Assembly (NCBI GenBank): GCA_016788205.1
Contig: JAEUTA010000025.1
Location: 186,001 to 250,000, forward strand
Direction of reading: 5' to 3'
Origin: Flavobacteriales bacterium
GTDB lineage: Bacteria; Bacteroidota; Bacteroidia; Flavobacteriales_F; PHOS-HE28
Length of the DNA stretch: 64,000 nucleotides
Shown: piece by piece, positions 1 through 64,000 of the stretch
How the letters are laid out: the number at the start of each line of letters is the position of its first letter
Position numbering within the stretch: position 1 is the stretch's first letter
Program-made: the position numbers and the translations under genes
Notes under the pieces: generated by a model
The model's input: the letters and a program-made list of their open reading frames with translations, nothing else
The model's database searches: none
Told to the model about the DNA's origin: nothing

Positions 1-1883
1 AGAAGCCACGCTTGTGCCTGATAGACCGGTCCGGCACGGTCACCTTTCCGGACATCATTCCCGCCGGTCTCTACAGCCGCAGCGTCTTTCCAGGCCTCGG
101 CGATCAGGCCTGGATCCTCGCAGCCAACGACTCCCACTTTCTGGCCGAGTTGCTCCTCGTTGATACGCGAGCAGAACGACTACTAGGCCGTTTCCCGTTC
201 CCCTCCAAGGAGCGGATCTGGTCCGAGATCACCTCCTTGGTCGTGGCTGATGACCGCACCGTGTGGCTGGTCTGCAGCGATGGCTTGTACCAATTGGATA
301 CGATCACCAGTGTGTGGAAGATCCTCCGGCACCATCACGGCGATCCAAGTTCTCTTCCCAGCGATCGCCTGCTCTCCATGTGCTTTGACCCGGAAGACCC
401 GGTGAACGTGATCTGGGTGGGCACCGCTGGCTCCGGACTCGTGAAGTACGATCGGCGTAGTGGGGTGGTGGAGCGCTATACCACCAAGGAAGGACTGCCG
501 AACAACGTGGTCTATGGCATAATGCCGGACGAACGGCGCAACCTGTGGTTCAGCACCGATGTGGGCCTGTGCCGCCTGGACCCACGCAGCAAGGGACTAC
601 AACGCTACACCTTTGAGGATGGCTTGCTCAGCAACGAGTTCAATGCGCGCGCCGCCGGTGCAACAGCCGATGGCCGCATGTTCTTCGGTGGTCCCATGGG
701 CACCACCTGGTTCCGCCCCGCCGAGTTCTACAGCCGCACGGCACCGGCCGCCACCGTGCTCACGGGTCTGCGCCTGACCAACAGCGATGTGGCCGTGGGT
801 TCGTTCGCACTGCCCGGTGCCGATGGATCCCTGCTGCCAGAGGCGATCGCGTTCGCATCCACCATCAGCGTGCCGTACCGCGAACGCATGATCACCTTCA
901 CGTTCGCCTGCATGGACCATACCGCCCCGCAGCGCAATACGTTCCGGTACAAGCTGCAAGAGTTCAACACCGACTGGATCGAAGCGGGAGCAACGCACGA
1001 GGCCACCTTCACCAATTTGGACCCTGGGCGCTACACCTTCCTGGTGCAGGGGCGCACCAGCGAGGGGGTGTGGGACATGCAAGGCGCGCACATCACGCTC
1101 GTCATCATACCACCGTGGTGGAGTACGTGGTGGTTCCGTATCATCGCTGCGCTCGTGCTTGCCGGTGCGCTGTATGCGTTCTACCATTATCGCCTCATGC
1201 AGGCCATGAAGGTGGTGCGGGTGCGCGAGAACATCGCCCGCGACCTGCACGACGAGATCGGGTCCACCCTCAGTAGCGTGCAACTCTATAGTGCCGTGGC
1301 ACAACGCAAAAGCAGGGATCGGTCACCGGAGACTACCGAACTGCTGGGTCAGATCACTGAAGGGACCACCTCCGCGCTGGAGGCCATGAACGATATCGTG
1401 TGGGCCGTGAACGCCGAGAACGATAACATGGCACAGGTGGTACAGCGCATGAACAGCTATGCCATGCGGAACACCGACGCCATGGACTGTGAACTGGGGT
1501 TCCAGGTGCAGCAGGGCATTGCCACCCAGCACTTGGGCATGACGCAGCGCAAGAACCTCTACCTCATCTTCAAGGAAGCGGTGAACAATGCGGTGAAGTA
1601 TGCCGATCCCCACACGCTGACCATCCACCTCGAAGCAGCGGGAGCGGGGTTCCTCCTGCGCGTAATGGACGACGGCAAGGGATTCGACCCCGATGCTGTG
1701 GCTGAGGAGAACGCCATGGGTGGCAATGGACTGGATAACATGCGCCGCCGCGCCGCGGAGATGGATGGCATCCTCGTGATCCGTTCGGCACCGGGGAGCG
1801 GCACCACGGTGGAACTCCGCTTCAACGCCACCAGTGGTAAATCAAGAGTTCCATTGATGAACAGCGGCGGCGATGTCCGCTAG
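1..1883 (+). CDS. Sensor histidine kinase with beta-propeller sensor region (5' end cut by window)
   Basis: This is a membrane sensor kinase expected to phosphorylate the regulator encoded next to it. The frame is open from base 3 with no credible start, so the N-terminus lies upstream. The visible part has propeller repeats of the two-component-regulator type (motifs such as VIWVGTAGSGLVKYD and LWFSTDVGLCRLD). A Y_Y_Y domain follows at about residues 290-365, then one membrane helix after PPWWSTWWF. The HisKA_3 dimerisation region has RDLHDEIGS with the phospho-acceptor His, and the HATPase domain has KEAVNNAVKYA, DDGKGFDP and GGNGLDNM. The propeller is presumably periplasmic and binds an unknown ligand. 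The regulator gene starts 9 bases downstream. Confidence 0.93.
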   Translation, partial: KPRLCLIDRSGTVTFPDIIPAGLYSRSVFPGLGDQAWILAANDSHFLAELLLVDTRAERLLGRFPFPSKERIWSEITSLVVADDRTVWLVCSDGLYQLDTITSVWKILRHHHGDPSSLPSDRLLSMCFDPEDPVNVIWVGTAGSGLVKYDRRSGVVERYTTKEGLPNNVVYGIMPDERRNLWFSTDVGLCRLDPRSKGLQRYTFEDGLLSNEFNARAAGATADGRMFFGGPMGTTWFRPAEFYSRTAPAATVLTGLRLTNSDVAVGSFALPGADGSLLPEAIAFASTISVPYRERMITFTFACMDHTAPQRNTFRYKLQEFNTDWIEAGATHEATFTNLDPGRYTFLVQGRTSEGVWDMQGAHITLVIIPPWWSTWWFRIIAALVLAGALYAFYHYRLMQAMKVVRVRENIARDLHDEIGSTLSSVQLYSAVAQRKSRDRSPETTELLGQITEGTTSALEAMNDIVWAVNAENDNMAQVVQRMNSYAMRNTDAMDCELGFQVQQGIATQHLGMTQRKNLYLIFKEAVNNAVKYADPHTLTIHLEAAGAGFLLRVMDDGKGFDPDAVAEENAMGGNGLDNMRRRAAEMDGILVIRSAPGSGTTVELRFNATSGKSRVPLMNSGGDVR

Positions 1884-1892
1884 TTTTACACC

Positions 1893-2531
1893 ATGCCAGT
1901 GCGGGTAGCTGTCTTCGATGATCACGCCAAGCGACGCGACGGCCTTCGCATGCTCATCGACTCATCCGACGAGATGGAGTGCGTGGGCACCTTCCCGGAT
2001 TGCCGCGATGTGTTGCGCAACGTGGCCGAATGCACACCCGATGTGGTGCTCATGGACATCGACATGCCGCATGTGGACGGCGTGGCGGGCGTCACCCTGC
2101 TTCGCAAGCAGTTCAAGGACCTGAAGATCCTGATGCAAACGGTGTTCGAGGACAACGAGAAGATCTTCGCCTCCATCCTGGCTGGTGCCGATGGCTATCT
2201 GCTGAAACAGACCTCGCCGACGAAATTGCTGGACGGCATCATCGAGGTAACGCAAGGCGGCGCGCCCATGACACCGGCCGTCGCCAAGAAGGTGTTGCTC
2301 TTGTTCGCCCAACGCAGCGGTTCGGTGAAGGAGAAGGACTTCAAGCTTACGGACCGGGAGACCGAGATCTTGAAGCTGCTGGTGGATGGCTACAGCTACA
2401 AGCGCATCGCCGCGAAATGCGATATCGGCTACGCCACGGTGAACACGCACGTGAACCACATCTACGAGAAGCTGAAGGTGAACTCGGCCACGGCGGCGGT
2501 GAGCCTGGCGCTGCGCGAAGGGTTGGTGTAG
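1893..2531 (+). CDS. LuxR/NarL-family response regulator
   Basis: This 212-residue regulator is the likely partner of the kinase immediately upstream. The receiver domain spans residues 1-120, with acidic pocket residues in VFDDH, phospho-acceptor Asp55 in VVLMDIDMPH and the conserved Lys in GYLLKQTSP. The C-terminal LuxR-type helix-turn-helix begins at about residue 148 (LTDRETEILKLLVDGYS, then TVNTHVNHIYEKLKVNS). It would act as a DNA-binding transcription factor, but its targets are not visible. The start is the ATG 9 bases after the kinase stop. The sequence TAGTTTTA just before the ATG is close to a -7 element, so some independent transcription is possible. Confidence 0.95.
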   Translation: MPVRVAVFDDHAKRRDGLRMLIDSSDEMECVGTFPDCRDVLRNVAECTPDVVLMDIDMPHVDGVAGVTLLRKQFKDLKILMQTVFEDNEKIFASILAGADGYLLKQTSPTKLLDGIIEVTQGGAPMTPAVAKKVLLLFAQRSGSVKEKDFKLTDRETEILKLLVDGYSYKRIAAKCDIGYATVNTHVNHIYEKLKVNSATAAVSLALREGLV

Positions 2532-2594
2532 ACATCACATGCTTCCTGGAGGGCGCAGCGAGCCTGTGTTCGCTGCGCAGGAGGCCGGACTCGT

Positions 2595-3062
2595 TCACTT
2601 GAGCACCTCCGCCAATTCGATCAGGTTCCCCCAGGGGTCGGCGAAGAAACCCAGGCGTTTGCCGATGACCGATAGGTCGAAGGCTTCGCCGACCGGATCA
2701 ACGCCCCGACGTTTCAGTTCGGCGAGCGTATCGTCCACGCTCGCCACATCCAGGCAGAAGTGGTGGTACCCAGCCGGGTGCAGGCTTTCGTTCAGGTCCT
2801 TGTAGTCGGGTGCGAGAGCGGGATCGCCGCCGCCAAGCAGCTCGATCCAGAAGTTGTCGTCGTTCGGTGGCGCGAGGTAGGCGAGTTGCAGCTCACCAAA
2901 GGGCCACTCGTGTACCACGCGGAAGTCAAGCTTCTCCACGTACCACTGCTTGCTGGCTTCGAAGTCGGGTACGCGCACCGCGACGTGTGCGCCGCGTAGG
3001 TTGCTGAAGGGGCTGTTCGGGTTCTTGGCGGGAATGTGGATGATGGGTCGTTGCGTAGGCAT
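2595..3062 (-). CDS. VOC-superfamily (glyoxalase/bleomycin-resistance-like) protein
   Basis: This 155-residue cytoplasmic protein carries one vicinal-oxygen-chelate domain: GAHVAVRVPDFEASKQWYVE near the start, the His-containing YHHFCLDVASVDD in the middle, and FADPWGNLIELAEVL at the end. The paired strands fit a metal-dependent lyase, isomerase or dioxygenase; the substrate cannot be read from the sequence. A longer frame from a GTG at 3113 is possible. I prefer the ATG at 3062 because a promoter with a -7 element and an AraC-type operator lies at 3083-3149, which would sit inside or at the start of the longer version. The shared operator ties it to the aldehyde-reductase operon at 3233-5283. 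Confidence 0.88.
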   Translation of the reverse strand: MPTQRPIIHIPAKNPNSPFSNLRGAHVAVRVPDFEASKQWYVEKLDFRVVHEWPFGELQLAYLAPPNDDNFWIELLGGGDPALAPDYKDLNESLHPAGYHHFCLDVASVDDTLAELKRRGVDPVGEAFDLSVIGKRLGFFADPWGNLIELAEVLK

Positions 3063-3082
3063 GGGGGAAGGTTGTTCGACCG

Positions 3083-3149
3083 CAAAGAGAGCGGGGTGAG
3101 GAGGAAAGCTCACATGCGTAACGCGCCATTGTACTTGCCGGACGCGCCA
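3083..3149 (-). promoter_or_regulatory. Promoter with AraC-type direct-repeat operator upstream of the VOC gene
   Basis: Read on the minus strand, two copies of TGGCGCG (3149-3143 and 3128-3122) are repeated with a 21-base period, two helical turns, as expected for an AraC-family dimer. The proximal copy ends 32 bases before TCTCTTTG (3090-3083), a 7/8 match to the Bacteroidota -7 element. The same arrangement with identical distances is found before the alcohol dehydrogenase gene (5289-5355). Binding by the AraC-type protein at 3233 is inferred. Confidence 0.65.
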
Positions 3150-3232
3150 CGCGTGCTTTCGCCGCGCATCGAAAGGGATCTCACATCATCCTTGGGCGAT
3201 CGCGTCACACGGTTCGATCGAACGGTGCCACT

Positions 3233-4231
3233 TCAGGCGACCGCACGGTGCTGCATGCGCCATTCCCCCGGCGTAACACCTTCCCAGCTGTTGAACGCAC
3301 GGAAGAAGGAGTTGGCATCCTCATAACCGAGCAGGTAGGCCGTCTCGTTCAACTCCATGGCCTGGCTCAGGTAGTGGTGCGCCAGTTCACGTCGGGTTCC
3401 CTCAACCACGTACTGGAAGGTGATTTCCTCATCGGCGAGTTTGCGCTGGAGGGAACGCGGGCTGAGTCCGAGTTCGCCCGCGACATCCTTCAGGCTGGGC
3501 CGTTTGCCGGCGAGGGAGCGTTGCAATACCTGCTTAACCCGCGTGGCGATGTCGACGGGTAGCTTCTTCGCGGCGAGTTCAGAATCCAATTGCGCACCGA
3601 CGAGTGCGAGCAGTTCCGCGTTGTGCGTGGTGAATGGCAGGGCCAGGTCCACCGTGCGGAAGATGAGGGCATTGCGTTCCGCTTTGAATTTCACGCGGCA
3701 GCCGAAGTGCTTCTCCAGCATGTCGCGGTGTTTCATGCCGCGCCGCAGGTCGAGGCGAACGGCACTGAGGCGCCCTTCGGTACCGCGGCGCCCGATGGCG
3801 AAGATCCACGCGAGGCAATTGTCCACAAGCACATCAGGCTCGTTCTCGGTGGCTTCGGTGAAGACGAACTCCACGGCGGTGTCCGCGCCTTCGCGATGCA
3901 GGTGGATGTGCTCCGGACATACGAGCTGTTTGTAACGGCCCATGCGTTCCACGGCGTCCCCGAAGGTCCTGCTGCACACGGCGGCGATGGCGGTGGGTTG
4001 CAGGCGCTCCACGCGCATGTCGGATCCCATGGTGATACCGATGGAAGGGTCAACGCTGATCTCGCCAACGGCCCGCCACAGTGCGAAGAGCTCGGCGGTG
4101 GAGACGGTGATCTTCTCCTGTTCGAAGAAGCTGGGGGACAGACCGGCCTGACGGAGCAACGGATCGAGCGCGATCCTCTGTTCTTTCAGTCGACGGCCCA
4201 GTTCACTGCCGATGCGGAAGCGGTCGGTCAT
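3233..4231 (-). CDS. AraC-family transcriptional regulator (arabinose_bd-type N-terminus)
   Basis: This 332-residue regulator has an N-terminal ligand-binding region of the type seen in OruR-like regulators (about residues 20-210; LRQAGLSPSFFEQ, CRVKFKAERNALIFRTVDLA). A C-terminal AraC double helix-turn-helix spans about residues 245-328 (LKDVAGELGLSPRSLQRKL, then TAYLLGYEDANSFFRAFNSW). Its ATG overlaps the stop of the upstream dehydrogenase gene by 4 bases, so the two are co-transcribed and probably translationally coupled. Matching 21-bp-spaced direct repeats before the VOC gene and before the dehydrogenase operon suggest it controls both, including its own operon. An aldehyde or related electrophile is a reasonable guess for the inducer, from the target genes. 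Confidence 0.92.
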   Translation of the reverse strand: MTDRFRIGSELGRRLKEQRIALDPLLRQAGLSPSFFEQEKITVSTAELFALWRAVGEISVDPSIGITMGSDMRVERLQPTAIAAVCSRTFGDAVERMGRYKQLVCPEHIHLHREGADTAVEFVFTEATENEPDVLVDNCLAWIFAIGRRGTEGRLSAVRLDLRRGMKHRDMLEKHFGCRVKFKAERNALIFRTVDLALPFTTHNAELLALVGAQLDSELAAKKLPVDIATRVKQVLQRSLAGKRPSLKDVAGELGLSPRSLQRKLADEEITFQYVVEGTRRELAHHYLSQAMELNETAYLLGYEDANSFFRAFNSWEGVTPGEWRMQHRAVA

Positions 4232-5283
4232 TCCTGCAAAGTTGCCATGTCAATGACGAACCGGTAATGTACATCTTGCTTGATCATGCGTTCCCACGCC
4301 TCGTTGATCTGATCCATGCGGATCATCTCGATCTCGGAGGTGATGCCATGCTCAGCGCAGAAGTCCAGCATCTCCTGTGTTTCGGCGATGCTGCCGATGC
4401 CCGAGCCCGCGAAGCTGCGGCGCTGACCGAGCAGGCTGAAGGCGCTGACGGGCAGCGGATGCTCGGGCGCACCCACGAGCGTGAGCGTGCCGTTGAGCTT
4501 GATCAGTTGCAGGTAGGCGTTGATGTCGTGTTGTGCGGACACGCAATCCAGTATGAAGTCGAAGCTGCTGCGGTGTTGCTTCATGGCCTCGGCATCGGTG
4601 CTCACCACCACTTCGTTCGCGCCGAGCTTCAGGCCATCAGCGACTTTCTTCGGTGAAGTGGTGAATAGCACCACGTGCGCACCGAACGCCCTGGCGAATT
4701 TCACGCCCATATGCCCCAAGCCACCGAGGCCAACGATACCCACCTTCATACCGGGTCCCACCTTCCAATGGCGCAGTGGTGAGTACGTTGTGATACCGGC
4801 GCACAGCAGTGGTGCGGCGGAGGCGAGGTCAAGGCCCGCTGGTACGCGCAGCACGAACGCCTCATCCACCACGATGCTGCTGCTGTAGCCGCCGAGGGTG
4901 TGCGTGTTCAGGTGTCCGTCCAGGCTGTTGTAGGTATACGTTGCACCGTTGGTGCAGTAGTTCTCCAAACCTTGCTGGCAGCTGGGGCAGGTACGGCAGC
5001 TATCCACCATGCAGCCCACCGCGCTCGTGTCGCCCACCTTGAACTTGGTCACGCCCGCACCCACGCGGGTGACGCGCCCCACGATCTCGTGACCGGGGAC
5101 ACAGGGGTACTTGGCCGGTCCCCATTCGCTGCGTGCAGTGTGGATATCGCTGTGACACACACCACAATAGAGGATCTCCATCTCAACGTCATGCGCGCCC
5201 GGTTCCCGGCGTTGGATGGGCGTGAACGTAAGGGAGGTGGTGGAAGAATGTGCCGCGTAGGCTTTGGCGTTGTTGGTCTTCAT
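4228..5283 (-). CDS. Zinc-dependent NAD(P) alcohol dehydrogenase / aldehyde reductase, YahK-like
   Basis: This 351-residue medium-chain dehydrogenase of the cinnamyl-alcohol/YahK branch most likely reduces aldehydes with NADPH in the cytoplasm. Catalytic zinc ligands are seen in YCGVCHSDIHTARSEWG and PGHEIVGRV. Four structural-zinc cysteines lie in CMVDSCRTCPSCQQGLENYC, and the nucleotide-binding glycines in GIVGLGGLGHMGVKFA. The N-terminal pattern ITRREPG/IQRREPGAHDV followed by the zinc site resembles E. coli YahK. It is the first gene of an operon with the AraC-type regulator (4-base overlap). The promoter lies 6-72 bases upstream. Substrate range is not determinable. Confidence 0.94.
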   Translation of the reverse strand: MKTNNAKAYAAHSSTTSLTFTPIQRREPGAHDVEMEILYCGVCHSDIHTARSEWGPAKYPCVPGHEIVGRVTRVGAGVTKFKVGDTSAVGCMVDSCRTCPSCQQGLENYCTNGATYTYNSLDGHLNTHTLGGYSSSIVVDEAFVLRVPAGLDLASAAPLLCAGITTYSPLRHWKVGPGMKVGIVGLGGLGHMGVKFARAFGAHVVLFTTSPKKVADGLKLGANEVVVSTDAEAMKQHRSSFDFILDCVSAQHDINAYLQLIKLNGTLTLVGAPEHPLPVSAFSLLGQRRSFAGSGIGSIAETQEMLDFCAEHGITSEIEMIRMDQINEAWERMIKQDVHYRFVIDMATLQE

Positions 5284-5288
5284 CCGTA

Positions 5289-5355
5289 CAAAGGACGGGA
5301 TGGTAGGTCAGGCTTGTATATGCGGAACGCGCCAATGTACTCGCACATCGCGCCA
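5289..5355 (-). promoter_or_regulatory. Promoter with AraC-type direct-repeat operator upstream of the dehydrogenase-araC operon
   Basis: On the minus strand TGGCGCG occurs at 5355-5349 and 5334-5328, a 21-base period. The proximal copy is 32 bases upstream of GTCCTTTG (5296-5289), a -7-like element 5 bases before the ATG. The 26 bases at 5319-5344 match 3113-3138 at 22 positions. Sequence and spacing both match the site before the VOC gene. Confidence 0.65.
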
Positions 5356-5463
5356 GCGCATGAGGCCGTGATCATCCGACCTACGAGCGAGAACCCTTCC
5401 GGTAGAACGGCCGTTAAAGGACCCTCTTGCCTGCTCGGGCGCAGGTCTTCAAGCTCTCTTGTG

Positions 5464-8400
5464 ATGAAAGAAACGTGTGCGTTGCTGAGGCTTTTCATGT
5501 GTTCTCTCGTGGTGGTCTGTGCGCAGGATTCGTTCGCGGCGACCTACTACGCGCGCGCCAACGGCGCTTGGAACGTGGCAAGTACGTGGAGCATCATCGG
5601 CTACTCCGGCGCGGCTGCGGCCACTACTCCGGGGTCAGCCCCGGGTGATATAGTACTGATCGGTGGGCGGCAGATAACGGTGACCACCACACCGGCCAAT
5701 GCGCTGGTGTCCATTACCCTGAACCATCTGGGGGCAGCAGGTACCACCCGGCTGGATATCAACACTGCTGGCGTCGTGCTCACATGCAATGCCTTCACCA
5801 TGCTGGACAACAACCTGGACCAGCACATGGAACTTGAGGTCTCCAGCAGCGCAAGACTTCAGGTGAACGGCAACTTCGCGGTAACCCGGGGCACGAGCAA
5901 CGCAAGGGATAAACGCATGCTGGTCTATGTGCGCAATACGGCACGTGTCAATGTCACCGGTACGTTCACCTATACCTACAACAGGTCCGGGGGCGAGAAT
6001 GAGCAGGAGATCCGCCTGGACGACAGCGCTCAACTCAACGTTACGGGAGCGTTCAGCATCGCCATGGGGAATTCCAGCCAGGGTAACGACCAGTTCAACT
6101 TCCAGATGAACGGTAGCTCTTTGGTCTCGGCGGGTAGCACCACGACCATGACGGTGAACAGTGCCGACGGCGACGACATGAATCTGGACCTGAATGGTGG
6201 AACGTTCTCCAGCACAGGCCTCATGACCTTGCGGGTCGCCAATGGCTCCAACAACGCCTGCGTCTTCGATACGGAGATCGATGGAGCGACGATCAATGCC
6301 AATGCTGGATTGACCCTGGACCAAGCCGGCGGCACCGGTGCATTCGACTTCATGCTGAACGCGAACTCGACCGCCGCCGCGGCCGTGCTCAATGTTACCG
6401 GTAACCTTACTGTGAACCATACGTCCGGGGGCGATCAGACGATCCAGACGAACACGAATAGTACGGTGACCGTGACGGGCAACATGCCGATGACCTTCAC
6501 CGAAAGCGCTACGCGTACCCAAGTGCTTGACATGAACGGAGGCACCTTCACGGTGACCGGCAACCTCACCAACACGATAAGCAGTGGTGTGAACCATCGG
6601 TTCGATATCCTGCTCGATGGCGCGGCGCGCTTCAATGTGAACAACGATGTGACCATCGGTCAGGGAGGCAGTGCCATGCGCCTATTCCTGAACGCTACGA
6701 ACGGAAGCACCGCTGAATTCAACGTGGGACGGGACTTCACCATCAATCACGCCAATGCCGCGACCCACGTGGATGTGGAACAATACGGTTCGTCGCGACT
6801 TACCACAGGCCGGGACATGATCCTGAACAACCCGGCACAGAACGGTGATCGCATGATCCTGCGCATGTATGGATCCAGCACCTTGGTGGTGACGCGTGAT
6901 CTCACCATGAGCCTTACCGGTGGTAACCCGAACAGCGACGACCGCATCGGCATCGAACAGAACAGCGGTACGGTCAACGTGGGCGGCAACGTCTCTTACA
7001 ACCGGACGGCAGGAGATGACATCTTCTGGAACATGGGCAACGGCACGGCCAGCATCGGCGGCAACTTCACGTTCACCAGTGGAACGGGCGACGATACATA
7101 CCTGGTCCTGAACGGATCGAGCTCCATGACGATCATAGGCAACCTCATGTTCGACCTGAACAGTGGCGATCTCGGCTACCTATACTTGAACGAAGGGTCG
7201 GGTAGCGGAGCCTCGCTGGCCGTTGGTGGTTCGCTCACGATAGATCACGAGACGCAGGCCGGGGATGCCACCATCGAGCTCGACAATGGCAGTTCCCTGT
7301 CGGTAGGCACAACGCTGACATGGGACATGGACGCCACCAACAACGCCAAGGCCAGGTTCCTTATCAGCAATGATGCGAACACGGTGCAAGTGGGCACAAA
7401 CATGGTGTTGCAACAACTTTCCGGCGGCAGCAACAACGACTTCGACTTCGACCAGCAGGGTGGCACCGTTACGGTAGGTGGGAGCGGCACCTTCCGGCTC
7501 GCTTCGGGTACCTCTGGTGACTTCAACATGCGGCTGCGCAATACCAGCACGCTGAATATCAACGGCAGCGCTGCATTCCAATTCTCCGGTGGTGATGACT
7601 ATAACTGGCGCGTGGAGGACAACAGCACCGTTGTGATCGGTGGCAACGCGACCTACCAACAGACCGGCGGTGACGACTTCACGGGAAGTGTGAACAACAA
7701 CAGTTCCATGACGGTTGGTGGGCACATGACGTTCCAGCACACTGGCGGTGATGACTTCCTCTTCACCACGAACAACAACAATGCGCTGCTGGTGGTGAAC
7801 GGGAGTTTGATCATGCAGGATACACAGGGCGGTTCCACCATCACAGAGCTGCAACTGGACAATGCAAGCACTACGCGCGTTCTGGGTGATATACAGATGA
7901 CGGCGACGGCATCCGGCGAAGTCCTCATCGATATGAACAACTCGGCGTACTTGAGGATCGCTGGTTCGTTCCTGCGCAGTGCCACGCCCAGTCGTTTCGG
8001 AACGCTGACCATGACGAACGCCGCAACGCTCGAATACAACGGCACACTGAATACGCAGGTGATGGCCGCGAATGCGGGAAGTGGAACGGATGGTTTCACC
8101 TTCACCCGTGTAGTGGTGAACAATACGTACGGTACCTCGCCCCAGCTTACCACGGAAGGAGTGACCACCATCAACGAGTCGCTCACGCTCACACGTGGCA
8201 TCGTGTCCACGCTGGCGGCCCGCATGGTGGTGATGGCGCACAACTCCACGGCGACCGGCGGGAACGTGAACAGCTACATCGACGGTCCGATGAAGAAGAT
8301 CGGCAACGACGCGTTCGTATTCCCATTGGGGAATGGTGGGCGCTGGGCACGCCTGGGCATGGAGAACCTGAATTCCTTCGGGAATACCACGGAGATGGTG

Positions 8401-9300
8401 GCCGAGTTCGTGAAGCAGCCCTCGCCTAACAATGGCCCGACCTATTACGGCACAGGTATCCATCACGTGAGCTACATCGAGTACTGGAAGTTGGATCGTG
8501 TGCTCGACGCCGGCAACGATGCCAGTACCCAGGTACGCTTGTATTGGGAACTGGCGTCAGCCAGCGGCATAACGCTCAACTCGGACCTGCGCGTGGCACA
8601 ATTCCGCACGAGCACGACCAAGTGGGAGAACCATGGTGGCAGTGCCACTGGAGGCACATCGGGCAGCGTGCTCAGCACGACGGCGGTCTCCAGTTTCGGC
8701 AACCTGTCATTCGGTAGCTCGGGAGGTACCAATCCGTTGCCGGTTGAACAGCTTTCGTTCAACGCCTGGGCCGCAAATGCGGTGGTGGATATCGCGTGGA
8801 GCACGGCGTCCGAGTCGAATAGCGACCATTTCGAAGTGGAGGTAACGCGCGATGGGACCATTTTCCGTTCCGTTGGAAGGGTAGCGGCGGCAGGCTACTC
8901 ACAGGCGAACTTGAATTACACGCTGCGCGATGAACTTCCATTCGAAGGCACATCGTACTACCGCCTGAAACAGGTCGATCTGGATGGGTCCGTCACCTTC
9001 TCGGATATGGTCGCCGTGCAATTCGATCCGTACGATGCAAGAGGCGCGTTGATACCTTATCCGAACCCGTCCAGCGGTATGCTGAACGTGAAGCCGTTCG
9101 CTCAAGAGGGCGTGTTCAGTGTGGAGGTCATGGATGCCACGGGTCGACTCGCGTTGCGTGCGCAGCGAGCGATGAACGGTATCGAGGCGATGCCGTTGGA
9201 TGCGTCAACACTGCCGGACGGTCGCTACATCGTGGTGGTCACCCGCATGAACGGGGAGCGCAGCGCTGCGCCTTGGGTCAAGGTCGGGTCGAGCGAGTAG
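5464..9300 (+). CDS. Large secreted beta-solenoid surface protein with T9SS sorting domain
   Basis: This 1278-residue exported protein starts at the ATG that opens a signal peptide (RLFMCSLVVVCAQDSFA). A longer frame upstream only overlaps the dehydrogenase on the other strand. After a conserved N-terminal block (YYARANGAWNVASTWS), most of the chain is a run of short Gly/Asn/Thr-rich repeats such as VTGNLTVNHTSGGD, predicted to form a right-handed beta-helix. A fibronectin-like region (VDIAWSTASESNSDHFEVE) follows, then a T9SS type A sorting domain (IPYPNPSSGMLNVKPF to LPDGRYIVVV). Secretion across the outer membrane by T9SS is therefore expected. The role is unknown; adhesion or matrix formation is only a guess. 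Confidence 0.85.
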   Translation: MKETCALLRLFMCSLVVVCAQDSFAATYYARANGAWNVASTWSIIGYSGAAAATTPGSAPGDIVLIGGRQITVTTTPANALVSITLNHLGAAGTTRLDINTAGVVLTCNAFTMLDNNLDQHMELEVSSSARLQVNGNFAVTRGTSNARDKRMLVYVRNTARVNVTGTFTYTYNRSGGENEQEIRLDDSAQLNVTGAFSIAMGNSSQGNDQFNFQMNGSSLVSAGSTTTMTVNSADGDDMNLDLNGGTFSSTGLMTLRVANGSNNACVFDTEIDGATINANAGLTLDQAGGTGAFDFMLNANSTAAAAVLNVTGNLTVNHTSGGDQTIQTNTNSTVTVTGNMPMTFTESATRTQVLDMNGGTFTVTGNLTNTISSGVNHRFDILLDGAARFNVNNDVTIGQGGSAMRLFLNATNGSTAEFNVGRDFTINHANAATHVDVEQYGSSRLTTGRDMILNNPAQNGDRMILRMYGSSTLVVTRDLTMSLTGGNPNSDDRIGIEQNSGTVNVGGNVSYNRTAGDDIFWNMGNGTASIGGNFTFTSGTGDDTYLVLNGSSSMTIIGNLMFDLNSGDLGYLYLNEGSGSGASLAVGGSLTIDHETQAGDATIELDNGSSLSVGTTLTWDMDATNNAKARFLISNDANTVQVGTNMVLQQLSGGSNNDFDFDQQGGTVTVGGSGTFRLASGTSGDFNMRLRNTSTLNINGSAAFQFSGGDDYNWRVEDNSTVVIGGNATYQQTGGDDFTGSVNNNSSMTVGGHMTFQHTGGDDFLFTTNNNNALLVVNGSLIMQDTQGGSTITELQLDNASTTRVLGDIQMTATASGEVLIDMNNSAYLRIAGSFLRSATPSRFGTLTMTNAATLEYNGTLNTQVMAANAGSGTDGFTFTRVVVNNTYGTSPQLTTEGVTTINESLTLTRGIVSTLAARMVVMAHNSTATGGNVNSYIDGPMKKIGNDAFVFPLGNGGRWARLGMENLNSFGNTTEMVAEFVKQPSPNNGPTYYGTGIHHVSYIEYWKLDRVLDAGNDASTQVRLYWELASASGITLNSDLRVAQFRTSTTKWENHGGSATGGTSGSVLSTTAVSSFGNLSFGSSGGTNPLPVEQLSFNAWAANAVVDIAWSTASESNSDHFEVEVTRDGTIFRSVGRVAAAGYSQANLNYTLRDELPFEGTSYYRLKQVDLDGSVTFSDMVAVQFDPYDARGALIPYPNPSSGMLNVKPFAQEGVFSVEVMDATGRLALRAQRAMNGIEAMPLDASTLPDGRYIVVVTRMNGERSAAPWVKVGSSE
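7560..7805 (+). repeat. Tandem 75-bp coding repeats of the beta-solenoid
   Basis: Within the large T9SS protein, units carrying GGDDYNW, GGDDFTG and GGDDFLF recur at about 75-base intervals (near 7592, 7666 and 7741). Each is followed by NNST/NNSS-type turns and a VxGGxxTxQ strand. The 25-residue period fits one turn of a beta-helix. The copies are diverged, so this is an old amplification. Confidence 0.7.
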
Positions 9301-9408
9301 AACCTGTAACGTTCACTCACCAGGAAGGGCTTGCGGAGCTTCTGCAATGATTCTCTGGGGTGGTGGATCCATGCTGGAAGGCGAGCTTTGCAGCAGCGAA
9401 TACGGCAC

Positions 9409-9900
9409 ATGGAAGTGAGCGAGTTGATCGGTCGGACAGTGATGGATGTTCACCAGCATGCGCCCATGAACTCCATGGAAGGTTGGTTGGATGAAGGCGA
9501 TGTGTGGCTCACCTTGAATGGAGGCACGGTGGTGGGCGTGCCGTTCGCACTGGAAGGAGAGGTGCACGTGCGGACGATACCTCCTGAAGCCGGATCGATC
9601 TTTCCCGCGCAACGCGCCGTGCGCCGCGGCTATCGAAGATGCTGGATGTTCTGGAACCCGTTCACGGAAAAGACGGAATTGGACATCAGCGAACTACGCG
9701 GTCAGCGCATCGTTGATGTGATCACCGTGAGCGATGAGCGCTATGCGTACATCACCCTCGGGAGCGGAAGCCTCATCAGCATGAACAGTGTGGCTCCGCA
9801 TGGCACTGGAGCCGCTGGCGTAGAGTTGGTGCGCACCCTCCGGGAGTTGGAGGAACGTTGGGGCGGAGACGTGCAACGCCTCAGCCAGCGCACGAGGTGA
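9409..9900 (+). CDS. Hypothetical protein with an internal duplication
   Basis: I do not recognise this 163-residue, probably cytoplasmic protein; no signal peptide or membrane helix is visible. It contains two related halves: LIGRTVMDVHQH followed by GDVWLTLNGGTVVGVP (residues about 5-45), and LRGQRIVDVITV followed by RYAYITLGSGSLISM (about 87-125). This suggests two copies of a small beta-rich unit. The start at 9409 (MEVSELIG) was chosen because this start brings the first repeat close to the N-terminus; an in-frame ATG at 9331 would add an unlikely leader. It lies 13 bases from the convergent ppsA gene. Confidence 0.7.
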   Translation: MEVSELIGRTVMDVHQHAPMNSMEGWLDEGDVWLTLNGGTVVGVPFALEGEVHVRTIPPEAGSIFPAQRAVRRGYRRCWMFWNPFTEKTELDISELRGQRIVDVITVSDERYAYITLGSGSLISMNSVAPHGTGAAGVELVRTLRELEERWGGDVQRLSQRTR

Positions 9901-9913
9901 AGGCTGGTCTTAC

Positions 9914-12412
9914 CTAGACCTTCATACCATTCTTCCCCGCCAGCGTCTTCTCCACCTCCGCGATCGCCCTCCGCGTTTTCAGCAACGAATCCGGCGTAAC
10001 GCTTATGGTATCGATGCCGAGTTCCACCAGGAACTGCGCGAAGTCGGGGAAGTCGCTCGGCCCTTGCCCGCAGATGCCGACTTTGGTCTTGGTGCGTTTG
10101 GCGGTCTGGATCAACATCCGCAGCATGCCTTTCACGGCCTCGTTGCGTTCGTCGTAGATGTGGCTCACCAACGCGCTGTCGCGGTCCAGGCCGAGGGTGA
10201 GCTGCGTGAGATCATTGCTGCCGATGGAGAAGCCATCGATGTACTGACTGAACTCCTCGGCGAGGATGATGTTGCTGGGCACCTCGGCCATGAGGTAGAG
10301 CTCCAGGCCCTCCTTGCCGCGCACCAGGCCGTATTCCTCCATCACGCCCTTCACCTTCTTCAGTTCTTCCACGGTGCGGCAGAAGGGGATCATCACCACC
10401 ACGTTCTTCAGGCCCATCTTCTCACGCACGCGGCGGATGGCCTTGCACTCCAGGCCGAAGGCCTCCTTGTACGTTTCGCTGTAGTAGCGGGAAGCGCCGC
10501 GCCAGCCGATCATCGGGTTCTCCTCCTCGGGCTCGAAGTGCTCGCCGCCGAGCAGGTTCTTGTACTCGTTGCTCTTGAAGTCGCTGAAGCGGACGATCAC
10601 CTTGTTGGGGTAGAAGGCCGCCGCGATCTTGGCGATGCCGTAGCTGAGTCGCTTCACAAAGAAGGTCTCCTCGTCCTCGTAGCCATTGATCAGGTAGCTG
10701 ATCTTGCCGCTGAGCGTGTGGTCGCCGAGCTCCTTGTGTTGCAACAGCGCGAGCGGGTGCGCCTGGATGTAGTTGTTGATGATGAACTCCTCGCGGGCGA
10801 GGCCCACACCGGCGTTCGGCAGGTGCGCGAACTTGAAGGCGAGGTCCGGGCTGGCCACGTTGAGCATGATGGGCGTCTTCGTGTCCGGCATGTCCGAGAG
10901 CAACGTCTCTTCCTTGTGGAAGGGGATGATGCCGCTGTAGATCACGCCGGTGTCGCCCTCGCAGCAACTGGCGGTCACCTCCATGCCGGTATCAAGCAGG
11001 TCGGTGGCGTTGCCGCAACCGACAATGGCCGGCACACCCATTTCACGCGCGACGATCGCCGCGTGGCAGGTGCGGCCACCCTTGTTGGTGATGATGGCGC
11101 TGGCCTTCTTCATGATCGGCTCCCAATCCGGGTCGGTCATGTCTGTGACGAGCACATCACCTTGTTGGAAGTCCTTGCCGTCGGTATCGCCGCCGCGGCC
11201 ATCCAGGCTGAAGAGGATGCGCACTTTTCCGGAACCGATGCGGTCGCCGATGGCGATGCCGGTGGTAATGACCGGGTGCTTCTTTTTCTCCGTGGGCGGC
11301 AGCGCGGCGTCAGGGTTCAGGATCTTGTATTCCACCACGCGGTCCGTGGCCTTGCGGCTGTGGATGGTCTCGGGGCGCGCCTGCACGATGAAGAGCTGCT
11401 TGCTCAATCCGTCCACGGCCCACTCCACGTCCATGGGGCACCAGTGGCCCTTCTTGTCGCTATAATACTTCTCGATGGCGGCCACGCTGCGCGCGATCTC
11501 CAACGCCTGGTCGTCGCTGATGCAGAAACGATGGCGTTGCGCACGTTCGATGGGGATGGTGGACGTGGGCTTTCCGGGCTCCACACCATAGACCATTTTG
11601 CGATCCTTGTTGCCGAGCTTCTTCTCGATGATGCTGCTGAAGCCCTCGGCCAGCGTGGGCTTGAAGACCAGGAATTCGTCCGGGCTCACAGCGCCCTGCA
11701 CCACCATTTCACCCAGGCCGTAGCTGCCGTTTATGAGCACCACGTCCTTGAAGCCGCTCTCGGTATCGAGTGAGAAGGCCACGCCGCTGCTGCCCACATC
11801 GGATCGCACCATCTTCTGGATGCCCACGCTGAGGCCCACCTGGAAGTGGTCGTAACCGAGGCTTTCGCGGTACACGATGGCACGATCGGTGAAAAGCGAG
11901 GCGAAGCAGTTGCGCACGGCACTGATCAGGTCCTGGTGCCCACGGATGTTGAGGAAGGTCTCCTGCTGTCCGGCGAACGAGGCGTCCGGAAGGTCTTCAG
12001 CTGTAGCGCTGGAACGCACGGCCACGTCGGTGGCTTCCTGGCCGTATTGCTGGCTCATCTCGTCGTAGCGCGCGAGGATACCCTTCCAGATCTCCTCGGG
12101 GAACTTGCCGTTCTTGATGAGCGTGCGCACGGCGAGACCGGTGCGGCGGATGTTCTCCACGTCGTCCACATCCAGGCCCGCCACGATGTCGCGGATCTTC
12201 TGGTCGAGGACGTTGTGCGCGATGAAGGCCTCGTAGCTCGCCACGGTGACCACGAAGCCGCCGGGCACTTTCACGCCGAGCTTCCCGAGGTTCTGGATCA
12301 TCTCCCCCAGGCTGGCGTTCTTACCGCCCACGGTGGGGATGTCGCTGAGTTCAACTTCGTGGAGCCACTTCAGGTAGGGGGCTTGGGACATGCTGGTCGG
12401 GGTGGGATGCAA
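9914..12412 (-). CDS. ppsA: Phosphoenolpyruvate synthase
   Basis: This 832-residue enzyme converts pyruvate, ATP and water to phosphoenolpyruvate, AMP and phosphate, allowing gluconeogenesis from pyruvate. The N-terminal ATP-binding domain has VGGKNASLGEM and VRSSATAEDLPDASFAGQQE. The swivelling phosphohistidine domain has GGRTCHAAIVAREMGVPA with the catalytic His near residue 446. The C-terminal PEP/pyruvate barrel ends with SIGSNDLTQLTLG and the catalytic Cys in GICGQGPSD. Length is typical of the family (near 800), and the synthase-type rather than dikinase architecture is inferred from the order and spacing of these blocks. A second ATG at 12391 (MSQAPYL) is an equally plausible start. 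A near-consensus -7 element (AACCTTTG) lies at 12456-12449. Confidence 0.95.
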   Translation of the reverse strand: MHPTPTSMSQAPYLKWLHEVELSDIPTVGGKNASLGEMIQNLGKLGVKVPGGFVVTVASYEAFIAHNVLDQKIRDIVAGLDVDDVENIRRTGLAVRTLIKNGKFPEEIWKGILARYDEMSQQYGQEATDVAVRSSATAEDLPDASFAGQQETFLNIRGHQDLISAVRNCFASLFTDRAIVYRESLGYDHFQVGLSVGIQKMVRSDVGSSGVAFSLDTESGFKDVVLINGSYGLGEMVVQGAVSPDEFLVFKPTLAEGFSSIIEKKLGNKDRKMVYGVEPGKPTSTIPIERAQRHRFCISDDQALEIARSVAAIEKYYSDKKGHWCPMDVEWAVDGLSKQLFIVQARPETIHSRKATDRVVEYKILNPDAALPPTEKKKHPVITTGIAIGDRIGSGKVRILFSLDGRGGDTDGKDFQQGDVLVTDMTDPDWEPIMKKASAIITNKGGRTCHAAIVAREMGVPAIVGCGNATDLLDTGMEVTASCCEGDTGVIYSGIIPFHKEETLLSDMPDTKTPIMLNVASPDLAFKFAHLPNAGVGLAREEFIINNYIQAHPLALLQHKELGDHTLSGKISYLINGYEDEETFFVKRLSYGIAKIAAAFYPNKVIVRFSDFKSNEYKNLLGGEHFEPEEENPMIGWRGASRYYSETYKEAFGLECKAIRRVREKMGLKNVVVMIPFCRTVEELKKVKGVMEEYGLVRGKEGLELYLMAEVPSNIILAEEFSQYIDGFSIGSNDLTQLTLGLDRDSALVSHIYDERNEAVKGMLRMLIQTAKRTKTKVGICGQGPSDFPDFAQFLVELGIDTISVTPDSLLKTRRAIAEVEKTLAGKNGMKV

Positions 12413-12710
12413 CGCTCTATAGACGAAGCCTTCAACGAAAGGTCATCACAAAGGTTGGAACCGTTCATCGGTCAGGGCTGGACGACCGTCCCAAGGGTGT
12501 CCGATGGCGGCTCAGCGGGAACAGTCCCTTGGAAGGGGATCGAGTGTGGAACATGGTGGGTGCAGCACGGAGTGCGACGACAACAACCTTTTCCATGGAC
12601 GCGCTGCCGGGGTTGGATCCTCCTACACCGGCAAGATGTCCTCTAGCCGGTGCCACCTGGTGGGCAACGCCGCGAACAGGCCGGGCGTCACGAAAACACG
12701 ACTACCGACC
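12413..12710. other. Intergenic region between divergent ppsA and FG-GAP gene
   Basis: About 300 bases without a convincing gene. It contains the probable ppsA promoter (AACCTTTG at 12456-12449 on the minus strand). A frame open into the downstream gene has no signal-peptide-compatible start. I see no RNA gene, riboswitch or strong hairpin here. Confidence 0.5.
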
Positions 12711-14699
12711 ATGAAGACAGCCCTACTCACCCTCGCGACCCTCGCACTCCTTGCACGAGCCACTGCGCAACAGGATTGTTCCATGGCACTGGCCGTGGGT
12801 CTGGGTGTGCATCAGGTAGCTGCCGTGGACGGTGCAGTGCCCGACGCGCCCCGCTGTGCGAACCATGATCAGGGCGCTGCGTCACATGCGGCTTGGTTCA
12901 GCTTCACGGCGACCAACGATACGATCGTACACATTACGACCGATGTGAGCGGGCAACCGCAGGTGGACACACGCTTCCATGTGTACACGGGCGGATGTGA
13001 TGCGCTCCAGTGCGTGGTCGGGAACGATAATGGAGGCGCCAACGGCACTTCAAGAGCCGCGTTCGAGGCGCTCCAAGGAGAGACCTACTACATCGTTTTC
13101 GACGATCGTTGGTCGGCTTCAGGGTTCAGTTTCCTGTTGGAGGAGATCTTCTATTCCGTTGCCAACATGGAGAGTTACGTACAGTTCCAAAGCACGTTCA
13201 TGAACATCCAAGGCGCACCATTGGCAGTGGTGGATATGAACAATGATGGTCTGGATGATGCCATCGGTGTCACACAGACGCTCATCCACATCAACTATCA
13301 ATTACCGGATGGTGCCGGATTCGATCCGATCGGATATCCGACCGAGTATGCCTCCTATCCTGCTTCGTGGAGCTTGTGCGCAGGGGACTTGGACGGCAAC
13401 GGATACAAAGATCTGCTCTATGGGGGCGGTTCAGGCGTCTCGTTCATGTATGCGGTGGATGGCGGCCAGGGCTTCCAGCATAGGTCCACGCCGGAGTATG
13501 TGTTCAGCCAACGGTCCAACATGGTGGATATCGACAACGATGGCAACCTCGATGCCTTCGTGTGCCACGATGTCGCTCCGAACGTGTTCTACATGAACAA
13601 TAGCGATGGACAGCTGACCTTCGCACAGGGTGGCTTGGGCAACAGTTGTGGGAACTATGGGTCCATCTGGATGGACTACGACAACGATGGTGATATGGAC
13701 CTCTACATCGCCAAGTGCGGTTGCGATCCGATCGACGTCCTCATGCGCAACGATGGAAACGGTGAGTTCATGCAGGTTCCGGGTCCATTGGGTCCGGTGG
13801 ACTACCACCAGAGTTGGAGCAGCGCATGGGGCGATCTGGACAATGATGGAGATATGGATGCGGTGATCGGGGGCAGTTCCAGCCCGCAGCATCACCTCAT
13901 GCGGAATGATGGCAACGGTATTTTCACCGATATCACAGCCGGGTCCGGTATCGACGCGTTCTTCGGGCAGGGTATAGAGTGGGTCACCCACGATCTTAAT
14001 AACGACGGAAGGCTCGACATTCTCGGTGCAGGCTCGTTGTTGGTGAATCTGGGCGAGATGCGTTTCGGTTGGAACTCGTGGTATCCCGGAGTTGGCGGCG
14101 TGGGTGATCTGAACGGTGACGGATCACTTGACGTGTTCGGCTATTCCGGTGTCCAGTTCGCTGTTCCGAATGGCAACCATTGGTCCCGTGTGGCACTGCA
14201 CGGTACCGTGAGCAACCGAGATGGTATCGGCGCAAGGGTGACCGTGGAAAGTGCGCTCGGCTCTCAGGTCCGTGAGGTCCGCAGTGGCGAAGGCTTCAAG
14301 TACATGAGCAGCTTGATGCCCCATTTCGGCCTAGGGCCCGATACGCAGATCGACCGCATCATCGTGCGTTGGCCGTCGGGTATCGTGCAGGAGATGGAGA
14401 CACCCTACATCGATCAGGTTGTCCACATCACAGAGCCAGTGAATACGGCTGTCTCCGATGGCCCGCACGTTCCCGTCCTGGGCGTATATCCGAACCCTGG
14501 CAGCGATCGACTCACCTTCTCCGGCGTTCAAGTGAAGTCGGGAATGGCCGTGCGTATCACCGACATGACCGGTCGTGTCGTTGGGCAGCACCTTGTCATG
14601 GACGGAAGCATGCCGATCGGCGATCTGGCCCCGGGGATGTATTCTGCCGGAATGCTGTTGAACGGGTCGTCGGTGGAGCTTCGATTCCGCAAAGAATGA
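12711..14699 (+). CDS. Secreted FG-GAP/VCBS-repeat, ASPIC/UnbV protein with T9SS sorting domain
   Basis: This 662-residue exported protein begins with a clear signal peptide (MKTALLTLATLALLARATAQ), which fixes the start. Residues about 170-480 carry calcium-binding-type FG-GAP/VCBS repeats, for example VDIDNDGNLDAF, MDYDNDGDMDLYI, GDLDNDGDMDAVIGG and HDLNNDGRLDILG, predicted to build a beta-propeller. An ASPIC/UnbV (CRTAC1-like) domain follows (DGIGARVTVES, IDRIIVRWPSG), then a T9SS type A sorting domain (GVYPNPGSDRLTFSG). It is expected on the cell surface or outside the cell. Adhesion or carbohydrate/protein binding is typical of such propellers, but no ligand can be named. A rho-independent terminator follows 15 bases downstream. 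Confidence 0.88.
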   Translation: MKTALLTLATLALLARATAQQDCSMALAVGLGVHQVAAVDGAVPDAPRCANHDQGAASHAAWFSFTATNDTIVHITTDVSGQPQVDTRFHVYTGGCDALQCVVGNDNGGANGTSRAAFEALQGETYYIVFDDRWSASGFSFLLEEIFYSVANMESYVQFQSTFMNIQGAPLAVVDMNNDGLDDAIGVTQTLIHINYQLPDGAGFDPIGYPTEYASYPASWSLCAGDLDGNGYKDLLYGGGSGVSFMYAVDGGQGFQHRSTPEYVFSQRSNMVDIDNDGNLDAFVCHDVAPNVFYMNNSDGQLTFAQGGLGNSCGNYGSIWMDYDNDGDMDLYIAKCGCDPIDVLMRNDGNGEFMQVPGPLGPVDYHQSWSSAWGDLDNDGDMDAVIGGSSSPQHHLMRNDGNGIFTDITAGSGIDAFFGQGIEWVTHDLNNDGRLDILGAGSLLVNLGEMRFGWNSWYPGVGGVGDLNGDGSLDVFGYSGVQFAVPNGNHWSRVALHGTVSNRDGIGARVTVESALGSQVREVRSGEGFKYMSSLMPHFGLGPDTQIDRIIVRWPSGIVQEMETPYIDQVVHITEPVNTAVSDGPHVPVLGVYPNPGSDRLTFSGVQVKSGMAVRITDMTGRVVGQHLVMDGSMPIGDLAPGMYSAGMLLNGSSVELRFRKE

Positions 14700-14714
14700 A
14701 GCTTCTTGGCGCGT

Positions 14715-14748
14715 AAGGCCGGTCATGGGAACATGGCCTGGCTTTTTT
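14715..14748 (+). terminator. Rho-independent terminator after the FG-GAP gene
   Basis: An imperfect stem AAGGCCGGTCATG/CATGGCCTGGCTT with one bulged T and a GGAA loop is followed by a run of T residues. It sits 15 bases after the stop codon. Confidence 0.75.
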
Positions 14749-14793
14749 CTTCGTCTGGATAGGGGTTAAGGTGGGCGTCGTTGTCGTAAGGTC

Positions 14794-15474
14794 ATGAACA
14801 CGACATTCAACACCCCGCGCACATGGATCATGGGCTTTGCGATCGCTGCCTTGGTCTCCATGACGCAAGCACAAGGAACGGACCGCACACCTCGCACGCT
14901 GTTCGGTAGCGATCAGGAGATCGATCACGGCGGTTGGGGAGGCCCCAGTACGCACTTCACCAGGGTCATGGGGCGTGAAGCATTGCTGGTAGGGGCCCGC
15001 GGTGGCTGGCTCATCGATCATGGTATCACCATCGGCATAGCAGGCCACGGTCTGGTCACCGATATGCCGAACAAGGAATACGATTCCTACCGCCTCGCTT
15101 TCGGCGACAGTCTACGCCGCGGAAGTCAATTCCGGATGGGTTACGGTGGTCTGTTCATCGAACCCATCATTGCGCCGATGAGCCCGGTACACATCAGTGT
15201 GCCCATCCTCGTTGGTGCCGGAGGTTGCGGATATCAGACCTACGCCCGTCAAGCGGTCCAAGACGATATCGATCCATTCCAGTCTCAGGGTGATGGCCAG
15301 GCTTTCTTCGTGGTTGAACCCGGTATTGAACTGGAGATCAATGTGATCAAACTCGTTCGCCTCGGCGTTGGCGCTTCGTACCGCTACACTACCGATATAC
15401 GCCTGCCCGAGACACCCAAGGATGCACTGCGCGGTTTCAATGCCGGTATCAGCGTGAAGGTGGGTTGCTTCTGA
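14794..15474 (+). CDS. Putative outer-membrane/exported beta-barrel protein
   Basis: This 226-residue protein has an N-terminal hydrophobic segment ending in VSMTQAQ that looks like a signal peptide. Alternating amphipathic strands rich in Gly and aromatic residues follow, such as ALLVGARGGWLIDHGITIGIAGHGL, FRMGYGGLFIEP and VRLGVGASYRYTT. The terminal aromatic (VGCF) is compatible with an outer-membrane barrel. There is no sorting domain and no recognised enzyme motif. It follows the terminator of the FG-GAP gene, so it has its own promoter, and it lies 62 bases before the M1 peptidase gene. Function unknown. Confidence 0.75.
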   Translation: MNTTFNTPRTWIMGFAIAALVSMTQAQGTDRTPRTLFGSDQEIDHGGWGGPSTHFTRVMGREALLVGARGGWLIDHGITIGIAGHGLVTDMPNKEYDSYRLAFGDSLRRGSQFRMGYGGLFIEPIIAPMSPVHISVPILVGAGGCGYQTYARQAVQDDIDPFQSQGDGQAFFVVEPGIELEINVIKLVRLGVGASYRYTTDIRLPETPKDALRGFNAGISVKVGCF

Positions 15475-15536
15475 AACGCGGACATTCGAGGAGATCATTC
15501 GGAGGGCAGAGCGGAGGGAAAACGTAGTTTCGGCCT

Positions 15537-17999
15537 ATGACGCATCGGCTCCGCTCCCTCATGTATCCTCGCGTTCTCATTACGGCCACCACCTTCGGTC
15601 TGGGCACGGTGGCTTTGGCTCAGCCGCATGCGTTCGGCTGCCACTACTTCCGCAACCTGCCCGGACCGTTGCAGTACGGTGCCGGGGTGCGCGAGCAGAT
15701 AGATGAGACCATTGCCCGCAGCGATTCCTTCGATATCCTCCACTACGACATCTCGCTGGACCTCACCGCGTTCCAAGCGAACGCCTTCAAAGCGGTCACC
15801 GAAGTGAGTTTCGCACCGCGCCTGCCAGCCCTCGACCATATCCGTTTCGACCTCTTTGCACTTACGGTTGATTCGGTAAGCGATGGCAATGGACCGCTGG
15901 CTTTCGCGCATGACGGTTCATACTTGGACGTGCAGCTGGGTGTGGCCGGTGCTGTTGGCGAAGAACGGGCATTGACCGTTTACTACCACGGAACACCCCA
16001 TCGCGATCCGGACTGGGGTGGTTTCTACTACGAGGGCGGTTACATGTACAACCTGGGCATCGGACTGTCCACCATACCGCCCAACTTCGGGAAAGTCTGG
16101 TACCCCTGCTTCGACAGTTTCGTGGAACGCGCGAGCTATACCTACCATGTGAAAAGCAAGGGCATTTATCGACTGCATGGGCAGGGAGACTTCCTGGGCG
16201 AGACGCAATTGGCCGGTGACACGGTGGTCCGCTCGTTCTCATTGCCGCAGGAGATCCCGACGCATATCAGCGCCGTGGCCGTGGCGGCCTATGTGGACAG
16301 CGATTATGTACATACGGGCATCAATGGGGACATCCCTGTTAGGCTGAGCGCGAAAGCTGGGGATCTTAGCGCCATGGTGGACCGCTTCCAACAACTGGGA
16401 TCGGCCATCGACGTTTGCGAACATTGGTACGGACCCTATCCGTACGATCGTGTTGGCTATGTGCTTACCACGGATGGTGCCTTGGAGATCGCCACCAACA
16501 TCGCCTATCCCGAGTTCATGACCGGGCAGGCCATCCCTGAGAACAGACAGTTGTTCACGCACGAGCTGGGCCATCACTGGTGGGGTGATCATGTTACACC
16601 GCACATCCACAACGACATGTGGTTGAAGGAAGGACCTGCTGAGTACAGCGGCCATCTGGTGGATGAATGGATCTATGGCCGTGAGGAATTCCTGAAGACG
16701 GTGAAGGATAACCACCTGCTCGTACTGCGCACCGCACATTTGGACGATGATGGGTTCCAGCCCATGTCCCCCATGCCTGACCCGGTGATCTACGGTACCC
16801 ACACCTACAAGAAGGGTGCTTCCGTTATGCACAACCTGCGCGGCTACATGGGCGATGAACTTTTCAAACAAGCCATGACCGGTGTGCAGCAAACGCTGGG
16901 TAACGGTAACATGACGTCGGACGGTTTCAAGGCCGCTCTTGAGCAACATTCCGGTCTCGACCTGGATCCGTTCTTCGAGGCGTGGGTGTTCGCCCCGGGG
17001 TTCGCCGTGTTCGAGGTGCGCGATGTGGAGGCTGCCGAGAATGGTGGCACGTGGAACGTAGAGGTGGAAGTGGGTCAGAAACTGCGCGGCGCGACCGTCT
17101 TGCATGGTGAAGTTCCCATGGATATCACGTTCATCGCTGCGGACGGTACAACGGATGAGCAACGCATTACCGTGGGTGGACCCTCCAACAGCGTCGCCCT
17201 GCAGGTTCCGTTCCAACCGATGATGACCGTCCTTGATCGTGCGCACCGATTGAACCAGGCGCGTATGGAGTATGAGATCGAAGTGGCACCAGGCGGAACG
17301 ATCCCCAATGTGTTGCCTTGGGTGGATTTTCGCCTGTACGCCGGCGCGTTGGTCGACACCGCACTGGTCCGTATCGAACACATCTGGTCCGGTGCGGACC
17401 AAGCCCCGCTGGCCGCCGATGTGCAGTCCATCAGCGATGTTCATTACTGGAACGTGGACGGTCTCTGGCCCGAGGGCACGGACTTCAACGCCCGCATCTA
17501 CTACGATGGGGAACAAGCCACATCCATGGACTACGACCTCGTGGGCGGTGTGGAGCCCGGCATGGTCGTACTCTACCGTGCCACACCCCAGGATACCTGG
17601 GTCGTTCATCCGGATCAGACCATCTCCATGGGTAACTCCACCAACGGAAGCGGGTCCATCGCGATCAATAGCCTGCTCAAAGGGCAGTACGCCTTCGGCC
17701 GCTCCACGGAGTTCATCGGTATCGCGGAGGGGGCCGAAACACCGTTACAGCTCACGTTAGGACCTGTTCCAGCGCAGGACCACTTGATGGTCAGTGGTGA
17801 TCTCGATGGGTCGGCGAAGTTGGTGTGGGACATCCTCGGTGCCGATGGGCGCATCATTCAACGTGATATCGCCACGGCCGCGGGAGTATTCAGTAGGACG
17901 ATCGACGTTTCTCGCCTAGCCTCCGGTGCTTATGTGCTCCGTGTGAGCGAAGCGCATGGCAGCCTGGTCGTGGACCGCCGTTTCGAAGTTGTTCGCTGA
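15537..17999 (+). CDS. Secreted M1-family metallopeptidase with T9SS sorting domain
   Basis: This 820-residue zinc aminopeptidase-fold protein has an N-terminal signal region (TATTFGLGTVALAQ). The M1 zinc site is complete: His342-Glu343-x-x-His346 in HELGHHWWGD, and Glu365 in WLKEGPAEY exactly 19 positions later. I do not see a clear GAMEN motif; the equivalent stretch reads TTDGALEIATNIAYPE, so exopeptidase activity is less sure. A catalytic-domain C-terminus near residue 490 is followed by beta-rich regions. The chain ends in a divergent T9SS-like sorting domain (LGPVPAQDHLMVSGD to LASGAYVLRV). It is probably an extracellular or surface peptidase. The next gene starts 2 bases after its stop. 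Confidence 0.9.
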   Translation: MTHRLRSLMYPRVLITATTFGLGTVALAQPHAFGCHYFRNLPGPLQYGAGVREQIDETIARSDSFDILHYDISLDLTAFQANAFKAVTEVSFAPRLPALDHIRFDLFALTVDSVSDGNGPLAFAHDGSYLDVQLGVAGAVGEERALTVYYHGTPHRDPDWGGFYYEGGYMYNLGIGLSTIPPNFGKVWYPCFDSFVERASYTYHVKSKGIYRLHGQGDFLGETQLAGDTVVRSFSLPQEIPTHISAVAVAAYVDSDYVHTGINGDIPVRLSAKAGDLSAMVDRFQQLGSAIDVCEHWYGPYPYDRVGYVLTTDGALEIATNIAYPEFMTGQAIPENRQLFTHELGHHWWGDHVTPHIHNDMWLKEGPAEYSGHLVDEWIYGREEFLKTVKDNHLLVLRTAHLDDDGFQPMSPMPDPVIYGTHTYKKGASVMHNLRGYMGDELFKQAMTGVQQTLGNGNMTSDGFKAALEQHSGLDLDPFFEAWVFAPGFAVFEVRDVEAAENGGTWNVEVEVGQKLRGATVLHGEVPMDITFIAADGTTDEQRITVGGPSNSVALQVPFQPMMTVLDRAHRLNQARMEYEIEVAPGGTIPNVLPWVDFRLYAGALVDTALVRIEHIWSGADQAPLAADVQSISDVHYWNVDGLWPEGTDFNARIYYDGEQATSMDYDLVGGVEPGMVVLYRATPQDTWVVHPDQTISMGNSTNGSGSIAINSLLKGQYAFGRSTEFIGIAEGAETPLQLTLGPVPAQDHLMVSGDLDGSAKLVWDILGADGRIIQRDIATAAGVFSRTIDVSRLASGAYVLRVSEAHGSLVVDRRFEVVR

Positions 18000-18001
18000 A
18001 C

Positions 18002-19054
18002 ATGGCCATCGGTCCACTGGAGGAAGGGCCCTTCAATACCATGGGTCTGCGCAAACCGTTCTATGCGGTGAGCGGCCCGTTGCGCGAATACCTCGTGGCT
18101 CATGGACGCTATGCGGAACTGCCCCTCAGTTACGACGACCTGCGCAGGTACGAAGGGTTGATGCCCGCGCTCGATGCTCGCGGGGGCCAAACGCTGTGGA
18201 ACACCGCGCTCTACCGCCATGGAGAGATCGAGCCGCTGCACCAGCAACTGGTACAGACCTATCAATTGTTGATCGCCGATGGCAAACCCATCGAGCATCT
18301 GCGCGTGGCGAGCATCGATTTCTGCGCTTACGGTAATTCGCAGCCCTTCCGGATCAAGATCCTCAATCAGATCAACGATAACCACGACTATTACTACATC
18401 AAGCGCGCCGATGCCAGCCGCATCTATGGGTTGGAGTTGGAGCATCTGCTTTCGCCGAACCGGATCAACTACAACTACCAGGAGGGCACCCTGGTGGAGG
18501 AGCATATCATCGGCGTGCCCGGCGATTCGTTCATCAACGAGCCGACGCGTTACGGTGGCGATTCGCACGGAGTACGATTGAGCAAGGAGTTCGTCAAGTT
18601 CAACGAGCGCTGCTTCGTACGGCTCCTGGGCGATATGCGAGCCTACAATTTCGTGGTGGACGTGATCCACGACCTGGACCAGGTTCAGTACAGGCTGCGC
18701 AGCATCGACTTCGATCAGCAGTCCTACGAGGGTAGGGCGCGTATGTACCTGCCGCAGTTCTACAAGGAGAACCTACCGTACGTGCGGTATGCCCAGCAGG
18801 TCATTTCAATGGAGACCGCCGAGCAATACCGCACGGAGGAGCGTGCGCTTTTGCGCAAACGGCAGAAGCTCGCCAAGGATCAATTGTTGCCCTTGTTATC
18901 TGTCATGCGGGGTGACGAGTTGTCCACCGCGGAACACACGGCCGCACTGGCACACGACCTGGCGGCGTATCATCAGGATCCCGCGTTCGCACATTGCGGA
19001 AGTATGGGCGAGATACTGGAGCGCCACATGGCCAACTTGCTCGAACGGGACTGA
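18002..19054 (+). CDS. Conserved-looking hypothetical protein with kinase-fold-like motifs
   Basis: I do not recognise a named family for this 350-residue protein, which has no signal peptide and follows the M1 peptidase stop by 2 bases. Motifs in order resemble a divergent protein-kinase/aminoglycoside-kinase fold. A Lys-bearing strand YYYIKRADAS (Lys134) is followed by a helix with acidic residues (LELEHLL). A hinge-like VEEHIIGVPGD comes next, then LLGDMRAYNFVVD, where Asp211 and Asn216 have the D-x4-N spacing of a catalytic loop. RLRSIDFDQQ has Asp236 where the metal-binding DFG would be. The last 100 residues are helical. The kinase assignment is an inference from motif order only; a glycine-rich loop is not evident. 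Confidence 0.8.
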   Translation: MAIGPLEEGPFNTMGLRKPFYAVSGPLREYLVAHGRYAELPLSYDDLRRYEGLMPALDARGGQTLWNTALYRHGEIEPLHQQLVQTYQLLIADGKPIEHLRVASIDFCAYGNSQPFRIKILNQINDNHDYYYIKRADASRIYGLELEHLLSPNRINYNYQEGTLVEEHIIGVPGDSFINEPTRYGGDSHGVRLSKEFVKFNERCFVRLLGDMRAYNFVVDVIHDLDQVQYRLRSIDFDQQSYEGRARMYLPQFYKENLPYVRYAQQVISMETAEQYRTEERALLRKRQKLAKDQLLPLLSVMRGDELSTAEHTAALAHDLAAYHQDPAFAHCGSMGEILERHMANLLERD

Positions 19055-19140
19055 GCCAGGACGGTCGAACCTGTAACTCTGGTCGACGAACGCCGTATCA
19101 GCGCCACGAACGGGCAAATGCGCTCGTCCGACAAAGCTGA

Positions 19141-19881
19141 ATGCGACGCTCTCTTACACTCTCCCTCGCCGGTGTGCTGGCCTTCTTCGCCTGTGCGAAC
19201 CTCCAAGCCCAAACGTTGGACTACGAATGGCTGAATATGCCATGCACGGACAATCTGAACTGCGACAATGGCTGTTCAGCTTGCAATCTTCCAGGCGACG
19301 CCCCAGCCAATTTCTTCGGTACCAGCGTGCAGTGGGTGGGTATGGACGTGTGTCCGCATCCCATCACCACCGCGAACAATGCCGTCTACACAACGGCGTG
19401 GCCCATCACCGTGGATCCCACCGTATACGTGGGCGTGTCCACCGTAACGTTGGCCGACGTCAAGATCGATAGTATCGTGATCCGTCACCGCCGCAGTGCG
19501 GATGGTCCGCAACGCTTGCGTGTACAGTACAGCAACGACGCCATGCAGGTTCCCACCGTCATTGGTGATCTGGACGTGACGCAGACGTACGAGGAGGCCA
19601 TCTTCACGGATCTTGGTTGCCTCGCCGTTACGCAGGGCACTGATTACCGCGGTTTCATCCTGCGCATGCAGGCCTATCAAGGCAGTGAAGCGGGCAACTG
19701 GCAGTTGGATGCCATGCGCATCGTCACCAGTCCGTGCAACGCCCAAGTTGGTATCGCAGAGGATTTCCAACGCAAGTTGGAAGAGTCCGGTACGTATGTG
19801 GATGTGCTCGGTCGTCCGGTGAAAGGCCAGCCAGCGCCGGGTATGTACATCGGTGGACGCAAGCGCATTCAGGTGCTCTAA
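19141..19881 (+). CDS. Secreted hypothetical protein with a T9SS-like C-terminal tail
   Basis: This 246-residue exported protein starts with a signal peptide (SLTLSLAGVLAFFACANLQAQ). The mature part is cysteine-rich near its start (CTDNLNCDNGCSAC) and then beta-rich. The C-terminus reads YVDVLGRPVKGQPAPGMYIG, which matches the second half of a T9SS type A sorting domain (DVLGR...PGMYI), although the usual YPNP segment is missing. The body is not recognised. It may be a ligand-binding or structural surface protein. It is preceded by 86 bases without obvious features. Confidence 0.8.
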   Translation: MRRSLTLSLAGVLAFFACANLQAQTLDYEWLNMPCTDNLNCDNGCSACNLPGDAPANFFGTSVQWVGMDVCPHPITTANNAVYTTAWPITVDPTVYVGVSTVTLADVKIDSIVIRHRRSADGPQRLRVQYSNDAMQVPTVIGDLDVTQTYEEAIFTDLGCLAVTQGTDYRGFILRMQAYQGSEAGNWQLDAMRIVTSPCNAQVGIAEDFQRKLEESGTYVDVLGRPVKGQPAPGMYIGGRKRIQVL

Positions 19882-19917
19882 GCTCCATAGCAGCAAGCTT
19901 GGGACCGGGAGTGACCG

Positions 19918-20841
19918 TTACGCGGCGCTCCCGTTCTTCTTCTGTGCACGCGGGTGGAACTGGAGGATGTTACTCCTCAGGTACTCTCGGTCCAGGTGGG
20001 TATAGATCTCCGTGGTGGTGATGCTGGCATGACCTAGCATTTCCTGTACGGCGCGCAGATCGGCGCCGCCTTCCACCAAGTGAGTGGCGAAGGAATGGCG
20101 GAACGTGTGCGGACTGATGGTCTTGCTGATATTCGCCTTTCGTGCGAGTTCCTTCACCAGGTTGAAGACGGACATTCGGCTGAATTGTCCGCCGCGCGCA
20201 TTGAGGAAGACGATGTCCTCTGACTTCGTTCGGCGCGGGAGATGAACTCGCTCCTCTTCCATGTAAAGCGTGACCACGCGCATGGCCTCCGGCCCGATGG
20301 GTACCAGCCTTTCCTTATCGCCTTTGCCGATGACCCGGATGAATCCTTCTTCGAAATGCAACCATGAACGTCGAAGACCGCAGAGCTCGCTCACGCGGAG
20401 GCCACAGCTGTACAACGTCTCGATCATGGCAAGGTCACGCAGTGCCAAGGGACGGCTCCGGTCGATGGCTTTCACCATTTCATTGATCTCCTGTGGCGTC
20501 AGGAACACCGGTAGCTTCCGGGCGAGCCTTGGGCTCTCCAGTAGTTCCGTTGGATCGTGCGTGATGTTCTTCTCGCGCAACAGGCTTCGGAAGAAGACGC
20601 GGAGCGCGCTCAGGCAACGCGCCTGGCTTGTGGCCTTCGCACCGGACTTCACCGTCCGTGTGATGAAGACCTGGAGGTCCTCCAACGTGATCTTCTCCAG
20701 GGGAAGAGGAGGGGTCTGTTCCTCCGCGAAGGAGCGCAGTTTACCCACGTCGCGCAGGTAGGCTTCCACCGTACGGTCGCTCAGCGAACGCTCCAGCTTC
20801 AGGTACATCCGCAGGTCGGTAAGGGCGTTGTCCCAGGTCAC
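19918..20841 (-). CDS. xerD: Tyrosine recombinase XerD-like
   Basis: This site-specific recombinase is probably the chromosome-dimer resolution protein. The N-terminal SAM-like domain has MYLKLERSLSDRTVEAYLRDV. The catalytic domain has CGLRVSELCGL (first Arg), a Lys-bearing hairpin (RVIGKGDKERLVPIG), HTFRHSFATHL (His-x-x-Arg), LGHASITTTEIYTH and the nucleophilic Tyr in this last motif. The frame is open to 20928, but the GTG at 20841 gives 307 residues, close to the usual XerD length, and removes a non-conserved 29-residue leader. It is transcribed away from aroQ. No integrase-associated attachment site or phage gene is nearby, arguing for the housekeeping role. Confidence 0.88.
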   Translation of the reverse strand: MTWDNALTDLRMYLKLERSLSDRTVEAYLRDVGKLRSFAEEQTPPLPLEKITLEDLQVFITRTVKSGAKATSQARCLSALRVFFRSLLREKNITHDPTELLESPRLARKLPVFLTPQEINEMVKAIDRSRPLALRDLAMIETLYSCGLRVSELCGLRRSWLHFEEGFIRVIGKGDKERLVPIGPEAMRVVTLYMEEERVHLPRRTKSEDIVFLNARGGQFSRMSVFNLVKELARKANISKTISPHTFRHSFATHLVEGGADLRAVQEMLGHASITTTEIYTHLDREYLRSNILQFHPRAQKKNGSAA

Positions 20842-20968
20842 CTGGCGAAGGTGGGAAGGCGTCCAGACGGTCTGTGCGGCCGCCGCGTACGAAGTGCGAA
20901 CCGCCGGATGTTCACGTGTACTCACCAACTTCGCGGCTCCTTCACCTTACAACGCTAGCGAGCCACGT

Positions 20969-21391
20969 ATGCGCATCCTCATCATCAACGGACCCAATTT
21001 GGACCTGCTTGGCACCCGGGAGCCGCACATTTACGGCCAACGCGCCTTCGAGGAGTACCTCACGGAACTGCGCGGTGCCTTCCCTGCCGTGGAGTTGGAC
21101 CATGTGCAGAGCAATGTGGAGGGGGAGATCGTGCAGCTGCTGCGGACCAAGGCCAGGGAAGTTGACGGCTTCGTGCTCAACGCCGCGGGCTACTCGCACA
21201 CCAGCGTGGCCATCCGAGACACCATCGTGGTACTGGGCAAGCCCGTGGTGGAGGTCCATATCAGCAATATCCACGGACGCGAGGAATTCAGGCGTCATAC
21301 GCTGACGGGCGGGGTATGCGCAGGTGTGATAACGGGCTTCGGTCTTGAGGGATACGCTCTGGCCCTCGAGCATTTGGTGCGCCGTCGATAG
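20969..21391 (+). CDS. aroQ: Type II 3-dehydroquinate dehydratase
   Basis: This 140-residue shikimate-pathway enzyme removes water from 3-dehydroquinate to give 3-dehydroshikimate. It shows the family landmarks: INGPNLDLLGTREPHIYG near the N-terminus with the catalytic lid residues, VQSNVEGEIVQLL, FVLNAAGYSHTSVAIRD, and VEVHISNIHGREEFRRHT with the catalytic His. Length is typical for the dodecameric type II enzyme. The start is the ATG opening MRILIINGPN. It is divergent from xerD and converges with the glycosyltransferase gene 13 bases downstream. Confidence 0.96.
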   Translation: MRILIINGPNLDLLGTREPHIYGQRAFEEYLTELRGAFPAVELDHVQSNVEGEIVQLLRTKAREVDGFVLNAAGYSHTSVAIRDTIVVLGKPVVEVHISNIHGREEFRRHTLTGGVCAGVITGFGLEGYALALEHLVRRR

Positions 21392-21404
21392 GACGGTAGG
21401 AGGC

Positions 21405-22430
21405 TTAAAAGAAAGCCGTCTTGTCCAGGTCGTTGAACGTCTTCCACCGCAGGATGAACCTGTCGTAGGCTATACTGCGCTGGTACATGCCCGTAAGATC
21501 GGGTTCACGCTCCTGCGCCATCAGTTCACGCCGTTGGCGCAACACGTTGGGTAGCCGTGCGAAATAGTGCCAATGCGCACGCGCCACCTGCCAGGTGTGT
21601 GCTCCATGGCCTTCGAACAGGAATTTCCAGGCTGCGAAACCGTCCAACACCAAACGCCGGAACAGCCACCACCAAGACCAGCCATTGTGGAGGTTCTTGG
21701 TGAGGACGATAAGGCTGTTGCGGAAATTAAGGTAGGTCTTTTGCGGAGATCCATAGCCCAAAGACCCGCCACCAACGTGGTACACGGTCGCGGCACTGGT
21801 GTAACCGATGCGCCAACCCATACGCCGAAGCCGCCAGCAAAGGTCGATCTCCTCCATATGCGCGAAAAGGTCGGCATCGAAACCACCAGCTGCGCGGAAG
21901 GCCTCCGCACGGATCAGCAGGCAGGCACCGGTAGCCCAGAATACGTCCTGCTCGTCGTTGTATTGCCCCTTGTCTTCTTCGGTTATCTCGAAGATACGTC
22001 CCCGGCAGAACGGATAGCCGTTACGGTCTATGAACCCACCGGCCGCTCCCGCATGCTCGAAACGTTCCCGCTGGCGCTGGGAAAGCACCTTGGGCTGGCA
22101 CGCCGCCATCCGTGGATCGCGGTCCATGTAAGCGTTGAGGCGTGTAAGCCAGTCGGGTGTCACCTGTACATCCGAGTTGAGCAGAAGATACCTGTCGGCG
22201 TTCACTTCTTTCAGTGCCGCATTGTAGCCCCCGGCGAAGCCACGGTTCAATTCCATGCGGATCACCCGCACGTTGGGGTGCACCGCGGCAAGCCACACGA
22301 GCGAATCGTCCGTGGAGGCATTGTCCGCAATGATCACTTCGGCCTCGGCACTGTGCTGTAGCACGCCGGGCAGGAATTCCTCCAACCACGAACGGCCGTT
22401 CCAGTTGAGGATGACGATGGCGGTGTGCAT
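21405..22430 (-). CDS. Family 2 glycosyltransferase
   Basis: This 341-residue cytoplasmic enzyme transfers sugars from an activated donor. The GT-A fold is marked by TAIVILNWNGRSWLEEFLP, IIADNASTDDSLVWL, LLLNSDVQV (DxD-like metal site) and FWATGACLLIRAEAF; acidic motif MEEIDLCWRLRRMG serves as the likely catalytic base region. The C-terminal aromatic stretch (HNGWSWWWLFRRLVLDGFAAWKF) is probably membrane-associated. Similarity is to rhamnosyltransferase-like GT2 proteins, but the donor and acceptor are unknown. The start at 22430 fits the Rossmann-like first strand. A CATCTTTG -7-like element lies at 22453-22446. It stands alone rather than in a polysaccharide cluster. Confidence 0.93.
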   Translation of the reverse strand: MHTAIVILNWNGRSWLEEFLPGVLQHSAEAEVIIADNASTDDSLVWLAAVHPNVRVIRMELNRGFAGGYNAALKEVNADRYLLLNSDVQVTPDWLTRLNAYMDRDPRMAACQPKVLSQRQRERFEHAGAAGGFIDRNGYPFCRGRIFEITEEDKGQYNDEQDVFWATGACLLIRAEAFRAAGGFDADLFAHMEEIDLCWRLRRMGWRIGYTSAATVYHVGGGSLGYGSPQKTYLNFRNSLIVLTKNLHNGWSWWWLFRRLVLDGFAAWKFLFEGHGAHTWQVARAHWHYFARLPNVLRQRRELMAQEREPDLTGMYQRSIAYDRFILRWKTFNDLDKTAFF

Positions 22431-22471
22431 ACGGAACGAGCGCGGCAAAGATGCGGCGCGTCCGCTCTGGG

Positions 22472-23932
22472 TCAGCGTGGGTCGTTGTACAATTCGCGAA
22501 CGCGATCGCTTTCCAACGTACCGGGGTCCGTGGATTGTACACCGGGGAACGCGTTGTTGCGCGCGTGCAGGATGTTCATCCATTGCGGATTGTTCGGCTC
22601 GCCGGGGACTTCGCTATGCAGCAGTTGAAGACAGGTCATGGCCATGTCGGGCTGGTAGAATACGAAGCGGCGGTTGGCGAAACGCCCTGCATTGTAATAG
22701 TGCCAGATGGAATAGGGTAGTGTGCCCATTTCATTGAAACGGTCCATCATGGTGTTCGGCGGCCCGTACTTCAGGTACACACGGCCGCGGTCCGTTTCGT
22801 ACCCCTTCAGCAAGCGGCAGCCGAACATCTTGTTCACTTTGATGACTTCCTGTTGATATGCATGCCACGCCTTTTCAGGTTCCGGTCCACGGTTGGCCCA
22901 GAACGTATAGAAGAAGCGTTTCATCAGGTCCAGATCACGGTCTTTCCACCGGTCGTCGATGATCTTGCGTTCCAGCGGGTCGGCGATGGGGCGCAGGCTG
23001 GCGATGTGCTCGGCCAGGGAATCCGTGTTCGCGAAGGCACTGGTGAACTTGCCTTCCAGATCCAATCTGTCCAGCGACTGCAGGTCGTAGTTGTAGGAAA
23101 TGGGATTGTTGCGTTGGAAGGACTGCTCGCTACGGGACAGCAGCATGCCGGTGCGGTCCCTAACCTCCACCGAAGCCACATAGTTGCCCGATGGCAACTG
23201 TGCGATGTCGAACTCCGCCATCACAGGCTCCACAGGTCGTGCCTTGGCACGGGTACTCCGTTTGTAAGGACCGAAGACCCGCTTCTTCTCCAGTTCCTCT
23301 ATCTGGTAAGAGAGCAGGTACAGGCTATCCGTTCCGAATTGCTGGTCGCTGTTGTAAACCTCGGCGTACAGGCTCAGTTTGTTCACGCTCTTCGGCAGGT
23401 GATCCGTCAAGAGCGGTACCACGGTGTAACCATACTTGGAGCGTTCTCCCTCTACCGAAGGTTGGATGCGTTCGGCGAGCAGGATGTTGGATATGGCCAA
23501 CGCCGGAGGTGCAGTACCCACGGCCAGCGGTGCCGCGTAGCGTGTCACCACTGTATCGCCGGAAACCAGGTCACGCACCTCGATGCTGAGGTCGTACACA
23601 CCCGGTTCGAGCGCGAAGAACTCCTGGTGCACAAGGTCCTGTTCCACGCTGTCCAAGCGCTCGGGCCCCAGAACTTCGGTCTTCGCGAAGGCTTTCACCG
23701 CACCACCTTGTTCGATCAAAGTGAGCGCCTCCACCTTGGCTTGCATGAAACCCCTGTCATTGGCCTTGGCCGCCATGGTGCCGGCGAGGAAGGCCATGTT
23801 CACCTCCGTCTGCGCCTGGCCCGTGGCCGCGTAGAAGGTGCGGCTTTCCACCACCACCTGCACCTGAGCCTTCACGGGGCGGTAGGGCCAGGCGGTGAAC
23901 ACCAGTGGCAGGATGTACCAGATCGCTCTCAT
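22472..23932 (-). CDS. Exported GWxTD-domain protein
   Basis: This 486-residue protein has a signal peptide (IWYILPLVFTAWPYRPVKA). Beta-rich regions in the middle are followed by a C-terminal GWxTD domain, common in Bacteroidota and of unknown function, seen as FYTFWANRGPEPEKAWHAY, KGYETDRGRVYLKYGPPN and YSIWHYYNAGRFANRRFVFY. The ATG at 23932 is preferred over the in-frame GTG at 23938. An exact TAGCTTTG -7 element (23945-23938) ends 5 bases before it, implying a leaderless or nearly leaderless mRNA. It is probably periplasmic or surface located. Confidence 0.88.
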   Translation of the reverse strand: MRAIWYILPLVFTAWPYRPVKAQVQVVVESRTFYAATGQAQTEVNMAFLAGTMAAKANDRGFMQAKVEALTLIEQGGAVKAFAKTEVLGPERLDSVEQDLVHQEFFALEPGVYDLSIEVRDLVSGDTVVTRYAAPLAVGTAPPALAISNILLAERIQPSVEGERSKYGYTVVPLLTDHLPKSVNKLSLYAEVYNSDQQFGTDSLYLLSYQIEELEKKRVFGPYKRSTRAKARPVEPVMAEFDIAQLPSGNYVASVEVRDRTGMLLSRSEQSFQRNNPISYNYDLQSLDRLDLEGKFTSAFANTDSLAEHIASLRPIADPLERKIIDDRWKDRDLDLMKRFFYTFWANRGPEPEKAWHAYQQEVIKVNKMFGCRLLKGYETDRGRVYLKYGPPNTMMDRFNEMGTLPYSIWHYYNAGRFANRRFVFYQPDMAMTCLQLLHSEVPGEPNNPQWMNILHARNNAFPGVQSTDPGTLESDRVRELYNDPR

Positions 23933-23937
23933 GCACA

Positions 23938-23945
23938 CAAAGCTA
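23938..23945 (-). promoter_or_regulatory. Bacteroidota -7 element before the GWxTD gene
   Basis: TAGCTTTG on the minus strand matches TAnnTTTG exactly and ends 5 bases before the ATG at 23932. A transcript from here would have almost no 5' leader. Confidence 0.6.
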
Positions 23946-24356
23946 AGCCCTCCACAGGGGCCGCTGTGACCGATGGTCGTGCGAGGGATACCGTGCGCTG
24001 GGCGTTACAAGTCATTGTGCGCCATTTCCAAGACCGACCGTTCGGAATGGTGCGCACCTGTATTGTACCATCGCAACATCTTCTGGCCCTTCACATGGAC
24101 GCTAGAAGGAGCGTTCTTCGTTGGAAGAGGTCCAGCATACCGCCCGGGCGCTAAGGGAGCGGCATGCTCGATCGCTTAGGCGAAAAGGACCACATCGCTG
24201 CCGTAAGCACCGGATCCTGCTCTGGTGCAAAGGAGGGGTCAGGAAAAGACGCGATCTCTCGCTGACGAAGTACTCAATGGCCCGTTCAGCTCGAAGCGCT
24301 CACCGGCTTTCCGCGAAGGCCTGTTCCTTCAAGCTGTCCTGGTCTCGGCGGTACGT
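23946..24356. other. Gene-poor interval between the GWxTD gene and the tRNA-Ser terminator
   Basis: About 410 bases. Frames here lack convincing coding character and no RNA structure was recognised. It contains only the upstream side of the GWxTD promoter. Confidence 0.45.
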
Positions 24357-24387
24357 GAAAAAGCCCGGCCATATCGTGGCCAGGCTT
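24357..24387 (-). terminator. Rho-independent terminator of tRNA-Ser
   Basis: On the minus strand an 11-bp stem, AAGCCTGGCCA with TGGCCGGGCTT and a CGATA loop, runs into TTTT. It is 7 bases downstream of the tRNA 3' end. Confidence 0.85.
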
Positions 24388-24394
24388 CGTTCGG

Positions 24395-24481
24395 CGGAGA
24401 GGGAGGGATTCGAACCCCCGTTACCCTTGCGGGTAAAGCGGTTTTCAAGACCGCCGCATTCGACCGCTCTGCCACCTCTCC
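24395..24481 (-). tRNA. tRNA-Ser (anticodon UGA)
   Basis: This 87-nt class II tRNA has acceptor arms GGAGAGG/CCTCTCC, an anticodon stem GCGGT/ACCGC around CTTGAAA (anticodon TGA), a long variable arm, and the T arm with GGTTCGAATCC. Discriminator base is G, as usual for serine. CCA is not encoded. A TACTTTCG promoter motif lies 46 bases upstream and a terminator follows. Confidence 0.96.
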
Positions 24482-24526
24482 GTAACGCCTGGTACCTTGG
24501 ACGGGTGGTACCCGGTAGAGCGGGCG

Positions 24527-24534
24527 CGAAAGTA
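24527..24534 (-). promoter_or_regulatory. -7-like promoter element of tRNA-Ser
   Basis: TACTTTCG on the minus strand differs from TAnnTTTG by one base. The identical octamer occurs before tRNA-Gly (56319-56312), which supports its use as a tRNA promoter. Confidence 0.5.
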
Positions 24535-24569
24535 GTGCTCATAGGTTTGACCAGCGATATTTGCACGGC

Positions 24570-25346
24570 ATGGAAGTTCGGGTGGAATTCCTCGGCACCG
24601 GTACCAGCCAGGGCATACCGGTGATGGCCTGCGATTGCGCCGTGTGCAGTAGCATGGACCCACGGGATAAGCGCCTGCGTACATCCGTGAGCGTGGAGGT
24701 TGGCGAGCGCCGGATACTTATCGATGCCGGACCCGATCTGCGGCAGCAGTGCCTGCGTAGTTCCATCCGCGATGTGCATGCCGTACTGCTCACCCACGAG
24801 CATATGGACCACATCGCGGGTATCGATGAGTTGCGGGCGTTCAACTTCGTGCAGCAGCGCCCCATGGACCTATATGGTTCAGAAGCCACCCTGCACGCGG
24901 TGCGCCGCATGTTCCATTACGCTTTCGCTGACGTGAAGTACCCGGGTGTTCCTGAGCTGCGCCTCCACACCATAGACCACCGGGCTTTCGAGGCGGCCGG
25001 TGTGGGGGTGCTGCCCGTCGAGGTCATGCACCACCAGATGCCGGTGCAGGGCTACCGCATCGGTGGCTTCGCCTACTTGACGGACGTAAAGACCATCGCA
25101 CCAGTAGAGCTCGACAAGCTGCGAGGGCTCGACGTGCTTGTCTTGAATGCGTTGCGCATCAAGCCCCATCTGTCTCACCTGAACCTGGCCGAAGCGCTGG
25201 ATATCGTGGCTGACCTGAAGCCAAGACGCGCGTTCTTCACCCACATCAGCCACTTGTTGGGCGCACATGGGACAGTGGGTGCCACGCTGCCACCCGGGGT
25301 TGAGCTCGCCTATGATGGGCTGGTGGTTCATAGCACCACGGCGTAG
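24570..25346 (+). CDS. Metallo-beta-lactamase-fold hydrolase (PhnP/RNase Z-like)
   Basis: This 258-residue cytoplasmic metal-dependent hydrolase has FLGTGTSQGIPVMACDCAVC at its start, the metal-binding LTHEHMDHIAGIDEL (HxHxDH), further ligands in PVEVMHHQMPVQGYRIG and AYLTDVKTI, and a late THISH. The GTGTSxGxP opening and the CxCxVC pair resemble PhnP-type cyclic phosphodiesterases and the broader RNase Z group. The substrate is unknown and no phosphonate genes are near. The ATG at 24570 follows a GATATTTG -7-like element (24556-24563) by 6 bases. It is divergent from tRNA-Ser. Confidence 0.92.
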   Translation: MEVRVEFLGTGTSQGIPVMACDCAVCSSMDPRDKRLRTSVSVEVGERRILIDAGPDLRQQCLRSSIRDVHAVLLTHEHMDHIAGIDELRAFNFVQQRPMDLYGSEATLHAVRRMFHYAFADVKYPGVPELRLHTIDHRAFEAAGVGVLPVEVMHHQMPVQGYRIGGFAYLTDVKTIAPVELDKLRGLDVLVLNALRIKPHLSHLNLAEALDIVADLKPRRAFFTHISHLLGAHGTVGATLPPGVELAYDGLVVHSTTA

Positions 25347-25392
25347 CTTGTGGTCCGTTCCCGGTCGGATGTACTTGGCCGGGATGCGCACC

Positions 25393-28314
25393 ATGACCCA
25401 GCGATCGTACGTCCTGCTTCTCATTGCTCTCTACACCACCGCCGTTCGCGCCCAAGCGGATATCTCTTTCCATGTACCGGTGGACTTGGCCGCTGAAAGC
25501 GACAGGCAACACCAGCTACGGATGTCCGGGGCCCACGAGGCGTTCTTGAAAGCGCACCCCCGATGGTCCATGGAGTTCGATGCACGCTCCGGGCTAACAC
25601 ACCAGGGTTTCGGCGACCCCATCGCTGTGGATGGTCATACGCCAGAGGAGAAGGCTAAGGCCTTCCTTGCACAAGTCTTGAACGATTTCGTGTTGCCTGT
25701 GGAAGATCTGCTGCACCGCTCCACCGTCGAAGGGAAGGTCACTTATGTTCACTTCGTCCAAGTGCACGCTGGGGTGGAAGTGTTCGGTTCCCATGCCATG
25801 GTGAAATTCAATGCCTTGGGCCACGTCATCGCCTTCCGTTCGGACGTGGTGCTGGTCGACGAGTTCCCAGCGCCAGTGGCCCCGGTTGCGGATGTCAGTA
25901 CCGCGTGGCAAGGTCTTTCGGGCGTTACCGGACATGAACGGCTTGGTGCGCGATGGGTGATGGTGCCTACGGATGATAAGCGCACCGTGAGGCAGGCAGA
26001 AGTAGTGACCGTACGGACGAACGGAGGGGAAGGTCCTGGTCGGTACCAGTGCCTGGTGGATGCGGTGAACGGTAAGCTGCTCTATCGTACGAACGCCATA
26101 GTCAGCTGCGGTCCACCATTGGTAAGCGCCTCCGTTTCGTTGAGCGGTCAGGTCTATCCCGGAAGTCCGTTGCTGGCGGCCCAAGAGCTGCCGTTGCCCG
26201 CCTTGCACGCCACCATAGGTAGCACTGCGCATACCACGGATGGCAACGGCATCATCAACACGGTCGAGACCGGTCCCGTGAGCGCCACCTTCTCCTTACG
26301 CGGCAGTTGGGCCAACGTGAGCACCTTGAACGTGACGCCGTCCTTCACCACCACCTTGAACGAAGGAGCCAACGCGGTGAGCTTCAATGCCGCCTCCACC
26401 ATTCAACAGCGTTCGGCTTACCGATATGTGAACGCGATGCATCAGCACGTGAATGCGGTGCTGCCCGGCTTCACCGGTATGGACTTCGAAATGCCTGTTC
26501 GCGTGGATCTGGTCGCGCCCAACTGCAACGCGTTCTACGATGCCGGTACCATCAATTTCTACGAACAGGGGAACAACTGCCGGTCCTTCGCCACCATTGA
26601 CGACGTGGTGTTCCACGAGTATGCGCATGGCATCAATGCCACGTACTATGGCGCGCAGGGCGGCACCTTCAGCAACGGGGCCATGGACGAGGGGTATGCC
26701 GATGTGTGGGCGCTGAGCCTTGCCGGTGACCTGGCCGTGGGAGAAGGCTACCATATCGACTTCGCGGGTTCCGCTTTGCGGCGATACGATGGTGAACCGA
26801 AGGTCTATCCCGTGGACCTGCTTGGCGACCGTCACAACGATGGGCAGATCATCGCCGGTGCGTGGATGGACCTGTACCAAGCGTTGGGCAACGACATGCC
26901 GCTTCTGCTGCAACTCTTCAAGGAAGCGTATGGAGGACTGCAGGCCACCGCACCGAACGGCAACGAGGGCGTGGCCTTCCGAGATGTGTTGCTGGATGTG
27001 TTGCAGGCGGATGATGACGATAGTGACATCACGAACGGTACACCGAATGGCGAAGCCATCGTTGATGCGTTCGCGCGGCATGGTATCACGCTGATCAGCG
27101 GTGTACGGGTGGAGCACGACCCGATACTAGCGCACGATGCCAATAGTACCATCACGGTGGTCGCCGATGTGCCGGTAGCGTTCCCCTCCTCAGCGTATGC
27201 GGATGAAGTGGTCTTACGCTACCGGACCAATGGATCCGTGGACTGGGAAGAAGCGTCTATGAGCCCCCAGCAGGGCGATACGTACAGTGCGTCGCTGCCA
27301 GCACAACCTGCGGGCACGCTGGTTCACTATTACATCATGGTGTTGGATAGCCATGGTCAAGTCGGGGGAGTAGAACCCGCTGGGGCACACTTGACGGACC
27401 CGCGCCTGCCCCACACCATCCTCGTGGGCTGCACGGCTCTGGGTACAGCGGACCTTGATGCGCAACATGACTTCGGATCGTGGACCATGGGTCTACCGGG
27501 TGACAATGCCGTCCGTGGTGTTTGGGCATCCGGTATCAGCGTTCCCTCATACAGCAATAGCTTCGATACCGGTACCATGTGCCAGCCTGCGACACAGCAC
27601 ACCGTAGGCGGCGTCAACTGCTGGTTCACCGCCAATGCGAGCAGTTCCACAGCACCGGTGGGGGAGCAGGATGTGGATGGAGGGAGCACATCGCTTTTGA
27701 GCCCCGTCATCGATGTTTCCACGGCGGTGGACCCGGCCATAAGCTACTGGCGTTGGTATACCAATGCGCCGCCCACCGGCACCAATCCGGGCGAGGACTA
27801 TTGGCAGGTGTTCGCCAGCGGCGATGGTGGCGGATCATGGGTCCCCGTGGAGACCACGCGCACCAGTGAGCGTGCCTGGCGCCGCCATGCGTTCCGTGTA
27901 GTGGATGTGCTCGGTGCGACGAACAGCATCCGGTTGAAGTATGTGGCCAGTGATAGTTTGGACCTGAGCCTGGACGGCAGCGGTGGGAGTTTGGTGGAAG
28001 CCGCTGTGGATGATCTGGAACTGTGGGGTGTGGATATCAGCAGTGGGATCCGTTGCCAGATGTCGAACACGCCGGAACAGTTGTGGCCGCTACCCGCTGA
28101 CGACGTGCTGCACATCCGCGGTGAAGGGGATGCAGGGGCCGTTCGCTATGAGGTCTTGGATATGACCGGTCGCTTGATGCTATCCGGCCGGGATGTGGCG
28201 GCACCCGTTCACCACATACCGGTGGCCGATCTGGCAACAGGTACCTACGTGCTGGTCATGCATGCGGGGGAACGCCTCCGTCAAGGGCGTTTCAGCGTAT
28301 TCCATACGCGCTGA
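25393..28314 (+). CDS. Secreted gluzincin metalloprotease (M36/M4-like) with T9SS sorting domain
   Basis: This 973-residue extracellular protease starts with signal peptide SYVLLLIALYTTAVRAQ (ATG at 25393, with another in frame at 25384). An FTP-type inhibitory propeptide region occupies about residues 40-210 (VHAGVEVFGSHAMVKFNALG). The catalytic domain has His408-Glu-Tyr-Ala-His in VVFHEYAHG and the third ligand in MDEGYADVW, with further M36-like features (GAWMDLYQAL). C-terminal beta domains include an immune-inhibitor-A-like stretch (SYSNSFDTGTMC ... YWQVFASGDGG). The end is a T9SS type A sorting domain (LWPLPADDVLHIRGEG to LATGTYVLVM). It is probably activated by propeptide cleavage outside the cell. 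Confidence 0.9.
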   Translation: MTQRSYVLLLIALYTTAVRAQADISFHVPVDLAAESDRQHQLRMSGAHEAFLKAHPRWSMEFDARSGLTHQGFGDPIAVDGHTPEEKAKAFLAQVLNDFVLPVEDLLHRSTVEGKVTYVHFVQVHAGVEVFGSHAMVKFNALGHVIAFRSDVVLVDEFPAPVAPVADVSTAWQGLSGVTGHERLGARWVMVPTDDKRTVRQAEVVTVRTNGGEGPGRYQCLVDAVNGKLLYRTNAIVSCGPPLVSASVSLSGQVYPGSPLLAAQELPLPALHATIGSTAHTTDGNGIINTVETGPVSATFSLRGSWANVSTLNVTPSFTTTLNEGANAVSFNAASTIQQRSAYRYVNAMHQHVNAVLPGFTGMDFEMPVRVDLVAPNCNAFYDAGTINFYEQGNNCRSFATIDDVVFHEYAHGINATYYGAQGGTFSNGAMDEGYADVWALSLAGDLAVGEGYHIDFAGSALRRYDGEPKVYPVDLLGDRHNDGQIIAGAWMDLYQALGNDMPLLLQLFKEAYGGLQATAPNGNEGVAFRDVLLDVLQADDDDSDITNGTPNGEAIVDAFARHGITLISGVRVEHDPILAHDANSTITVVADVPVAFPSSAYADEVVLRYRTNGSVDWEEASMSPQQGDTYSASLPAQPAGTLVHYYIMVLDSHGQVGGVEPAGAHLTDPRLPHTILVGCTALGTADLDAQHDFGSWTMGLPGDNAVRGVWASGISVPSYSNSFDTGTMCQPATQHTVGGVNCWFTANASSSTAPVGEQDVDGGSTSLLSPVIDVSTAVDPAISYWRWYTNAPPTGTNPGEDYWQVFASGDGGGSWVPVETTRTSERAWRRHAFRVVDVLGATNSIRLKYVASDSLDLSLDGSGGSLVEAAVDDLELWGVDISSGIRCQMSNTPEQLWPLPADDVLHIRGEGDAGAVRYEVLDMTGRLMLSGRDVAAPVHHIPVADLATGTYVLVMHAGERLRQGRFSVFHTR

Positions 28315-28338
28315 ACCCGCACATGGACAGGCGGTCCC

Positions 28339-29274
28339 TTACGGCATGAAGACCGGCCATGTGCGTCTGAGCGCATCGCCATGAAGAGAGATCAGATAGA
28401 CGCCTGTTGGAAGCGGGCTAATGGTATTGTTGTCCTGTGCGCCAACACGCTGGGTCAGGATCATGCGGCCTGCAGGATCCGTGATGGTCAGCGACCGCCA
28501 TTCGCCGCGGGGCAATTGAAGCGTTCCCACTGTCGTCATCCTCGGTGGGTCATCGGATAGTCCAACGGTCACCTCATTCTCAAAAAGGATGTCGACGATC
28601 TCCTCATCTGTGAGTCCGAGGTCATAGATGCGTATGTCGTCCAACCAGCCGGAGAACGGTGCCTCTCCGGTGCTGCGTGCGCCGAAGCTCGCCGGTCCTT
28701 CGGGATGGTAACCGTACGTCCCGCTCGCCGTAGTGGAAGCGAGTAGCGAACCGTTCACGTGGATCTTCATGGAGGAGCCCTCGTAGGTGGCGGCGATATG
28801 ATACCACGCACCTGCGAAGAGCGATGCGGGCGCACTGATGAGCTCCGTGGTGGCACTTCCCGTACGCAAACGGAAGCACAAGGCAGTGCCATTGACGAAG
28901 CCGAGCGACCAGATGTGATCCTCATTGGCGGGACCGACGGCCTTCGCTACCAGTGTGCGTTCAGCGCCGGTAACGAAGTCGGGCTTTGCCCATACCGATA
29001 CGCTGAAGCCCGGACCACCGGTGGTTATATCGCAAGGACCGAGGATGATCCGGTCGTTCACACCATCGAAACGGACAGCGCCATCGTGGTGACCGGTGTT
29101 GGGTTCGAACACGGCGCCATACTGGAGAATACCTGGAGGTCCGCCATATTCGGAATGTGCCACGGTGCCTTCCGATTCATCGAGCTTCCAGTGGAAGACG
29201 GCAGGCGTTTGGGGTAAGGCCGCAGACGGGAACAACAAGCCAGCGACCAGAGCAAGAGCATAACGTTCGCACAT
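28339..29274 (-). CDS. Secreted LamG/concanavalin-like protein with T9SS sorting domain
   Basis: This 311-residue exported protein has a short signal peptide (YALALVAGLLFPSAALPQ). A LamG/pentraxin-like jelly-roll domain spans about residues 25-225: VFHWKLDESEGTVAHSE, AVRFDGVNDRIIL, FSVSVWAKPDF, WYHIAATYEGSSMKIHVNG and GWLDDIRIYDLGLTDEEI. A truncated T9SS-like tail follows (LTITDPAGRMILTQR, LPTGVYLISL). It is probably a surface carbohydrate- or protein-binding module. It converges on the protease gene with 24 bases between the stops. Confidence 0.87.
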   Translation of the reverse strand: MCERYALALVAGLLFPSAALPQTPAVFHWKLDESEGTVAHSEYGGPPGILQYGAVFEPNTGHHDGAVRFDGVNDRIILGPCDITTGGPGFSVSVWAKPDFVTGAERTLVAKAVGPANEDHIWSLGFVNGTALCFRLRTGSATTELISAPASLFAGAWYHIAATYEGSSMKIHVNGSLLASTTASGTYGYHPEGPASFGARSTGEAPFSGWLDDIRIYDLGLTDEEIVDILFENEVTVGLSDDPPRMTTVGTLQLPRGEWRSLTITDPAGRMILTQRVGAQDNNTISPLPTGVYLISLHGDALRRTWPVFMP

Positions 29275-29382
29275 GGGACAACGGTGTTGGTTCTCCCGGC
29301 GTTACGCCGCATTCCTCGGGGAGTTCCCCTATTTCGACGGATCACGAACGACAACGATCCATCATCCTCTTCGGATCGCCGA

Positions 29383-30621
29383 TCACACGAAGGCGCGATC
29401 CTCCTGTAGGCATTCGGCCAGCTCGCTGTAAACGGATTTGAGCTTATCCATGGAAGGTGTCTTGCCGGTGTGTTTCAGCATGCGCTGCGCCAGACAACCG
29501 TGCTCGAGTATGTGTGCGATGTGCTGACGGCAGCCTTCACTCAGGTCACCATAGAGTTCCACGAACAGGTGCTGCCACAGCTTTTGAGCGCTCATCTGTT
29601 CCTGCTTCATCAGCCCGAACATGAGCAAGTAGTCCCGGTTCACGATGTTGGCGTTGCCCGCGTCGCGGATCACTTGCAGGAAGAGCGGCAACAGGTCATG
29701 CTCGCTCCAGGCCCGCTGCAGGTAGCTGCTCACCCAACGCCCGCTGGTCAGGGCTTTCAATACGGCCACGATCAGCTCAGCGATGGCGAGGTCGGCACTG
29801 GGGCATTCCTGGATATCGATCACGCGGATCTCGATGGCGCCACGGTCGAAGCGGGCGATGGCACCGCGCGAGTTCGCGAAGTGGTGGTCCATCACGTTCT
29901 CGGTATCATAGGGCGCCATGGCCTGCGCAATGGGGCTGAAGATCTCGCGGTAATAATCCTCCTGCGAGAACACGGCCTCCGGGATCAGCGAGCCCATCAG
30001 CTCCGGCAGTTTCTCCTGGTGATGGAAATACGCCTCCATACGACTGTCGAGGAATCCAGTGGCCTTGCCGTCGAGGATCGGTGAACTGGCGCTGAGGGCA
30101 GGGATGATCGGCAGCAACAAGCGGATGGCCGCATGCAGCTTGCTGAACTCCTCGTCGTTGGCGAATGGCAGGTTGAGGTGCGTGCTCTGCAGATTGCTCC
30201 AACCATGGCCGCGGCAATCGAAGATGCGGTTGTAGAGCGCGTAAACTTCATTGTACTCATGCGGCCAGATCACGGTCTCGGTGAAGGGATCCATGAAAGG
30301 ATGCGCGGCGGTGGGCAGCAACATCGCATTTCGCTTCGCGAGCACGGCGTTGATGGCTTTGATGTCCGCACTGAACTTCTTGCGGAAGGAGGGGATCTTC
30401 TTCGTGGGTTTGGCCGTCTTTAGTTCCACCACGTGGCTCACGAGCTCGTTGCTCCATTCCACGTCACCGCGCTCCACATCGCTGGTGATCTTGCCGGTCA
30501 CGTCCTCGAAAAGCTTGTCCACGATGGGCAGCACCTTCAGCGTATCGCGGTCCACGACCATGTACTCCAGTTCGATGCCGGTGACCTCGAACAGCTTGAA
30601 CTTCTTGGTTTGCGTTGTCAT
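29383..30621 (-). CDS. GCS2-family carboxylate-amine ligase (glutamate-cysteine ligase-like)
   Basis: This 412-residue cytoplasmic protein is of the glutamate-cysteine-ligase type 2 fold, which joins an amino group to a gamma-carboxylate using ATP. Signature blocks are FEVTGIELEYMVVDRDTL, DVEWSNELVSHVVELKT, LLPTAAHPFMDP, STHLNLPF and AIEIRVIDIQECP. It is the last gene of a three-gene operon behind a RimK-like ligase (11-base gap) and a C39-like peptidase. That context argues for synthesis or modification of a small peptide rather than ordinary glutathione production. The natural substrates are unknown. There is no neighbouring glutathione synthetase of the standard type. Confidence 0.88.
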   Translation of the reverse strand: MTTQTKKFKLFEVTGIELEYMVVDRDTLKVLPIVDKLFEDVTGKITSDVERGDVEWSNELVSHVVELKTAKPTKKIPSFRKKFSADIKAINAVLAKRNAMLLPTAAHPFMDPFTETVIWPHEYNEVYALYNRIFDCRGHGWSNLQSTHLNLPFANDEEFSKLHAAIRLLLPIIPALSASSPILDGKATGFLDSRMEAYFHHQEKLPELMGSLIPEAVFSQEDYYREIFSPIAQAMAPYDTENVMDHHFANSRGAIARFDRGAIEIRVIDIQECPSADLAIAELIVAVLKALTSGRWVSSYLQRAWSEHDLLPLFLQVIRDAGNANIVNRDYLLMFGLMKQEQMSAQKLWQHLFVELYGDLSEGCRQHIAHILEHGCLAQRMLKHTGKTPSMDKLKSVYSELAECLQEDRAFV

Positions 30622-30632
30622 TGCGTGAACGG

Positions 30633-32132
30633 TCAGCGCGCGGCTACCGTGGCATTTTGTTGGATACCGAGCTTCTCCTCGATACAGTTCTTCAATGAGC
30701 CGATGATGGCGCGGTAGAGATCATCACCGAGCACCACATCCTCAACTCCGCAGTCGATGTTGGGGCATTCGTTCACCTCGATCACATAAGGTTTGCCTTC
30801 GAACTCCTTCACGTCCACACCGAAGAGCCCACGATCGCCCACGATGGCAAGCACGGCTTTCACCGCAGCATCCACGATGAACTTCGGTGCTTCGTGTACG
30901 GGCATCGTGGCGAAGTCGCCTTCCTGACCCTTCTTCGTATCGCTGCCCCAGTTGTAGATCTGCCAGTGGCCGCGTGCCATGAAGTATTTGCAAGCATAGA
31001 GGGGCTTGCCATCCAGTACCCCGATGCGCCAGTCGAAGTCGCTCGGCATGTACTCTTGGGCGATGGCGAGGTCGCTCTCCTTCAGTATCTCATCGAGATG
31101 TTGCTCAAGCTCTTCCGGCGTCTTCGCCTTCACCACGCCGCGGCTAAAGGTGCTATCGGGCAGCTTCAACACCACGGGGAGGCCGAATTGTTTCGCCACC
31201 TGATCCCGATTCTCACTGTGGACGATCAACGTGCGCGGCGAGGGAACGTCGGCGGCTTCCATCACTTCGGCAAGGAAGACCTTGTTGTTGCACTTCAGGA
31301 TCGCGTCCGGCGCATCGATAACAGCCAGTCCTTCGCTCTGGGCCTTGCGCGCGAACCGGTAGGTATGATCGTTCACGTGCGTGTTCTCGCGGATCAGCAA
31401 TGCGTCATATTCCGCGATGCGGTCGATGTCCTCCGGTCCGAGTATGTCCACATCGAAGCCCATCTGCTCAGCGATCTGACGGAACTTCACTGTGGCGCGT
31501 TTGTTCGAGGGCGATGCCTTGTCCTCCGGATTGATCAGGATGGCCAGATCGTACATACTCCGGTCGAGGCGTGCACCGTCATAGCGCTTCTTGGCGAAGT
31601 AGTCCGCCGCATAGCGCTTCACGTAGTTCAAGTGCTCTTCAGGGATATCGTTGTAGGGAATGGGTTTGATGGAGCGCAATTCCCACTTGCCACTTTCGGT
31701 CTTCACGAAACGCGCACGCAGCAACGGCGCTTGGAAGACCTTGTACAGCTCATGCGCCAGCTTGTCGTACTTCCGGTTCACGTTGCGGCCGAAGTAGATG
31801 CTGAAGATGAACTCGTGCTTGTTCTTCTCCGCGAGGCTGCTTTGGATCACATCATCCAGATCGCGTGAGAGCACTTTCACGATGCTCGGCGACTTCAGGT
31901 CGAGGATGGTCTTGGCACTGGGGATCACCTTCTGGCCACGAGCCTCAGCGAGCAGGCTCACGTAGTAACCACGGCTCTGGTAGCTGTAGCTGCGGGCCAG
32001 GTTGAACACACGCACATTGCGCATACCGGCGAAACGTGGATGCGTGAGGTAGTCCTTCGAGCTCACGACTTCGAAGCCCTTCACACCCAGGTTCCATTCC
32101 TTGGGCTCACGTACGACGATGATCTTCTTCAT
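30633..32132 (-). CDS. RimK-like ATP-grasp ligase with RLAN N-terminal domain
   Basis: This 499-residue enzyme combines an N-terminal RimK-like (RLAN-type) region, residues about 1-180 (ARSYSYQSRGYYVSLLAEARG), with a C-terminal ATP-grasp fold. Visible parts of the latter are LLIRENTHVNDHTYRFARKA, CNNKVFLAEVMEAADVPSP, VLKLPDSTFSRGVVK, AQEYMPSDFDWRIGVLDGKP and the Mg-binding VIEVNECPNIDCGVED. Such ligases add amino acids, often glutamate, to carboxyl ends of peptides or proteins. Its ATG overlaps the stop of the upstream peptidase gene by 4 bases, and the GCS2 ligase follows 11 bases later, so the three probably form one pathway. The acceptor is unknown. Confidence 0.9.
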   Translation of the reverse strand: MKKIIVVREPKEWNLGVKGFEVVSSKDYLTHPRFAGMRNVRVFNLARSYSYQSRGYYVSLLAEARGQKVIPSAKTILDLKSPSIVKVLSRDLDDVIQSSLAEKNKHEFIFSIYFGRNVNRKYDKLAHELYKVFQAPLLRARFVKTESGKWELRSIKPIPYNDIPEEHLNYVKRYAADYFAKKRYDGARLDRSMYDLAILINPEDKASPSNKRATVKFRQIAEQMGFDVDILGPEDIDRIAEYDALLIRENTHVNDHTYRFARKAQSEGLAVIDAPDAILKCNNKVFLAEVMEAADVPSPRTLIVHSENRDQVAKQFGLPVVLKLPDSTFSRGVVKAKTPEELEQHLDEILKESDLAIAQEYMPSDFDWRIGVLDGKPLYACKYFMARGHWQIYNWGSDTKKGQEGDFATMPVHEAPKFIVDAAVKAVLAIVGDRGLFGVDVKEFEGKPYVIEVNECPNIDCGVEDVVLGDDLYRAIIGSLKNCIEEKLGIQQNATVAAR

Positions 32133-32830
32133 AACGGGTCCTTCGAAATGATCAGCAGGTTGGCATCGTAGGTCACGATACCCAGCATGATCGCATTGAT
32201 GAGGCGGCCGACGGGAACGTGGTAGTACAGGTCCTTGCTATAGGGGTTGTCCTGGTAAGGGTCCGCCACCATCACCTGCTTGCGGTCCATGCCGCAGAGC
32301 ACCACGAAATGGCCCATCGGTTTGCCGCGCAGGTCGTCGTAGATGCTCTCGCCGTTGCTACCGCTGTACTCGCGTTTACTCTTGTACAGGTAGGTTGCGC
32401 TGAGGCCGGTCAATACGGGCAGGTCGCGATCGAAGTAGTCCTGCAGCAGGGCAGGGGACGGATCGTCGAAGCGCACCTCGCCGCCTTCCTTGATGAAACG
32501 CGAATAGGCCAGGCACGTGGCGTGCAGCTTCTTGCTGTCCTTGAACTTCGTTTGTGCCAGCAGCTTCTTGCGCAGTTGATCGGGAGGAAGACCATCCCAC
32601 GAAGGGTCGAAAACGCGTAGGTTGTAGGTGTGGATGCGCACATTGAAGCCGTTCTTCAACGCGTGTATGCCGAGGAAGACAGCGAGCGTGCCGCCATCCT
32701 TCAGGAAGTGCACCTCTTCGATCACCTGCTCCAACGGCAGCTTCAAGCCCAGGGACGTGTACACCGCGTGCAGGGCCGTGGGGCCGCAGGTGCTGTCGTC
32801 GGGTTGGGCGAGTATGCGGATGGGGCGCAT
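32129..32830 (-). CDS. C39-like papain-fold peptidase
   Basis: This 233-residue cytoplasmic protein has the catalytic set of a C39-like cysteine peptidase: Gln9 and Cys15 in AQPDDSTCGPTAL, His174 in KPMGHFVVLCG, and Asp190 in VMVADPYQDN. Unlike bacteriocin-transport peptidases it has no ABC-transporter or membrane domain. It is the first gene of the operon with the RimK-like and GCS2 ligases (4-base overlap). It might process the peptide or protein those ligases modify, or hydrolyse or transfer the bond they make. A CACCTTTG -7-like element sits at 32871-32864. Confidence 0.88.
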   Translation of the reverse strand: MRPIRILAQPDDSTCGPTALHAVYTSLGLKLPLEQVIEEVHFLKDGGTLAVFLGIHALKNGFNVRIHTYNLRVFDPSWDGLPPDQLRKKLLAQTKFKDSKKLHATCLAYSRFIKEGGEVRFDDPSPALLQDYFDRDLPVLTGLSATYLYKSKREYSGSNGESIYDDLRGKPMGHFVVLCGMDRKQVMVADPYQDNPYSKDLYYHVPVGRLINAIMLGIVTYDANLLIISKDPL

Positions 32831-32882
32831 GGGGTCGATCGCCGGTCAACAGCGAACGTGGAACAAAGGTGCGGGTGCGTTA

Positions 32883-32907
32883 TCCGGGGATCAAGTGGAT
32901 CCCCGGA
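32883..32907. terminator. Perfect 10-bp hairpin between two minus-strand transcription units
   Basis: TCCGGGGATC, loop AAGTG, GATCCCCGGA. It lies 67 bases after the stop of the 778-residue gene and upstream of the peptidase promoter, where a terminator would be expected. There is no U-tract on either side, so it could equally be a non-terminating structure. Confidence 0.45.
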
Positions 32908-32974
32908 ATGCCCTTCACGATCCGGTGTTGACAGCCATGCACTTAGCTGATCAGCCGATCTGCTGGTTGGGGCC

Positions 32975-35311
32975 TTACCTGTACCGCCTCACATAGTCCG
33001 AGTAATGCCTGCACTCGATGATGTCCCGGTACGCCTGCTGGCTCTTCGCATCGGTGAGCTGGTCCAAGTAAGGAGGCTCCGGGCCTACGGGGTCATCGAA
33101 GTGCTGGTATTCCCCCCAGTTGTATTCGCATTGTTCGGCCATCATGCAGGCCATGGCTTTCAGCACGGGGTCCTTGGCCGCCTGCATGGCCTTCAGGTAG
33201 TGCTCCTTCGCTCGTACACAGCCGAAATAGTCATCGTCCCCGGGTGTGTTGTACTGCGGGTCGGGTTCGTACCAACCGCTCATATCGTGTATGCTCCAAG
33301 CGATCCGGGAGAGGCCCCAATATTTCCCGTACCAGCTCATGCTGAAGTAGGCATTACCGAGGAGGTAGTTGTTCAACGCGCGCTTGTTGGGGTCGCGAGC
33401 GGCTTCCTTTTCCAGTGCTACCATACGTTCCAGGATGCTCCGGCGCGTGTAACGCACGCTGTCGGTCTTATTGTAGTTGTGCGGATCCTCGATGTTCACC
33501 ACGAAAGGGTCATCATCCTTGAATAGGTCGTGCTCATAGCCTTCCCAATAGGTCGGTGCCACCTGGCGATAGGTAGCAGCCGCTTCTTCCAGCCGGTCCT
33601 CGCGCACGTACCACATCGCCTTGTAGTCCAAGAGCTGGTCGCGCGTCAGCCGGTTCTGCCGGAAGTATTCCTCGGTTTGTTCCCAGTCAGCGGGACGCTC
33701 ATCGGTGCCAGTAAGATAGCGCTCGAAAAGTGTCTTGTCGGGCTTGTCCAGTAGGGCGATCAGGCGGTCGTAGTCGTCCGGCGTTGCCAGTTCGAAAGCG
33801 ACGTGCCGGGCGTTCTTGTTCCAGTACACGGGCACCATGCTCCCGTAGGCGCGGTTGGTGCGGGCCAGTAAGAATAGCCCCTCGGTGCCTTGCCCTCGGC
33901 TGATGAGCTTCTTGCCCAGGTAGAGGTGGAGCTGGCCTAGTAGGTCGCTTCGTTCGGCCTGTAGTTCTGGTGCGGTGTTCACGAGCTGAACAAGCGCGAG
34001 GATGTCATTTCGTGTCCGATCCGTGAGCCGTTCGGTGGCCATGATGCCAGCGAGCAACACATCGAGCCGTGCCTGGGCGCGTATGGCGCCTGCCGCATTG
34101 GTATCATCGGCCAAGGTGGTCAGCATATGCTGGCAGGCCCCATGCGCCCCCGACACGTAGCTGAGGTGACCATCCAACAGCCGCAGCAGGCGGCGGTCAT
34201 CGGGCGTGGCTTGTTGTGCGATGCGGCGGATGAACGCTTGAACCTCTTTCAAATAGTTCATGTCCGCGCGCCACACATCCTCGGCGGAGACACCTTCTTC
34301 TTCTTCACCCCATTGCTTGATCGCCGCCTTGTAGTCCGTCAGTTCCGGCGTCAACAGCCAATCCTCCAGTTTATTCACCTCGCGGGTGAGCAGAAGCGGC
34401 AGGTGCTCGTTGCCGGGGTCGTGCGTGGCAATGCGTTCCAGATCCTCCAGTGCCCGGCCGGGGTGTTGCAGGTCACGCATCACCAACAGGGCGGCGCGTT
34501 GCTTGTCGTTCGTGGCACGTAGCCTGTAGCACTCCATCTCTGGGTCGGCGAACAGCTGCACCATGCGGAACTGCTTATCCGTGGCTCGGTCGAAACAATC
34601 GGCGAAGGCGAGGAAGCGCTGCGGGTCGGGCAGCATGTTGGCGAGATAGAAGGCTGCCGTGGGTTCCATCCACGAGGTCTCGCGCAAGGGTGCGAGGTAC
34701 TTCTCGTAGATAGGCCGCACCGGCAGGTCGGTCCGTTCCGGATCATGCGCGTAGTGCGCCAGTCGTACCAATTGGAAGGCGAGCCGTGCACGCAACTGCG
34801 GATGGTCGGCACGTCGCAAGTGCTTCACACCTTCGTCCCAAGCTTTGCGTATGCCGTTGCCGTCGTGCGCGATGAAGCCCCACGGATCATCGCTGTTCAC
34901 CAGTTGCTCGCAGCGCTTGGCATAGCCGATGTACTCCGGCCAGCCCTTCTTCATTTCCTTCAATCGCACCAGGAAGGGGTTGCTGCGGAAGAGCGAGTCC
35001 TCGTGCTTCTCGAAGAAGTCCAGATCCAGCCCATAAAGCACTTGCTCCATGGGTTCGCTAGGCACATCGTTGCCGATCACCGCCTGCCATTCCTTGATGT
35101 TCGCCGCATAGGGGAGTTGCGTGATCTCGTCGTAGTCCGGCCCGTTGAGGGTCTCGGTCGTGAAGTAGAACGCATGCAACGGACGCGCCCCGGCCAGTTC
35201 CGGCTGCAACAGCCAGAAGCGGTATTCTTCCGCATAGAAGTCCCATCCGCAACTGTTCAAGCGAACGGGTTGTAGCGCCAGCGAAAGGCCGAAGAGGAGC
35301 AGGCGTTTCAT
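32975..35311 (-). CDS. Exported hypothetical protein, second gene of a coupled pair
   Basis: This 778-residue protein starts at an ATG overlapping the stop of the upstream gene by 4 bases, which excludes a longer upstream reading. It has a signal peptide (RLLLFGLSLALQPVRLNSC). The mature N-terminus reads CGWDFYAEEYRFWLLQPELA, with a Cys that could be lipidated although the lipobox is poor. The rest is helix-rich, with many aromatic and acidic residues and TPR-like stretches (ALDSLIRSQGTEGLFLLAR-type spacing is only suggestive). No catalytic motif was found. Both genes of the pair are exported and probably work together at the cell envelope. Confidence 0.82.
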   Translation of the reverse strand: MKRLLLFGLSLALQPVRLNSCGWDFYAEEYRFWLLQPELAGARPLHAFYFTTETLNGPDYDEITQLPYAANIKEWQAVIGNDVPSEPMEQVLYGLDLDFFEKHEDSLFRSNPFLVRLKEMKKGWPEYIGYAKRCEQLVNSDDPWGFIAHDGNGIRKAWDEGVKHLRRADHPQLRARLAFQLVRLAHYAHDPERTDLPVRPIYEKYLAPLRETSWMEPTAAFYLANMLPDPQRFLAFADCFDRATDKQFRMVQLFADPEMECYRLRATNDKQRAALLVMRDLQHPGRALEDLERIATHDPGNEHLPLLLTREVNKLEDWLLTPELTDYKAAIKQWGEEEEGVSAEDVWRADMNYLKEVQAFIRRIAQQATPDDRRLLRLLDGHLSYVSGAHGACQHMLTTLADDTNAAGAIRAQARLDVLLAGIMATERLTDRTRNDILALVQLVNTAPELQAERSDLLGQLHLYLGKKLISRGQGTEGLFLLARTNRAYGSMVPVYWNKNARHVAFELATPDDYDRLIALLDKPDKTLFERYLTGTDERPADWEQTEEYFRQNRLTRDQLLDYKAMWYVREDRLEEAAATYRQVAPTYWEGYEHDLFKDDDPFVVNIEDPHNYNKTDSVRYTRRSILERMVALEKEAARDPNKRALNNYLLGNAYFSMSWYGKYWGLSRIAWSIHDMSGWYEPDPQYNTPGDDDYFGCVRAKEHYLKAMQAAKDPVLKAMACMMAEQCEYNWGEYQHFDDPVGPEPPYLDQLTDAKSQQAYRDIIECRHYSDYVRRYR

Positions 35312-36492
35312 CGTTCGGTGGTGTCGATCGGGACGAACAATACAGCGGTATCCGGCGCGATCCAAGCGGTGTCGGTCACAGGCGCTGAATCGTCCATTGG
35401 TGTGTCGTTGGTGTAATAGCCGCTATATCGAAGCGTGCCGAACATTGTGAAGCCCGTCTTCACATCGCCGGGGGCCAGGCGCTGGAAGGTGCTGGCACCA
35501 GCCTCGAAATAGGCCACGGCCAGTGTGTCGCTGTTCACCGCAGTGCGAGCCAGTTCTGTCACCTGCGCGATCAGTTCGGGGGTGATGGTCTCCGTGCGGA
35601 TCTCATCGCCAAGATGTAGCTCCGGCATGGCCTTGTTGTCCTCGTTCACCACTTGGAGCACGCCATGTGTCTCACCGCTCAAGAGGCCGGCGTTCATCGC
35701 ATCATACACCTGTTCTTGCTTCAGGATACCCACGAACGCACCCTTTCGGAACTGCACACCCCAGGAGAACGCAGGCAGGCCGATATCCAGTGGCAAGGGG
35801 TAGGGCTTCGTGCTGGCGAAATACGGTTCGGCCGTAGCGCGATCGAAAATGGAGTTGACGTTCCCCGGTGCCGTGATGTTACCGACGTTGTACGGCATGA
35901 GCATGCCGCGATCTGCCGGTGGTACGCCGCTCTTTTTCGGTTGTGCATATTGGTGAAGTCGGATCGTGGCGGTCAAAGGCAGATCGAGGCTGTCGTTCAT
36001 GATGCGCGTGAGGCGGAAGAACTTTGCCTTGGTCTTCGCGCTCCAGTCGCAATCCACCATCACACCGTGGATCTTGACCGGACATTCCATCCGCAACTTG
36101 CGCAACAGGTTAGCGGCAAGTTCATCAACCTCCTTCTCGGAGATCTTCAGGAACGTGTTGTTGGTGATGTAGATGCATGGCACCAGTTCCACGCGGTCGG
36201 TCCATTCGCCGCCCAGGTCGGAGTAATTCTTCCATTGGTAGGGCACGTTCACCGAAGAAACCGGATGTGCCCCGTGCGCCGAGTTCCAGTCGATGTCCAA
36301 CAATTTCATGTACACGCGCTGGATCTGGTCGCGCTGGATGGCCTGCGCTTCTTCTCCCTCCAGCCAATAGGCATTACGCCAGCGGAATACGGAAGGGATC
36401 ACCACCGACGGCGGCATCTCTTCGCGCAATGCCGCATAGGTGAGCAGGGGGGGCAGGACCACGAGCGGTACCCAGCGGAGGAAGCGAAGCAT
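35308..36492 (-). CDS. Exported hypothetical protein, possible TIM-barrel (DUF3142-like)
   Basis: This 394-residue protein has one N-terminal hydrophobic segment (RFLRWVPLVVLPPLLTYAAL). The body contains PSVFRWRNAYWL, VYMKLLDIDWN, KIHGVMVDCDWSAKTKAKFF and LTATIRLHQYAQPK. The order (strand, acidic turn, helix, then a strand ending in an Arg/His-rich segment and MLMPYNVGN) reminds me of secreted TIM-barrel proteins of the DUF3142 kind, but this is a weak resemblance. The next gene starts within its stop codon (4-base overlap), so the two are translationally coupled. Confidence 0.8.
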   Translation of the reverse strand: MLRFLRWVPLVVLPPLLTYAALREEMPPSVVIPSVFRWRNAYWLEGEEAQAIQRDQIQRVYMKLLDIDWNSAHGAHPVSSVNVPYQWKNYSDLGGEWTDRVELVPCIYITNNTFLKISEKEVDELAANLLRKLRMECPVKIHGVMVDCDWSAKTKAKFFRLTRIMNDSLDLPLTATIRLHQYAQPKKSGVPPADRGMLMPYNVGNITAPGNVNSIFDRATAEPYFASTKPYPLPLDIGLPAFSWGVQFRKGAFVGILKQEQVYDAMNAGLLSGETHGVLQVVNEDNKAMPELHLGDEIRTETITPELIAQVTELARTAVNSDTLAVAYFEAGASTFQRLAPGDVKTGFTMFGTLRYSGYYTNDTPMDDSAPVTDTAWIAPDTAVLFVPIDTTER

Positions 36493-36659
36493 GGTGGTGG
36501 GAATGGAACGCGGGAACGAAGATCAAATTTCGGGCCGGGGAATCGTTCTACCCGAGAAGCACGTAGCTCACAGCGGAATTCACGCTCAGGGGTCGTTGCT
36601 GGGTTCGCTCGGAGCGCGCTGTCGACATCGCCTCGGTGCCGCTGCGGTGGATGCCGCCG

Positions 36660-37340
36660 CTAGTCCTCTTTCCGGGAGGTCTGCCTGCCCGCGAAAGCCA
36701 CACTGACGTCCAGCACGGCGCGATCCGTAGTAGCGTAAATACGCTGTGCGGCATCGGGCGCAATGGTGAAGGTGCCCGTGTTGGTGCCGAAGGCAGGTAG
36801 TAACCCCAGATCTGGTCCAAAGGCGAAGCACGGCAGTCGCAGGTTCTGTCTGCCCTGACCTGTCAGGACCACACCGGGGTGGACATGCCCGCCGATCACA
36901 TAACAGCCCGGCCGCTCGACCGGGTCGTGGCTGAAGACGAATGGGCCTTCTTCCAAGGTGTCATGGCACACCTGTAGGCCCGCATCCGCATAGCGTCTGT
37001 CCGCGAGAATATCGTGGTTGCCTTGTACAAGGTGCAATCGAGCGTGTTGGCACGAAGCCCAGTCCTCGAAAAGCTCCCAGCTACGATTGTGGCTGCTGTG
37101 AAACAGGTCACCGAGGATCAGTAGGCGCTCGGGGGTGAAGAAGTGAAGCAACGAATCGAGCCGTTGCAAGGTGGCCGTATCGTGACCCTCGGGCAATGGT
37201 ACACCCGCCTTGCGGAAATGCGCTGCCTTGCCCAAGTGGAGGTCGCTCACGATAAGCCAGCTCAGCCGTTCCCAATAGATGGCACGGTGGGGGTGAAGTA
37301 CCAATCGTTCGCCAGCGACGTCTATTTCGGCGGAGAGCAT
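36660..37340 (-). CDS. pdeM: Ligase-associated DNA damage response endonuclease PdeM
   Basis: This 226-residue calcineurin-like metallophosphoesterase belongs to the ligase-associated DNA repair set whose other members (exonuclease, ligase, DEXH helicase) are 10-17 kb away in this window. Metal-binding motifs are SDLHLGKAAHF, LGDLFHSS, GNHD and GGHVHPG, in the normal order. The protein is complete, with the expected GAGRQ-region and FAFGPDLGLLPAFG. Its first 40 codons lie in a 138-base segment duplicated at 38354-38491. This intact copy is therefore cut off from the GNAT gene that probably preceded it and must use a promoter in the inserted 1-kb segment. Confidence 0.93.
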   Translation of the reverse strand: MLSAEIDVAGERLVLHPHRAIYWERLSWLIVSDLHLGKAAHFRKAGVPLPEGHDTATLQRLDSLLHFFTPERLLILGDLFHSSHNRSWELFEDWASCQHARLHLVQGNHDILADRRYADAGLQVCHDTLEEGPFVFSHDPVERPGCYVIGGHVHPGVVLTGQGRQNLRLPCFAFGPDLGLLPAFGTNTGTFTIAPDAAQRIYATTDRAVLDVSVAFAGRQTSRKED

Positions 37341-37354
37341 GGGGGTAAGGTAAT
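37217..37354 (+). repeat. Direct repeat copy A, containing the 5' end of pdeM
   Basis: 138 bases that recur at 38354-38491 in the same orientation with two mismatches (37320 region: GACG/GATG; after the start codon: GGGG/GGCG). This copy is joined to the complete pdeM gene. Confidence 0.95.
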
Positions 37355-37404
37355 CGCTCCAAACCTATGGTCTTATCTACGAGAAGAACGTCATGCAGGA
37401 TGCT

Positions 37405-38286
37405 TCATCTTTCCACTACGAACTGCTCCGCCTGGCGTCGTTCGCCGTCTGCGATCAATACGCACGTATAAATGCCGCTGGCACGGCCTGTCACCGATAC
37501 CTCCAACTGACCGGACCCTTGTACGGACAGGTTGGCGACCAGCTTGCCCACGGCATCATGCACCAGCAAACGACCAGCATGTACACCTACAGGAAGTAGG
37601 ACATCCACGGTCAAGAGCTCAGAGGTAGGGTTTGGAAAGATGGTCAGGGAACCTTGGTCCATGACTGTGCCTCCCGGTTGAATTCCAACACCACTACCTG
37701 TGGCACAGTCCATACAGGGAACCTGGCCGGGCAGTTGCAAGAGCTTGGATGAAGTTGGTGGGGTAGTGGGATAGGTGCTGAGGACTAGATGCGCAACTCC
37801 ATTCTCATCTGCAAAAAGCGGAGGTTTTGCGTTGACATCATCATATCCTCCAGTTCCGCTGAATCCGTATCCTAGTTCATCAAGAAGGATCGTTCCGTCG
37901 TCACGGAAAATGCGCGTTCCAGAGCCGAAGGACGGACTCTGGGTCAGCATCATCAACTCGATGCTAAGTGGGTCGGTGTCAAAGGTGGATTCCGTGATGT
38001 ACAGTACGTCAAAATAGACATATCCATCTGGCAGAGGCGGATATGGAATGTTGGCATAGACGCTAAGATCCAAGTTGAAGATGGTCAGACCTGAAGGGGA
38101 AGTGCTGTACAGTTTTACTCCTGCTGTTGGCATGGACCGAACTACTAAGAGCCGTTCCGATGAAATGCCGACCTCGTTTATCTGAGCGATAGAACTCCCA
38201 CCTATCACACCAAGGATGAGGCAAGAGACCGTTTTTCGAAGCGATGAATGGCTGCTCAGGTGGTCAGAACTTATGTGAACGTGCAA
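37405..38286 (-). CDS. Secreted protein with T9SS sorting domain, inside a 1-kb insert
   Basis: This roughly 293-residue protein ends in a good T9SS type A sorting domain (LTIFPNPTSELLTVDVLLP, then LLVHDAVGKLVANL and ASGIYTCVLIADGERR). There is a signal-like hydrophobic stretch (KTVSCLILGVIGGSSIAQ) but no ATG in a suitable place. The TTG at 38286 is the most plausible visible start, and a longer frame reads back through copy B of the pdeM repeat. The original 5' end may have been lost. Base composition is visibly more AT-rich than its neighbours. The body is not recognised. It is the only gene in the 999 bases between the two pdeM repeats. Confidence 0.7.
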   Translation of the reverse strand: MHVHISSDHLSSHSSLRKTVSCLILGVIGGSSIAQINEVGISSERLLVVRSMPTAGVKLYSTSPSGLTIFNLDLSVYANIPYPPLPDGYVYFDVLYITESTFDTDPLSIELMMLTQSPSFGSGTRIFRDDGTILLDELGYGFSGTGGYDDVNAKPPLFADENGVAHLVLSTYPTTPPTSSKLLQLPGQVPCMDCATGSGVGIQPGGTVMDQGSLTIFPNPTSELLTVDVLLPVGVHAGRLLVHDAVGKLVANLSVQGSGQLEVSVTGRASGIYTCVLIADGERRQAEQFVVER

Positions 38287-38353
38287 TGTGCTTATGGGGA
38301 AGGATGGGGTCGAGCTCCACCGTTCGGATATCCACCAGACGCTCGGCTGGCGC

Positions 38354-38477
38354 AATGCGCTGCCTTGCCCAAGTGGAGGTCGCTCACGATAAGCCAGCTC
38401 AGCCGTTCCCAATAGATGGCACGGTGGGGGTGAAGTACCAATCGTTCGCCAGCGATGTCTATTTCGGCGGAGAGCAT
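38354..38477 (-). pseudogene. Truncated duplicate of pdeM (first ~41 codons)
   Basis: On the minus strand this reads the first 41 residues of PdeM, ending in SDLHLGKAAH, with no amino-acid change except Val to Ile at residue 8. The frame then runs into unrelated sequence. It lacks all but the first metal-binding motif, so it cannot encode an active enzyme. Confidence 0.88.
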
Positions 38478-38491
38478 GGCGGTAAGGTAAT
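38354..38491 (+). repeat. Direct repeat copy B, truncated 5' end of pdeM
   Basis: Same 138 bases as 37217-37354, 136 identical. This copy lies 18 bases downstream of the GNAT gene stop (minus-strand sense) and so keeps what looks like the native upstream junction. Confidence 0.95.
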
Positions 38492-38508
38492 GCGGCCTCG
38501 CTCGATGC

Positions 38509-38982
38509 TCAGCGCTCGCGCATGTGCAACGGAAGCCCGGCTTCTGCCGCCACCACCTTCGCCAGAGCGTTACCACCGGTAGTGAAGGGCCAGCAGAACA
38601 GGGCTGTTATCGGATGGTCTTCGCGGATGCGTGAGATACAGTCCCGCGTTACCTGTCGCGCAAGGCCTTTGCGCTGGTGCTCCGGCAACACCATAACGCT
38701 GCACAGATAGATGGCCTGGTAAGCGGCATCTTCTGGCGTTCGCTCGTACAGTTCATGCTCGGTGAGCTTTCCTGCGAGAAAAGCTTCCATCAGCGCCATG
38801 GTCGTGGGGATCACCAGAACCCATGCGATGGGCCCGTCGGCATCGGCCACCTCGCCGCGCGTGGCGGGGTGCAGGCGGTGCAGGCGTGCAAGTACATCCT
38901 GGTCCACTTGCAGTTGGGTCGGGTCATCGTGGATGGCGAAGACCTCTTCGGCCAACTGCATCATGCGTTCGAAATTGCTCAT
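38509..38982 (-). CDS. GNAT-family acetyltransferase-like protein
   Basis: This 157-residue protein has the GNAT acetyl-CoA-binding motif A in LCSVMVLPEHQRKGLARQVT (Q/R-x-x-G-x-G/A type), preceded by WVLVIPTTMALMEAFLAGKL and followed by ITALFCWPFTTGGNAL. The substrate is unknown. The ATG at 38982 (MSNFERMMQLAEEVF) is preferred; a CACCTTTG -7-like element at 39002-38995 is 12 bases upstream of it. The 31-base distance to the truncated pdeM start suggests that the ancestral order was this gene followed by pdeM. Confidence 0.85.
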   Translation of the reverse strand: MSNFERMMQLAEEVFAIHDDPTQLQVDQDVLARLHRLHPATRGEVADADGPIAWVLVIPTTMALMEAFLAGKLTEHELYERTPEDAAYQAIYLCSVMVLPEHQRKGLARQVTRDCISRIREDHPITALFCWPFTTGGNALAKVVAAEAGLPLHMRER

Positions 38983-39085
38983 GCGGTAGTGGTGCAAAGG
39001 TGCATCACCCGATGTGCATGAGCGCTGCTACGTGAACCACCCAACCCGGATGCCATGGTCTGCGTGTACACCACCGGAACGTGTC

Positions 39086-39259
39086 ATGAATTCCGTTAGC
39101 CCCATACTGCTAGCCCTTGTGAACGGCCTGCTGCTGGTCGTGGCCGGTGCGTGGGTGCTGCTGCATAAGTTGCGGCCTACCGAAGCCGCCCAGCCCAAGG
39201 TCTGGGGCTGGGTGGGGCTGCTGGCCGGTGCCGGGCTGCTGTTGCTATGCCTGGGCTAG
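39086..39259 (+). CDS. Small two-helix membrane protein
   Basis: A 57-residue protein with two hydrophobic helices (PILLALVNGLLLVVAGAWVLL and VGLLAGAGLLLLCLG) separated by a short charged loop (HKLRPTEAAQPK). Start is the ATG of MNSVSP. No family recognised. Confidence 0.6.
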   Translation: MNSVSPILLALVNGLLLVVAGAWVLLHKLRPTEAAQPKVWGWVGLLAGAGLLLLCLG

Positions 39260-39293
39260 CGTGAGTTGGTATGCTGCGTATATGACGATGGCT

Positions 39294-39590
39294 TCAAGGA
39301 GTGATGACGGTACCCGCACTATCGTCACTGATGGTCCGGGCTTGGACGCAGGCCACCCGGTCGTCGCCGGAGCAAGTGTTCCAGCGTACCATATCATCGT
39401 CCATATCCCGGCCGAAGTGTACCGTGCCCAACGCAGCGGAGCGCAGCACCACGTAGAGCGCGCAGGTCCGCTGGGTGATATCAACCCGTGCGCCATCCCT
39501 AGGTGCGATCGGGCTGCTAAGCAGTTCGGGTGGTGCAGTACAGGCGGGCAACAGAGGCGCGCAGAAGGCGATGACGAACGTGATCCGCAT
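39294..39590 (-). CDS. Putative small lipoprotein
   Basis: A 98-residue frame beginning MRITFVIAFCAPLLPACTAPP, a signal peptide with a lipobox (LPAC), so the mature protein would be anchored at Cys17. The remainder (DITQRTCALYVVLRSAALG) is not recognised. Coding status rests on the lipobox alone. It converges on the small membrane protein gene. Confidence 0.45.
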   Translation of the reverse strand: MRITFVIAFCAPLLPACTAPPELLSSPIAPRDGARVDITQRTCALYVVLRSAALGTVHFGRDMDDDMVRWNTCSGDDRVACVQARTISDDSAGTVITP

Positions 39591-39899
39591 GGCAACATGG
39601 ACGATAGGCATAGCCCACGGACGTATAGTCGCACGAAACGTTGGAAGGTTACCGAAGTGTTTTGCGCCGAATTGGAGATCCAAGCATCCTTTGCAAGAAC
39701 CTCTTCGACTCGACTCGAACCACGCCGCTGCAGCGTGAAGGTCGCCGGGAACGAGAAACTCTGCACAGGTGGTTAGTTCCCAAGCTATCCGCCGAACCCC
39801 AACGCAAGAAGAAAGGATGCTTGGATAACGAACATCATTCCACCACGATTCATGAACATATCGCGGACTGTTTACGATCCGGCGAACCGCAGCGAACCA
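39591..39899. other. Short gene-free interval
   Basis: About 310 bases between two small minus-strand genes. Open frames here lack recognisable features, and no RNA gene or clear promoter was seen. Confidence 0.4.
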
Positions 39900-40196
39900 T
39901 TAATTCCACACGAACGACAAGGGGCTCGTGCGTGCTTTCTCCGAAATGGAGCGTAGCGATGCTGCGGGTAGCAGGCAGAGGAGTTGTAAGAAGCGCGGGT
40001 GACCTGCGGTGAAGCTCGTGATCTCCACATGCCCTTGATCCGTGCCATGGAAACGAAGTTCCACCACAAAGGAACGCACGCGGTAGTAGAGGGATCGAGC
40101 ATCGCGTGTATGACGCTCCAAGATCAGTTGGCCCCGTTGTCCTACGAATTTCAGTTGGTCCGTGCCGTCGAGTAGTGCGAATTCCTGGAAGTTCAT
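39900..40196 (-). CDS. Small conserved-looking hypothetical protein
   Basis: A 98-residue protein starting MNFQEFALLDGTDQLKFVGQ, followed by LYYRVRSFVVELRFHG and ITSFTAGHPRFLQLL. The layout (short helix, LLD-type motif, two antiparallel strands with F-VE-RF) is like small hypothetical proteins I associate with Bacteroidota. No function is known. It is divergent from the kinase gene 263 bases away. Confidence 0.6.
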   Translation of the reverse strand: MNFQEFALLDGTDQLKFVGQRGQLILERHTRDARSLYYRVRSFVVELRFHGTDQGHVEITSFTAGHPRFLQLLCLLPAASLRSISEKARTSPLSFVWN

Positions 40197-40459
40197 GGGG
40201 AGTGGTTTTGGTGAACTTTTCCTTCAGCGCCGGGATAGCGATGACACCTAGAAGCTTGCGAATGGCGTGCCATTCAGCCTGTCATCCCGGATGAAGCATG
40301 CACAAGCTCAACCGCCTTCTGGGAGAGGGGAATTGCTTCCCCGATCCTGCGGTTTCACACACTCAGTTGTAACAGGTCGGGTCAAGCTCATCGCCGAGAA
40401 GGTGTCGCGAAGCACGATCGCTCATCACACGATGGGCAACTCTCGTTCATCTTTGGGGC

Positions 40460-42310
40460 ATGTCCAGGACGTTTTTGCTCCTTGCGGTCTTCGTTCTCTT
40501 CGGCTTAGCCGCCCATGCGCAAGACCCGCACGTGGACAGTTTGCATCGAGCGCTGAAGCGGTGGGTAAGCTTGGATCACCGTGCGGACGACAGCCTCGGA
40601 GTCGTGCTGACGCGTGACCTCTCGCTGGCTTACCAGTATGCGGGCCAGCTGGACAGCGCTTTGCAGAAGTCCGTTGAAGGGCTGGCACTAGCGACAGCGG
40701 GCGTACGAGTTGCGGACCATCAGCACCGCATAGACTGGCTCCACCATCGTATGACGGCTGAGCGCGTTCTGGCGAGCCAGCTCTTCTTCCTCAATCGCTA
40801 CCCCGAGAGCATCGACGCGGTCAAGGCATACCTCGCTACGGCCGAAGAACTCCAATTGCCCGAGGAGATCGGTGCGGCCTACAACTACTTGGGTTATTGC
40901 TACACGGCGATGGAGGACCTGCCGAGCGCGCTGGCATGGTCGCGCAAGGCGATGGAGACCATGCGCGGCATCGGCGGTGGCATCGACCTGGCCAATGCGT
41001 ACACTGGGCTGGGCAACATCCTCGACGAGATGGGCCAGCACGACAGCGCGTTCCACTACATGCGCAAGGCCCTCGACTTGCACCGCACGCTGGACCGGCC
41101 CAATAACCACGCGGCGGCCTACTTCTCCGCCATTGAAACGTTGCGGCACCTAGGCTTGAGCGATAGTGCGGACGTGTACCTGGCTCGTGTGGCCGTGCTG
41201 GTGCGACACCTGGATCAGCCGCGCTCCTACATGCACTACTACAACCTGCTCGGCCAGCGAGAGTTGGAGCAGGGGCGGTCCACCGAAGCGATAGCACACC
41301 TGCTGAAGGCCGACACCATCGCCGTGGGGATCGAGGACCACCGTTCGCGCCACTACATCAACCGCGCATTGGCGCTGGCCTATGCCGCCGTGGGCGAGCC
41401 GAACCGCGCTACCGAACGTGCCGAGCTGGCCGATGCCGAACTGAAGGAGGACATGGGCTTGGAGAAGGTGCGCGCTGTTTCCGCAGCACAGGCCAAGGCG
41501 GAGCAGGAGAAGGAACTCGCCACGGCCGAAGCCAATGCCGAAGCCTTGCGCAAGGGTCGTTGGTTCGCGTGGGCATTGGCTGGTGGCGGCTTGCTGGTTG
41601 CGCTGTTGTTGGGCGTGCTCTTCTACCAAGGGCGCAGGAGCGCGCAACGGCTGGCTGCTGCACAGGAAGAGTTGATGCGCATGGAGAAACAGCGAGAAGC
41701 CGAACGGGTGCGCATGAACGTATCGCGCGACATCCATGACGAGCTGGGTGGATCGCTCTCGAAGATCGCCCTGCTGAGCGACCTCGTGCAACAGGATGCG
41801 GCGGCGGCGGAGAGCGGTGAACGGCTGCGTTCCATCGCCGACCACGCGCGGCAGGTGCGCGGCTCATTGAACGATGTGGTGTGGGCCGCTGATCCCTCCA
41901 GCGATCATGCCGGTGCGTTGCTGCAGCACGTGGCCGACCGCGCGCATCGTTTGCTTGAGGGCACTGGCATTGAACTGCAACTGGACCTCCACGCCGATAA
42001 CCCCGGACAACTCTTGGGTCCCGCCTTCAAGCGCGACCTGTCCATGGTGGTGAAGGAGGCACTGAACAACGCATTGAAACATGCGCGGCCCACGGTGATC
42101 GCATTGCGCTTCCACATCCGTGCGGATGGTTTCCACCTGACCGTGGCAGACAACGGGCGCGGCATGGGCCATAGCTCGGTGGACGGCGGCAACGGGCTGG
42201 TCAATATGCGCGAACGCATCGCCACACACGGCGGAACGCTGACCGTTCAACCCGCCACCAACGGCAACGGTACCGTGGTGTCAGCGACCGGCTTGCTGGC
42301 ATCCGTTTAG
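40460..42310 (+). CDS. TPR-containing sensor histidine kinase
   Basis: This 616-residue sensor has a signal peptide (FLLLAVFVLFGLAAHAQ), then periplasmic TPR-like repeats to about residue 330 (AAYNYLGYCYTAMEDLPSALAWSRKA-type helices). A membrane helix follows (WALAGGGLLVALLLGVLFY) and a coiled-coil linker. The HisKA_3 domain has phospho-acceptor His426 in SRDIHDELGGSLSKI, and the HATPase domain has KEALNNALKHA, ADNGRGMG and GGNGLVNMRERI. It pairs with the LuxR-type regulator 9 bases downstream, like the 1-2531 pair but with a different sensor. A CATCTTTG element ends 4 bases before the ATG. Confidence 0.94.
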   Translation: MSRTFLLLAVFVLFGLAAHAQDPHVDSLHRALKRWVSLDHRADDSLGVVLTRDLSLAYQYAGQLDSALQKSVEGLALATAGVRVADHQHRIDWLHHRMTAERVLASQLFFLNRYPESIDAVKAYLATAEELQLPEEIGAAYNYLGYCYTAMEDLPSALAWSRKAMETMRGIGGGIDLANAYTGLGNILDEMGQHDSAFHYMRKALDLHRTLDRPNNHAAAYFSAIETLRHLGLSDSADVYLARVAVLVRHLDQPRSYMHYYNLLGQRELEQGRSTEAIAHLLKADTIAVGIEDHRSRHYINRALALAYAAVGEPNRATERAELADAELKEDMGLEKVRAVSAAQAKAEQEKELATAEANAEALRKGRWFAWALAGGGLLVALLLGVLFYQGRRSAQRLAAAQEELMRMEKQREAERVRMNVSRDIHDELGGSLSKIALLSDLVQQDAAAAESGERLRSIADHARQVRGSLNDVVWAADPSSDHAGALLQHVADRAHRLLEGTGIELQLDLHADNPGQLLGPAFKRDLSMVVKEALNNALKHARPTVIALRFHIRADGFHLTVADNGRGMGHSSVDGGNGLVNMRERIATHGGTLTVQPATNGNGTVVSATGLLASV

Positions 42311-42319
42311 TTTGCAGCG

Positions 42320-42955
42320 ATGAAGCGTATCAAGGTGGCCATCGTGGAAGACGACCGCGACTTCCGTGACCTGCTGCAGGCGGGCATGAAGAATGATGCG
42401 GGCATCCACGTCATCGCTACGTTCCCCAGCGGTGATCGCTTCCTTGAAACCCTCGCCGATCTGGATGCCGACGTGGTGGTGATGGACATCAACATGCCCG
42501 GTAGCAGCGGCATCGATTGCGTGGCGAAAGCCAAGCCGCGGAAACCCGCGATGCAGTTCCTGATGAGCACCGTGTTCGAGAACCCGGCCTACATCTTCCA
42601 AGCGCTATGCGCCGGCGCTACGGGCTACATCGTGAAGAGCGCGCCGGCCAAAGACCTTATCGCTGCGGTGTACGACATCAACGCGGGCGGATCACCCATG
42701 AGCCCGGCCATCGCACGCGCGGTGGTGGCCTCGTTCCAGGGCGGGATGTCGCAGCCTATCCAAGAGGAGCAACTCACTACCAAGGAACGCGAAGTGGTGG
42801 ACGGCCTCGCCAGCGGCCTCATGTACAAGGAGATCGCCGACAAGCTCGGTGTGAACATCAGCACGGTGCGCACGCACGTCCGGAGCATCTACGACAAGCT
42901 GCAAGTGCACTCGCGCGCGGAGGCAGTGAAGCGCGTGTATCCCGGCAATCAGTAG
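42320..42955 (+). CDS. LuxR/NarL-family response regulator
   Basis: This 211-residue regulator is the cognate partner of the TPR kinase. The receiver domain has VEDDRDFRDLL, phospho-acceptor Asp56 in VVVMDINMPGSSG and Lys in GYIVKSAPAKDL. The LuxR-type helix-turn-helix is LTTKEREVVDGLASGLMYKEI followed by STVRTHVRSIYDKLQVHSR. It closely parallels the regulator at 1893 in layout (MSTVFENPAYIF against MQTVFEDNEKIF), so the two systems are paralogous. Its stop is 4 bases from the convergent GEVED gene. Confidence 0.95.
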   Translation: MKRIKVAIVEDDRDFRDLLQAGMKNDAGIHVIATFPSGDRFLETLADLDADVVVMDINMPGSSGIDCVAKAKPRKPAMQFLMSTVFENPAYIFQALCAGATGYIVKSAPAKDLIAAVYDINAGGSPMSPAIARAVVASFQGGMSQPIQEEQLTTKEREVVDGLASGLMYKEIADKLGVNISTVRTHVRSIYDKLQVHSRAEAVKRVYPGNQ

Positions 42956-42959
42956 AACG

Positions 42960-45170
42960 TCAGCGCACCCAGACGAAACGCAAGGCCTCGCGGTGGTCGC
43001 CGTGTTGAACTACCACGGTGTAAGTGCCCGTCGCCAGTGCACCACCGTTGATCAACGTCGATGTTCCGACCACGCGGCCCGCAGCGAGCTCGCGGCCCAC
43101 GGCATCCAGAAGTAGGTAGCGCGCATCGGAGGCATGGTTGCTGGCGGTCAATTCGATCACGCTCGCATCGTACAGTGGGCGCGCGCTCCAGGTGGAAGAC
43201 GCGTGTGAAGCGATGCCGGTGTTGGTCTCGATGAACACGGTGTAGTCCTCCGTCTCGCCGAACTGTGCATCGGAGCAGGGCGAAGGTGCTCCACCGCCGC
43301 GTGCACGGATGCGCATCACCTTTTCACCCAACGGCACGCTGGGCACCGTGAAGGTCATCACGCTATCGGTGAAACTGCCGGGGATGGTGCTGATGTGGTC
43401 GATCATCTCACCGGCATCGTCCCAATCACCATCATCGTTGTAGTCGATCCACGCGGTGAACACGTCGAACTGGCTTGCACCCGAGGTGACCGTTAGCGCG
43501 TACGTGTTGTTGGTCGTGAGCAGGGTGCTCATGGCCGTGTAGTCCTTGTACGGCGCTGTGTAGGCACCACCGCTCCCGGTGTTGCTGATGTCGCCCAACT
43601 GCACACCATCGATGAAGGTGTTGATGGTTCCCCACAGGCCAACGTTGCCGGTGTAGGGCATGCACGGGCCGTTCGGAACGTTCACGGCGATGGGAATGTC
43701 CAGCACCTCGCCGTAGTAGGCCATGTCGCACGGGTAGGCCGGGCCGTTGTTGGGGTCGAAGGCACGCAACCGCAACACATGCTGGCCGGGAGGGCAATCC
43801 AATGGAATAGTATAGAACAGTTGCAAGGAGGCGAACGCCACCGCACTTTGTCCTGAGGCCAGTTCTTCACCCGCATCATCGAAGTCGCCATCGTCGTTCA
43901 TGTCCATGGAAGCCACGAACCGCTCTGGAGCGTACGCACCGGTGATCAGGTTGAGCACCGTTGTTTCACCCTGCGCGAAGTGGATCGGCTCGCTGGAGAG
44001 TTGGTAGAACGGCCATTCCTCGGTGCCCAGGAACACCGCTGTCCCCGGCACGGTGCACGTGGAGAAGCCATCGCCGAAAACGGTACCGGCACCGGAAACA
44101 GGCAGGCAGGGATACGACTCGGCCGAGACTCCCACCGTGAAGTCCTGTGCGTCGCCGTGCGTAGCGAAACTGCATGCATCGCCGAACGGAGAGTCATACA
44201 TGCAACGTACCCGCAGTACCGTATAGCCCACCTTGGCATGGTCCGGTACGGTGAAGGTGAAGTCGTGAGGTGTCAACGGTTGTGCGATCTCGACCAAGCC
44301 GATCTCCTCATCGGGGTCATCCCGATCTCCATCGTGGTTCCAGTCGATCCACGCTCCGTAGTGGTCTTGGGGATAGTCGCCGCTCACCACTTGCAGGGTG
44401 TTCGAGCTTCCGCGAACGAGGTGCGTGCCCAGGTCCATGCGCGAGGTGTAGGCGTGCACGGGCGGTGCAGTCGTCTGGTACGACAGGTCGCCGAGCGTGA
44501 TGCCGGAGATGAAATCGCCGAGGTGCCCGCCGTACAATGAATAGGGAATGCAGGGCAGGCCGTTGTGGATCAGCACCGTGTAGTCCTCTGTTTCGCCATA
44601 GTTGTGGCTGGAACACGGTGTAAAGGATCCATCGTTGTACACGTTGCGCACGCGCATGCCGGTGTAGCCCGCAGTAGCGTCGTTCGGAATGGTCACGGCC
44701 GCACTAACGGCGAAGTACGGCACGTTCATCTGGGCGTTGAAAACCTCCTCGTTCACCTCGAACTCCAAGTCGCGATCGAAGTCGATCCACACTTTGTAGT
44801 GTTCGAAGGAACCGCTGGGAGGTTGGTACGGCCCGCTCTGTACCGTGAGCGAATAAGTTTCGCCAGCCGTGAGTTCCGTGGTATACCCTTGACCTTCATA
44901 ACTCGCATCTGAATAGCCCGAACCGTTGTTCGCGCCGGTGTTATTGCGGTTGATGTCGCCGAATTGCACGCCGTCGATCAGGTCGCCATCTGCCGGACCC
45001 ACCACATAACTGGGCGTGCAGTACTGGTTCAAGGTCACACGATCATCGCTTTTGGAGGTTGGCGTCGGCAGGTGGCCTGGCGCATGGCTGACCGTCGTTT
45101 GGGCCATGGAAGCGCTGAGGCAGGCGATGAGCAGGGGGGATATGCCGAGGCGAAGAGAGCGGTTGCGCAT
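42960..45170 (-). CDS. Secreted multi-GEVED-domain protein with T9SS tail
   Basis: This 736-residue exported protein has a signal peptide (LRLGISPLLIACLSASMAQ; the ATG at 45170 was chosen for this reason). Four GEVED-type beta domains follow, recognised by repeated blocks such as YKVWIDFDRDLEFE, NYGETEDYTVLI, GAWIDWNHDGDRDD, TAWIDYNDDGDWDD and FGETEDYTVFIE. The C-terminal tail (LDAVGRELAAGR, LATGTYTVVVQHG) is T9SS-like. GEVED domains often bind ligands or mediate surface attachment; no specific partner is evident. The gene is divergent from the NHL protein, 105 bases between starts. Confidence 0.88.
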   Translation of the reverse strand: MRNRSLRLGISPLLIACLSASMAQTTVSHAPGHLPTPTSKSDDRVTLNQYCTPSYVVGPADGDLIDGVQFGDINRNNTGANNGSGYSDASYEGQGYTTELTAGETYSLTVQSGPYQPPSGSFEHYKVWIDFDRDLEFEVNEEVFNAQMNVPYFAVSAAVTIPNDATAGYTGMRVRNVYNDGSFTPCSSHNYGETEDYTVLIHNGLPCIPYSLYGGHLGDFISGITLGDLSYQTTAPPVHAYTSRMDLGTHLVRGSSNTLQVVSGDYPQDHYGAWIDWNHDGDRDDPDEEIGLVEIAQPLTPHDFTFTVPDHAKVGYTVLRVRCMYDSPFGDACSFATHGDAQDFTVGVSAESYPCLPVSGAGTVFGDGFSTCTVPGTAVFLGTEEWPFYQLSSEPIHFAQGETTVLNLITGAYAPERFVASMDMNDDGDFDDAGEELASGQSAVAFASLQLFYTIPLDCPPGQHVLRLRAFDPNNGPAYPCDMAYYGEVLDIPIAVNVPNGPCMPYTGNVGLWGTINTFIDGVQLGDISNTGSGGAYTAPYKDYTAMSTLLTTNNTYALTVTSGASQFDVFTAWIDYNDDGDWDDAGEMIDHISTIPGSFTDSVMTFTVPSVPLGEKVMRIRARGGGAPSPCSDAQFGETEDYTVFIETNTGIASHASSTWSARPLYDASVIELTASNHASDARYLLLDAVGRELAAGRVVGTSTLINGGALATGTYTVVVQHGDHREALRFVWVR

Positions 45171-45275
45171 GGGTCTGGTTCTTGGGCAAAGCACTACTGG
45201 TGCGTGCCATACGCGCCTCCTATCTTGATGGTAGGATATTCGCAGGGGAGCGCATGGAGATTTGCAGGAATATCC

Positions 45276-46619
45276 ATGCACATGCGCCACATCCTGCTAC
45301 CCATAGGGTTCCTTACCGTTCTCGCATCGGTCAACGCCCAGCAGTATACCATTACTTCCATCGCGGGCACCGGAACAGCGGGCAGCACGGGCAATGGTTC
45401 TGCGGCCGCAGCCGCTACGGTGTACTATCCACAAGGCCTGGCGCTATCGGCTGATGGTTCCCTGTACTTCGGCCAGCCTGCGGACCATACGATCCGCAAG
45501 ATCGATGCGACCACGGGCAACATGGAGCACGTTGCAGGCATCGGTACGGTCGGCTACAACGGCAATGGCGGACCAGCAAGCGAGGCAGGATTAGCCTACC
45601 CTTTCGGCCTTTCATTCAATGCGGACGGTGACCTGCTCATCGCCGAACGCGACGCTTACCGCATCCGCATGATCAGTGCGGCGGATGGCACTATTTCCAC
45701 ATTCGCCGGCAACCTGAGCCCAGGCAACAACACCGAAGTGCCCGCGCTCTCGGCCAACCTGCACGCACCCATGGGCGTGCGGGTGCGGGCCAATGGTGAT
45801 GTCCTGCTCAGTGTGATCGGCAACAACTACGTGCGCTACGTGGATGCGGACAGCCTGTATATCCATGCGTTAGCTGGAACCGGTTCGCCGGCCTATTCCG
45901 GTGATGGTGGACCTGCTTTGGCCGCAGCCATGAACCAGCCTTACGACATCGCCGAGGCTTCCAACGGCGATGTCTACATCTGCGACGTCAACAACGCGGC
46001 GATACGGAAGGTGGATGCCATCACTGGCGCCATCACCACCGTTGCGGGCATCGGAACGGGAACTGCCGCGTACAACGGAGATGACATCCCGGCGGTTGAG
46101 GCAACACTCGGTCTTCCCCTGTGCATTGCATTGGATGCGGATGACAACCTCTACATCAGCGACGCCAACCACAACCGCATCCGTCGCGTGGATGCCGTTA
46201 CCGGTCTGATCACCACCATCGCGGGTACGGGCACGCCTGGCTACAACGGCGACAACATAAGCGCCACCACGGCAGGTCTCAGCTCGCCCTGTGGCATGGT
46301 GATGGACGCCCAAGGCCGCATCTTCTTCGCCGACGCCGCCAACCACCGCATCCGTATGCTTACCCCGATGGATGACACGGCTGTGCATGAAGCTTCACCA
46401 CGTGCAACGATCACCGCCTATCCATCACCGGCCACCGAGGTGCTGAATGTGCGTTCCTCGAATACCGGTCTGCTGGAGTTGATGGATGCGCAAGGGCGTG
46501 TGGTGCATCATGCGCGTGTGGGTAAGGCTGTAGTGTCCATTCCGCTCGCTGGTGTGGCCGCAGGGCTTTACACCGTGAAGGTGGAAGGAGGGGCGTCAGT
46601 GAGGGTGTTGGTGAGATAG
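45276..46619 (+). CDS. Secreted NHL-repeat beta-propeller with T9SS sorting domain
   Basis: This 447-residue protein starts with a signal peptide (HILLPIGFLTVLASVNAQ). At least five NHL-type repeats follow, each with a pattern like GLALSADGSLYFGQPADHTIRKID or LYISDANHNRIRRVD, predicted to fold as a propeller. The T9SS sorting domain is near the end (TAYPSPATEVLNVRSS, then VAAGLYTVKVEGG). The role is unknown; binding or scaffolding on the surface is likely. The start is the ATG of MHMRHILL; six bases later another ATG is equally possible. Confidence 0.88.
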   Translation: MHMRHILLPIGFLTVLASVNAQQYTITSIAGTGTAGSTGNGSAAAAATVYYPQGLALSADGSLYFGQPADHTIRKIDATTGNMEHVAGIGTVGYNGNGGPASEAGLAYPFGLSFNADGDLLIAERDAYRIRMISAADGTISTFAGNLSPGNNTEVPALSANLHAPMGVRVRANGDVLLSVIGNNYVRYVDADSLYIHALAGTGSPAYSGDGGPALAAAMNQPYDIAEASNGDVYICDVNNAAIRKVDAITGAITTVAGIGTGTAAYNGDDIPAVEATLGLPLCIALDADDNLYISDANHNRIRRVDAVTGLITTIAGTGTPGYNGDNISATTAGLSSPCGMVMDAQGRIFFADAANHRIRMLTPMDDTAVHEASPRATITAYPSPATEVLNVRSSNTGLLELMDAQGRVVHHARVGKAVVSIPLAGVAAGLYTVKVEGGASVRVLVR

Positions 46620-46697
46620 CAGCGCGTCAAGGGCCGGCAATTGCGTGCGTTATGTGGCCTGGCGGCCGACTCGTTCCGACCGAGGCCATCACTGGCT

Positions 46698-47423
46698 TCA
46701 GCAGTCAATCCGAGTACAATGCTCAATTGCTTCTGGGCACCTGATGATCCGGGCTTCATGCTGCACCCGAGAAGTGAACCAAAGGAAGCGGTACTCGCGC
46801 TGATGAGCATGTTTCATGAGTTTCCTGAATCCTTCTGTTCCCGGTGTCATACTCCGGAATTCTTGTTGAAGTGACTTGTACTCATCGGATGGTGCGGTAC
46901 TCAAACTGCGCGATGCTGGACTGTTCGGGTCAAGCATGTCGTTCCTATGCTCAACATAGTCACAATGTCCCTCACAGCCCGATAGGACTTCTGGTAGCCG
47001 GGCGGCTATGCAAAGGCCAAAATGCGTTGGGTCATTGATTTTGATTGCGCCAACCCCTTTGAAATCTTTGATAACTGCTTCGCTCAACACAGAAGTTGTG
47101 CAGAGCACATAGGCGTTAGTTGTTGTGTCGTACAGGTACAGATGGCTAGGACCTTTGATGTCCAGCGTGCCAAGGATTCCAGTGCCTTCCCCAGGGTCGC
47201 CTCGCATTTCGTTATCGTATTTCTTCATCCGCTCCAGCGTGCTGACGAGTATGGAACCATCGGCGAAGAATTGATTGAGGTACCGCTTGTTATCAAGGAT
47301 ACGATAGACGGCATCTACTTTGACATTCCATTCGTAGGGTGGTGGATTCATCTGTCGAAAGGGCATGACATCATCGGATTTCTTGTTGACCGGACAAATG
47401 TGGTTTAGTTTGAGGTGCTTCAT
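46698..47423 (-). CDS. Hypothetical protein directly downstream of the repair helicase
   Basis: This 241-residue protein, start 1 base after the helicase stop, is not confidently assigned. Conserved-looking blocks are YRILDNKRYLNQFFADGSI, STLERMKKYDNEMRGDPGEG and VQHEARIIRCPEAI. The pattern (residues near the N-terminus for a strand, then R-x-x-E and GDxxEG) has some likeness to DUF2971-type proteins of unknown function, which are frequent in mobile or defence regions. Composition is lower in GC than the neighbours, suggesting acquisition. Translational coupling to the helicase is likely from the spacing. Confidence 0.7.
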   Translation of the reverse strand: MKHLKLNHICPVNKKSDDVMPFRQMNPPPYEWNVKVDAVYRILDNKRYLNQFFADGSILVSTLERMKKYDNEMRGDPGEGTGILGTLDIKGPSHLYLYDTTTNAYVLCTTSVLSEAVIKDFKGVGAIKINDPTHFGLCIAARLPEVLSGCEGHCDYVEHRNDMLDPNSPASRSLSTAPSDEYKSLQQEFRSMTPGTEGFRKLMKHAHQREYRFLWFTSRVQHEARIIRCPEAIEHCTRIDC

Positions 47424-47424
47424 C

Positions 47425-49920
47425 TTATCCCTTCTCCAACCTCTCCGTCATCTTCCTGATCCTATCCTCCAACTGCTCGCTGGTCAGCTTCTCGCGCAGC
47501 CGGTCAACGATGATGGGGAAGGCGAAGGGTGTGAAGTTGCCGGGATCTTTCAGCACGATGCGCATGCGGGCAATGCGTTGCAGCACGGCGTGCAAGCGCG
47601 GCAATTCCAACTGGAGGTTGAAGGCTTCGTCGTAGGCCTGGCGCAGCAGCAGGTGATCCGGCTCGTGATCCGTGAACACATCGAAGAAGAGCGAGCTGTT
47701 GCCGCGCATGTGGCGCTCCTTTACCGGCTTGCCGGGCATGCCTTTGAAGACCAGTCCGGAAATGCTGGCGATGTCGCGGAACTTGCGGCGGGCGAGTTCG
47801 GTGGCGTTCAGGCTGCGTTGCAGGTCGTCCAGCAAGTGCTTCTCGCTGAAGAAGTCGTTGTCGATGGCTTCCTGGATGGGGATGGGCTCGTCGCTCAGCA
47901 GCTCGAAGCCGTAGTCGTTCATGGCGATGCTGAAGGTGATGGGCTTCAACAGGCTCATGCGGAAGGCGAGGAGGGAGCCCAGCGCTTCGTGCACCAGTCG
48001 CCCTTCGAAAGGATAGACGACGATGTGGTGCCCTTCCTTGCTCTCGAAGCGCTCGATGAGCAGTTCATCTTCCGTAGACACGATGCTGCTTTCGCGCTGG
48101 CGGTCAAGCAAGGGTTGCACGGCGGTCATTTCGGGGGCGCTGCGCTTTTCCTTCACGTTGTTCGGCGTGATGGTGAACTGGCTGCGCAGCACCTTCGCCA
48201 TGTAGCTACTCAGCGGCATGCGTCCGCCTTGCCAACTAGGGATCTTGCCCTTCGTGGCTTTGCTCTTCACTACGAAGGCCGTGAGGTCCTTTACGCGCAC
48301 GAATTCCAGTGAACGACCGGCGAACCAGAACACATCGCCCGGCCGCATCTGGTTGATGAAGTACTCCTCGATGGTGCCGATATGCCCGCCGCTGAGGTAC
48401 TTGACGGCTAACGACGATTCGCTCACGATGGTGCCGATGCTCAACCGGTGGCGGGTCGCGATGCGGCGATCATCCACGCGCACCAGGCCATCATTGTCGA
48501 CCACACATTTGCGGAATTCGTCGTAAGCGAGCAGGCTCTTGCCGCCGGTGGTGATGAAGGTGAGCAGCCAGTCCCATTCCTCGGGCGTGATGGTGCTGAA
48601 GCAGAAGGTGGAGCGCACCTCATCGTACAGCGTGCGCGGATCGAAGCCGTCACCCACGGCCAGCGTAACGAGGTATTGCACGAGCACATCGAAACTGCGC
48701 ACCATGGGCTGGCGGGCTTCCACGTTGCCACTGTTCACGGCTTGGCGCAGCGCGGCGGCCTCGACCAGTTCCAGCGCATGCGTGGGCAGGAACCAGATGC
48801 GTGGCACGGCATCCGGCCGGTGACCGCTGCGTCCTGCGCGCTGTGCGAATCGGGCCACGCCCTTCGGCCCACCGATCTGCACCACGGTCTCTACTGGGCG
48901 GAAATCCACACCAAGGTCCAGGCTGCTCGTACACACCACGGCTTTCAGGCGACCTTCATCCAACGCTTTCTCCACCCACTCGCGCAGGTTGCGGTCCAGC
49001 GAGCCGTGGTGCAGCGCCATGGTGCCCGCCAGCTCCGGCGCGATGTCCAGCAGGTGATGGTACCATATCTCGGCCTGCCCACGTGTGTTGGTGAAGATCA
49101 GCGTGCTCGTGCTCTGCTCGATGATCGGTAACAACGACTTCGCCAGCCGCAAGCCCAGGTGCCCGGCCCAGGGGGAGTGCTCCACCTTCTTCGGCAGGAT
49201 GGTGTGCATCTCGATCGGCTTCTGGATGTTGGACCGCACCAATACGGGCGTAGGTCGACCCGGCGGGTCGACGCTACGGGTGCGGTCCACCAGGTGTGCG
49301 CGTTGATCCAACCCCATTAACACGTCCATCGCCTCTTCGATGTTCCCGATCGTCGCGCTGATGCCCCAGATGCCCAATTGCGGGCGCAACGCTTTCAAAC
49401 GCGACAAGGCCAGTTCCACCTGCACGCCGCGCTTGCTGCCGAGCAGCTCGTGCCACTCATCGGCGACGAACCATTCCAGCTTGCTGAACAGCGCTGCGGT
49501 GCCTTTGCTACTGAGCATCACGTGCAGGCTTTCGGGCGTGGTCACCAGCAGGTGTGGCAGCATCTTCTTCTGCGCCGCGCGTTCCTTGGTGCTGGTGTCG
49601 CCGGTGCGGGTGCCCACGGTCCAGCCAAGGCCCACGCCATCGCACATGCGTTGGGCACTGTCGGCGATCTCGTTGGCCAAAGCACGTAGCGGCGTGATCC
49701 AGATGGCGCGCAGGCCTGGTTCACTGTCATGCAGGGCGTGGTTCACCACGCCACCCCATACCCCGTACGTCTTCCCGGTCCCTGTTGGCGCATTGAGCAA
49801 ACCGCTGCGACCGGTCACCATGTGCGCCCACACCTCCTGTTGGAAGGGTTGTGCTTTCCAGCCTTGCGCGGCGAACCACGCTTCGACCGGAGTGGACTTC
49901 GCTTTACCCGAGCGCTTCAC
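47425..49920 (-). CDS. Ligase-associated DNA damage response DEXH-box helicase (Lhr-like)
   Basis: This 831-residue superfamily 2 helicase starts at a GTG that overlaps the stop of the upstream barrel gene by 4 bases (GTGA). Walker A is LNAPTGTGKT, motif II is VADEWHELLG, then ISATIGNIEE, and the second RecA domain has LIFTNTRGQAE and VCTSSLDLGVDFRPVE with QRAGRSGHRP. The C-terminal Lhr-type region follows. It probably remodels damaged DNA with the ligase, exonuclease and PdeM. Between the two RecA domains a segment reading TRSVDPPGRPTPV is encoded by a palindromic 37-bp element also found in the exonuclease gene. Confidence 0.93.
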   Translation of the reverse strand: MKRSGKAKSTPVEAWFAAQGWKAQPFQQEVWAHMVTGRSGLLNAPTGTGKTYGVWGGVVNHALHDSEPGLRAIWITPLRALANEIADSAQRMCDGVGLGWTVGTRTGDTSTKERAAQKKMLPHLLVTTPESLHVMLSSKGTAALFSKLEWFVADEWHELLGSKRGVQVELALSRLKALRPQLGIWGISATIGNIEEAMDVLMGLDQRAHLVDRTRSVDPPGRPTPVLVRSNIQKPIEMHTILPKKVEHSPWAGHLGLRLAKSLLPIIEQSTSTLIFTNTRGQAEIWYHHLLDIAPELAGTMALHHGSLDRNLREWVEKALDEGRLKAVVCTSSLDLGVDFRPVETVVQIGGPKGVARFAQRAGRSGHRPDAVPRIWFLPTHALELVEAAALRQAVNSGNVEARQPMVRSFDVLVQYLVTLAVGDGFDPRTLYDEVRSTFCFSTITPEEWDWLLTFITTGGKSLLAYDEFRKCVVDNDGLVRVDDRRIATRHRLSIGTIVSESSLAVKYLSGGHIGTIEEYFINQMRPGDVFWFAGRSLEFVRVKDLTAFVVKSKATKGKIPSWQGGRMPLSSYMAKVLRSQFTITPNNVKEKRSAPEMTAVQPLLDRQRESSIVSTEDELLIERFESKEGHHIVVYPFEGRLVHEALGSLLAFRMSLLKPITFSIAMNDYGFELLSDEPIPIQEAIDNDFFSEKHLLDDLQRSLNATELARRKFRDIASISGLVFKGMPGKPVKERHMRGNSSLFFDVFTDHEPDHLLLRQAYDEAFNLQLELPRLHAVLQRIARMRIVLKDPGNFTPFAFPIIVDRLREKLTSEQLEDRIRKMTERLEKG
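49247..49283 (-). repeat. Palindromic element copy 1, in frame in the helicase gene
   Basis: 37 bases aligned to 52949-52985 with six differences, all transitions. The core is GTCGACCC (49254-49261), GGC, GGGTCGAC (49265-49272), a perfect 8-bp stem. It encodes RSVDPPGRP in the helicase. The core base pair that changes relative to the other copy (C-G here, T-A there) is compensated in both arms. Confidence 0.8.
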
Positions 49921-51305
49921 CTTTTCCACCTCAACAGATAACCCATGTCCACCATCCAGTTGCGGTGGTATGACTTCGGATCGCTGACGACCCAAGGCGC
50001 CTTCTCGGAAGTGAAGTCCGTGAAACTGTGCTGGTACCGCACCTCCAGAAAGAGCGCGTGGCGGTCATCACCTAGTTGCACACCACCACCGATCTGTGCG
50101 GAGAGATCCCACATGTTGAAGTAGCCTCCTCTCGGCACATCATCGAAGAGCACGGCATCCATTTGGTAGTTCGCGTACGGTGCAGGGTAATTGCCGAAGC
50201 CTCCATAAGTGTGCCTGCCACCGATACCCATGGCGATGGTCGGTCCTGCAAGTGCGTATGGCTTCAAGCGGCCGTTTCCGAAGTCCCGATAGGCGAGCAG
50301 GGGTAGTTCCACGTAGTTCATGCGCAACAGGTCGTTCGCTGACGTTGGCCTACTGAACCACCGGCAATTCCAGCCTTTCTGGCTGAATGCGAGCTCGGGT
50401 TGCAAAGCGAAGTGCTCGCCAAGAGGTAGACGCACGACCAGAGCGCTGGTGGCGCCAAGCAGAGGTGCCGCACCACCGTTGATGCGAGCATCCTCTTCGG
50501 CAGCGGAACTGGAGAAAGCGATCGTGGATCGCGTTAGGCCACCGTGTTGCCCGATCCAGATACCACGTGAAGCTTTTTCATCTTCCTGATGAGCCAGACT
50601 ATCATGGCCGGGTTGCTTGACTTCGGGCTTGCGCTCAGCGCGCGAAAGCGGAAGTGTGTAGCCGAGTTGTACCGCGAAGGTGCGCTGGCTGGCACGCGGG
50701 CTCTGCACCGTAGCACCGTTAACGTCGGTGAAAATGGTGTTGAACATACCATTCGTCAGCCCGTACTGATAGCTTACATCCAGAGCCAATCTCGTCTGTC
50801 CGATCGCGTAGGTGAATTGCGTACGCGCCAACAGTGCCAGTTCGACATCAGGCAAACGGATGAAGGTTCCTTCGTCGGTCCAGCGGCCAGTGGGAGTGGT
50901 GAAGTCGTTACCCCAAGTGTAACGACCGCGCACGTTCGCACTTGCGACCGCACCGACCGTTGGGGTAACGGCGAACCGGCCAAATGGAACAGAATAGCCC
51001 AACGACAGTGGAAGTTGGATGTAGTTGCACCGATACACATCCGAGTTAGGCCATCCCCAACCTTTCTGCGTGAAGCCAAGCCCCGTTGCCACGCGTCCTC
51101 TGCCGAGAACGTCGACCTCGAGCGGCACCTCGAATGAGAAGCCTCTCACCGCGCGAATGTCCTTGAACGTGTTGGACAGAGCAGGCGATCGGTCAGAGAC
51201 CACCCAATTGGATGAATTCATGCCTGCGCGATGTCCGACATACACCTGCCCTTGAACGGAGAGCGAGGACCATGCGATGAAGAGAATAAGAAGATGACGC
51301 TTCAT
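49917..51305 (-). CDS. Tandem PorT-like outer-membrane beta-barrel protein
   Basis: This 462-residue exported protein starts with a signal peptide (HLLILFIAWSSLSVQGQ). It holds two related barrel units: GLGFTQKGWGWPNSDVYRCNY and IQLPLSLGYSVPFGRF in the first, AFSQKGWNCRWF and VELPLLAYRDFGNGR in the second, joined by a charged linker (KPEVKQPGHDSLAHQEDEKAS). Each has the FTQKGW-x-YIQLPL pattern of PorT/outer-membrane beta-barrel proteins. It lies between the ligase (23-base gap) and helicase (4-base overlap) genes of the repair operon, an unexpected position. The function of the duplicated barrel is unknown. Confidence 0.86.
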   Translation of the reverse strand: MKRHLLILFIAWSSLSVQGQVYVGHRAGMNSSNWVVSDRSPALSNTFKDIRAVRGFSFEVPLEVDVLGRGRVATGLGFTQKGWGWPNSDVYRCNYIQLPLSLGYSVPFGRFAVTPTVGAVASANVRGRYTWGNDFTTPTGRWTDEGTFIRLPDVELALLARTQFTYAIGQTRLALDVSYQYGLTNGMFNTIFTDVNGATVQSPRASQRTFAVQLGYTLPLSRAERKPEVKQPGHDSLAHQEDEKASRGIWIGQHGGLTRSTIAFSSSAAEEDARINGGAAPLLGATSALVVRLPLGEHFALQPELAFSQKGWNCRWFSRPTSANDLLRMNYVELPLLAYRDFGNGRLKPYALAGPTIAMGIGGRHTYGGFGNYPAPYANYQMDAVLFDDVPRGGYFNMWDLSAQIGGGVQLGDDRHALFLEVRYQHSFTDFTSEKAPWVVSDPKSYHRNWMVDMGYLLRWKR

Positions 51306-51328
51306 TACCGAAAGCTAGTGCGTTGGGC

Positions 51329-52939
51329 TCATCTGATCATCGCCTTCAGATCATCCAGCGTATTGGCATCTTCGATACTCTTGTCGTGCCGCCACCGCGC
51401 GATACGTGGGAACCGCACGGCCACGCCGCTCTTGTGTCGGGTACTGAAGCTGATGCCCTCGAAGGCGATCTCGAACACCAACTGCGGTGCCACCTTGCGC
51501 ACGGGACCGAAGCGCTCTACGGTGTTCTTCTTCACGAAGGTGTCCACCTGTTTCATTTCCTCATCGGTGAGTCCGCTGTATGCCTTGGCGAACGTGACCA
51601 ACTCGCCGTTCTGCCATAGACCGAAGGTGTGGTCGGTGTACAGATCCGCGCGACGGCCATGCCCCTGCATGCTGAAGGTGAGCACCGCATCGATACTGAG
51701 CGGATCCACTTTCCATTTCCACCAATCGCCGCGTTTGCGCCCCACTTCGTAGGTGCTGCTCTTGCGTTTCAGCATGATACCTTCCACGCTGGTCACGCGG
51801 GCAGCTTCGCGGTGGTCCACCAATTCTTGCCAGTTTGCTAAGGAGAGAACAGGAGAAAGCGTGAGGACCGGATGTGCGGCGTTCGAAACCACTTCTTCCA
51901 ACGAACGGCGGCGCGCTTCCATCGGCTGCTGGCGGATATCGCGGCCTTCGTGCTCGAGGATGTCATAGGCCATCAGGATCACCGGCACATCGGCAAGCAG
52001 CTTCTTGCCCACGGTCTTGCGGCCAATGCGTTTCTGCATCTCCGCGAAGGGTAGGGGAGCGCCGTCCTTCCACGCGAGGATCTCGCCATCGAGGACGGTA
52101 CCGTTCGGCAACGCTTCGCGCAGCGGTTCGAACTCGGGGTATTTATCGGTGACCAGTTCTTCACCACGGCTCCATACGTAGAGGCCGCCGTTGCGCACGA
52201 TCAGTTGCCCACGTATCCCGTCCCATTTGTGTTCGGCCTGCCACTCGTTCGGATCGCCCAGTGCTTCCACATCGTTGACTAACGCCCCAGCAGCCGTGCC
52301 TTCAGGCCCTTCTATGGGGTAGGCCAGATAGAAGGGATAGGGTCGCGAATCGTTGTCGGCACTGTTCTCTTCCAGGATCAACTGGCTGTAGTTGGTGGTA
52401 TGCGGATCCCAATCGCCCATGAGCCGGTGGGCGAGCACATCCTCGTCCACGCTGGTGGCTTTGCTCAAACCCTTCACCATGATCTTCTGGCTAACGCCGA
52501 TGCGGAAACCACCGGTGATGATCTTGTTGAATACGAAGAGTTCCATGCCCTCAAGGCCACTCCAAGCGGCTTTCACGCGCTTCTGTTTCTGCTCTTCATC
52601 GCAGGCGCAAAGATCCTCCACATAACGCACCCACTGCGTCAAGCTCTTGTCCATGGGCTCGGTTAGGCGCGATAGATGCGACACGGTTTCCGCGAAGTCG
52701 CCGACCACATGATAGCTCGCTTCGAACAACCATTCGGGGATGCCGCCAAGCTCCGTGGCCCACTTACGTAGCTGTGTGCTGGTCACAGGACGTTTTGGAC
52801 GTCGTCCGCTCAAGAGTGCGATCACCCACAGCTTGTCCACATCATCAGCCTCTGCGAAATAGCGCGCCAGTGCATCCACCTTGGCGTTGGTGCTGGTGGT
52901 GGCATCGAGCTCGTCGAACAACAGCGCTTCGCGTTTCAT
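51329..52939 (-). CDS. ATP-dependent DNA ligase of the damage-response operon
   Basis: This 536-residue ligase has an N-terminal DNA-binding region, and the nucleotidyltransferase core with catalytic Lys238 in AEHKWDGIRGQL (motif I) and VLDGEILAW (motif III). Later motifs are GIMLKRKSSTYEVGRKRG (motif IV region) and WWKWKVDPL. The OB-fold ends with VAVRFPRIARWRHDKS. It seals nicks with ATP, unlike the NAD-dependent replicative LigA. Its ATG overlaps the exonuclease stop by 4 bases. It is the gene for which the associated exonuclease, PdeM and helicase families are named. Confidence 0.95.
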   Translation of the reverse strand: MKREALLFDELDATTSTNAKVDALARYFAEADDVDKLWVIALLSGRRPKRPVTSTQLRKWATELGGIPEWLFEASYHVVGDFAETVSHLSRLTEPMDKSLTQWVRYVEDLCACDEEQKQKRVKAAWSGLEGMELFVFNKIITGGFRIGVSQKIMVKGLSKATSVDEDVLAHRLMGDWDPHTTNYSQLILEENSADNDSRPYPFYLAYPIEGPEGTAAGALVNDVEALGDPNEWQAEHKWDGIRGQLIVRNGGLYVWSRGEELVTDKYPEFEPLREALPNGTVLDGEILAWKDGAPLPFAEMQKRIGRKTVGKKLLADVPVILMAYDILEHEGRDIRQQPMEARRRSLEEVVSNAAHPVLTLSPVLSLANWQELVDHREAARVTSVEGIMLKRKSSTYEVGRKRGDWWKWKVDPLSIDAVLTFSMQGHGRRADLYTDHTFGLWQNGELVTFAKAYSGLTDEEMKQVDTFVKKNTVERFGPVRKVAPQLVFEIAFEGISFSTRHKSGVAVRFPRIARWRHDKSIEDANTLDDLKAMIR

Positions 52940-54003
52940 TCTTCTGTTGGCATGGGTCGATCCGGTGGATCGACGCTGCGGGTGCTATCAGGAATGTCGG
53001 CACGTTGTTCCGAACCGTCCTCACTGCCGAACTCCGTCGATTCCGCTGTGGCATCGAACCCCACACTGCGCAGGTATTGACTGAATACATCGGTGTACCC
53101 GTGCGTGGCGATGATCCGTTCCGCACCGGTCTCGTTCACGGCTTGTAACAACGCGGGCCAGTCGGCGTGGTCGCTCAGCACGAATCCTTTGTCCAAGTTG
53201 CCACGTCGGCGCCAACCGCGCAGCTGCATCCAACCGCTGGCCATGGCGCTCGAATAGGGTTTCATCTTGTTCGTCCACGGTGTGCCGATGGCGCTACCGG
53301 GCGTGATCACCAGCGCGTTGCGGAAATGTTCGCGCGGGGTGTCGGCGGTGATCGGTTCCCATGTGGGAAGCTTCACACCACAGTTCTCCAGTACACCGTT
53401 CATGTTCGCCACCGCACCATGCACCAGGATCGGGCCGATGGAACGATCCACGCCCTTCATCACGCGTTGGGCTTTACCCAAGCTGTAGGCACTGATCACG
53501 CTGCATAGGCCGTTGGCTGCGTTCTTTCGCCACCAGGTGTTGATCTCGTTGAAGACGACCGATGGTTCCTGCCAGGAATAGATGGGCAATCCGAAGGTGC
53601 ATTCGGTGATGAACGTGTGGCACTTCACCGGCTCGAACGGCTCGCTTATGCCGTCGTGTTGGCGCTTATAGTCACCGCTGGCCACCCACACCTCTCCTTT
53701 GTATTCCACACGCACCTGCATACTACCGGGGATGTGTCCCGCAGGATGCAAGGAGAACTTCACGCCGTTGATGGTCCCGACCTGACCGGGCCATAAGGTC
53801 TCGATGTCCAGGTCCGCTCCGATGCGTGCGTGCATCAGGTGTTTCGTGGTCGGGTGGGCGAGGTAGTGCTTGCTACCGGCGCGTGCATGATCACTGTGCG
53901 CGTGTGTGATGACGGCACGATCCACGCCTTTCCAAGGATCGATGTGGACACCGGCCTGCTCGCAGTAGATGCCTTGGGGAGAGAATGACAATAAACTTGG
54001 CAT
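52936..54003 (-). CDS. Ligase-associated DNA damage response exonuclease (metallo-beta-lactamase fold)
   Basis: This 355-residue enzyme has the metallo-beta-lactamase/beta-CASP layout: metal ligands in VITHAHSDHARAGS, PAGHIPGSMQVR and ASGDYKRQHDG, and later FITECTFGLP and FVLSDHADWPALL. A longer upstream frame overlaps the divergent zinc-finger gene and lacks features, so the ATG at 54003 (MPSLLSFSPQG) is used. It is first in the repair operon and overlaps the ligase ATG by 4 bases. The last 15 residues (RSVDPPDRPMPTEE) are encoded by a palindromic repeat and may be a late addition. Confidence 0.93.
   Translation of the reverse strand: MPSLLSFSPQGIYCEQAGVHIDPWKGVDRAVITHAHSDHARAGSKHYLAHPTTKHLMHARIGADLDIETLWPGQVGTINGVKFSLHPAGHIPGSMQVRVEYKGEVWVASGDYKRQHDGISEPFEPVKCHTFITECTFGLPIYSWQEPSVVFNEINTWWRKNAANGLCSVISAYSLGKAQRVMKGVDRSIGPILVHGAVANMNGVLENCGVKLPTWEPITADTPREHFRNALVITPGSAIGTPWTNKMKPYSSAMASGWMQLRGWRRRGNLDKGFVLSDHADWPALLQAVNETGAERIIATHGYTDVFSQYLRSVGFDATAESTEFGSEDGSEQRADIPDSTRSVDPPDRPMPTEE
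52949..52985 (-). repeat. Palindromic element copy 2, in frame at the end of the exonuclease gene
   Basis: Aligns with 49247-49283 at 31 of 37 bases. The core is GTCGATCC (52956-52963), GGT, GGATCGAC (52967-52974), again a perfect 8-bp stem. It encodes RSVDPPDRP just before the stop. It keeps the palindrome through paired changes and supplies a similar peptide to that in the helicase. Confidence 0.8.
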
Positions 54004-54096
54004 GACTGTCCCGACAAGGTAGTTGGCGGAATAACACTTCTGTCGGCCGAAGGTTCTTCGACACGTGGGTTCAAGAAGAGCGCTTACATTCGGCGT

Positions 54097-54498
54097 ATGC
54101 CTGTCGCTGCGGAGAAAGTCTGCCTGGAGTGTGGGGAGAAGATCCTGGGCCGTATGGACAAACGGTTCTGTTCGGATGCTTGCCGCAACCTGTACCATTA
54201 CCACACGAACAATGCGCCGATCAATTACGTGCGCAACGTGGTGAATGCCTTGAAACGCAACCGACGCGTGCTATCCGAGCTCAATAACGGACCAGACGGA
54301 AAGACCAAGGTGCACCGGGACCGTCTCTTGGAAAAGGGGTACAGCTTCACGTATCACACCAATACGCACCGCACCAAGGCAGGGAACAATTACGTGTTCT
54401 GTTTCGAGCATGGCTACTTGGAGCTCGGAGAGAACTGGTTCATGCTCGTACGAAGGGACGAGTACCTGGGTCGAGCAGGTGACCTGAAGAAGGACTAG
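54097..54498 (+). CDS. Small zinc-finger protein
   Basis: A 133-residue protein with a Cys4 zinc-finger at its N-terminus: CLECGEKI and then FCSDACRNLYHYH. The rest is basic and helical with a final beta hairpin (GYSFTYHTNTHRTKAG, YLELGENWFMLVRRDEYL). It resembles small Bacteroidota proteins of unknown function with a MYND/DUF2116-like finger. Divergent from the exonuclease, with a near-consensus TACATTCG element at 54084-54091. Confidence 0.8.
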   Translation: MPVAAEKVCLECGEKILGRMDKRFCSDACRNLYHYHTNNAPINYVRNVVNALKRNRRVLSELNNGPDGKTKVHRDRLLEKGYSFTYHTNTHRTKAGNNYVFCFEHGYLELGENWFMLVRRDEYLGRAGDLKKD

Positions 54499-54502
54499 CG
54501 CC

Positions 54503-54628
54503 CTAGCCCAGGGCCCAGATGAGGAGCACGATCATGGCCAGTGTGCCCAAAGCGACCAGCACAGGACCAGCGATCTCGTTCTGTTCAGCTTCTTCTGGGA
54601 AATGGCCTTCGAAGTGATGGTCGCTCAT
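54503..54628 (-). CDS. Small single-pass membrane protein
   Basis: A 41-residue peptide MSDHHFEGHFPEEAEQNEIA followed by one membrane helix (GPVLVALGTLAMIVLLIWALG). An exact TATATTTG promoter element (54654-54647) lies 18 bases before the ATG, which supports real expression. No family assigned. Confidence 0.65.
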   Translation of the reverse strand: MSDHHFEGHFPEEAEQNEIAGPVLVALGTLAMIVLLIWALG

Positions 54629-54646
54629 GACAGGTTGTTGTGCAGG

Positions 54647-54654
54647 CAAATATA
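54647..54654 (-). promoter_or_regulatory. Bacteroidota -7 element before the 41-residue membrane protein
   Basis: TATATTTG on the minus strand, an exact match to TAnnTTTG, 18 bases upstream of the ATG. Confidence 0.55.
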
Positions 54655-54723
54655 GAGGGCCAATGCAACACGAGTTCCTTGCTTCAGCGCAAGAACGAAC
54701 ACCCAAGGGGTAAGAACCTAAGT

Positions 54724-54915
54724 TCAGTTCAAGCTGAACGTAGGCTGGCGCAGTACCATGCGGGCAATCACCGAGCTCTCATTGGAACGCATGCGCTGGA
54801 TCATCGCGCGCACCTGTTCGTCCAACTCGCGGTCGCTCAGTTTCGCCAAGTCCTTATAGACGGGCAGGCTGCTCTTACTCTTGAGGATAAGGGATATTTT
54901 GTAGGAGCGTGACAT
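54724..54915 (-). CDS. Small basic hypothetical protein
   Basis: A 63-residue protein from MSRSYKISLILKSKSSLPVY, helical and basic to amphipathic (LSDRELDEQVRAMIQRMRSN). An upstream in-frame start would add a proline-rich stretch and looks unlikely. No family recognised. Confidence 0.45.
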   Translation of the reverse strand: MSRSYKISLILKSKSSLPVYKDLAKLSDRELDEQVRAMIQRMRSNESSVIARMVLRQPTFSLN

Positions 54916-55153
54916 CGGGTTCCGGTTGAAAGACGAGGGTCGGTCGCCGATGGATGCCTCTGTGACCATGGTTTGACATTCTTTCACAGGAAGCGGTCGG
55001 GAAGGGGGAGGGAACGGACGATAGAGCGGATGAGGTGGTGGTGCATAAAGTGTTGAAAATGAAATATTCATGGATCAGGAATGGATTACCCGAGGCGTGC
55101 TTTCCTTCATTGGAGGGCTTCAGAGAAAGCCTGTCGCCGCTTCACGGCTTGTA

Positions 55154-55213
55154 GCTTTTTCAGTTTCAGCTGTCGCTCAGGTTACGCTTGGCTCGGTCGG
55201 AAACTGAAAAAGC
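55154..55213. repeat. Perfect 14-bp inverted repeat
   Basis: GCTTTTTCAGTTTC at 55154-55167 and GAAACTGAAAAAGC at 55200-55213, with 32 bases between. The right arm overlaps the descending arm of the tRNA-Pro terminator, so the two structures exclude each other. Confidence 0.8.
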
Positions 55214-55241
55214 CCCTGCGACATCCGTCACAAAGGCTTTT
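55208..55241 (-). terminator. Terminator of tRNA-Pro
   Basis: On the minus strand a 15-bp stem with some G-U pairs, AAAAGCC followed by TTTGTGAC, loop GGAT, GTCGCAGG and GGCTTTT, runs into T. It begins 4 bases after the encoded CCA. Confidence 0.82.
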
Positions 55242-55244
55242 ATC

Positions 55245-55322
<78 letters not shown>

Positions 55323-55364
55323 AACAATACGACCCAGCAACTCGGGAATGCGTTGCGAGGGCCG

Positions 55365-55372
55365 CAAATATA
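55365..55372 (-). promoter_or_regulatory. Bacteroidota -7 element of tRNA-Pro
   Basis: TATATTTG on the minus strand, an exact TAnnTTTG match, 43 bases before the tRNA 5' end. It lies between the tRNA and the PhoB-type regulator stop, so the tRNA is probably transcribed separately. Confidence 0.55.
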
Positions 55373-55387
55373 GAATGAATGCGCAGG

Positions 55388-56086
55388 CTAGGCGTCGAAC
55401 TTGTAGCCGATGCCTTTGATGGTCTTGATGCGGTCGTCGCCGATCTTTTCACGCAGCTTGCGGATGTGCACGTCGATGGTGCGGTCGCCCACGAAGAGCT
55501 CATTACCCCAGATCTGGCTGTAGATCTCGTCACGCTTGAACACCTTACCGGGCTTGCCGATCAGGAGCACGAGTAGTTCGAATTCCTTCTTGGGGAGTTG
55601 GAGTTCCTGGTCGCCTACATAGACAAGCACTTTCTCCAGGTCCACCTTCACCCCGTTCGATTCCAGGATGCGGCCTTCGGGACGGTCGCCGCCGCTGCGC
55701 TTGAGCAGGGCCTTCACCTTGCTCACGAACACTTTGGGGCGTACGGGCTTGGTGATGTAGTCGTCGGCACCGGCATCGAAGCCTGCGATCTGCGAATAGT
55801 CCTCGTTGCGGGCGGTAAGGAAGGTGATGACCGTATTCTTGAACTCGGGCAACTGACGCAATTGCGTGCACACTTCAACGCCATCCATGCCGGGCATCAT
55901 GATGTCGAGCACGATCAGGTCCGGTCGACCGCTTTTTGCCGCTTTGAGGGCGTCTTTGCCATTGAGGGCGGTCTGCACCGCGTAGCCTTCGCGCTCCAGG
56001 TTGTAGCGGAGCAGTTCGACGATATCTGGTTCGTCGTCCACCAACAGTACCTTTTGCACCAGTGCTCCAGCCATGTGTTCGCTCAT
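55388..56086 (-). CDS. OmpR/PhoB-family response regulator
   Basis: This 232-residue regulator has a receiver domain with VDDEPDIVELL, phospho-acceptor Asp61 in LIVLDIMMPGMDG and Lys in DYITKPVRPKVF. The winged-helix DNA-binding domain has LPKKEFELLVLLIGKPGKVF and DRTIDVHIRKLREKIG with IKTIKGIGYKFD. No partner kinase is adjacent, so the pairing is unknown; a PhoB role would be a guess. A GACCTTTG -7-like element is at 56105-56098. It is separated from tRNA-Pro by its own promoter. Confidence 0.95.
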   Translation of the reverse strand: MSEHMAGALVQKVLLVDDEPDIVELLRYNLEREGYAVQTALNGKDALKAAKSGRPDLIVLDIMMPGMDGVEVCTQLRQLPEFKNTVITFLTARNEDYSQIAGFDAGADDYITKPVRPKVFVSKVKALLKRSGGDRPEGRILESNGVKVDLEKVLVYVGDQELQLPKKEFELLVLLIGKPGKVFKRDEIYSQIWGNELFVGDRTIDVHIRKLREKIGDDRIKTIKGIGYKFDA

Positions 56087-56201
56087 CGTTTCGGGGGCAA
56101 AGGTCCGGCTCCATTGGGCGAGCCGATGTTAAGGGTCGGTCAAATATAGGTTAAGGCCCGAGCGGGGTTCCGGGGGCCACATCACCCCGTAGGAAATGAA
56201 G

Positions 56202-56223
56202 AAAGCGACCCGAAGGCCGCCTT
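56202..56223 (-). terminator. Terminator with UUCG-type tetraloop after tRNA-Gly
   Basis: On the minus strand AAGGCGGCC, loop TTCG, GGTCGCTTT forms a 9-bp stem (with two G-U pairs) closed by a C(UUCG)G tetraloop, followed by a pyrimidine-rich stretch. It lies 7 bases beyond the tRNA 3' end. Confidence 0.7.
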
Positions 56224-56229
56224 CAAAAG

Positions 56230-56302
<73 letters not shown>

Positions 56303-56311
56303 AGAACGGTG

Positions 56312-56319
56312 CGAAAGTA
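56312..56319 (-). promoter_or_regulatory. -7-like promoter element of tRNA-Gly
   Basis: TACTTTCG on the minus strand, 10 bases before the tRNA 5' end. The identical octamer precedes tRNA-Ser. Confidence 0.5.
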
Positions 56320-56408
56320 GGTATGCGACGCTCTCCACATCGCATGGTTGACGCACATGTGTTCCTGCTCGAAAGGCCAGCACGGCACGGTACTAAGTTC
56401 GGCCCGCG

Positions 56409-57671
56409 ATGGCGAAAGGCAAGGCGAAACAGGTTGTCCGCGTGGCGGAGCTATTCGCTGGTGTGGGTGGTTTCCGGTTGGGTCTGGAGCGTGCTTCCGG
56501 AAAGGATGCGCGTTTCGAAGTGGTCTTCAGCAACCAATGGGAGCCGGCACGCCGCAAACAACATGCATCGGACGTTTATGTAGCGCGTTTCGGTGCGGAG
56601 CATCACAGCAATCAGGACATCGCCTCGGTAGCGGCCAAAGACATCGCCGATCACGACCTTCTCGTCGGTGGCTTCCCTTGTCAGGACTATTCAGTGGCCA
56701 GTACGCTGAAGAACAGTCATGGCTTACAGGGGAAGAAAGGTGTGCTGTGGTGGCAGATCCATCGCATCTTGAGCGAGAAGAAGCACAAACCATCTTACCT
56801 TCTTCTGGAGAATGTGGACCGCCTACTAGGTTCGCCCGTAGGTCAACGCGGCCGTGATCTGGCGGTGATGTTGCGTTCGCTGGATCAGCTGGGTTATGCC
56901 GTGGAGTGGCGCGTGATCAACGCAGCGGAATACGGTATGCCACAGCGCAGGCGCCGGGTGTTCCTCCTCGGTTACCACAAAAGCACGGGACGTTACAAGC
57001 ACCTTCGGAAGTCCATTCCAGTGGATTGGCTAACGGTGGACGGAACGCTGGCGCACGCTTTCCCTGCTGCGATGGGTGCGAGTGGCATGGTGCAGTTCAG
57101 CATCGCCAACGAACTGGATGAGCTGACGAAGACATTCGGGGAGCGCAAAGGGAGGTCGCCATTCAAGAACGCCGGCATCATGGTGGGTGGGGTGGTCTTC
57201 ACCGGTGCCGTGGATGCTTCTTTTCCCGGGGAGTCCGCCCGGCTTGGTGATCACCTTCAACCCAACGAGCAGGTACCCGCGGAGTATTTCATACTGCGCA
57301 AGGAAATGCCTGCATGGCGCTACCTCAAAGGCTCCAAGAGCGAGGCACGTTCCGCCGCGAACGGTCATAAGTATGCGTACTCTGAAGGTGCCATGGTATT
57401 CCCCGATCCGCTGGACCGTCCATCGCGTACCATCATCACCGGCGAAGGCGGTCGATCGGCATCGCGTTTCAAACATGTGGTAAGTACGGATGGCAAACGA
57501 TACCGCCGCTTGACACCCGTTGAATTGGAGCGCCTGAACATGTTCCCGGACGGACATACCGCAGGTGTGAGCGACACCTGGCGGGCTTTCTTCATGGGTA
57601 ATGCGCTGGTGGTGGGGGTGGTGGAGCGTATCGGCAAAGCGCTGGCGGCAGCCATCACCAAAGACGTGTAA
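56409..57671 (+). CDS. Solitary DNA cytosine-5 methyltransferase
   Basis: This 420-residue enzyme transfers a methyl group from SAM to cytosine in DNA. Motif I is AELFAGVGGFRLGL; motif IV is LVGGFPCQDYSVAS with catalytic Cys91; motif VI is LLLENVDRLL; motif VIII is MPQRRRRVFLLGY; and the end has FPDGHTAGVSDTWR and FMGNALVVGVVERIG (motif X). The target-recognition region lies between motifs VIII and IX (about residues 200-340); its sequence specificity cannot be read. No restriction endonuclease or Vsr gene is beside it, so it appears to be an orphan methyltransferase, possibly epigenetic or protective against phage. It begins 107 bases from tRNA-Gly. Confidence 0.93.
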   Translation: MAKGKAKQVVRVAELFAGVGGFRLGLERASGKDARFEVVFSNQWEPARRKQHASDVYVARFGAEHHSNQDIASVAAKDIADHDLLVGGFPCQDYSVASTLKNSHGLQGKKGVLWWQIHRILSEKKHKPSYLLLENVDRLLGSPVGQRGRDLAVMLRSLDQLGYAVEWRVINAAEYGMPQRRRRVFLLGYHKSTGRYKHLRKSIPVDWLTVDGTLAHAFPAAMGASGMVQFSIANELDELTKTFGERKGRSPFKNAGIMVGGVVFTGAVDASFPGESARLGDHLQPNEQVPAEYFILRKEMPAWRYLKGSKSEARSAANGHKYAYSEGAMVFPDPLDRPSRTIITGEGGRSASRFKHVVSTDGKRYRRLTPVELERLNMFPDGHTAGVSDTWRAFFMGNALVVGVVERIGKALAAAITKDV

Positions 57672-57734
57672 GGAACGGAGCGGTGCTGCGACATTCGGTC
57701 CGAACAAGACCGCAGGCGTATTGTTCAACCGGAT

Positions 57735-58409
57735 ATGATCAACATGAACCGCTGGATGACACTGCCCTCCATTGTACTTCCGTTGCTCGCCTCGGCTTTG
57801 ACCGGGTGTGCTGGCAAGGATGACAGGGCCGTTGAATTGGTAACGAACGAAGCGAAGATGAACACGACGAACACGGCAGGTTTGGATACGATCACCCTTG
57901 GAGCTGGCTGTTTCTGGTGCGTGGAAGCGGTATTCACCGAGCTGAAGGGCGTACAAAGTGTCACCAGTGGCTACATGGGTGGCCACGTGAAGGACCCGAC
58001 CTATCGGGAGGTATGCAACGGCACCACGGGACATGCTGAAGTGGCTCGACTCGTATATGACCCGAACGTGGTGAGCATGGACGAGATCCTCGAGGTATTC
58101 TGGCAGACACATGACCCCACCACGCTGAACCGCCAAGGTGCCGATGTGGGCACGCAGTACCGTTCGGCCATCTTCTATCATAGTGAAGGGCAACAACGCA
58201 TCGCCGAAGCTTACAAGAAGAAACTGGACGAGAGCGGCGCTTTTCGAGGTCCCATCGTTACCGAGATAGTTCCAGCTTCCACCTTTTACGTGGCAGAGGA
58301 CTACCACCAGGATTACTACGCCCTCAATGGGGAACAAGGCTATTGCCAGATGGTTATCCGTCCGAAGCTGGACAAGTTCCGCAAGGTGTTCGCGAACAAG
58401 CTGAAATGA
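57735..58409 (+). CDS. msrA: Peptide-methionine (S)-S-oxide reductase, probable lipoprotein
   Basis: This 224-residue repair enzyme reduces methionine S-sulfoxide in proteins. The signature GAGCFWCVEAVF has nucleophile Cys59; typical MsrA blocks follow (GYMGGHVKDPTYREVC, GHAEVARLVYDP, FWQTHDPTTLNRQGADVGTQYRS). The N-terminus is a lipoprotein signal (PLLASALTGCAGK, lipidated Cys25), so it would act on envelope proteins rather than in the cytoplasm. An ATG at 57744 could also be used. The MsrB partner is not in the window. Confidence 0.93.
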   Translation: MINMNRWMTLPSIVLPLLASALTGCAGKDDRAVELVTNEAKMNTTNTAGLDTITLGAGCFWCVEAVFTELKGVQSVTSGYMGGHVKDPTYREVCNGTTGHAEVARLVYDPNVVSMDEILEVFWQTHDPTTLNRQGADVGTQYRSAIFYHSEGQQRIAEAYKKKLDESGAFRGPIVTEIVPASTFYVAEDYHQDYYALNGEQGYCQMVIRPKLDKFRKVFANKLK

Positions 58410-58475
58410 GTTGTCTTGGAGTGACATCGGTCCCTGAACAATGACGATCGTCACTGAACGGAGTTCCGCTGGAGG

Positions 58476-58483
58476 TACTTTTG
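58476..58483 (+). promoter_or_regulatory. Bacteroidota -7 element before the DUF983 gene
   Basis: TACTTTTG, an exact TAnnTTTG match, 7 bases before the ATG. The transcript would have almost no leader. Confidence 0.55.
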
Positions 58484-58490
58484 CGAGATC

Positions 58491-58901
58491 ATGAAAAAGG
58501 GCACCAAACTGTACAGTATCGTCAACCGTAAGTGCCCTCATTGTCACGAAGGCGAATTCATGGTGAGCCGCAACCCGTATGATCTGCGGCACACCGGGGA
58601 TCTGAAGGAACGGTGCTCCGTGTGTCACCGGAAATTCGAACCGGAGCCTGGTTTCTACTACGGCGGCATGTATGTTTCCTACGGACTGGCCGTTGCACAG
58701 TCGGTAGCGATCTATGTGGCCATTGACGTGCTGTTCCCCAGCACTACGCCGACGACGAAGCTCTTCTGGGTACTTGGCGCCCTGGTGGTGCTGGCCCCGG
58801 TCGTCTACGCTTGGTCGAAGATCCTTTGGGCCAATTTGTTCGTGCCCTACAAAGGAGTTGCCTTACTTCCGGGAGAAGACGTGAAGTGGGTGGCCCGCTG
58901 A
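58491..58901 (+). CDS. DUF983 family membrane protein
   Basis: This 136-residue protein has two Cys pairs in the N-terminal cytoplasmic part (KCPHCHEGEF and CSVCHRKF), a conserved FEPEPGFYYGGMYVSYGL segment, and two membrane helices (LAVAQSVAIYVAIDVLF and LGALVVLAPVVYAWSKILWA). DUF983 function is unknown; a metal-binding membrane role is plausible. A promoter element ends 7 bases upstream. Confidence 0.9.
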   Translation: MKKGTKLYSIVNRKCPHCHEGEFMVSRNPYDLRHTGDLKERCSVCHRKFEPEPGFYYGGMYVSYGLAVAQSVAIYVAIDVLFPSTTPTTKLFWVLGALVVLAPVVYAWSKILWANLFVPYKGVALLPGEDVKWVAR

Positions 58902-58911
58902 GGGCGTTCCC

Positions 58912-59643
58912 CTAATTCCCCGGGAGCAGTTGGGAGGGGTCCATCCCTTGCTGATCATCGGCCAGCCCGCTTTGGTGTGAGGCGAATATGAAAGCCTGGT
59001 GCGGGATCTTGGCAGAATAGGTGCCAACATCCGTGTAACCGGCCAGTCCGATGTCGTCCATCACCCGCTCCGATGAGATACGATCGGTCATCGGTGGCCC
59101 CATGGGTGTTTCCGTGTTCAGCCATTCAAGAATGAACAGGGGCTTGGGCATCTTCGTGCCTTCATACACCCTGGTCAGGTAAGCCTTCTTGTCCGGGATG
59201 CGCGTGTAGGCGTGAACCAAGAGGCAGGCATCCACCTCGTCCTTCACCAGTCCGGGGTCGTTCGGTGTGGCCAGTCTGGTGCGCAATCGATCGTCACCCA
59301 GCTTCATCTCCTTCTTCCGTGCTTCGATGGCCGCCAATTCCGCAGGGTCATCGCTGATGGCGATCACATTGGCACCCACCTCGATGAGCTTGAACGTGAA
59401 ATAGCCGTCCCCGGCTGCGAGATCCGCGATGGTGCGGTCGCGCAGGTCGTTCCCCATCAACAGGAACACTTCTTGCGGCTTTTGCCAGCTATCGCGCTCG
59501 GCCGTTTCGGGTGCCCTGAACGTTGATGGAGTGCTGGCCTCCGGCGTGGGGGCGATGCGAGTATCCGGTACTTCGGTGGAAGGCGTTCCCGAAGAACAGG
59601 CCGCGAAAAGAAGCACGGCGAAGTAGAGAGGCGTAAGGCGCAT
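58912..59643 (-). CDS. Lipoprotein with a SAM-dependent methyltransferase fold
   Basis: This 243-residue protein begins with a lipoprotein signal (PLYFAVLLFAACSS). The methyltransferase core has the SAM-binding motif I (IADLAAGDGYFTFKL), then VIAISDDPAELAAIE, and a C-terminal strand region ending QAFIFASH. A SAM-dependent methyltransferase anchored outside the cytoplasm is odd, because SAM is not normally there. The fold may have been reused, or the signal may be uncleaved. A longer upstream frame overlaps the marR gene on the other strand. An exact -7 element (TACTTTTG) lies 18 bases upstream; the marR promoter is on the other side. Confidence 0.82.
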   Translation of the reverse strand: MRLTPLYFAVLLFAACSSGTPSTEVPDTRIAPTPEASTPSTFRAPETAERDSWQKPQEVFLLMGNDLRDRTIADLAAGDGYFTFKLIEVGANVIAISDDPAELAAIEARKKEMKLGDDRLRTRLATPNDPGLVKDEVDACLLVHAYTRIPDKKAYLTRVYEGTKMPKPLFILEWLNTETPMGPPMTDRISSERVMDDIGLAGYTDVGTYSAKIPHQAFIFASHQSGLADDQQGMDPSQLLPGN

Positions 59644-59660
59644 GGCTCGATTCAATGCGC

Positions 59661-59668
59661 CAAAAGTA
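59661..59668 (-). promoter_or_regulatory. Bacteroidota -7 element before the methyltransferase lipoprotein
   Basis: TACTTTTG on the minus strand, exact TAnnTTTG match, 18 bases upstream of the ATG at 59643. Confidence 0.6.
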
Positions 59669-59693
59669 CCGAGAACGGGAAGCGTATGAACAG

Positions 59694-59709
59694 CATGGAA
59701 TTTTCCATG
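59694..59709. promoter_or_regulatory. Palindromic operator candidate between divergent promoters
   Basis: CATGGAA, TT, TTCCATG: a 7-bp inverted repeat with 2-base spacer. It lies between the methyltransferase promoter (59661-59668) and the marR -7 element (59725-59732), covering where the marR -33 region is expected. This is a typical MarR-family site position. Confidence 0.55.
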
Positions 59710-59724
59710 GCGAATATTGCGCTT

Positions 59725-59732
59725 TACCTTTG
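59725..59732 (+). promoter_or_regulatory. Bacteroidota -7 element of the marR operon
   Basis: TACCTTTG, an exact TAnnTTTG match, 20 bases before the marR ATG. Confidence 0.65.
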
Positions 59733-59752
59733 CGCCGGAATCAGGCCGAACC

Positions 59753-60202
59753 ATGCCGAAGATCGACGAAGAGCTGAAGAGCCGTTTCGAGAGCGAACAA
59801 CACAAAGCGATGCTGAACGTGATGTTCACGGCGGGTTGGTTCCGTACGCAGCAGGTTGAGCTCTTCAAGCCGTTCGGGATAAGCCCGCAGCAATACAACA
59901 TCCTACGCATCCTGCGCGGTGCCAGGGATCGCATCAACATGCACTGCGTGAAGGAGCGCATGATCGACCGGGCGCCGAACGCAACGCGCCTCACCGACAA
60001 GTTGATCGCGAAAGGCCTTGTGGAGCGCGAGCGATGCGAAGACGATCGCAGGGTGGTGTACGTCCGCATCAGTAAGAAAGGCTTGGATATTCTGGACCAG
60101 ATCGACGAGCGCAACAGAGCTACCGGAAATGGTGCCACCGAACGCCTCAGCCTTAAAGAGGCCAGTGAACTGAACCGTCTGCTCGACGCCTGGCGCGGAT
60201 GA
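59753..60202 (+). CDS. MarR-family transcriptional regulator
   Basis: This 149-residue repressor-type protein has a winged helix with ELFKPFGISPQQYNILRILRG, ERMIDRAPNATRLTDKLIAK and the wing ERERCEDDRRVVYVRISKKG. The start at 59753 (MPKIDEELKS) is used because it sits 20 bases after a -7 element and excludes a longer non-conserved leader. It heads an operon with YceI and a nitroreductase. A palindrome next to its promoter is the probable autoregulatory site. The inducer is unknown. Confidence 0.92.
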   Translation: MPKIDEELKSRFESEQHKAMLNVMFTAGWFRTQQVELFKPFGISPQQYNILRILRGARDRINMHCVKERMIDRAPNATRLTDKLIAKGLVERERCEDDRRVVYVRISKKGLDILDQIDERNRATGNGATERLSLKEASELNRLLDAWRG

Positions 60203-60243
60203 ACGGACCGAACCTGTTGGATCGACCGCAACGACTACATTCA

Positions 60244-60828
60244 ATGAAAAGCATCATTCTCAGCCTCTGCCTCTTCTCAACGACCCTCATGAGCGCGCAG
60301 TCCACCATCGATCCTGCGGCGAGCAAGGTGATGTGGACGGCTACAAAGGTGACCGGAGATCATACTGGTAGCGTTCCTGTGAAAAGTGGGACCATCACCG
60401 CCACGAACGGCATCTTGACGGCCGCCGAAGTGGTCATCGATATGACGGGAGTTACCTGCCTGGACATCGACAACGAGGGGGCCAACGCCAAGTTCGTAGC
60501 GCATTTGAAAGGGGGCGACTTCTTCGATGTGGAAAAGCACGCAACGGCCACCTTCGTGACCAAGAGCATCGAGCCCATTCCCAATGCTGCTCCAGGAAAG
60601 CCGAATTATAAAGTGACCGGGGACCTCACGATCAAAGGCATCACCAAGCCGAACACGTTCAATTGCCTGTTCTGGATGGACAACGGCACAGCGCGCGCTG
60701 CGGCCAGCCTCACGTTCGACCGCACGCAGTACGAGATCAAGTACCGTTCCGGCACCTTCATCCCGGATCTTGGTGACAAGGTCATCGCTGATGAGGTCTC
60801 ACTCACTTTCGATGTGAGCGCGAAATGA
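60244..60828 (+). CDS. YceI-family exported protein
   Basis: This 194-residue periplasmic protein has a signal peptide (SIILSLCLFSTTLMSAQ). A lipocalin-like YceI barrel follows: DPAASKVMWTATKVTGDHTG, GTITATNGILTAAEVVIDM, HLKGGDFFDVEKHATATF and YKVTGDLTIKGITKPNTF. Such proteins bind isoprenoid or amphiphilic lipids. It lies 41 bases after the MarR gene and overlaps the nitroreductase gene by 4 bases, so the three are probably co-regulated. Confidence 0.93.
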   Translation: MKSIILSLCLFSTTLMSAQSTIDPAASKVMWTATKVTGDHTGSVPVKSGTITATNGILTAAEVVIDMTGVTCLDIDNEGANAKFVAHLKGGDFFDVEKHATATFVTKSIEPIPNAAPGKPNYKVTGDLTIKGITKPNTFNCLFWMDNGTARAAASLTFDRTQYEIKYRSGTFIPDLGDKVIADEVSLTFDVSAK

Positions 60829-61412
60829 GCGAAGAGCGCCCCCGGCGGAGCGAACTTCCCCTGCATCCGGTTCTCAATGCGCGGTACAGCCCGCGTGCGT
60901 TCAGCGAACGGGATGTCACCGATGCTGAATTGAACCTCGTTCTGGAGGCCGCCCGTTGGGCCCCCAGCAGTATGAACGAGCAGCCGTGGCGTTTTCTGGT
61001 CACGCGCCGTGGATCCACAGGCCATGCCGAACTGCTCGCTTCGTTGAACCCGAGCAACCGCATTTGGGCGGACAAGGCCCCCGTGTTGATCCTGAACCTG
61101 GCGAAGCGCACGCTGAGCCGGAATGGGATGGAGAATTTCCATGCCCGGCATGACCTCGGGCTTGCCACGGCACAACTCACCGCACAAGCCACCGCGCTAG
61201 GCATGGGCTTGCACATCCTTGGCGGCTTCCAGGCGGATGCTGCACGGGAAGCGTTCAACATCCCGGTGGACTTCGATCTGGTGAGCGTGATCGTGCTCGG
61301 CTTTCCTGGTGATGCACAACAGCTTCCCGAGAACCTTATCCAGCGCGAGCTTCAGCAAAGTCCGCGTCGCCCGCTGAACGAACTCGTGTTCTTCGGCGAA
61401 TTCAAAGGCTGA
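60825..61412 (+). CDS. Nitroreductase-family flavoprotein
   Basis: This 195-residue enzyme has the family start HPVLNARYSPRAFSERDV, AARWAPSSMNEQPWRFLV and the FMN-binding LGLATAQLTAQATALGMG. It probably reduces nitroaromatics, quinones or similar compounds with NAD(P)H. Its ATG overlaps the YceI stop by 4 bases. A MarR-YceI-nitroreductase operon suggests response to a membrane-active or redox-active compound. Confidence 0.92.
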   Translation: MSEERPRRSELPLHPVLNARYSPRAFSERDVTDAELNLVLEAARWAPSSMNEQPWRFLVTRRGSTGHAELLASLNPSNRIWADKAPVLILNLAKRTLSRNGMENFHARHDLGLATAQLTAQATALGMGLHILGGFQADAAREAFNIPVDFDLVSVIVLGFPGDAQQLPENLIQRELQQSPRRPLNELVFFGEFKG

Positions 61413-61414
61413 TC

Positions 61415-62713
61415 CTATTCCTGCGGGATGGATCGTTCCCACAACAGATCACCGGTGCTATCGAACACGCGAATGAGCATCGTTCGTGCGCCTTTTGCAC
61501 CGGCGAATTCCAGCGTGCTGAAATTGCGCTGGTCCACCACGGTGCCTTCAACCCGAAGATCGTTGGTCTCCTTCGGCGCGTAAGGCCCTGCGGTGATCGG
61601 CGAAGTGGTCAGGTCGTAGATGGTGCGCCCGTCCTTCAACTTCAAAGCGCTCAGTTCAGTGAAGTGACGATCACCCGTAAGGAAGACCACACCACGGATA
61701 CCTTCCTCTTCGATGCGGCGGAGAAGCTCGGCTCGCTCCTTCGGGACCGTGCTGTGTATCTCGTACACTGCGCCGGTATTGAGGAATTGGGTGCCCAAGG
61801 CCACGAGCTTGAACGAAGCATCGCTGTACTTCAACGCACGCACCAACCAGTCCAGCTGCGCCTCTCCCAGAATGGCGGGTTCGCTGGTCTTCGCGTCACC
61901 CGGCACGCGGAACGTGCGGTCATCCAGAAGGAAGAGGTCAGCGTCATAATAGCTGAACATGGTCGTGTTCCCTTCCACGCCGGGTACACCGTTGGTGGGG
62001 TTGGGCCAGAACATGTCAAAGACTTCCCGGGCCATGGCAGCGCCAACGAAGGATGCATCACCGTCGTTGGGACCGAAGTCGTGGTCATCCCATATGGCCG
62101 CATGGCTCGTGGAACGCAGCAAGCGTTGCAACTCCGGTGTTGAGCGGGTGTGCGTGTAACGATGCAGGAAACCGCTACGACTGCCCCAATCCGGTTCGCG
62201 CAGGTAAATATTGTCGCCAAGCCAAAGCATGATATCCGGTCGCTGTACCGCGATCGCATCGAAGATCTCGTACCCACCGCCATAAGAGCGGCCCGGCCGG
62301 TCGTAGGCCGTTTCGTTGACATAAGTGCAGCTGCCGAGTGCCAGTTTGAAGGGTGGGGGATCGGTGCGGAACTTCCAGAGTGACTGGGTCTTGAAGGAGA
62401 GCGTATCAGGCAACGAGACTTTCGCGCCGTCCACGCTCACCGTATAGCGGTATTCCGTGGCAGGCTGGAGCGGCCCCAGGCGGAAGTCCAAGGAATGCGC
62501 GCGATCGGCGGAGGAGCGCTGGGGCTCAGTGGTAACGGCCCGCTTGGGTTCGTTCACAGGCCAGTACGTTAGCCAGGCCGAGCATCCCTCATGGCACTGC
62601 ATCCAGATGGTGATCTCCATAAGGTCCGGCGGCCCGGCCATGGGCCCGTTGATCAGGGGTTGGGCAGCCAGAGGGCCGGCCAGGCAAAGTGCGAAGGGGA
62701 GAAGCCGTGACAT
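61415..62713 (-). CDS. PhoD-like metallophosphatase, exported
   Basis: This 432-residue protein has a signal peptide (LLPFALCLAGPLAAQ). An N-terminal fibronectin-like domain is followed by the PhoD-like phosphatase core: LALGSCTYVNETAYD, MLWLGDNIYLRE, AAIWDDHDFGPND (metal ligands), DRTFRVPGDAKT and VFLTGDRHFTELSALK. It is probably a phosphodiesterase or phosphatase in the periplasm. The ATG at 62713 is preceded by a CATCTTTG element 4 bases upstream, again implying a nearly leaderless message. It converges on the nitroreductase gene, 2 bases between the stops. Confidence 0.92.
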   Translation of the reverse strand: MSRLLPFALCLAGPLAAQPLINGPMAGPPDLMEITIWMQCHEGCSAWLTYWPVNEPKRAVTTEPQRSSADRAHSLDFRLGPLQPATEYRYTVSVDGAKVSLPDTLSFKTQSLWKFRTDPPPFKLALGSCTYVNETAYDRPGRSYGGGYEIFDAIAVQRPDIMLWLGDNIYLREPDWGSRSGFLHRYTHTRSTPELQRLLRSTSHAAIWDDHDFGPNDGDASFVGAAMAREVFDMFWPNPTNGVPGVEGNTTMFSYYDADLFLLDDRTFRVPGDAKTSEPAILGEAQLDWLVRALKYSDASFKLVALGTQFLNTGAVYEIHSTVPKERAELLRRIEEEGIRGVVFLTGDRHFTELSALKLKDGRTIYDLTTSPITAGPYAPKETNDLRVEGTVVDQRNFSTLEFAGAKGARTMLIRVFDSTGDLLWERSIPQE

Positions 62714-62765
62714 GTCGCAAAGATGATCGGGACTTCGGTCAAGGTCGATCATCCCACTGTTAAGA

Positions 62766-62773
62766 TACATTTG
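62766..62773 (+). promoter_or_regulatory. Bacteroidota -7 element before the sterol desaturase gene
   Basis: TACATTTG, an exact TAnnTTTG match, 25 bases before the ATG at 62799. Confidence 0.6.
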
Positions 62774-62798
62774 CGATCCTTTTAACGGACCGCGCATC

Positions 62799-63803
62799 AT
62801 GCTCATGAGTTTCAACCCGATAGCCGCCTGGCTCGAGATGAAGACACAGCTCCCGGAACTGGCCATTGAAGGCATCGGGATCAAGTACATCTATCCCGTA
62901 TTCCTGGTCCTTATCGTCCTGGAGTACGTGAACGCCAAGCACCTCTTCGACCTGAAGGAAAGTTGGTCAGGTTTCGTTATCGGCATCGGCGCTACCATCA
63001 TCCGTGTGATCACCAACGTGTTCGAGATCACGCTGTACATGTTCCTCTTCGCCTGGGCTGAACCGTTCCGCGAGCAGTACCTGGGCTATTCAACGCTCGG
63101 TTTCGCATGGTACATCTGGCTCATCTGCGCCATCGCGGACGACCATAACTTCTACTGGCACCACCGGCTGGCGCACAACGTCCGGGTGCTTTGGGCCGCC
63201 CACCTGCCGCACCACAGTGGCAAGATGTACAACCTCACCATCAGCATCCGCAACGGCTGGTTCATCACCCTGGTGAAGCCCATCTATTGGCTGTGGATGC
63301 CGCTGCTGGGCTTCGAACCCATCATGATCGCAACGTGTTTGATCGTGAACGCATTCTACCAATTCACCCTGCATTCGCAACTGATGCCATCGTACGGCTG
63401 GATCGAGAACATCTTCAATTCCTCTTACGTGCACGTAGTACACCACAGCAGCAACACCGAATACCTGGACCGCAACCACGGCGGCATCTTCACCTTCTGG
63501 GACCGCCTTTACAACACATGGCAGAAGCCGATCAAAGGCATCGTTCCCAAGTTCGGCATCAGCCACGACCCCGGTACCAACAACCCGATCACGCACAATC
63601 TCTTCGAGTTCCAGGAGATCTGGCGCGATGTGAAGCAGGCACCCACGTTCAAGGCCAAGCTCATGTACATTTTCGGCCCTCCCGGCTGGCGCCATGATGG
63701 TACTGGCAAAACGAGCCAACAGCTTCAGGAAGAACTGCGGGCGAGCGGGAAGTTCGGTGCTCCTACAGCAGTGGAGGTGGAGCCGCAGGCCGTGCGCGCC
63801 TAG
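62799..63803 (+). CDS. Sterol desaturase/fatty acid hydroxylase-family membrane enzyme
   Basis: This 334-residue multi-pass membrane protein has the three His clusters of the di-iron hydroxylase family: DHNFYWHHRLAHNVRVLW, AAHLPHHSGKMYN and HVVHHSSNTEYLDRNHGG, with IFTFWDRLYNTW after. Several membrane helices precede and separate them (YIYPVFLVLIVLEYV, ITLYMFLFAWAEPF). It probably hydroxylates or desaturates a lipid using oxygen; the substrate is unknown. It is followed by a strong terminator. Confidence 0.94.
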   Translation: MLMSFNPIAAWLEMKTQLPELAIEGIGIKYIYPVFLVLIVLEYVNAKHLFDLKESWSGFVIGIGATIIRVITNVFEITLYMFLFAWAEPFREQYLGYSTLGFAWYIWLICAIADDHNFYWHHRLAHNVRVLWAAHLPHHSGKMYNLTISIRNGWFITLVKPIYWLWMPLLGFEPIMIATCLIVNAFYQFTLHSQLMPSYGWIENIFNSSYVHVVHHSSNTEYLDRNHGGIFTFWDRLYNTWQKPIKGIVPKFGISHDPGTNNPITHNLFEFQEIWRDVKQAPTFKAKLMYIFGPPGWRHDGTGKTSQQLQEELRASGKFGAPTAVEVEPQAVRA

Positions 63804-63819
63804 CGTATTTAGCTGAATG

Positions 63820-63856
63820 AACGAAGAAGGCCGGGTAACACCCGGCCTTCTTCGTT
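63820..63856. terminator. Bidirectional terminator between convergent genes
   Basis: A perfect 16-bp stem, AACGAAGAAGGCCGGG and CCCGGCCTTCTTCGTT, with a TAACA loop. It is placed 16 bases after the desaturase stop and 17 bases beyond the stop of the gene on the other strand. Confidence 0.85.
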
Positions 63857-63872
63857 GGTCATATAATGCGGT

Positions 63873-64000
63873 CTATCGCCCGAACAAACGGCCCAGTAGC
63901 CCTTTCTTCTTGTTCTCGTCCTCTTTCCTCTTGCTGGCTTCGCGTTCCGCTTCTTCACCGAAAAGTTCCTTCGTCATGGCGGCGTAGTCCGGTTTGGCCG
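63873..64000 (-). CDS. C-terminal part of a protein running off the window
   Basis: On the minus strand, 42 residues are visible, ending MTKELFGEEAEREASKRK, then a basic stretch and GLLGRLFGR before TAG at 63873. The charged tail (KRKEDENKKK) is a probable cytoplasmic extension. The protein cannot be named from this fragment. The N-terminal part lies beyond 64000. Confidence 0.7.
   Translation of the reverse strand, partial: AKPDYAAMTKELFGEEAEREASKRKEDENKKKGLLGRLFGR

Follow-up and report, generated by a model that had tools for sequence, protein, structure and literature searches.

Several described regulators of the AraC/XylS family provide a frame for the element reported here. XylS of Pseudomonas putida acts at the Pm promoter through two direct repeats, in each of which a box A lies 5' of a box B; the boxes are read by the two helix–turn–helix (HTH) motifs of each monomer (PMC5481539). 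ArgR of Pseudomonas aeruginosa, a further member of the family, recognizes TGTCGCN6GNAA in tandem with 5 bp between the copies (PMC10963909), which results in a period of 21 bp. Finally, the AraC-type regulator YqhC of Escherichia coli binds the promoter of the yqhD-dkgA operon, in which an aldehyde reductase, YqhD, is encoded, and also appears to influence its own expression (PMC8262776). The locus analyzed here lies in a stretch of 64,000 nucleotides (hereafter the window), in which two neighboring promoters, 2.2 kb apart, carry exact TGGCGCG-N14-TGGCGCG repeats on the minus strand (3122–3149 and 5328–5355). The genes and elements concerned are:

2595–3062, minus strand: VOC gene (glyoxalase/bleomycin-resistance superfamily), ATG at 3062 preferred
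3083–3087, minus strand: CTTTG of the VOC promoter −7 element, 34 bp after the proximal TGGCGCG
3112–3128, minus strand: proximal unit of the VOC promoter, TGGCGCGTTACGCATGT, 21 bp from the distal unit
3133–3149, minus strand: distal unit of the VOC promoter, TGGCGCGTCCGGCAAGT, with box A TGGCGCG and box B GCAAGT
3233–4231, minus strand: gene of the AraC-family regulator, with PF12625 N-terminal domain and PF12833 two-HTH domain
4228–5283, minus strand: gene of a zinc-dependent alcohol/aldehyde dehydrogenase (ADH_N, ADH_zinc_N)
5289–5293, minus strand: CTTTG of the dehydrogenase-araC promoter −7 element, start codon 5 nt further on
5318–5334, minus strand: proximal unit of the dehydrogenase-araC promoter, TGGCGCGTTCCGCATAT
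5339–5355, minus strand: distal unit of the dehydrogenase-araC promoter, TGGCGCGATGTGCGAGT

As at Pm, two-box direct repeats adjoin the promoter core, and XylS is an activator. The XylS repeats also have a period of 21 bp. In contrast, the XylS boxes TGCA and GGTA form 15-bp repeats (TGCA-N6-GGTA), whereas TGGCRYG and GCNAGT form 17-bp units here, and the present system combines a putative Bacteroidota −33/−7 promoter with a regulator whose N-terminal domain is PF12625. The ArgR box shares the 21-bp tandem period and a box A close to TGGCGC, but its box B is different and shifted, and ArgR controls arginine metabolism instead of oxidoreductases. YqhC is a close functional parallel, although its N-terminal domain is AraC_N-type and not PF12625. 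Judged from sequence, the geometry is that of known AraC/XylS operators, whereas sequence, regulator subfamily, and promoter class differ. A description of this operator was not found in the literature searched, which covered few subscription papers, so that novelty is only weakly indicated.

Regarding the regulator, PF12625 was detected as its N-terminal ligand-binding domain (1.6e-28, residues 22–199), followed by a C-terminal HTH_18 domain (PF12833; 1.8e-15, above the cut-off). The best NCBIfam matches were QhpR (163.8 of 250 bits), GliR (113.3 of 570 bits), and CypR (67.5 of 500 bits); since every match remained under its cut-off, the regulator is none of these. A paper on QhpR was not found in the literature searched, the coverage of which was limited. 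The nearest solved structures are VirS (8rcx) and 5chh, with 8rcx being the nearest, and an AlphaFold2 model displays the two HTH helix pairs with a block-mean pLDDT of ~75–90; outside the DNA-binding domain (residues ~228–332), the model is unreliable and of insufficient quality for fold searches (mean pLDDT 54.5). The start of araC overlaps the stop of the dehydrogenase gene by 4 bp, like a co-translated pair. For the dehydrogenase, the best NCBIfam match is the aldehyde reductase Ahr (321.3 of 470 bits, under the cut-off). The VOC product reaches the superfamily PF00903 but not the cut-off for glyoxalase I (GloA, 30.5 of 165 bits, NCBIfam). Its gene is present in the own genome only and absent from the 44 other genomes of the genus sample, and the ATG at 3062 is preferred as its start because a GTG at 3113 falls inside the promoter. 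Divergent to the dehydrogenase gene, positions 5464–9300 encode a long protein of secreted appearance, which is rich in NVTGN-like repeats and has a tail similar to a type IX secretion sorting domain. The mechanically assigned ORF start at 4900 would extend this protein through the promoter and is certainly incorrect.

An earlier note, made from the letters of this DNA, had reported the two TGGCGCG direct repeats with their 21-base period on the minus strand, and we could confirm both, as well as the 22 matching positions within the best 26 bases that surround the proximal copy. It had also claimed an equal distance of 32 bases to CTTTG; the distance is indeed equal in both promoters but measures 34 bases from the end of the proximal TGGCGCG. 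Likewise, the label TAnnTTTG is only half appropriate, as both promoters have CTTTG but lack the TA upstream of it. Unnamed in that note was a second box, GCNNGT, located four bases 3' of TGGCGCG in both units. The repeat unit consequently comprises 17 bp (box A TGGCGCG, N4, box B GCNNGT), and a further N4 leads to the 21-bp period. In the proximal unit of the dehydrogenase promoter, box B reads GCATAT, one base off GCNNGT. Read along the minus strand, the sequence is TGGCGCGTCCGGCAAGTACAA TGGCGCGTTACGCATGTGAGC for the VOC promoter and TGGCGCGATGTGCGAGTACAT TGGCGCGTTCCGCATATACAA for the dehydrogenase promoter. Of their 38 positions, the two 38-mers share 30. When 110-bp segments of the window were paired at random 19,954 times, no pair reached this value in an ungapped 38-mer match (best match: 28).

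Searching the own genome (3.97 Mb; G000) with the 14-base core TGGCGCG-N14-TGGCGCG revealed two exact matches. As the reversed control pattern also matched twice, the core was rejected as sole evidence, and with up to three mismatches allowed, the control even gave more matches (732 + 734) than the real pattern (638 + 619). The extended pattern, however, was found at the two known sites only (control: 0), and a chance origin of the extended site is excluded. The signal is carried by the second box GCNNGT, the core pattern alone being insignificant in the genome. A third regulon member was not found in this genome, with all core candidates of one or two mismatches (L003–L030) scoring ≤12.1 in the tandem matrix introduced below.

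To relatives within the genus, 45 genomes including G000 were available. An araC orthologue is present in three of them, namely G000, G004 (68% identity; contig matching UBA7690), and G018 (67%), and in none of the remaining genomes of a 395-genome class sample; the regulator is accessory in the genus. With the 38-base pattern at up to three mismatches, we obtained two matches each in G000 and G004, all of them at up to one mismatch, and a single three-mismatch match in G007, which was taken as chance. A matrix search and the composite pattern given below added a third site in G004 and one in G018, and site and araC orthologue are confined to the same three of the 45 genomes. The G004 sites precede (a) an operon of a short-chain dehydrogenase/reductase (SDR) and an aldo/keto reductase (AKR), (b) a 142-aa gene of unknown function followed by araC, and (c) the dehydrogenase gene (87% identical); sites a and c no longer adjoin araC. 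In G018, the site precedes a hexapeptide acyltransferase gene, accompanied by an alpha/beta hydrolase and a cyclophilin-like gene, and a probable single proximal unit, TGGCGCATACTGCAAGT, lies upstream of araC, 33 bp before CTTTG. G044 possesses the dehydrogenase (74%), but neither the araC orthologue nor the site.

Across the three species, the gap to CTTTG is exactly 34 bp in all six full sites. Mean pairwise identity of the six promoters amounts to 0.86 for the proximal and 0.70 for the distal unit, compared to 0.33 for the 24-bp spacer and 0.27 for the upstream sequence. The composite GGCGCG-N4-GCAAGT-N24-CTTTG occurs three times without mismatch in the 45 genomes, always in araC-bearing genomes and within ~5 kb of araC; a one-mismatch match on contig C73 of G004, antisense inside an OmpA-like gene, was attributed to chance. 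The distal unit is degraded in the dehydrogenase promoter of G004 and in the G018 promoter, so that strict tandem occupancy may be unnecessary. As a side observation, the 142-aa gene of G004 (L041:3556–3984), located between the putative operator and araC and without a Pfam match, begins nearly like araC itself (ATGACCGACCGCTT and MTDRFR), as though it had entered directly behind the initial araC codons and duplicated its target.

The earlier note had interpreted the repeat as an AraC dimer site of a small, autoregulated regulon. Comparative evidence supports this interpretation: the site tracks the araC orthologue (3 of 45 genomes), it precedes an araC operon, a dehydrogenase gene, and an SDR-AKR operon in a second species, and the loci of distant homologues carry the same tandem site. 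Two of the outcomes named in the note as refuting were not observed, as the extended site is not scattered at random across the genome and is conserved in the araC-bearing relatives of the genus. We therefore propose, with a probability of roughly 0.86, that the PF12625-type AraC regulator (3233–4231) has its operator in the 38-bp element, from which it would activate a small regulon for detoxification together with its own operon. Sequence directly establishes the site, the spacing, the conservation, and the association with the regulator. Of the further parts, predicted binding of the regulator to the 38-bp site is well supported by sequence, and the same applies to the predicted promoter position of the site.

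According to the proposed mechanism, each 17-bp unit would be occupied by one monomer, with one HTH motif contacting box A (TGGCGCG) and the other box B (GCNNGT). A pair of monomers would bind in tandem, 21 bp or two helical turns apart. The proximal subunit would thereby be placed beside the −33/−35 region of a weak promoter (TTTG without TA), where the ligand-bound regulator would most likely activate by direct contact with RNA polymerase. In G000, the regulator would turn on the VOC-family enzyme and the aldehyde-reductase-like dehydrogenase, and also itself, since araC would be transcribed together with the dehydrogenase gene. Tandem binding and activation are deduced by analogy to XylS-type systems (PMC5481539), whereas autoregulation is suggested by co-transcription in G000 and, in G004, by the site that precedes the araC operon. 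A role in the detoxification of carbonyls or xenobiotics is suggested by the gene content, i.e., an aldehyde-reductase-like dehydrogenase, SDR, AKR, VOC, and efflux genes, from which an aldehyde, another electrophile or reactive carbonyl, or a xenobiotic appears plausible as signal. The G018 targets (hexapeptide acyltransferase, alpha/beta hydrolase, and cyclophilin-like protein) have no obvious fit to aldehydes.

The promoter position derives from Flavobacterium psychrophilum, in which TAnnTTTG was mapped to −12 to −5 (PMC9723704). Using this register with predicted start sites, the proximal unit occupies ~−50 to −44 (box A) and ~−39 to −34 (box B) and thus adjoins the −33/−35 region, with the distal unit at ~−71 to −55. 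In all promoters of the comparison, the −7 box contains TTTG and lacks the TA of TAnnTTTG, the −7 consensus of Bacteroidota primary-sigma promoters. With the site beside −33/−35 and the −7 element being weak, activation is most likely. Alternatively, the regulator could bind the site and repress, blocking the promoter until a ligand releases it; AraC itself can repress, the site adjoins the core promoter, and autoregulation would suit a repressor, too. We consider this unlikely, as the operator lies wholly upstream of −33/−35, at a constant distance of 34 bp to −7, and leaves the core uncovered, as −7 elements without the consensus TA are expected of activator-dependent promoters, and as the comparable placement at XylS/Pm is activating (PMC5481539).

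Start codons close to the −7 element were a further observation at these promoters. The start codon of the dehydrogenase gene follows TTTG by 5 nt, so its mRNA is probably nearly leaderless. A distance of 5–7 nt was found at four of the six promoters (window 5281–5293; L041:715–724 and 3547–3558; L043:8566–8581), the mRNAs of which would be almost leaderless. In F. psychrophilum, only 5.5% of mRNAs are leaderless (PMC9723704).

Beyond the genus, we analyzed 20 loci of foreign homologues (26–51% identity) from plasmid records and two Bacteroidota genomes, covering Bacillota, Alpha-, Beta-, and Gammaproteobacteria, and other Bacteroidota. A matrix of the 17-bp unit was built from the six genus sites only and scored in tandem at 21 bp. 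Strong 21-bp tandem sites were identified at 16 of the 20 loci, 15 of them in the first stretch taken (best scores 23.0–37.9) plus the Aeromonas site described below. Controls for the first 14 loci consisted of 60 dinucleotide shuffles each, with maxima of 9.4–21.8, and each strong best score exceeded the shuffle maximum of its own locus; for the last six loci, the assessment relied on the score and on comparison with other periods only. Unrelated loci of the own genome, picked for core likeness, scored ≤12.1. The period of 21 stands out in most foreign loci, with L114 also scoring at 22. The tandem matrix revealed no site in the flanks of L103 and L109 and weak sites at L098 and L116.

Where the following gene is annotated, the foreign sites are located 25–163 bp before genes for SDR (several), aldo/keto reductase, NTF2-like protein, oxidoreductase, GST, epimerase/dehydrogenase, or araC, and they mostly precede SDR, aldo/keto-reductase, or RND-efflux genes. 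Their consensus approximates TGGCRYG-N4-GCAAG in the distal and TGGCRYG-N4-GCYAGT in the proximal unit. Recognition helices SxR[ST]LQR and NSFxRAF are common to most of these proteins, which fits the conserved site. The closest foreign regulator (51%) is that of Aeromonas, whose first stretch seemed to be without a site; a whole-plasmid search, however, revealed TGGCGCGTTTTGCAAGTAAATTGGCGCGTTCTGCATAT, 163 bp before an RND efflux operon extending as far as araC. This site lies at record positions 98265–98302 of the conjugative plasmid pS44-1 of Aeromonas salmonicida (L099). With regulator and predicted operator flanking the efflux operon, this arrangement suggests horizontal travel and possible control of efflux. 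As far as predicted sites can tell, conservation spans at least three phyla and is unexpectedly wide.

Such recurrence at AraC homologues of 26–51% identity in several phyla, in the company of no other common regulator, also bears on the idea that the site is recognized by a different regulator of the same genomes, e.g., of the HxlR or LysR type, with the AraC gene as a mere passenger. An HxlR-family gene does adjoin araC in G018, but the two-box tandem architecture at 21 bp is of the AraC/XylS operator type, and we regard this explanation as very improbable. Hardly credible is a recent duplication of a promoter fragment that left a functionless repeat: the two promoters are only 2.2 kb apart, but spacer and flanks match at background level while the units are conserved, boxes and spacing are kept in six promoters of three species, and the motif recurs across phyla.

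For the AraC regulator as reader of the site, a broader generalization can be proposed. We lean towards the view that TGGCRYG-N4-GCNAGT in tandem at 21 bp serves almost universally as operator in a large, hitherto undescribed clade of PF12625 AraC regulators, which would spread horizontally, often on plasmids, together with SDR, aldo/keto-reductase, dehydrogenase, and efflux cassettes. If so, the sensor domain would have diverged to ~30% identity with hardly any change in the recognition code, and targets would be predictable from sequence across phyla, including Bacteroidota with their different promoter type. Many PF12625-type AraC regulators adjoin reductases or efflux pumps without a known site or target, and a conserved, easily searched operator would provide a list of predicted targets and probes for binding assays for each of them. 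Furthermore, the geometry of AraC-type activators seems to work with the unusual −33/−7 promoters of Bacteroidota, and a candidate inducible promoter for this phylum is provided.

In the 395 Bacteroidota genomes, the general pattern matched in four (G000, G726, G598, and G756), two of which (G000 and G726) contain a homologue. The match in G756 is repetitive and was taken as chance. The intergenic site-like sequence of G598 (L138:1501–1538) has no AraC homologue within ~1.5 kb; it is an array of TGGCGCA/TGGCGCG, perhaps of three 21-bp units, before a gene of a metallo-beta-lactamase-fold-like hydrolase. Regarding the AraC-type paralogues of the genus (27–34% identity; L034–L040), the exact site is absent from their loci. 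Near such paralogues, we observed a related tandem element, approximately TGKCRYGAACYGWCAG twice at 21 bp, with the same box A and a different box B (L036:358–395 and 2080–2117; L039:857–894 and 2565–2602; L040:1308–1345). These elements are possibly the paralogues' own operators, in which case they would show how box B specifies the regulator.
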